A model generated the notes under the pieces. It worked only from the letters and a program-made list of their open reading frames with translations, made no database searches and was not told where the DNA came from. This document shows positions 1-21,367 of a stretch of 21,367 nucleotides of DNA, piece by piece. Both the position numbers and the translations under genes were made by a program. Source of the DNA: a virus; the IMG/VR virus record IMGVR_UViG_3300027861_002965, positions 1-21,367 of that record; one strand, 5' to 3'. Numbering within the stretch: position 1 is the stretch's first letter; each line of letters starts with the position of its first letter.

Positions 1-1
1 A

Positions 2-1543
2 TTTAAGCGCTATGAAATCTACAAAGATTACATCAAGAAATACATCCTCCAAAACCTTAGAAAAGAGCTAGACGAAAGCACTGTCGAGGATATGGAAAGC
101 CGCGTCAGTACAATAAACCTCTATAAAAAAGTGGTAAGCAAGAAAGCCCGCGTTTATAAAACCGCACCACGGCGGGAGAGTTCTGAGCCTAACAATCAAG
201 ATAATTTAGATTTAATGGTCGACAACCTTAAATTAAACGTGAAAATGAAAAAGGCTAATAAGTATCTAGAGGCCTTTAAGAATACTGAAATATTTATCAG
301 GCCTATTAAGAATAGTCGCTCAAAAAAGTATTCCTACCGCCCAGAGGTTTTACCGCCTCACCGTTACGATGTAATTGAGGATGCCGAAGATCGTGAGGCT
401 GCAATGGGTTACATTCTCTCTGAACATGATGACGATTCTCTAAACTTTCTCAGATATGAGGATGCGAGAAGTAATCACGGGGCAAACCAGGGATTTAGGG
501 ATGGCGATAGTAAGAATCAGATAATCGCCAATTCTCCTTCTGATAAGGGAGAAGAAGCGGAAGAAAGAGAATATATCTGGTGGGGGAATAAGTACCATTT
601 TACTTTTACCTCAAAAGGAATCAAGAAAAACACTAATAGTAATTTAAACCCTATTCAAACTCTGCCTATCGTGTCGATTGCTAAAGAGCGAGATGGGAGC
701 TTTTGGTCATTGGGTGGAGAGGATTTAATAGACGGCTCAATTCTAGTCAATACCGTACTGAGTGACGTTTTTTATATCGCTAAAATGCATGGGACAGGCC
801 TTTTTTATCTATTCGGGAAAGGCGTTCCCAAGACCATGAAAGTAGGGCCTAACCAGGCAATAACTTTAAATGTAGAAGAAGGTGACCCAACCCCTACTAT
901 TGGTTTTGCCAATGCTAATCCCCAATTGCAAGAGCATAAGAAGCTGGCCGAGCAATATGTAGCACTACTTTTGACCACTAATGACCTTGAGCCTGGCGCC
1001 GTTTCTGGTGAGCTATCGGCCAGTACAGGGAATAGTGGAGTGCAGGAGCTTATTATTAAAGCCGAGCCTGTAAATGCTATTGAGGATGATCAGGAAATTT
1101 TTAGAGATGCCGACCCCGCCGTAGTAAATGTAGGGGCAAAGTGGCACAATTTATATCATGGGCTAAAATTATTAGAACCTAAGCTCCAAGAGCAAGGTGA
1201 GATGCCTGAGTTTGATTATACAATGAAATTCGGAGCAGTAAGTCACTTCGCATCAGAAAAAGAAAAATTAGAGGTTATTGAGAAGCGCTTAGATATTGGT
1301 CTAGATGATATTATTGGGGCCCTGATGCTAGATAATCCTGATATGACCCGAGACGAAGCCGAGAAAAAGGCGGCCGAGTTAGCAGAAAAGCAAATGAATG
1401 AAGCGGCCGAATCTATGGCCCTAGCAATAGGCGAAGGAAATGCCGATAAGAAAAAACAAGGTGAGTTACTTCCTGAATCTGAGGAAGGAATTAAGCCAAG
1501 TGAATCCGAGCAAGAGACAGGCAGCAAAGGAAAAGATAGCTGA
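2..1543 (+). CDS. Portal protein (5'-truncated by window edge)
   Basis: The frame is open from base 2, so the first ATG (92) is internal and the true start lies left of the window; 513 residues are visible. The portal is the dodecameric ring at one capsid vertex through which DNA is packaged and to which the tail is joined. Visible support: an N-terminal basic helical stretch rich in Tyr/Lys, a central beta-rich section with WWGNKYHF and DGSFWSLGGEDL, an Ala/Glu segment around VNAIEDDQEIFRDADPAV, and a long acidic C-terminal helix and tail (DEAEKKAAELAEKQ). This pattern fits siphophage portals, and the position just before connector, scaffold and capsid genes is the canonical portal slot. No single diagnostic motif is present, so the call rests on overall character plus gene order. 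The last 104 bases may be overlapped by the next gene in another frame. Confidence 0.75.
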   Translation, partial: FKRYEIYKDYIKKYILQNLRKELDESTVEDMESRVSTINLYKKVVSKKARVYKTAPRRESSEPNNQDNLDLMVDNLKLNVKMKKANKYLEAFKNTEIFIRPIKNSRSKKYSYRPEVLPPHRYDVIEDAEDREAAMGYILSEHDDDSLNFLRYEDARSNHGANQGFRDGDSKNQIIANSPSDKGEEAEEREYIWWGNKYHFTFTSKGIKKNTNSNLNPIQTLPIVSIAKERDGSFWSLGGEDLIDGSILVNTVLSDVFYIAKMHGTGLFYLFGKGVPKTMKVGPNQAITLNVEEGDPTPTIGFANANPQLQEHKKLAEQYVALLLTTNDLEPGAVSGELSASTGNSGVQELIIKAEPVNAIEDDQEIFRDADPAVVNVGAKWHNLYHGLKLLEPKLQEQGEMPEFDYTMKFGAVSHFASEKEKLEVIEKRLDIGLDDIIGALMLDNPDMTRDEAEKKAAELAEKQMNEAAESMALAIGEGNADKKKQGELLPESEEGIKPSESEQETGSKGKDS

Positions 1544-1925
1544 TTATCTTATGGCCGAGATTGAAAACCATACACAGGGCCAAGTAAGTCCCGTAAATGG
1601 TCGCAAATTCGCCAAGCTCTCTAAGGATTATGCCAAAGCCAAGAAAAAAGAGGTGGGGCACTCTGACGCCGATCTGCACCTTTCTGATGATTTAATGAAT
1701 GGCCTCGGCGCATTTCCCACTAATGGCGGTGTAAGGGTCGAAGTGGCAGAGGTTCAAGCCGGTAAAGCTCATAATCATAACACTCCCAAAACTAAAAAAA
1801 GCACCAGTCCTAAGCGGCAATTTATCCCTGATGATCGACAGAAAACCGGCACAGGGAGGCAATTCAAGCCCTCTATAAGAAATGGTTATAAGGCCATTTT
1901 AAAAGAGTTTATTGATGGGGATTAA
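1440..1925 (+). CDS. HK97-gp10/tail-completion-like connector protein, copy 1
   Basis: A basic 161-residue protein. A helical N-terminal half is followed by SPVNGRKFAKLSKDYAKAKK, then LHLSDDLMNGL, and near the C-terminus RQFIPDD. The order 'SPV-G-F-x-L-x-x-x-Y', 'L-S-x-x-L-x-x-x-L' and 'R-x-(F/L)-x-P' is what I associate with the HK97 gp10 / phage virion morphogenesis families, which act in the neck joining head and tail. The next gene carries the same series of motifs, so the two look like diverged duplicates. The ATG at 1440 overlaps the portal gene by 104 bases and has GAAGGA only about two bases upstream, which is poor spacing. A GTG at 1500, with GAGGAAGGA about ten bases upstream, is a credible alternative start that keeps the conserved part. 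Exact role is inferred. Confidence 0.65.
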   Translation: MPIRKNKVSYFLNLRKELSQVNPSKRQAAKEKIADYLMAEIENHTQGQVSPVNGRKFAKLSKDYAKAKKKEVGHSDADLHLSDDLMNGLGAFPTNGGVRVEVAEVQAGKAHNHNTPKTKKSTSPKRQFIPDDRQKTGTGRQFKPSIRNGYKAILKEFIDGD

Positions 1926-2397
1926 GGTCAAGAAAAAGAAAATTAAGGCGTTTGAAACACAGATTTACTACCATTCTATGCTTAAAGACGTGAAAAAGAA
2001 CTTTGGGACAGATTTAAAGCGCTCAATCGCTGACGAAATAGGAAAAGTGATTCTCTCAGGAACTTCCCCCGTAAAAGGGAAGCAATTCAAGCAATACACC
2101 GAGAAATATGGGAACAAGAAATATGGCGGGCCTAGGAAGCCGGTAAATATGCTGGACTCTGGGAAAATGCTCGAATCCTTAACGGTTAAACAGAATAGAG
2201 CGGGTGATTTAATTATCTGGTTCAAGGATAAAAAGAAAGCCGCCGCTCACCATTTTGGGCTAGGCCATCTCAAGGGATATAAGCGCCGATTGCTCCCCTC
2301 TAATTCAAATGAGCAATTTAAAGAGGGGTTAATGAAGAAGATTTTGGCTGTTTTGAAAAAAGCAGTAAAAAAGAGCATTATAAAAGCAAAGCGATAG
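1915..2397 (+). CDS. HK97-gp10/tail-completion-like connector protein, copy 2
   Basis: A basic 160-residue protein from the ATG at 1915 (a TTG sits in frame just before it). It overlaps the end of the previous gene by 11 bases, which suggests translational coupling. Motifs in order: IADEIGKVI, SPVKGKQFKQYTEKYGNKK, MLDSGKMLESL, a beta-type stretch DLIIWFKDKKKAAAHHFGLG, RRLLPSN, and a Lys-rich amphipathic C-terminal helix. These match the motif order of the preceding gene and of tail-completion proteins, including the AxxHxxG-like element typical of that fold, here AAHHFGLG. It probably acts at the portal/neck. This copy is closer to the canonical family than copy 1. Its place before the scaffold, and not after the capsid gene, is not the usual lambdoid order. 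Confidence 0.7.
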   Translation: MGIKVKKKKIKAFETQIYYHSMLKDVKKNFGTDLKRSIADEIGKVILSGTSPVKGKQFKQYTEKYGNKKYGGPRKPVNMLDSGKMLESLTVKQNRAGDLIIWFKDKKKAAAHHFGLGHLKGYKRRLLPSNSNEQFKEGLMKKILAVLKKAVKKSIIKAKR

Positions 2398-2416
2398 TAT
2401 CGCACAATAATATTTC

Positions 2417-2447
2417 CAGGAAATTGTATTTCCTGCGGTCAGTGACC
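2417..2447 (+). promoter_or_regulatory. Two adjacent inverted repeats before the scaffold gene
   Basis: The 62-base gap before the scaffold gene, one of the longest in the + strand block, holds two inverted repeats. The first (2417-2435) is CAGGAAAT-TGT-ATTTCCTG, an 8-base perfect stem with a 3-base loop. The second (2437-2447) is GGTCA-G-TGACC, a perfect 5-base-arm palindrome that ends three bases before the GGAG ribosome site at 2450-2453. No T-run follows, so a standard intrinsic terminator is unlikely. It could be a protein-binding operator, an RNA processing site or a translational control element for scaffold and capsid. The function is inference; the symmetry is directly visible. Confidence 0.45.
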
Positions 2448-2459
2448 ACGGAGTAGATT

Positions 2460-3101
2460 ATGAGTGAACCAGAATTGAACGAACCAGCAGCACCAAACGA
2501 GCCGGCCGCACCAGAAACGGTTGATAAGTCTGTTTATGAAAGCGTTAGTAACGATATGCATAAATATAAAAGACAAGCTGAAGATATGCATAAATATAAA
2601 AGACAAGCTCAAGATAATAGCGCTGCAAATGAGCAATTGAGGTCTGAGATTGAAGCCCTTAAAACGGATAAATTGAAGGAAACGAATAGTTACAAAGAAC
2701 TATACGAAAGCACCCAAGCTAAACTTGAAGAAACCACTAATCAAAATGTAACCTTTAAAAAGGAAGTGGTACACAATATGAAGCTTGACGCATTGAGAGA
2801 ACACGCCGTCAAAAAAGGCCTTAGAGACCTCTCAGATTTGGATATAGTCGACCTTTCTTCAATGACAGTCGAGACCACAAACACGGGTAAGTTTAATGTA
2901 TTAGGGGCAGATTTGATGGTTGAAAACCTTCAAAAAAAGAAAGCCCATTGGTTTAATGACGGGGTTGACCCTGGCGTTAATAATTCCACAGGTTCATACA
3001 GTAATGAAAAGAAAACCTACTCCGCAGCAGAATTAAATCAACTAAAAACCAAAGACCCTGCCGCTTACTTAAAAGCAAGGCAGGAAATGTTAAGGAGTTA
3101 A
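2460..3101 (+). CDS. Capsid scaffolding protein
   Basis: A 213-residue acidic, mostly helical protein immediately before the major capsid gene, the standard position of a scaffold, which guides prohead assembly and then leaves the shell. The N-terminus is Pro/Ala/Glu-rich with a repeated NEPAAP. Residues about 25-125 are strongly coiled-coil-like (SEIEALKTDKLKE, YKELYESTQAKLEE). The C-terminus (YSAAELNQLKTKDPAAYLKA) ends in LRS and resembles scaffold tails that bind the capsid protein. A ten-residue unit, DMHKYKRQA(E/Q), occurs twice in tandem because of a DNA duplication at 2553-2612. The start is supported by GGAG at 2450-2453. No protease motif is seen, so it is not obviously a protease-scaffold fusion. 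The call is firm by position and composition. Confidence 0.85.
   Translation: MSEPELNEPAAPNEPAAPETVDKSVYESVSNDMHKYKRQAEDMHKYKRQAQDNSAANEQLRSEIEALKTDKLKETNSYKELYESTQAKLEETTNQNVTFKKEVVHNMKLDALREHAVKKGLRDLSDLDIVDLSSMTVETTNTGKFNVLGADLMVENLQKKKAHWFNDGVDPGVNNSTGSYSNEKKTYSAAELNQLKTKDPAAYLKARQEMLRS
2553..2612 (+). repeat. Tandem 30-bp duplication inside the scaffold gene
   Basis: Two adjacent 30-base units (2553-2582 and 2583-2612) differ at one position (CTGAA versus CTCAA at their ends). In frame they encode ten residues each, DMHKYKRQAE and DMHKYKRQAQ. The near identity indicates a recent in-frame duplication. A ten-residue insertion would shift the heptad phase of the predicted coiled coil by three residues. 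Confidence 0.95.
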
Positions 3102-3104
3102 AAA

Positions 3105-3950
3105 ATGACTGACCAATTAATGGGAACCACTGAGTTAGGGGCTGTTGTTCCTGAGTTATGGGCCAACCGTACTTATGAAGTCTTGAAAACAAAACTATGT
3201 TTTTCGGATTCAATTTCAAGAGAATACGAAGGTGATATTTCCGACCTAGGCGATATTTTGCACGTGTCAAGCGTTCCAGAATTTGCAGAAGCAGACGAAT
3301 TATCAGAGGGAGCCTCTGCTGACGCGGTGGCTGTCACTATTACCGATACCACGCTTACAATCAATAAAAGGATTGTCCGAGATTTTATTTTAACTAAAAG
3401 AGCTATGAAGCAATCTATTTCTAAAATGGACGCGCTTGGGGAAATGCAAGCCTTCTCAATTAGAAAGAAGCTTGAAAACCTTACTCTTGCTGCTATCGCT
3501 CCAAGCACTAGTGCTCCCGACCATGATATAAGCTTTGACAGTGGGACTCAATTACAATTGGCCGATTTACTAGAAGTTCAAGAGCTTCTAAATACTGCCA
3601 ATGTAGACGAGCAAGGGCGACAAATTAAAACAGGTTCAGCCCAATTTTCTGACCTTTTTAACATCACGTCTTATACTTCAAGCGACTTTCGTCCTTCAAG
3701 TGCTGGTTCTCCTATGAGTTCTGGACAATTTGCTTTTCCTATTGCTGGTTTCCAGCTTGACTGGTCGAGTAATATTGGAAATGTGGCTTATGCCTATCAC
3801 CCGTCATTTATGCAAATTGCTGCCCAAGAGGATATGCAAGTGCGCGTTTATGACCGTGGCGTGACTGGTGAGAGATCAGAGAGAATTAACTGCGATATGC
3901 TTTGTGGTTATGCTCAATTTGATAGCTCTAGAGTAGTTAAACTTTCATAG
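3105..3950 (+). CDS. Major capsid protein (HK97 fold)
   Basis: A 281-residue protein, 3 bases after the scaffold gene, with a strong AAGGAG at 3092-3097 before its ATG. It forms the icosahedral shell. The N-terminus, with VVPELWANRTYEVL, is typical of capsid proteins of scaffold-dependent tailed phages. It is followed by an extended-loop-like acidic/beta region (GDILHVSSVPEFAEADELSE), a long spine-helix-like segment (ALGEMQAFSIRKKLENLTLA), and a C-terminal domain with PIAGFQLDWSSNI and AYHPSFMQIAAQEDMQVRVYD. It is short, has no long N-terminal delta domain, and the scaffold is a separate gene, so maturation by removing an N-terminal propeptide is not suggested. Covalent cross-linking cannot be judged. 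Confidence 0.9.
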   Translation: MTDQLMGTTELGAVVPELWANRTYEVLKTKLCFSDSISREYEGDISDLGDILHVSSVPEFAEADELSEGASADAVAVTITDTTLTINKRIVRDFILTKRAMKQSISKMDALGEMQAFSIRKKLENLTLAAIAPSTSAPDHDISFDSGTQLQLADLLEVQELLNTANVDEQGRQIKTGSAQFSDLFNITSYTSSDFRPSSAGSPMSSGQFAFPIAGFQLDWSSNIGNVAYAYHPSFMQIAAQEDMQVRVYDRGVTGERSERINCDMLCGYAQFDSSRVVKLS

Positions 3951-3957
3951 GATAATT

Positions 3958-4230
3958 ATGGCAATCAAACTGAAAAAGAAGGTCACAAAGGCCGACTTGA
4001 AAAAGAAATCTGAGACAAAGAAAGCTGCTCGAAAAAAGAGAGAGGAAGCCCGCAAAAAGGCAGAATCTAAAAAAGAAAGCAGTGAGGCACAAGCAGAGAG
4101 AGATCGCTGCCGCCAGTTTTGCGCAAAGATGGACAAAGACCAACTAAAAAGGGCCATAAAAATAAGCAAAGGCAAAAGCTCTGTTTATTTATCGGCTCTT
4201 AAAGATGCTTTAAAAAGTAAGGAGAAATAA
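3958..4230 (+). CDS. Lysine-rich small protein after the capsid gene, unknown function
   Basis: A 90-residue protein with 26 Lys and 7 Arg. The first 45 residues are a charged helix of alternating basic and acidic blocks (KKKVTKADLKKKSETKKAARKK). The last 35 (MDKDQLKRAIKISKGKSSVY and the following helix) look like two short helices joined by a loop, loosely like SAP/HeH-type modules. Two cysteines lie at residues 51 and 55. I do not recognise a named family. Position between the capsid gene and a decoration-like gene suggests a head-associated part, perhaps a DNA-contacting or internal head protein, but that is inference. Its stop overlaps the next ATG by one base. Antisense frames here are shadows of the Lys codon bias. 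Confidence 0.7.
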   Translation: MAIKLKKKVTKADLKKKSETKKAARKKREEARKKAESKKESSEAQAERDRCRQFCAKMDKDQLKRAIKISKGKSSVYLSALKDALKSKEK

Positions 4231-4676
4231 TGACACTTTCAAAAAACAAAACATTCTCTCAGGAGTATGTTTATTCTTTCGCTGACGATGGTGGGGCCAC
4301 AGGCGCAATCTCTCTTTCTGGAAAAGATGGTTACCCGTCTCTGCCAGAAGGGGCCATTGTCCAAAGGGTTTTCGCTATCGTAGAAACTGCCTGTACTTCT
4401 GGCGGTTCTGCCACTTTGGCCTGGGGTAATACTACTGACCCTGACGGGTATCATGTGGCCGTGGCAGTTGCTTCATTGACTGCCAATAGCGTTCACAATC
4501 ATCAAGACGCCACAGCGGCGCTTTTGTTTGATGATACTAACGACCACGAAATTTACTACCGCGTAAGCTCAACCGCTGGCAATCAAGACGTGTCTTGTAC
4601 TATCGCCACCGCTGCTTTGACTGCTGGTGTAGTCAGGTTCGTAGTTGAAGGGTATTTTCCAGGACGTTCTGAGTAA
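4230..4676 (+). CDS. Beta-rich virion protein, head decoration-like
   Basis: A 148-residue beta-rich protein. After a short N-terminus (FSQEYVYSFADDGG) it has LPEGAIVQRVFAIVETACTS, SATLAWGNTTDPDGY, and a C-terminal VSCTIATAALTAGVVRFVVEGY. The pattern 'hydrophobic strand, Gly/Ser-rich turn, LxWGxxxDxDGY, then TAALTAG-hydrophobic strand' is common in small phage structural proteins placed between capsid and connector genes, usually called decoration, head-fibre or minor virion proteins. It has no enzymatic motif. It shares one base with each neighbour, so it is part of the translationally coupled head block. Precise place in the virion is unknown. Confidence 0.65.
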   Translation: MTLSKNKTFSQEYVYSFADDGGATGAISLSGKDGYPSLPEGAIVQRVFAIVETACTSGGSATLAWGNTTDPDGYHVAVAVASLTANSVHNHQDATAALLFDDTNDHEIYYRVSSTAGNQDVSCTIATAALTAGVVRFVVEGYFPGRSE

Positions 4677-4891
4677 TGTTTTCTGCCACCTTTCTTAATT
4701 ATTTCGTTTCCACGGATTTGGATAAATTGATAAAGGTGGTTCACTCTTTGAAATATAAGATTGAAATAAAAGGGATGCCACAGTTCCATGAAGGAAAGTG
4801 GCGCCTCTTTTTTACTCTTGCCGAGACCGACATAAGGCACTGGCCGAGAGAAAAGATAGGCATCGACTTAGACAAGGCGAAAGATGACTGA
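4676..4891 (+). CDS. Small hypothetical protein
   Basis: A 71-residue protein with a TAATG overlap with the gene before and an 8-base overlap with the gene after, so it is most likely translated in the head block. It contains DLDKLIKVVHSLKYKIEIKG and then KWRLFFTLAETDIRHWPREK; a helix-then-strands pattern is plausible. There is no signal peptide or membrane segment, and I do not recognise the family. Function unknown. Confidence 0.6.
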   Translation: MFSATFLNYFVSTDLDKLIKVVHSLKYKIEIKGMPQFHEGKWRLFFTLAETDIRHWPREKIGIDLDKAKDD

Positions 4892-6185
4892 ATTAGTAGA
4901 CACTAATGCAAATGATGTCTTAAGAGGCGCGGCAGAGCTAGACAGCACTGACGACAAGCTAAATCTTAGGGGGATAATTAAAAATTCTACCTCTGAGCCA
5001 GTGCCCGTTTCATGGCCAGAGGTCAAGGAGGATTCTTTTGGGCGACTAAGGGTATCTGAGCCTGTGCCGGTATGGGAATGGAAAAACATCTATAACATTG
5101 ACTTTGATCTTTATTGGGATAATGAATTAACTTCTGGCGGTACTTTAACCCACAACTCTACTAAAGGGTGCAGGGAATTAGACGTGACTACTTCTATGGG
5201 GTCTAAGACGACTGTTAGGACTCGCAGAAGATTTGAATATAATACTGGTATATCGCACAAGTTCCAGTTCACACTAAACCCTAACAACTCTCAAACTGGT
5301 GTAGCAAAATCTGCCGGGATGTTTGACGACAACAATGGGTTTTTTTGGAGATTTAAAGACGGCGACTTGGCCGTAGTCTATAGAAGTAGTACGAGCGGCA
5401 GTGTAGTTGACAATGTGATAGAGCAAGCAGACTTCAACCAAGATAAGCTAGACGGTACTGATGTAGCTGACGCTCTTGATTTAAATAATGACACTTTGTA
5501 TTTTATCGACTTTGCTTGGTTAGGTGCCGCAGTAATACGTTTTGGGATAGTTCAGAATGGAGTGCCTGTAATTGCACACGCCGAGATATTTTCTCAAGGC
5601 ATATCAGAATCTTATACCCTATCAGCAGTTCTTCCTTTTGCTATAGAGATTGAGTCAACTGGGACGCCCTCGGCCTCAGATTCTATCCAGTTCTTTTGTG
5701 CTAGCTACCAAGTAGAAGGGAAACTAAATGCTCTTGGTAAAGTCAGGACGTGGAATCAAGGAATAACTGAGACCACTGTTTCAGCCGAAGAGGTTGTATG
5801 GGCTGGTAGGTTAAACGATTCCTACCCTTATTCAGCGGCTATTTTTGAAAGAATTAATATTATGATTGAAAGCGGAAACGATGAGGTTCTTTACAAGCTC
5901 TACCATAATCCTACCTTTACAGGTACTCCCACATGGGTCGATCAAGACAATAGCATTATGCAAATAGCATCAAACGCTAACACATTAGGCGCCCCCAGTG
6001 CAGGCTTTGAGGCTGACTCTGGATACATAAGAACGGGTGATGTTTCCGCTTTAAAAAATTCGGTATCAGATGTTTTCTTTGGTTTTAGTATAGATGAAAC
6101 AGCAGATATTTTTATGATAACAATTGACTCTCTGAATGGTTCTGCGAATATTACAGTTAATACCGCCATAAGGGAGTTCTATTAA
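4884..6185 (+). CDS. Conserved beta-rich phage structural protein (fibre or decoration type)
   Basis: A 433-residue protein. The first 65 residues are polar and repeat SEPVPV twice (VPVSWPEVKEDSFGRLRVSEPVPV). The core (about 70-285) contains DLYWDNELTSGGTLTH, TVRTRRRFEYNTGISHKFQF, GMFDDNNGFFWRFKDGDLAV, VIEQADFNQDKLDGT, FIDFAWLGAAVIRFGIV and LPFAIEIE. I recall this series (LYWDxxLxxGGT, RRxFxYxxGxSxxF, FDxNNGxFF, WNxDKLDGT, DFEWLGxGRVRFG) from many environmental phage structural proteins, where it likely forms a jelly-roll or lectin-like fold, though the role is not established. The C-terminal 140 residues (RTWNQGITETTVSAEEVVWA onward) form a second beta-rich domain. Likely exposed on the head or neck. 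The ATG overlaps the previous gene by 8 bases. Confidence 0.7.
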   Translation: MTELVDTNANDVLRGAAELDSTDDKLNLRGIIKNSTSEPVPVSWPEVKEDSFGRLRVSEPVPVWEWKNIYNIDFDLYWDNELTSGGTLTHNSTKGCRELDVTTSMGSKTTVRTRRRFEYNTGISHKFQFTLNPNNSQTGVAKSAGMFDDNNGFFWRFKDGDLAVVYRSSTSGSVVDNVIEQADFNQDKLDGTDVADALDLNNDTLYFIDFAWLGAAVIRFGIVQNGVPVIAHAEIFSQGISESYTLSAVLPFAIEIESTGTPSASDSIQFFCASYQVEGKLNALGKVRTWNQGITETTVSAEEVVWAGRLNDSYPYSAAIFERINIMIESGNDEVLYKLYHNPTFTGTPTWVDQDNSIMQIASNANTLGAPSAGFEADSGYIRTGDVSALKNSVSDVFFGFSIDETADIFMITIDSLNGSANITVNTAIREFY

Positions 6186-6613
6186 TGTCTGGTAAAGTTC
6201 TTTATGGAGCGGAAAATCCCGCACTAGATGCCCATTTAGAAGGGATGATTTATGGCCAAGCTACGGCTAACGATACAACACAATTTGAGTATTATTTCGG
6301 GAGAGATTATATTTTTAATGGCATCCAGTTCTACGCATGGGATTCAAATAAGGGAGACAATATCAGTCTTTCTATAGAATACTGGAATGGGGCAAGCTGG
6401 GCGAGGTATAAGAAATTTGGAAAGAGTTGGTATGTAACCCCTAATCACCTGGCCGACATTGTTTTATTTCCATCGAAACCAACCCTAGGGACACGACTAG
6501 TCGTTGAATACACTTGCGGAGCTACAGCCACAGATTTTATGGTAAACGGCTTTAAGTTCATTTCAAGACAAATAGTTAAAGCGTCAGAGGGTGAAGAAGG
6601 GGAAGACTGGTAA
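6185..6613 (+). CDS. Beta-sandwich virion protein, unknown role
   Basis: A 142-residue protein with a single beta-rich domain: FEYYFGRDYIFNGIQFYAWD, ISLSIEYWNGASWARYKKFG, LVVEYTCGATATDFMVNGFK and an acidic tail (SEGEEGEDW). The strand carrying EYWNGASW resembles GEFYNGTTW in the N-terminal domain of the connector encoded at 6848, so the two may share a discoidin-like beta-sandwich. No catalytic residues are evident. Overlaps with both neighbours (one base each) put it in the same translated block. Probably a minor head or neck protein; identity uncertain. Confidence 0.55.
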   Translation: MSGKVLYGAENPALDAHLEGMIYGQATANDTTQFEYYFGRDYIFNGIQFYAWDSNKGDNISLSIEYWNGASWARYKKFGKSWYVTPNHLADIVLFPSKPTLGTRLVVEYTCGATATDFMVNGFKFISRQIVKASEGEEGEDW

Positions 6614-6861
6614 TGAATTTAACAACTCTATTCATAGTTTCAGCAGCTTTAGCAGCAATTATTTTTGATGTTTATGCGATTATTAAAAAAGGTAAGAGCG
6701 AGTCAATATCTGCTCATATTATAAGAACTTCTTTCAAGACTCCCTTAGTTGTTCTCCTTTTCGGGATACTCTTAGGGCATTTATTTTGGAGCATGAAGAC
6801 TGAAGATATTTATAAAAACACTGAGTGTATAGAAAAAGGCGCTGATAATGCTAAGAACTAA
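6613..6861 (+). CDS. Small two-helix membrane protein, holin-like
   Basis: An 82-residue protein with two hydrophobic segments: residues about 4-23 (TLFIVSAALAAIIFDVYAII) and about 42-60 (TPLVVLLFGILLGHLFW), separated by the charged loop KKGKSESISAHIIRTSFK. The ending GILLGHLFW matches a recurring motif (GxxxGHxFW/P) in small phage membrane proteins often labelled holin-like or simply membrane proteins. It would sit in the host inner membrane. Its location, between a virion protein and the head-tail connector, is far from the endolysin at 18508, so a lysis role is not assured. It overlaps the connector gene by 14 bases. Confidence 0.6.
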   Translation: MNLTTLFIVSAALAAIIFDVYAIIKKGKSESISAHIIRTSFKTPLVVLLFGILLGHLFWSMKTEDIYKNTECIEKGADNAKN

Positions 6862-7684
6862 GAATAAGCTGACCGTATTCCATGACGATAATGGCACTTT
6901 TACAGACTATTCTAATGAAGCCCTGGATTTCGATAGGGATTTTTTCACTATGGAGCTTTCTAGCTCTGCTGATTATTTATACATAGGATTCACTAAACCA
7001 ATATCAGAGATTTTTTTCGAGATAAAAAACCCCAACACAGTTACGGCCACACTAGACGGAGAGTTTTATAATGGTACTACTTGGACAGACCTTGTGGGAA
7101 TCTATGACGAAACCAGATCGTTTAAGCGCTCAGGATATATAACTTGGGATAGAAACCAAACGGACGAGGCGCAGGTGGCGGTAAATTCCTCCACTAAAAA
7201 CTGGGTAAGGTTCAGGCCTAGTGTTGATTTGTCGGTGACTATTTTCGCAGGGATAAACATAATCTTTGCAAGTGATAGGGACTTAAAAGGGGAATTTTTT
7301 GAGATAGGTCAGTTTTTACCCAAGGGCGCCGATTCTCATATCTTGACCCATGTAGCGGCCCGAGACGAAATTATTCAATATTTAAGAAATGGGGGCCACT
7401 TTAAACAGGATTTAAACACCGGCCGCCTTAAAGATATTACGGCCTTTGACCTTTTAGACTTGGGGCAAATCAAACAGCCCGCTATTAATTTAACGCTTTC
7501 CAAAATCTTTTCTAATGCCTCTGACCAGGTTGATGATAATTGGAGCGAGAAAGCGAGTCATTATAGAAGCCTTTACAATGCCTCAATGAAACTCTTTTAC
7601 CTAGACATTGACTCGGACGATGACGGCAAGCAAGATGACGAGGAAAGGATGGCCCCTGCTGGGTCGAGGATAATTAGACGATGA
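6848..7684 (+). CDS. Head-tail connector with N-terminal beta-sandwich domain
   Basis: A 278-residue protein with two parts. Residues about 1-145 are beta-rich (DFFTMELSSSADYLYIGFTK, GEFYNGTTWTDL, TRSFKRSGYITWDR, NWVRFRPSVDLSVTIFAGIN). Residues about 165-278 are helical: HVAARDEIIQYLRNGGHFKQ, ITAFDLLDLGQIKQPAINLT, LSKIFSNASDQVDDNWSEKA, and a Ca-loop-like DIDSDDDGKQDDEE near the end. The helical part, with 'AA--EI--YL', 'FDLLD--Q----A--LTL--I', 'D--W--KA--Y', fits the HK97 gp6-like head-tail connector that forms the ring under the portal. The beta domain may be exposed at the neck. The acidic DxDxDDDG could bind a divalent ion. The stop overlaps the next gene by four bases (ATGA). The connector assignment is by motif recall and gene order. 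Confidence 0.7.
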   Translation: MLRTKNKLTVFHDDNGTFTDYSNEALDFDRDFFTMELSSSADYLYIGFTKPISEIFFEIKNPNTVTATLDGEFYNGTTWTDLVGIYDETRSFKRSGYITWDRNQTDEAQVAVNSSTKNWVRFRPSVDLSVTIFAGINIIFASDRDLKGEFFEIGQFLPKGADSHILTHVAARDEIIQYLRNGGHFKQDLNTGRLKDITAFDLLDLGQIKQPAINLTLSKIFSNASDQVDDNWSEKASHYRSLYNASMKLFYLDIDSDDDGKQDDEERMAPAGSRIIRR

Positions 7685-8127
7685 GTAATCAAAGTCAAAT
7701 ACTAACGGCCTTAAAAACTGCGGTTTCAGACTCTCTTGGGAGTGATTATACCGAATTGAAATACAGTTACGATCTAGAGCTTAATGACTTGCGAGATCAA
7801 AAAAAGGGTTATGGAATAGGGGCGCTTGCCGCCGCTAGGACAGAAAGCGGGCCCATGAAGTCCCTCAATTATGCTCAAGGGTTTTTTGTCGTATTAACGG
7901 AAACTTTTGTAAATAGGTCTAGTGATTGCAAAGAGCGAGAAGTTTTGGCCACCTTATATGATAAATTTGAGGCCTTAACTGAGGTTATTTTCTTAAAAAA
8001 ATTAAGTATTCCCACTGTAGTTCGAGTGGTTTCTGACGTTTCCTTAGATGATCCTACAAATCCCAGTAAGGGAGTAGTATCATTGAGAGGTGTATTTATT
8101 ATCGAACACAAAAAAACTATAACTTAA
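7681..8127 (+). CDS. Tail terminator-like protein
   Basis: A 148-residue alpha/beta protein: an N-terminal helix (QILTALKTAVSDSLG), LKYSYDLELNDLRDQKKGYG, a beta strand NYAQGFFVVLTETFVNR, a central acidic helix (REVLATLYDKFEALTEVIFL) and C-terminal strands GVVSLRGVFIIEHKK. The order 'helix, -KY-YD-E-N, KGYGIGxxAA, F-V-LTE-(F/Y)-N, helix, final strand pair' is that of phage tail terminator/completion proteins, which cap the tail tube and bind the neck. Position between the head-tail connector and the tail tube gene is exactly where this gene is expected. ATGA overlap with the preceding gene. Confidence 0.7.
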   Translation: MSNQSQILTALKTAVSDSLGSDYTELKYSYDLELNDLRDQKKGYGIGALAAARTESGPMKSLNYAQGFFVVLTETFVNRSSDCKEREVLATLYDKFEALTEVIFLKKLSIPTVVRVVSDVSLDDPTNPSKGVVSLRGVFIIEHKKTIT

Positions 8128-8139
8128 TAGGAGTTAAGG

Positions 8140-9303
8140 ATGGCAGACGATGTAATTTTGAACGAATCCAGTGTGGCCATGGTCGTACAAAGTACGGCCC
8201 TCACATACGCCGCACCAAGTTCTGGCACCGATTATATCCAGGTGACGAGTGAGGCAAAACCCTTTTCCAAAAACCGCGAGGCAATCGAAAGAGACACTTT
8301 ATCGGGAACCGTTGAGACAGAAGCGACCCGCGTGGGCATCCCAGAAGTAAGCGGCTCAATCCCTATCGAGCTTTTAGCAAGCGCCACAGCGGGCTCGGCA
8401 CCTCAAAATGCTGACGTTCAGTTAAGGGCAATGCTAGGCGGGAAAAAGACAGAAGCAACCAAGACCGCCACGGCCGCGACAAGCACCGTGATAACTTTCG
8501 CCAGTCATTCCTTTACAGTGGGAAGCTGTGTAAAAGTTCTTGAATCGGGCGCTCACGAAATTCGACCAATTTCTGCGGTCACTGCCACTACTATCACCTT
8601 CCCTTTTGCTCTTGATAATGGAGCGCCTAGTTCAACTGTTGTAGTTGAGGCGGTCACTACTTATTACAGTGACACCACAAGCGCCGTGAATCTTTCCTGT
8701 GAGTGGAACGTGGGGAATGAAATCCAGCAGCAAATCACGGATTTAACGCCAGCCTCTATGACTTTATCAGGATGGGAAGCGGGAAAACCAGCCGCGCTAG
8801 AATTTAGCTATGAAGGGGTAGGGCTTGAAAGAAGCAATGCTTCTCAATCATACACCCCAGATTTTACAGCCGATGCAGAACCACCCGTAGCGCTCTCAGC
8901 TTGCCTCTGGTTAAACGGTTCAAGCACAAGCTATAACGAGCTAGGCCTATCGATAGAGAATGAGTTAGCGCCTAAGCCTGATGCTTGTCAGGCCAATGGT
9001 AAGGCAGGGAGTCCTAGAATTAAAAAGCAGAAATGCTCATTTAATGCCAATGTTTACGCCGACGATACCTTGCTAACTACTTGGGATTTATATAATGACA
9101 ATAATGATATAAGCGTTTTTTATTATATCTATAACCCGTCAGCAACGGCCGGAGAATTTGACGAGGCTATCGCTTTCTGGATGCCTCAAGGCAGAGTCAC
9201 CGCCCACCCTTTTGGAGAGATCGAAGGATTCGTGAGTGATGAGATAGTTATTCAGCCGCATCAATCAAGCGGAAACGATTCTATTTTTATCAGCTACGTT
9301 TAA
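8140..9303 (+). CDS. Tail tube (major tail) protein
   Basis: A 387-residue protein after a strong AGGAG (8129-8133). It would polymerise into the tail tube around the tape measure. The N-terminal part has YIQVTSEAKPFSKNREAIER, RDTLSGTVETEATRVGIPEV and SGSIPIELLASATAGSAPQN, followed by LRAMLGG, the pattern of long phage tail-tube proteins ('E--L-G--E---------SG--P-EL---GTAG--P---LL---LG'). The second half (WNVGNEIQQQITDLTPASMT, GKPAALEFSYEGVG, and NELGLSIENELAP) looks like a second tube-type domain. About double the length of lambda gpV or SPP1 tube proteins, so two tube-fold domains or an added surface domain are likely. Placed right before the G/GT chaperone genes and the tape measure, as expected. 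Confidence 0.8.
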   Translation: MADDVILNESSVAMVVQSTALTYAAPSSGTDYIQVTSEAKPFSKNREAIERDTLSGTVETEATRVGIPEVSGSIPIELLASATAGSAPQNADVQLRAMLGGKKTEATKTATAATSTVITFASHSFTVGSCVKVLESGAHEIRPISAVTATTITFPFALDNGAPSSTVVVEAVTTYYSDTTSAVNLSCEWNVGNEIQQQITDLTPASMTLSGWEAGKPAALEFSYEGVGLERSNASQSYTPDFTADAEPPVALSACLWLNGSSTSYNELGLSIENELAPKPDACQANGKAGSPRIKKQKCSFNANVYADDTLLTTWDLYNDNNDISVFYYIYNPSATAGEFDEAIAFWMPQGRVTAHPFGEIEGFVSDEIVIQPHQSSGNDSIFISYV

Positions 9304-9327
9304 AAAATAATATTTACACCGCCGACT

Positions 9328-9333
9328 AGGAGG
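9328..9333 (+). promoter_or_regulatory. Strong ribosome binding site fixing a GTG start
   Basis: AGGAGG lies four bases before the GTG at 9338. It decides the start of the tail chaperone gene: no ATG in this frame is better placed, and the conserved N-terminus begins here. A consensus site is fitting for a protein needed in quantity. Confidence 0.8.
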
Positions 9334-9337
9334 AAAA

Positions 9338-9760
9338 GTGAAAATTGCTAGAATAAGCGATAGATTTAAAGTGAAAATGGGAGAGGCCACTTTTATAATT
9401 GGCCCACTAACCAAAGAGCAAAAGGCAGAGGTGGTTGATTGCGAAGTGTTAGAATCTGGGAATCTCAAGTCCGATTTGTATCAAAAGCAATGCATGATTA
9501 TAAAATACGGCTTGAAGGATTTACAAGGGGTTCAAACTTTCGACGAGACACCCTATGTTTTAGAAATGGAGAATGGGTCATTGACGGAAGCTTGTGTGAG
9601 CGACTTATTGATGCTTGAAGGGATAGAAGATTTTGCGGCGATACTTTGGCAAACTCTCAACTCGATACCTGACCAATTGACTGACGGCGAAGGTAAAGTG
9701 ATGGAGGGGGTTAAGCTAGAATATGTAAAAAAGCCAGTGGAGAGTGCAAAAGAGGCGTAG
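9338..9760 (+). CDS. Tail assembly chaperone G
   Basis: A 140-residue acidic protein with GTG start. It contains FKVKMGEATFIIGPLTKEQK, a Cys-containing middle, a central beta/helix region ending in VLEMENGSLTEACVSDLLML, and an amphipathic helix EDFAAILWQTLNS. Between tail tube and tape measure genes, siphophages keep a G / GT chaperone pair that coats the tape measure during tube assembly and is absent from the virion. The gene carries an A_AAA_AAG heptamer in the proper frame (9727-9733), 27 bases before its stop, and a long coding frame continues in -1, exactly as in the lambda G-GT arrangement. The sequence itself is not closely like lambda G; the call rests on the frameshift architecture and gene order. 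Confidence 0.8.
   Translation: MKIARISDRFKVKMGEATFIIGPLTKEQKAEVVDCEVLESGNLKSDLYQKQCMIIKYGLKDLQGVQTFDETPYVLEMENGSLTEACVSDLLMLEGIEDFAAILWQTLNSIPDQLTDGEGKVMEGVKLEYVKKPVESAKEA
9727..9733 (+). promoter_or_regulatory. Programmed -1 ribosomal frameshift site (A_AAA_AAG)
   Basis: In the G frame the codons read GTA AAA AAG, giving the classic slippery heptamer A AAA AAG. A -1 slip moves reading from the G frame to the frame that is open from 9715 to 10230. Downstream, GAGGCGT/ACGCCTTT-type sequences can form a stem of about nine pairs (5' arm 9750-9758, loop 9759-9766, 3' arm 9767-9775, one G-U pair), starting 16 bases after the heptamer. This hairpin includes the first base of the G stop codon. The spacing is longer than the usual 5-9 bases, so the hairpin may not be the stimulator. 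The heptamer and frame relation are directly visible; that slipping occurs is inference from the conserved phage mechanism. Confidence 0.85.
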
Positions 9761-10230
9761 GAAATAACGCCTTTTATTTACTCTCCGAGAAAATTCTAGA
9801 ATTATCCTCTGTCTCTCCTGGCGAATATGCTCAATTAATAGCTGGATTCATGGTTTATTTTGATAAGCAATACCAATGCGGAGATTGTAAAGTGAAGTAT
9901 CGAGGCGACCCTGCAAAGCAAAGAAAATCCCAAGAAAGAAAGGGCTGCTTTGCCCCCGCCACTAGTCCCCGCTCTTATATCCCCAAGCATAATATGAGAG
10001 GCACCCCCAAGGTGATCTTTTCAAAATGTCCCGCCTATTATGCAGATAAAGGAATGGGAGGACTAATCAATGACCATTTTCATATTGAAAAGGGCCAATA
10101 CCCTTACCCAGGCACATATAGAGAGCAGCCCGCTAAATTTGACGAGGTCATGGGGATGATTTCTAATTTAATGAGAGAGAAAGAGAAGTCCGACGAGGGT
10201 GCGGCGAAAAGGTTAAACTATGGCAAATGA
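9733..10230 (+). CDS. T part of tail chaperone GT, with a four-cysteine domain
   Basis: This frame has no good independent start before 9850, yet it is clearly coding upstream of that ATG (LSEKILELSSVSPGEYAQLI is read from 9781). It is therefore most likely made as a -1 extension of G, giving a GT fusion of about 297 residues (132 from G plus 165). The T region has Cys at codons 9877, 9886, 9946 and 10027 (CGDC, KGC, SKC), a CX2C-X19-C-X26-C spacing that could bind zinc. It then has CPAYYADKGMGG, YPYPGTYREQPAKFDEVMGM and a charged helix. GT recruits tube subunits to the tape measure in known systems. The last 11 bases overlap the tape measure start, again as in other siphophages. The ATG at 9850 alone would give a 126-residue product and cannot be excluded. 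Confidence 0.75.
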   Translation, partial: ASGECKRGVGNNAFYLLSEKILELSSVSPGEYAQLIAGFMVYFDKQYQCGDCKVKYRGDPAKQRKSQERKGCFAPATSPRSYIPKHNMRGTPKVIFSKCPAYYADKGMGGLINDHFHIEKGQYPYPGTYREQPAKFDEVMGMISNLMREKEKSDEGAAKRLNYGK

Positions 10231-12247
10231 AGTCCAAATCGAAATCACCGCAGACGAAAAAAAGGCTCTTGCTGCTCTAAAAAAGATGACCGCCGCTGTT
10301 GATAGGTTCGAGAAAACTACAAAGAAAAGCAGCAAAAAAGTTGACGGCCATTTCAGGCAATTGAATAAAGGTATAGCCGTATTTAAAGGGAATTTGGCCG
10401 CCATTGGAGTGACAAAAGTTTTCGATCTCTTGGCCAGCGGGATAAGAAAATCGGTTGAAGCCGCCAGAGAAATGGAAACGATTGAGACCCAATTAAAAGT
10501 TATCCTAGGCAGTACCGAGGCAGCAGAGAGACAGATGCGAGCTTTGCAGCAGTTCGCCGCAAATACTCCTTTTGAAATTCAAGGTATAGCTAATTCAGCC
10601 AAGCAGTTATTAGCTTTTGGCGTCTCCCAAAAACAAGTCATTCCAATACTTAAGCAACTAGGCGATGCTGCGGCTGGGTCAGGGGCAAGAATTGAGGATT
10701 TAACTATCCCTTATGGGCGGCTTATTTCCACACAGAAGCTAACCCTTATCGAGCTTGATAAATTCCAAGACAGGGGAATCCCAATATTTAATGAGCTTAA
10801 AAGAGTCTCTGGAATCTCTTTAGGTGAAATGCGAAAAGCTATTACTAACGGGAAGATTTCTTTTGAGGAATTTCAAAAAGCCATGAGTAATTTAACAGGG
10901 GAAGGGGGAACTTTCTTTAACGCAATGGAAGAAAGAAGCAACACTCTCGACGGCAACTTAAGCAACTTAGAGGACTCTTTTACTATAACTGCCGCCGCCA
11001 TTGGTAAAATGTTTAGTCCTTTAATTATTTCAGGGGCCAAGAAATTATCCCAATTACTTGGGGCAATAACGAGAAAGGTTGACCCGACACCTATCCAAGA
11101 CATAACTCAGAAAATAGGAAAGTTAAAAACTCAGATTTTTTTCGCCAAACAAGAGGCTGCTAAGTTTAATGGATTATTAGGAACCGCTGCGACGCTCAAG
11201 AGGCTAAAAACTGAATTTGCCGAGTTAAGGAAAAAAAGAAGGGAATTAAGAAAAAGTATTGATATTCAAAAAGAAGCTGGGGCACTGGTAACAGGCGACC
11301 CAGGCGCGGCAGCAAAAGCCGCAGAGGAAGCGGCAAGAGCGGAGGCAGAAAAGCAAAAAGCAATCACTAAAATAAAAGACGAGGCAAGAGTAGCAGAACA
11401 AGAAAAGACTGCCCTTGTTTTAGTAAGAAGGGACGAGGAAAATATTACAGAGCTTGAAAAGCTCACTGAGCAATATGGGGCAAAGGCAGCCCTGGAAATC
11501 GTACACCAAACACAATTGACAGAAATTCAGCTAGGTGCCGAGGCTGCAAAGCTTAAACGCCAGCAATTAATCGACAAGGCAGAAGTAGAAAAAGATAAAA
11601 AGACCCTTGAGAATAAAAAGAAAATGGCCCTGCTGGAAAAGGATTTAAACCTTAAGACCGCCCAGGCCTCAATTAATGTGGCCCAAAATGCCGCCAATTT
11701 GCTAACCGCGATAGCCGGAAAAGAGACAGCCGCCAGTTTTATCCTGGGAAAGGTTGCCGCTGTTGGACAGGTTTTATTAGCTGACTCCCAAGCAAGGGCC
11801 GCCGCTACCGCTGCAAGTGCTGCCGCTTCAATCGCTGCGGGCCCTGGTGCCCTTGCCGCCTTTACCGCCAACATGGCAGCCTACACAGGAATAATCACAG
11901 CAAACACCGCCCTATCACTAGGGACTATCGCCGCCCAATCGCTTCAAGGTTTTGCGGGTGGTGGTATTATTGGCCAGAGCATGGGCGCCACTAGCGGGAT
12001 GGACAATCGCCTGGCCACCGTTAGGGATGGCGAAATGATTTTAAACGCAAGCGATCAGAGAAATGTTTTTAACGCAATAAGTAGCGGCTCAATTGGTGGC
12101 GGCGGGGATTCTATGGCACTATTAAATAGTATCAATCAAGGAATTAGCGCACTTTTGGCCAAAGATAATGTCATAGAAATTGACGGCCGAGAATTAGGGC
12201 GCAGCATCCGAGATATTTCAACAGGTAGGGGCTTTGTACTAGCATGA
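10220..12247 (+). CDS. Tail tape measure protein
   Basis: A 675-residue protein, the second longest in the window, that sets tail length and is ejected with the DNA. The N-terminus has paired helical segments with VQIEITADEKKALAALKKMT. About residues 60-260 form a typical tape-measure domain: VFDLLASGIRKSVEAAREME, METIETQLKVILGS, LQQFAANTPFEIQGIANSAK, FGVSQKQVIPILKQLGDAAA and GRLISTQKLTLIELDKFQDR. A Lys/Glu/Ala coiled-coil region (about 320-480) follows, then an Ala-rich hydrophobic stretch (about 500-575) that may be membrane-active, and a C-terminal GFAGGGIIGQSMG ... ATVRDGEMILNASDQ ... FNAISSGSIGGGGD segment common at tape-measure ends. With about 0.15 nm per residue, a tail near 100 nm is expected. 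No lytic domain is evident. Confidence 0.9.
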   Translation: MANEVQIEITADEKKALAALKKMTAAVDRFEKTTKKSSKKVDGHFRQLNKGIAVFKGNLAAIGVTKVFDLLASGIRKSVEAAREMETIETQLKVILGSTEAAERQMRALQQFAANTPFEIQGIANSAKQLLAFGVSQKQVIPILKQLGDAAAGSGARIEDLTIPYGRLISTQKLTLIELDKFQDRGIPIFNELKRVSGISLGEMRKAITNGKISFEEFQKAMSNLTGEGGTFFNAMEERSNTLDGNLSNLEDSFTITAAAIGKMFSPLIISGAKKLSQLLGAITRKVDPTPIQDITQKIGKLKTQIFFAKQEAAKFNGLLGTAATLKRLKTEFAELRKKRRELRKSIDIQKEAGALVTGDPGAAAKAAEEAARAEAEKQKAITKIKDEARVAEQEKTALVLVRRDEENITELEKLTEQYGAKAALEIVHQTQLTEIQLGAEAAKLKRQQLIDKAEVEKDKKTLENKKKMALLEKDLNLKTAQASINVAQNAANLLTAIAGKETAASFILGKVAAVGQVLLADSQARAAATAASAAASIAAGPGALAAFTANMAAYTGIITANTALSLGTIAAQSLQGFAGGGIIGQSMGATSGMDNRLATVRDGEMILNASDQRNVFNAISSGSIGGGGDSMALLNSINQGISALLAKDNVIEIDGRELGRSIRDISTGRGFVLA

Positions 12248-13005
12248 GTTTAACTTTCTACTCTTACAATTTAGTCGACTATGCAAATATCACAGCAGAT
12301 AGCGAGAACTCTCTTTTCCCTGTTTCTAACTTAAAAGATGATAGGCGCACCAAAACTTTTCGATCAATCGCCACTACGGCAAATATAATTTTTGATATGC
12401 TGACCACCGAACCTATCGACAGTTTCTACATTGCCGATCACCCAAAATTAGGATTTGGCTTTTCTGATCTTACACTAGAGGGAAATGCTACCTCTAATTT
12501 TTCAAGCCCCGCCTTTTCGACGACTATTTCGGTCAATCATACCCACGGGGTCGGCTTCAAAGAATTTGCTTCTCAATCCTATAGGTTTTGGCGACTGACG
12601 GTGACAGGGGCTTCTTTTGTGGACGTTTCAAAAGTATTTTTGGGCAGCAAAGTGGCCCCTTCAACCTATGGGATAAATTTTAATTGGAATTTTTACGATG
12701 ACGATTTATCGAAATCTAAAACCAATCGCCTGGGTCAGAAATTTACAGACGTTATAGGGTCTAAAAAGAAGTTAAATTTTAGCTTTGAGACTTTAAACCC
12801 TACCGAACTGGCCGAATTAATGACGATTATTGATTATAACAGAGTAAGCCGCCCGCTATTTATCAGAATTGGAGACGAATCCGACACGATAATTGACGAC
12901 GAGGACAGGCTCGGTGGGTATTACTACCTTGATAAAATCCCCAAGCTAGTCAATAAGAGCTTTGCCCTTTGGGACTTATCTTTTCGTTTAAGTGAGGGCC
13001 TATGA
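12244..13005 (+). CDS. Distal tail-like minor tail protein with discoidin-like N-terminal region
   Basis: A 253-residue beta-rich protein that starts inside the tape measure stop (ATGA). The N-terminal ~140 residues carry SLFPVSNLKDDRRTKTFRSI, NIIFDMLTTEPIDSFYIADH, THGVGFKEFASQSYRFWRLT and DVSKVFLGSK, resembling a discoidin-type (F5/8C) sandwich in which trajectory changes and solvent values are compared by 'SNLxDxRRTKxxRS'. The second half has FNWNFYDDDLSKSKTNRLGQ, LNFSFETLNPTELAEL and SRPLFIRIGDES, fitting the joint between tube end and tip complex (distal tail/minor tail role). The position after the tape measure is standard for that. I recall similar proteins in environmental siphophages; the exact family is not certain. 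Confidence 0.65.
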   Translation: MSLTFYSYNLVDYANITADSENSLFPVSNLKDDRRTKTFRSIATTANIIFDMLTTEPIDSFYIADHPKLGFGFSDLTLEGNATSNFSSPAFSTTISVNHTHGVGFKEFASQSYRFWRLTVTGASFVDVSKVFLGSKVAPSTYGINFNWNFYDDDLSKSKTNRLGQKFTDVIGSKKKLNFSFETLNPTELAELMTIIDYNRVSRPLFIRIGDESDTIIDDEDRLGGYYYLDKIPKLVNKSFALWDLSFRLSEGL

Positions 13006-13133
13006 AAGACTTCGAGATAGTAATTACTGGCATTGGCGCAGGGTTGTTTTCCCTGGCCATGATAATTGCCGCTATTGGGTACACTAGAGATTTTTCCTTA
13101 TGGTTTTTTCAAATAATTGAAAGGTATTTATGA
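13002..13133 (+). CDS. 43-residue membrane microprotein
   Basis: Read directly: ATG at 13002 inside the preceding gene's stop (ATGA), TGA at 13131-13133 overlapping the next gene's ATG at 13130. The product begins MKDFEIVITGIGAGLFSLAM, continues IIAAIGYTRDFSLWFFQ and ends IIERYL. One hydrophobic segment (about residues 6-27) is predicted to cross the membrane, with a second amphipathic aromatic stretch (DFSLWFFQIIERYL). The double four-base overlap with both neighbours is good evidence that it is translated. No family is recognised; a role as accessory lysis/superinfection or membrane-targeting factor is only a possibility. Confidence 0.6.
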   Translation: MKDFEIVITGIGAGLFSLAMIIAAIGYTRDFSLWFFQIIERYL

Positions 13134-13597
13134 GCCAAAGAGTAGTCGAGGAATTAAAAACCACACTTACCCAATCGTTTACTTTTAACAATGATATTTT
13201 CTATGCAATTGAGGCAGTGCGCCCTTTTATTTTCTTTTTCAATACACCAGCGGGAACCTTTACCCTTACGATTAAACAGGGCGCCGAGACTATGGCCACA
13301 GGGACTTTTACAAGTGCCGCTATTCAAACTGCCCTGGGCACTTCTGATAATTATTTTTATGCCTGGATTAAAATCTTAACCACTACAACGGCGGGCGGGC
13401 TCCCTAATTTGAAAAAAGGGGCCTATGACTTTATTCTAAGCTCGTCAGGTTATACTCACTCAGCATCTAGTTTTATTGGGTGGATACAAGAGCATGAAAA
13501 CTTACACAACTCGTTATTATACACCTCGGCAGGAATTAGAGAAAACCCTTTCGCGGTTCAAATATTTACTAAAAGAAATTCGGAGCAAATGCCATGA
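13130..13597 (+). CDS. Tail-associated beta-rich protein
   Basis: A 155-residue protein. It starts with a short helix, then beta-type segments: FTFNNDIFYAIEAVRPFIFF, GTFTLTIKQGAETMATGTFT, NYFYAWIKILTTTTAGGLPN, KKGAYDFILSSSGYTHSASS, and a C-terminal FIGWIQEHENLHNSLLYTSA. The 'GTFTLTIK-G---A-G-FT' and 'KGxYxFxLSSxGY' pattern suggests a jelly-roll or carbohydrate-binding-like domain. In this place, between distal tail protein and hub, it is probably a tail tip or fibre component. No named family is recognised. Its ATG overlaps the microprotein stop by four bases. Confidence 0.55.
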   Translation: MSQRVVEELKTTLTQSFTFNNDIFYAIEAVRPFIFFFNTPAGTFTLTIKQGAETMATGTFTSAAIQTALGTSDNYFYAWIKILTTTTAGGLPNLKKGAYDFILSSSGYTHSASSFIGWIQEHENLHNSLLYTSAGIRENPFAVQIFTKRNSEQMP

Positions 13598-13983
13598 CTA
13601 GAATTTTAGACACCGCAGACGGCTATAGCGCCACCGCTGCCCCGACTACATCGGGAATTATTGACACAATTACAGGAACCAGCGCGGCACCTACTACAAT
13701 CACGGCGGGCGCAGGTATTACCCCTCAAGGCGTAGCGGGTGAGATTATTTTCGTAGACGGCACAGGCGGGGTTGATATTACAGCTTCTCCCCAGATTGCC
13801 GCCGGAACTTCTGACGGTGAGAGGCTTAAATTAATCGGCACAAGTAACACTGATTCGGTATTTTTAGAGGATGGAACCGGCTTAAGACTTAATGGGGATA
13901 TGCTTCTAAGGGCCCAAAGCTCAATCTCTTTAATCTGGGATGACTCAGCCTCTTTGTGGGTTGAAGTAGGGAGGGCCGAATAA
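13594..13983 (+). CDS. Small beta-solenoid-like tail fibre or decoration protein
   Basis: A 129-residue Thr/Gly/Ala-rich protein: ILDTADGYSATAAPTTSGII, TSAAPTTITAGAGITPQGVA, GGVDITASPQIAAGTSDGER, LKLIGTSNTDSVFLEDGTGL and the end ISLIWDDSASLWVEVGR. The last motif, hydrophobic-strand plus WD-xxxxWVE-x-R, with 'DGERLKLIG-------V-L-DG-G----G', is recurrent at the ends of small phage fibre or appendage proteins with stacked beta repeats. No enzyme motif. It overlaps both neighbours (4 bases and 1 base). Probably part of the adsorption apparatus. Confidence 0.6.
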   Translation: MTRILDTADGYSATAAPTTSGIIDTITGTSAAPTTITAGAGITPQGVAGEIIFVDGTGGVDITASPQIAAGTSDGERLKLIGTSNTDSVFLEDGTGLRLNGDMLLRAQSSISLIWDDSASLWVEVGRAE

Positions 13984-14900
13984 TGAAAAATGTATTCTTA
14001 GCACTTATTTTATTTTGTATTACGACAGGATTGGCCAAAGGGAAAACACCTCTTTATTACGGGCCTAAGAAAAATCTAGAATTTAAAGTCCATGACCCCA
14101 GCTTTCAGGTGGCCACCACTGTAATTACTTTGGCAAGCTCGACCCCTGGAATACAGTTTCATTTTCCACTAACTCTAGACGATGTAACCGCCACAAGTAC
14201 GCCGACCAATGGGGCTTCACTTTACTCACTTAATGGCAAGTTGGTAGAAACCAGGGACGATGGCACAAATACTTTCATCACAGATACCCCTACGGCTTTA
14301 CTTTCTTCCACTTCTGAACTTACCACAAGCGGCGGGGCCGTTATTCTCTCGGCGACAAGTTCAGGTGATTACACTTTCACTTTTCCAAGTGCTGCGGGCG
14401 CTAGTGGTGAGACATTAACCGCTGATGGTAATGGGGGCCATACTTACGAAGCAGCAACAGGGGTTACAGTTCAACATGATGGTTGGCGAAAATATACAGG
14501 CTACGGGTCATCTGATACTAAAATTCCCTACGGAATACTATCGGCAACCTCTACGGGTAGCGGGCTTTTTACCTTTGCCACTTCTACGACTAACGGAACT
14601 ATAGTTACTTTTCTGACAGAAGGACAAGAGGTCACAACTTGTTTAAGTTACGGCCAATCGGGAGAGTTTGGCATGACCGTAGACAGTACCCGTCTAACTA
14701 CTAATATCAGCACTATTGCAAACTCGGCTGCGGGGGAAATCATATCAATATCCCATGCAGCGGGCGGGGGTGGTGTCAATTACGGCAATACTTGTGTAAC
14801 TTTTTTCCCTGCGAGTGGGCAAGTGTTGAGGCCTCATACTGTTGGCCAAACACCTAACGCTAATTTTGGGATTTTTACAGTTACGTCAAAGCAAAGGTAA
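13983..14900 (+). CDS. Fibre-type protein with an N-terminal signal peptide
   Basis: A 305-residue protein starting at a TAATG junction. The first ~19 residues (MKNVFLALILFCITTGLA) form a clear Sec-type signal peptide: two-residue basic start, hydrophobic core, and a GLA cleavage-like site before KGKTPL. The rest is Ser/Thr/Gly-rich and beta-type: FKVHDPSFQVATTVITLASS, VILSATSSGDYTFTFPSAAG, ASGETLTADGNGGHTY (a pattern typical of fibre or appendage stalks), then a C-terminal ~140-residue domain with CLSYGQSGEFGMTVDSTRLT and VLRPHTVGQTPNANFGIFTV, like phage tip domains. Two Cys lie in the C-terminal domain. A signal peptide on a structural-type protein is unusual; export to the host envelope or retention in the membrane are possible. 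The start is firm through the overlap with the preceding gene. Confidence 0.7.
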   Translation: MKNVFLALILFCITTGLAKGKTPLYYGPKKNLEFKVHDPSFQVATTVITLASSTPGIQFHFPLTLDDVTATSTPTNGASLYSLNGKLVETRDDGTNTFITDTPTALLSSTSELTTSGGAVILSATSSGDYTFTFPSAAGASGETLTADGNGGHTYEAATGVTVQHDGWRKYTGYGSSDTKIPYGILSATSTGSGLFTFATSTTNGTIVTFLTEGQEVTTCLSYGQSGEFGMTVDSTRLTTNISTIANSAAGEIISISHAAGGGGVNYGNTCVTFFPASGQVLRPHTVGQTPNANFGIFTVTSKQR

Positions 14901-14904
14901 AAAA

Positions 14905-17445
14905 TTGACCACTTATGCTGAGTTTTCCACTAACCCGAGAAGCGAGAAAGGTATCTTGGCCTGGGTAGAACCTACTCAAAAGCTGATTACTTTTACTTTG
15001 TTTTCTGGTGCGGTTTATTCGCGAATAACTTCCTATTTTGTAATTGGGGTAAGTGCTAGCGGCACCGATTTAACAGAAGGGAGTTCCTCTACTTTAAATG
15101 CCTCAGAGTGGTTTTTTGATGCGGTTAACTTAACTCTATATGTAAGAATGAGTGACGATCTAGACCCGAAAACTCACGACTTATCAGTAAAATACCGCCT
15201 TTTTTATTCCAATCTTGACTATAATTTGCCTTATGACCTGGCCAGCGGCGAGGTGGTTAATTATGACGCCTTGATAATGGGTAGCTCTAAATTCTCTCAG
15301 GAACTAGACGAGGAACAGACGGGCATTTCTTTAGAATCGACAGGCTCAATTAAGTTTCAAAATACCGGCGGGCATTTCGATAATATTTTCGACACTCTTT
15401 TCTGGGAAAATAAAAGAGTGGTGATTTACTCCTGGGGCCCTTCAATTGCCATAAGCGAAAAGAGAAAGCTATTTGAGGGAGTAATAGACAAAAAAGGGTT
15501 TACTGAAAACCAAGTAACCTTTGGCCTTAGAGACAATATTTTCCAATTGAGAAAAAAATTAAACCTCTCTCTTTTTTCAAGCTCTGACGGAAGCCTAAGC
15601 GATGACATTTTAGGCACCCCTAAGCGGGCAGTATATGGCCAGGTTAAGCAGATGCAAGCTATAGGCATAGATAAGGTTTTAGACGGCTACACATTAACAG
15701 GAACAGTTTCAGGCGTTAGTGGCGCCCTTATAATTAAAGGAACTGGCACAGCTTTTCTAGATGAGTGTAGTCCTGGCGATAATTTAAAAATTACTCTCCC
15801 TGCCGAAGTATTGGAAATTAAAATCGACTCGGTTGATACGGATACACAGATCACTATATCTGACGCATTAAACTCTGGATTTGATACACTTGCGGCATTA
15901 AATGAGCCCGCTAGACCATGGCGAAAAAAGAATCGCAATTGGCATATATCGGGTCATAAATTAAGGGCACCGGCCACCACAATTGCCACAGCGGTGCAAG
16001 AAAATCGCTATACTATTGTCGATACTACGGATTTTTTTACAGGGGATTCTATACAAATTGACGGAGAGTCAACAGAGGTTAGACGGCTCTCTGGTGATCT
16101 TATTGTGCTGGAAAATAATCTCCAAGCGGGAATAGCCTCGATAGGTGACGCGGTAACAAAGAACCCCGTCACAAAAGTATTATTTGGGGCAACCGAACTT
16201 TTGGTCGATAGAGATTGGACTCTTTCAAATACTTCCACCGATGCCATTATTAACTTTACCAATACGGCAGAATTTAATGCTCAAAAAAGGGTTTCAATAG
16301 TCGGAACTATCACATTTACAAATAATTCCAGGGCAATTACCGGCACAAATTCAGCTTTTAAAACCGATTTTCAAACTAGAGACTGGATACAATCAGACGA
16401 CACAAGCCACACGGCCTTTTATGAAGTTTTAAGTATAGAAAGCGATACTGCTATGACTCTTAGAGTAGTTTACGGCGGGGCCACTCATGGAGTCGGCGCT
16501 TTTAAAAAGAATGTAAAAATACTAGATGATACTGCTCTCGTACTAATTGACACGGTAGGCAGAGAGCGTTCAGGTGCCTGGGTAAAGACGGCCAGCGATG
16601 TAGTAAAAGACGTTTTAGAAAACGATGCGGGGTTAACCTCTCTCAATTCTGCCTCTTTTACCACTGCCGATACTCAGGCACCTTTTATAATGTCGATGGT
16701 TTTCCCTGAAAGCATTGGGGGAAAGGCGCCAGAAATTAAAAAGGTGATAAATTTAGTTAATGAGTCAGTATTTGGGAGCCTTACTTTTAACCAAGATTTT
16801 GATTTAGTATTTACGATTTTGAACTCTGAAAAACCGATCTCTTTAGTGGAAATAAAAGACGATGATACTCTATCTTTTGGAATCCTTTCAAATATGAATA
16901 TTTTCAATAAGGTAAAAACTAATTATTCCCATTTTGTCGATAAATTTAGCGGTGACGATACTAGCGAGACCATAGAAAAAACTTCTAGCTTTGTTAATAA
17001 TCACATAGGCACCGAGAAAACAGAGGACTTAGAAATTTACCTTTTTAATGAATCAGACGCCTCTGTAATATCAGAAAGATATTTGCTCTTTCATTCGCTT
17101 TCGCAATCAGTCGTAAAAGTAGCGGGCAAGCTTGACCTTTCAACTTACAATTTAAACGATAAAATTTACATAGATTTTGACCGCGCCCCTTTGCGATTCG
17201 CTCAAACAGATCGGCGTAAAATAGGGATATTAAGCAGAATTAAAAGAGATGGGGAAAACTCTGAGGCAGAGTTCCAAGATATTTCGAACATTTTATCGAG
17301 AGTTCCCGCCATTGCTCCAAACACCACGGCCGCCTTTTCAAGTGCTACCGCTGACGATTTGGTAAAATACGGCTGGATTTGCGATAATACTACTGCGACC
17401 CCCGATGGCACCGAGAGTCAATTGGGCTCAAACTTAATAGGATAG
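14905..17445 (+). CDS. Large tail tip hub protein (TTG start)
   Basis: The longest gene here, about 846 residues from TTG 14905. The in-frame ATG at 14842 would put 21 unrelated residues inside the coding end of the fibre gene, while TTG lies four bases after that gene's stop with AAAGG upstream and gives MTTYAEFSTNP. The N-terminal ~190 residues (ASEWFFDAVNLTLYVRMSDD, DLSVKYRLFYSNLDYNLPYD, SIKFQNTGGHFDNIF, VVIYSWGP) match the hub-type proteins placed after the tape measure in many siphophages. The middle holds two copies of a small beta domain near 15700-15887 and 16303-16500. The C-terminal part is helical/beta (KKVINLVNESVFGSLTFNQD) with an end typical of this family (GSNLIG). Likely roles are closing the tube end and triggering DNA release. 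No lytic motif is seen. Confidence 0.7.
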   Translation: MTTYAEFSTNPRSEKGILAWVEPTQKLITFTLFSGAVYSRITSYFVIGVSASGTDLTEGSSSTLNASEWFFDAVNLTLYVRMSDDLDPKTHDLSVKYRLFYSNLDYNLPYDLASGEVVNYDALIMGSSKFSQELDEEQTGISLESTGSIKFQNTGGHFDNIFDTLFWENKRVVIYSWGPSIAISEKRKLFEGVIDKKGFTENQVTFGLRDNIFQLRKKLNLSLFSSSDGSLSDDILGTPKRAVYGQVKQMQAIGIDKVLDGYTLTGTVSGVSGALIIKGTGTAFLDECSPGDNLKITLPAEVLEIKIDSVDTDTQITISDALNSGFDTLAALNEPARPWRKKNRNWHISGHKLRAPATTIATAVQENRYTIVDTTDFFTGDSIQIDGESTEVRRLSGDLIVLENNLQAGIASIGDAVTKNPVTKVLFGATELLVDRDWTLSNTSTDAIINFTNTAEFNAQKRVSIVGTITFTNNSRAITGTNSAFKTDFQTRDWIQSDDTSHTAFYEVLSIESDTAMTLRVVYGGATHGVGAFKKNVKILDDTALVLIDTVGRERSGAWVKTASDVVKDVLENDAGLTSLNSASFTTADTQAPFIMSMVFPESIGGKAPEIKKVINLVNESVFGSLTFNQDFDLVFTILNSEKPISLVEIKDDDTLSFGILSNMNIFNKVKTNYSHFVDKFSGDDTSETIEKTSSFVNNHIGTEKTEDLEIYLFNESDASVISERYLLFHSLSQSVVKVAGKLDLSTYNLNDKIYIDFDRAPLRFAQTDRRKIGILSRIKRDGENSEAEFQDISNILSRVPAIAPNTTAAFSSATADDLVKYGWICDNTTATPDGTESQLGSNLIG

Positions 17446-17447
17446 TA

Positions 17448-17966
17448 ATGGTCTTTGATAACACTATAGATTCAGAAATCGCACCAGGCCAAGCCGTTAA
17501 ACAAGAGCTTTTTAAAAAGCACCAGGATTCCCTAGATGCGCATGAGACAGAGATCCAAACTTTTGCAGCCCTGGCGAAAAAGGTAGTTATTTTCGATGGC
17601 GTAGTAAAAAACGCCTCTAGTGCTTCCTCTCTTACTGGTTTAAGCGCTTGGAGAGTTCCTTCTGCTATGACATTGATTGATGCAAAGCTAGGGCTAATTA
17701 CACCCGTAGGGAGCTTAACAGGTACGTTAGAAATGAATGTAAGGAAAGCGACAAGCTTGGACGATTCTGCCGCCGTTTCTGTTTTTACTACCCGCCCAAG
17801 CATTGCAATGGCCTCCGCTTCTGATTATGACGAGAGCGCCAATATGGTTTTAGATGCTAACGTGAAAGATTTGGCGGTTGGGGAATATTTATTCCTAGAT
17901 ATTTCCTCTTTACCGGCGGGCGGCACAATGGGTCGCTTTACTGTTTACTTAATTGCAGAGGTTTAA
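17448..17966 (+). CDS. Tail fibre-like protein with helical stalk start
   Basis: A 172-residue protein two bases after the hub gene. Residues about 1-50 (IAPGQAVKQELFKKHQDSLDAH) form a likely trimeric helical stalk or attachment helix. The remaining ~120 are beta-rich (VPSAMTLIDAKLGLITPVGS, GTLEMNVRKATSLDD, GEYLFLDISSLPAG, GRFTVYLIAEV), a jelly-roll-like end domain. The helix-then-jelly-roll plan is usual for short fibres or receptor-binding proteins near the hub. Receptor and symmetry cannot be told. Medium confidence in a fibre role. Confidence 0.6.
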   Translation: MVFDNTIDSEIAPGQAVKQELFKKHQDSLDAHETEIQTFAALAKKVVIFDGVVKNASSASSLTGLSAWRVPSAMTLIDAKLGLITPVGSLTGTLEMNVRKATSLDDSAAVSVFTTRPSIAMASASDYDESANMVLDANVKDLAVGEYLFLDISSLPAGGTMGRFTVYLIAEV

Positions 17967-17969
17967 AAT

Positions 17970-18350
17970 ATGACTGATTTAGTAGTTCCATGGACACCAA
18001 ACCCCGACACGGTAGCGGTAAAAACCAATACCTCTAATGAGACGGTCGCTAGTGGGAAATATGCAATCTGTAAAGTGACGTGCAAGGGGGACGGCGAGTT
18101 CTATATTGACGATGTATTGGCCTTTGAGGGGTATTCAATCACTACAATAACTGGCTCCAATATGGACGTGGATGTTAACGGGGCACTAGAGACAGGCGGC
18201 ACCGGCGGCGCTATTGATGCCTATACTTTTACTTCTACTGATGTAATTTGCACTCATGTTTTCGAGGTGCCATCAGGAACCGACTTAAAAGTAGCAGGGA
18301 CGGCGGGCAATGCTCGATATACATTGGCCCTCTATAGCGAGATTACTTAA
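17970..18350 (+). CDS. Small beta-rich fibre or tail tip protein
   Basis: A 126-residue protein: VVPWTPNPDTVAVKTNTSNE, YAICKVTCKGDGEFYIDDVL, TITGSNMDVDVNGALETGGT and TFTSTDVICTHVFEVPSGTD, with final strands NARYTLALYSEI. Three Cys are in alternate strands. It resembles small phage appendage domains, and the start of the lysis block overlaps its stop (TAATG). Likely a fibre-tip or receptor-contacting protein; no named family is recognised. Confidence 0.55.
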   Translation: MTDLVVPWTPNPDTVAVKTNTSNETVASGKYAICKVTCKGDGEFYIDDVLAFEGYSITTITGSNMDVDVNGALETGGTGGAIDAYTFTSTDVICTHVFEVPSGTDLKVAGTAGNARYTLALYSEIT

Positions 18351-18511
18351 TGAAAATTGATGTTAAAACCGTGATTCTCTTAATTATGACCACTGCCAGC
18401 GTGGTGGTTTATGCTCACACTACTTTTGCAGAAAAAAGAAGCGTGGAAAAATTAACAGATATGGTTTTCGATATTTATAAGCACCATAAACTAGACAAGG
18501 TTAAAAAATGA
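18350..18511 (+). CDS. 53-residue membrane microprotein at the start of the lysis block
   Basis: Read directly: ATG at 18350 shares a base with the stop of the gene before, and TGA 18509-18511 overlaps the endolysin start ATG at 18508. The product begins MKIDVKTVILLIMTTASVVV and ends HHKLDKVKK. One hydrophobic segment (about residues 6-22), then an amphipathic helix SVEKLTDMVFDIYKHHKLDK. This plan, one membrane helix plus cytoplasmic or periplasmic helix, is common in small lysis-cassette proteins (antiholin, holin-like or i-spanin-like). The tight coupling to the endolysin supports translation and a lysis link, but the role is inferred. Confidence 0.6.
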   Translation: MKIDVKTVILLIMTTASVVVYAHTTFAEKRSVEKLTDMVFDIYKHHKLDKVKK

Positions 18512-18885
18512 GCCTTTTCAGTAAAAAGGACGAGGTAAACCTGGATGATCTCATGGAATTACACCCTAATATGCTCGGCTTGCTTTACTCTTTTATTATG
18601 TACTGCAACTTTAAAGGCCTCCCTTGTAAAATTACCTCTCTCAAAGAAGAGGCAGCAGGGCGAGTAAGTAGGTCACACATTGAGGGGCGCGCTGCTGATT
18701 TTAGTTCCCGAGGATTCTCAACAGATGACATAGACGATTTTTTAGTTCATTTTAATAAAAAATATGAGGATATAGCCGCAATTTCAGCCAAAGATTTAAA
18801 GCCCAGAGCCTTAGTTTATCACCGAGCAAAATTACCTGATGGGAGCTATGGGGCTGCCCACTTTCACTTACAAGTCAAACCTTAG
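18508..18885 (+). CDS. Endolysin: M15-type zinc peptidase
   Basis: A 125-residue protein with the peptidase M15 (D-Ala-D-Ala carboxypeptidase / endolysin) signature: S-H-x-x-G-R-A-x-D read as SHIEGRAADF at residues 56-65 and a second metal motif HFHLQV at 118-123. H57, D64 and one His of HFH (118 or 120) are the expected zinc ligands. It should cleave peptide bonds in peptidoglycan, giving host lysis. It has no signal peptide or cell-wall binding domain, so a holin is needed for export. It is a single-domain minimal enzyme. The start overlaps the upstream microprotein by four bases. The holin-like gene follows after a 12-base gap. The motif match makes this call strong. Confidence 0.85.
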   Translation: MSLFSKKDEVNLDDLMELHPNMLGLLYSFIMYCNFKGLPCKITSLKEEAAGRVSRSHIEGRAADFSSRGFSTDDIDDFLVHFNKKYEDIAAISAKDLKPRALVYHRAKLPDGSYGAAHFHLQVKP

Positions 18886-18897
18886 AAGGGGTATTAA

Positions 18898-19173
18898 ATG
18901 GAATTTGAAGCCGCAGCACAATTTGCCAAACCATTAATCGAAGCACTTGCTGGAAAGCATGGGACAGTCGTTCAGATAATAGTCCTAATGGGCTCCCTTA
19001 GAGTATTTTTAAAGCCTCTTACTTCTCTTGCTCGGACTTATGTAGAATTTACGCCGAGTAAATCAGATGACGAGAAGCTTGAGAAAATCCTAAACTCGGA
19101 GATTTATAAAAAAGCCTCTTTTGTGATTGATTACTTTGCATCCCTTAAATTGCCTCAGAAAAAAGAGGAATAA
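18898..19173 (+). CDS. Conserved small phage protein, candidate holin
   Basis: A 91-residue protein preceded by an AAGGGG site. It has an N-terminal amphipathic stretch, a hydrophobic segment at about 24-42 (TVVQIIVLMGSLRVFLKPLT), then TYVEFTPSKSDDEKLEKILN, an SEIYKKASFVIDYFASLKLP end and KKEE. The series 'R-FLKPL----R-YVE-TP-K-DDE----I--S--YK----V-DY-ASIKLP' is one I know from small proteins of phage lysis cassettes; some are labelled holin. It has only one clear membrane segment, and the pore role is inferred from location next to the endolysin. It overlaps the next gene by one base. Confidence 0.6.
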   Translation: MEFEAAAQFAKPLIEALAGKHGTVVQIIVLMGSLRVFLKPLTSLARTYVEFTPSKSDDEKLEKILNSEIYKKASFVIDYFASLKLPQKKEE

Positions 19174-19388
19174 TGGGAACGATTCTCACCGTCTTAAAAG
19201 CTGTTGCCGACCTAATCCCTTTAGTAAAAAAGATTTGGGAAAATTACGGTAAATTTAAAGAGGCAAGAGAGAAGAAAAAACTCAATGAGAAGAAAAAGAA
19301 AATTAACAAGCTAACCAAGAAAGCGAAAAATGCGAAAACTAGCAAAGACAGGGCTGATATTGTACGCGATATTAACGGGCGCGAGTAA
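19173..19388 (+). CDS. Small basic helical protein of the lysis block
   Basis: A 71-residue, Lys-rich, helical protein. N-terminal TVLKAVADLIPLVKKIW is amphipathic and only weakly hydrophobic, so a membrane anchor is possible but not clear. The rest is a charged helix (REKKKLNEKKKKINKLTKKA) with an ending TSKDRADIVRDING. It overlaps the lipoprotein-like gene by 59 bases in a different frame, the arrangement seen in Rz/Rz1 spanin pairs, which fuse inner and outer membranes in the last step of Gram-negative lysis. As an i-spanin it would lack a convincing membrane helix, so this is a possibility only. Confidence 0.5.
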   Translation: MGTILTVLKAVADLIPLVKKIWENYGKFKEAREKKKLNEKKKKINKLTKKAKNAKTSKDRADIVRDINGRE

Positions 19389-19614
19389 ATGCGAAAAGCA
19401 CCCCTCGCCAATTGGGGAGCTTTGTTTGATTGGCCCTGGTAAAAGTCAGTGTAATGACCCAAGGCTAGAAAAAAAGAATTACGAGAGAGAAAATAAAGAT
19501 ATGGTAAATTATTTCGCTACTAATCCTGACGATTTTAGAGCGATAAAAGACTATACCGAAGAAATTAGAACTAAATTGATACAATGTGAAAGCAAGTCAA
19601 AGGGGCCTTATTAA
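19330..19614 (+). CDS. Lipoprotein-like small protein, candidate o-spanin
   Basis: A 94-residue protein starting inside the preceding gene. The N-terminus MRKLAKTGLILYAILTGASK followed by Cys 21 resembles a lipoprotein signal, though Lys before the Cys is atypical for signal peptidase II (small residues are expected). The remainder has GELCLIGPGKSQCND, YERENKDMVNYFATNPDDFR, and AIKDYTEEIRTKLIQCESKS, with four Cys in all. The C-terminal helix with 'D--AI--Y---I---L--C' resembles small Cys-containing lysis proteins I know from phages. In this location an o-spanin role is plausible. If the Cys is not lipidated, it would be a secreted disulphide protein. The stop is directly followed by the LamG fibre gene. 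Confidence 0.55.
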   Translation: MRKLAKTGLILYAILTGASKCEKHPSPIGELCLIGPGKSQCNDPRLEKKNYERENKDMVNYFATNPDDFRAIKDYTEEIRTKLIQCESKSKGPY

Positions 19615-21021
19615 ATGAGCTTAACCAACACGATCAACTATGTGACCCCTAGTAACTTTACCCTTTCTGATTCTGACGAAATAGAGATAAGCGGCTCGGT
19701 GTTAACATTGAAGCAATTAACCACGCTCCAAACTGGCGAGCTTGTCTATATACCATTAACCACCAGCGAAGAATTTGCAGCGAGAAGAAAGACCGGCTCG
19801 GCAATTACTGAAACAGAGGCCAGCGGCGGCAATAACTCTTGGGAAAATAACTATCTGAATTTTTCCAGCACCTTGGATTATATCTCAATCCCGATAGATA
19901 ATTGGGCCCCAACTTCTGCAAATGATTATCAGTTTGATTTTTATTACAAGCCCGCCGGTTCAGGAAATCCTGCCTCGGCCCTTGATTTGTTACATAAAAA
20001 AGAAGTGTCCAATGATAACAATAGGCTACTTTTGACTCATGCAGCGAACGGGACTTTTTCTGTCACTATTTGGGATAGTGCCGGTCTTTATAAGGGGGCA
20101 CCAGGCGCTTCTTGGTCACCAACGGCGGGCCAGGAATATCATATCGCCGTAGCTATGGGGCCGACAAAGCAGGAAATTTTTATCGACGGGGTTTCTTTTG
20201 CCTCGCAATCTGTCGCGGTTACCCTGGCGGCACCGGCAGACGGTGTAATTAATATAGGCTCCAATGGTTCAGCCGTTTCCCATGGAAGCTTTAAGCAATT
20301 TATTTTATGGGACGGGGTGCAGAATACAACCACTTTTACCCCCGCAATTCCTCGCCAGTATTCAAGTGACAACCCCAATGCTTTAGTAAATGCCACCACT
20401 ACGGCAGATTCCTTATCTTCTTTCTCTGAAACTGCTGCAAGTAAAACAGGGAGCGACGAGTTTAAATATACAATCTATGTAAATAGTATTGATAAATATT
20501 GGGACGGCGCCGCTTGGGCCACTAGTGACGGCACCTATACTCAAGCCTCTGATGACGCTACAATTTTGGCAAACATTTCTAGCCTTGATATTTCATCAGG
20601 GAAAAGTATTCAAATCAGAGCGTTTGCCCATAGCGATGACGGCTTAACCTCCCCCACTCTTACCTCTATTTCGTATGACTACGGCTTTTTTAATACCGCT
20701 ACCACTCCCGCAATGTGCACGATCAGCGGCGAGGTAGTAAACCTTTCAGGCAATCCAGTAGAAGGGGCCAGAATAGAAATCACAAACGTAAGTGGGACGC
20801 CTTATCTTTATGATTCTGCACTAGTGGCAAAAGCTGCTAAAACCTATACCGATGAGGATGGGAAGTTTGAAATCCCATTAATTGAGACCGCTACCGATGC
20901 GAAAACCGTAGACATTAAGGCCTATTTTTACGATCTAGCTGGAATGGAAGTGACTAAGACGCTGGCCAGTGCGGTGACGATACCGAACCAGTCCAGCGCC
21001 TCAATTGAGGATTTAGTTTAA
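19615..21021 (+). CDS. LamG-type fibre/adhesin with carboxypeptidase-regulatory-like end
   Basis: A 468-residue multi-domain protein with no signal peptide. Residues about 75-250 form a LamG/concanavalin-like sandwich (YLNFSSTLDYISIPIDNWAP, DYQFDFYYKPAGSG, LLLTHAANGTFSVTIWDSAG, YHIAVAMGPTKQEIFIDGVS, INIGSNGSAVSHGSFKQFIL). Residues about 275-370 are a beta domain with KYTIYVNSIDKYWDGAAW, SDGTYTQASDDATILANISS and GKSIQIRAFAHSDDG, a pattern common in phage and viral surface proteins. The end (about 375-468) is a CarboxypepD_reg / Ig-like domain (TISGEVVNLSGNPVEGARIE, TYTDEDGKFEIPLIE). Such chains occur in phage fibres and adhesins binding surface glycans. It lies after the lysis block, like side fibres in many phages. 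Its stop codon overlaps that of a minus-strand gene. Confidence 0.7.
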   Translation: MSLTNTINYVTPSNFTLSDSDEIEISGSVLTLKQLTTLQTGELVYIPLTTSEEFAARRKTGSAITETEASGGNNSWENNYLNFSSTLDYISIPIDNWAPTSANDYQFDFYYKPAGSGNPASALDLLHKKEVSNDNNRLLLTHAANGTFSVTIWDSAGLYKGAPGASWSPTAGQEYHIAVAMGPTKQEIFIDGVSFASQSVAVTLAAPADGVINIGSNGSAVSHGSFKQFILWDGVQNTTTFTPAIPRQYSSDNPNALVNATTTADSLSSFSETAASKTGSDEFKYTIYVNSIDKYWDGAAWATSDGTYTQASDDATILANISSLDISSGKSIQIRAFAHSDDGLTSPTLTSISYDYGFFNTATTPAMCTISGEVVNLSGNPVEGARIEITNVSGTPYLYDSALVAKAAKTYTDEDGKFEIPLIETATDAKTVDIKAYFYDLAGMEVTKTLASAVTIPNQSSASIEDLV

Positions 21022-21266
21022 ATTAAAAGCTTTTTAACTTGTGTTTTGGTCGGGGTGCCGGCCAGTTTAAGCACAGAAACCTGCGTGTTAGTAACTCGAC
21101 AAATCTCTCTAGCTTGTGAAGAAATAGCATTGGCCATTCCTGGTTTAATTGTCCCGTTTTTAACACCTAATAAAGTTCCCCAAAGGGTGCTTTGTAAAGA
21201 TTCGGCCGTTAGTTTTGGAATCGCTGTTGCTTTTGCCTTTACTGCCTTAGTTTTTTTCTTTGCCAT
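21018..21266 (-). CDS. Small basic phage protein on the minus strand
   Basis: An 82-residue protein, with AAGGAG seven bases before its ATG on the minus strand. It has a Lys/Ala-rich start (MAKKKTKAVKAKATAIPKLT), then SLQSTLWGTLLGVKNGTIKP, GMANAISSQAREICRVTN and a C-terminal KLAGTPTKTQVKKLLI. The pattern 'LW-TL-GV--G-I-P--ANAIA-QAREI-R' is a recurring small-protein family in phage early or replication regions; I know no firm function for it, though it may bind DNA. The stop is read at 21018-21020, overlapping the fibre gene stop on the other strand. It overlaps the gene upstream of it by 20 bases and is most likely co-transcribed with it. Confidence 0.7.
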   Translation of the reverse strand: MAKKKTKAVKAKATAIPKLTAESLQSTLWGTLLGVKNGTIKPGMANAISSQAREICRVTNTQVSVLKLAGTPTKTQVKKLLI

Positions 21267-21366
21267 TTCTAATCTCCTTATTGATTTTGGTTATGAGCAA
21301 TGCGGATTCCCATAGTTCCCCCGCTCTCTCTTTGGCGTGTCTTATTTTATAATAATCTTTATTTTC
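21247..21366 (-). CDS. Minus-strand gene, partial (3' end only)
   Basis: On the minus strand a frame is open from the right edge of the window and ends at TAA (21249-21247), giving 39 visible residues: NKDYYKIRHAKERAGELWES followed by ALLITKINKEIRNGKEKN. The amphipathic helical character and the overlap of its end with the ribosome site and start of the next minus-strand gene are typical of coupled phage early genes. The start is outside the window and no family can be named with confidence; the LWExALLxxK stretch resembles small phage proteins of unknown function. Confidence 0.55.
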   Translation of the reverse strand, partial: ENKDYYKIRHAKERAGELWESALLITKINKEIRNGKEKN

Positions 21367-21367
21367 T

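Follow-up and report, generated by a model that had tools for sequence, protein, structure and literature searches.

The uncultivated phage whose DNA was analyzed very probably uses a programmed -1 frameshift of the lambda G/GT type, by which a G-T fusion protein would be made. This reading is drawn from the sequence of the phage and of its relatives, and the evidence is of five kinds: the overlap of the two frames, the phase of a slippery heptamer, a predicted hairpin, the conservation of T ahead of any start codon, and the recurrence of the arrangement in related tail modules. The window, i.e. the whole stretch of DNA that was analyzed, is a virus record of 21,367 bases, of which the plus strand carries a capsid and tail gene cluster. 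The G and T frames are flanked by a predicted tail tube gene upstream and the tape measure gene downstream. The coordinates of the features discussed here are collected in Table 1.

Table 1. Features of the predicted G/GT frameshift locus and of its two neighbors in the window
Feature	Position	Strand	Basis and remarks
G, predicted tail assembly chaperone, 140 aa	9338..9760	+	GTG start behind AGGAGG; stop TAG 9758-9760
Slippery heptamer A_AAA_AAG, in phase with G, then CC	9727..9733	+	Sequence; relatives
Two-part stem-loop, likely frameshift stimulator	9738..9787	+	9738-9746/9779-9787 and 9750-9758/9767-9775, loop 9759-9766
T domain, -1 frame after the predicted slip, 165 aa, four conserved Cys	9733..10230	+	Would form the 297-aa GT with G
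Overlap of both open frames, 46 nt; a shift must occur within it	9715..9760	+	Frame reading
Predicted tail tube protein, upstream neighbor	8140..9303	+	PF18906, 48.3 bits (cut-off 27)
Tape measure protein, downstream neighbor	10220..12247	+	PF20155, 99.9 bits; overlaps T by 11 nt

The organization of the two frames in the window was analyzed. The T frame, in the -1 register relative to G, follows a TAA at 9712 and remains open from 9715 to the TAA at 10228-10230; its earliest ATG, GTG or TTG is the ATG at 9850. The overlap holds a single X_XXY_YYZ heptamer, the A_AAA_AAG, which is read as A-AAA-AAG within the G frame and is separated from the G stop by 24 nt, or 27 nt when the count runs to the last base of the stop codon. 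The heptamer in the G frame near its stop and the -1 frame open well ahead of ATG 9850, both described in the original prediction, were borne out. A slip at the heptamer would make G read on as K-K-ASGEC and so forth, giving a GT of 297 aa. For E. coli, a review names A_AAA_AAG, G_GGA_AAG and C_CCA_AAG as highly shift-prone, and CC as the most shift-prone dinucleotide 3' of A_AAA_AAG (PMC5009743); the window has CC at 9734-9735, directly 3' of the heptamer. No Shine-Dalgarno-like stimulator was found close upstream of the heptamer, the nearest candidate (GGAGGGGG, 9703-9710) ending 16 nt before it. AAAAAAG is common in the window, where it was observed 33 times on both strands (15.9 expected) and 11 times in phase within the 29 listed plus-strand gene frames, that of G included and the ten others being in other genes. 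The heptamer alone is thus weak evidence, and it is the relatives that decide. One of the other in-phase copies lies at 2367-2373, 7 codons ahead of the stop of the gene at 1912-2397, and a -1 shift at that site would append 27 codons.

Folding of 9734-9800 recovered the hairpin of nine pairs with an 8-base loop that had been predicted at 9750-9775, and revealed in addition a lower stem of nine extra pairs, joined to the upper one across a 3x3 internal loop. Pairing starts 4 nt past the heptamer and the structure spans the G stop codon. The original prediction had missed this lower stem; it placed the beginning of the hairpin 16 bases downstream, farther than usual, and proposed that it may have another role. 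With the lower stem the spacing is 4 nt, which is usual, and since a longer stem at normal spacing fits a frameshift stimulator, another role is not needed. An unrecognized lower stem has been mistaken for spacer before, according to the same source (PMC5009743). The minimum free energy of the predicted stem-loop is -25.0 kcal/mol: none of 200 dinucleotide shuffles was as stable (z -4.7), and among 14,206 segments of 60 nt taken on both strands in steps of 3, 13 were at least as stable, four of them being the hairpin itself. A pseudoknot through the hairpin loop was considered and rejected, the longest complement within the next 113 nt being 5 nt.

No relative was returned when IMG/VR was scanned directly with either T or G, and a search of GT against 50,697 phage records gave two matches (E 1 and 2), which were disregarded. 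Relatives were obtained through other genes of the cluster. The tape measure protein led to locus L002; the tail protein at 14842-17445 led to L005-L010 and, as alignment A2, to L011-L020; the gene after the tape measure, as alignment A6, led to 80 loci, some of them repeats of earlier loci. No relative turned up in bacterial and archaeal genomes scanned with A2 and A6, so that the host cannot be named. Matches to both the G and the T profiles were present in 57 of the 98 sequences examined, window included, which reduce to 37 distinct regions; these are partly kin, with L014/L015, L050/L051 and L076/L077/L078 as near relatives.

Comparing the heptamer among relatives had been proposed as a check of the original prediction, and it supports the frameshift. 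The G and T frames overlap in the -1 register in all 37 regions, and an in-phase X_XXY_YYZ heptamer lies within the overlap in 29 of them, window included. These heptamers are distributed as follows: 11 A_AAA_AAG (two in longer A runs), 14 G_GGA_AAG, 2 C_CCA_AAG, 1 G_GGA_AAC and 1 A_AAA_AAC. The three shift-prone kinds A_AAA_AAG, G_GGA_AAG and C_CCA_AAG thus account for 27 of the 29. The A_AAA_AAC, found in L092, is doubtful, since it precedes the stop codon by 26 nt and falls in a tail rich in lysine. As a control, the last 49 nt of the other ORFs of the same loci were examined; any X_XXY_YYZ heptamer was present in 42 of 412, among which were 6 AAAAAAG and neither GGGAAAG nor CCCAAAG. The site is particularly constrained in the near-identical records L014 and L015, where the heptamer is boxed by two stops (TAA GGGAAAG TAA; TAAGGGAAAGTAA in L014), and the G stop follows GGGAAAG immediately in L010 (GGGAAAG TAG), L055 and others. 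The sites of L014/L015 and L010 permit nothing but a slip at the heptamer itself or independent initiation of T. In L011, a frame between tail genes (5490-5972) was seen on reading to resemble a GIY-YIG homing endonuclease.

To the 29 heptamers of the window's family (type 1) can be added those of a second cassette (type 2). The gene after the tape measure was accompanied by no G match at 37 loci, of which 7 had no tape measure frame, 10 lacked the upstream part, 2 were duplicates and 18 were used. At each of these 18, all distinct, two small frames overlap in the -1 register and an in-phase heptamer is present (15 A_AAA_AAG, 2 A_AAA_AAA and 1 C_CCA_AAG). Profile comparison of the type-2 G and T with the G and T families of the window found no relation (HHalign probability 0.5% or less). 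Since the G/T families found at the same place have no detectable relation, these related tails would thus carry two different chaperone pairs, each in the shift layout. The predicted -1 frameshift making GT in a lambda G/GT layout is supported by both sets, i.e. by heptamers in 29 of 37 and in 18 of 18 loci.

The fold of the 60 nt past the heptamer was compared in these relatives with that of control segments lying 100-220 nt further on, the near-duplicates L015, L051, L077 and L084 being left out. The mean z was -1.06 against -0.10 for type 1 (26 of 29 sites, 7 below -2, p 0.035) and -1.58 against 0.07 for type 2 (17 of 18 sites, 7 below -2, p 0.0003), kinship among the rows making these p values too small. 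The strongest downstream fold among type-1 sites is that of the window, whose own hairpin was seen in none of the relatives compared. A z of about 0 or above follows the heptamer in 11 of 26 type-1 and 5 of 17 type-2 relatives, which indicates that the stimulator is not universal.

The alternative that survives best, although we regard it as improbable, is that G and T are separate proteins: T would have its own start at ATG 9850 or be translated by ribosomes re-initiating past the G stop, the heptamer being an accident of a lysine-rich, A-rich gene end. The eleven in-phase copies of A_AAA_AAG in the genes of the window agree with such an accident, as do the 8 of 37 relatives without a canonical heptamer, but an accident would not recur in phase at 29 of 37 and 18 of 18 loci when it is found at 42 of 412 other ORF ends. 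In favor of separate initiation of T, a start codon comes soon after the G stop in some relatives (e.g. ATG at +3 in L095, at +24 in L032); in many others the earliest possible T start lies 60-380 nt beyond it. In the window itself, the sequence just before ATG 9850 contains no AGGAGG-like motif, and this codon lies past residues I27, S31, Y38 and F45 of T (numbered from 9715), which are invariant in a 7-sequence alignment. Nine close pairs were also compared over the stretch that separates the G stop from the first ATG, differences being counted by codon position (first, second, third). They fall mostly on the third position in L050/L051 (1, 0, 5), L043/L050 (8, 8, 20) and L036/L055 (9, 8, 15); the bias is less clear in L076/L077 (15, 10, 16), L006/L045 (6, 5, 9) and L039/L040 (20, 8, 24).

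Transcriptional slippage on the A run, by which some mRNAs would contain an extra A, seems more improbable still. Runs of at least seven A are present at the same place in L002, L093, L090, L059 and L083, but the run of the window has only six A, 17 of the 29 type-1 sites have GGGAAAG, CCCAAAG or GGGAAAC, in which there is no long homopolymer, and the downstream hairpin together with the phase requirement points to the ribosome. Least likely of all is that a sequencing error, or a frameshift mutation of recent origin, has broken one gene in two: the virus record that forms the window is probably of metagenomic origin, and single-base errors are common in A runs, but the same -1 overlap is present in all 37 homologous regions and at all 18 type-2 loci.

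Eight of the 37 regions (L006, L045, L012, L032, L039, L040, L042 and L065) lack a canonical heptamer although G and T are both present and still overlap in the -1 register. Relatives of this kind had been named in the original prediction as what would refute it; we do not read the eight, a minority of the regions, as a refutation for the window. A near-miss, G_AAA_AAA, is present in three of them: L006 and L045 (GC AAG AAA AAA, then stop) and L012 (AAG AAA AAA CCA). The overlaps of L032, L039, L040, L042 and L065 contain no in-phase X_XXY_YYZ heptamer, and visual inspection, in which Shine-Dalgarno-like sequences, tetramer slips and start codons were sought, gave no signal common to the five. 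L039, L040 and L065 have a common pattern before the G stop, consisting of CCC, three bases and a GGAG-like or GGGAG-like sequence. On the G plus T tree the heptamer/no-heptamer label requires at least four changes, and we take the eight regions to represent shift sites that have drifted, or that differ, in a small number of lineages. The authors of PRFect report 22 phage genomes whose overlap contains none of their slippery motifs, and suggest a possible broadening of the motif through G:U re-pairing (PMC10274946); G_AAA_AAA could be a case of such a widened motif. A more general proposal, which we put forward tentatively, is that the -1 fusion is kept in one tail chaperone family while the shift signal turns over. 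The heptamer-less lineages may then use a signal other than X_XXY_YYZ, e.g. single-tRNA slippage beside the stop, and the same tails may swap in an undetectably related G/T pair that also relies on a -1 heptamer. The heptamer-less relatives form a concrete set in which non-canonical -1 signals can be sought. The record containing L006 (IMGVR_UViG_3300025652_000060, 65,335 bases) carries two tail modules, L006 with GCAAGAAAAAATAA and no canonical heptamer, and L033 with GGGAAAG; it may be a chimera, may combine two viruses or may come from a phage that has two tails.

To characterize the two families, G and T of the window were compared with Pfam and PHROGs, with no significant match. Extending the comparison with PHROGs to 32 G and 34 T members gave none at E 0.01; at E up to 1 the matches scatter over 27 families for each of G and T, none of which is matched by more than 3 members. 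One T member, that of L010, has a match at E 0.027 to phrog_9001 ("tail assembly chaperone"). This family was given no weight, as whole-record matches to it occur in 2 of 7 records and also in 3 of 14 controls. A few Pfam matches at E 0.0019-0.04 were likewise set aside, since they concern single members and unrelated families. The G and T families are thus new to the libraries searched (PHROGs and Pfam). Among the papers listed on frameshifting and tail chaperones, none on this G/T family was seen, which is no proof of absence.

Sequence searches of the PDB with G and T returned nothing meaningful, and structures were modeled with AlphaFold2 from alignments of 32 G (31 relatives aligned to the G of the window) and 34 T (pLDDT 91.6 and 91.9, respectively). 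Two PDB structures match the G model best: 5ir0 (Z 6.0), which is a functionally uncharacterized protein encoded by a PICI-like element of Vibrio cholerae, and the tail assembly chaperone of HK97, 2ob9 (Z 5.7). The entry that follows them has a Z of 2.1. A Z under 8 can reflect a common arrangement. The match to 2ob9 extends over 90 aligned residues with an rmsd of 5.1 and 10-14% identity, and 2ob9 is also first in the Foldseek PDB list, but with an E of 0.57. Several of the matches to the G model in a viral library are named tail assembly chaperone (best named E 7.6e-3). As judged from the model, G likely shares its fold with the HK97 chaperone, the match being modest. No convincing fold match was obtained for the T model, the best rows of which include Sap1 (Z 4.3). 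The T domain contains four conserved Cys in a CxxC...C...C arrangement, most of which are missing in the clade of L087 and L092-L097; they suggest a metal-binding domain.

The locus resembles that of lambda gpG/gpGT by the order tail tube - G/T - tape measure, by the -1 overlap and by a heptamer near the G stop. Lambda's own heptamer is GGGAAAG, which is also used by several relatives of the window. The window differs from lambda by its A_AAA_AAG, by G and T without a trustworthy PHROG or Pfam match and by its four-Cys T. The dnaX cassette also combines A_AAA_AAG with a downstream hairpin, in a different gene. Its type of Shine-Dalgarno-like stimulator is located about 10 nt upstream of the heptamer, whereas the window has none at such a spacing (GGAGGGGG being 16 nt off). 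A_AAA_AAG is indeed the slippery site of dnaX, and the G/GT frameshift is described as conserved in a wide range of long-tailed phages in spite of low similarity in sequence, known G/T pairs sharing little sequence (PMC5009743). The G-T frameshifts of haloarchaeal siphoviruses (HCTV-1, -2 and -5) are found in different viruses and were set beside the window by description.

The predicted frameshift would proceed as follows. Most ribosomes would translate G and terminate at the TAG at 9758. A minority would pause with tRNA-Lys on AAA in the P site and on AAG in the A site, slip back one base onto AAA AAA with the help of the stem-loop starting 4 nt downstream, and go on translating the -1 frame as far as 10230. 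If the products act as they do in lambda, the tape measure protein would be coated by G together with the G portion of GT, and recruitment of the tail tube protein would fall to T. We infer in this way the occurrence of the shift, its frequency and the binding partners of its products. An automatic annotation would miss the GT fusion, or would list T as a short gene starting at 9850, with the loss of the first 39 codons after the slip. The predicted frameshift adds G and T families without a PHROGs or Pfam model to the G/GT class, and the related tail modules provide about 50 natural shift sites in which heptamer, spacer and hairpin can be compared.

Two further regions of the window were noted. 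The stablest 60-nt fold of the record (-31.2 kcal/mol, 21001-21019, minus strand) is placed at the junction between a gene ending at 21021 and a minus-strand frame, which is a terminator-like position. A possible lysis cassette was read in two small frames that overlap (19173-19388 and 19330-19614), the second of which has a signal-like start; a 125-aa frame at 18508-18885 lies upstream of them.
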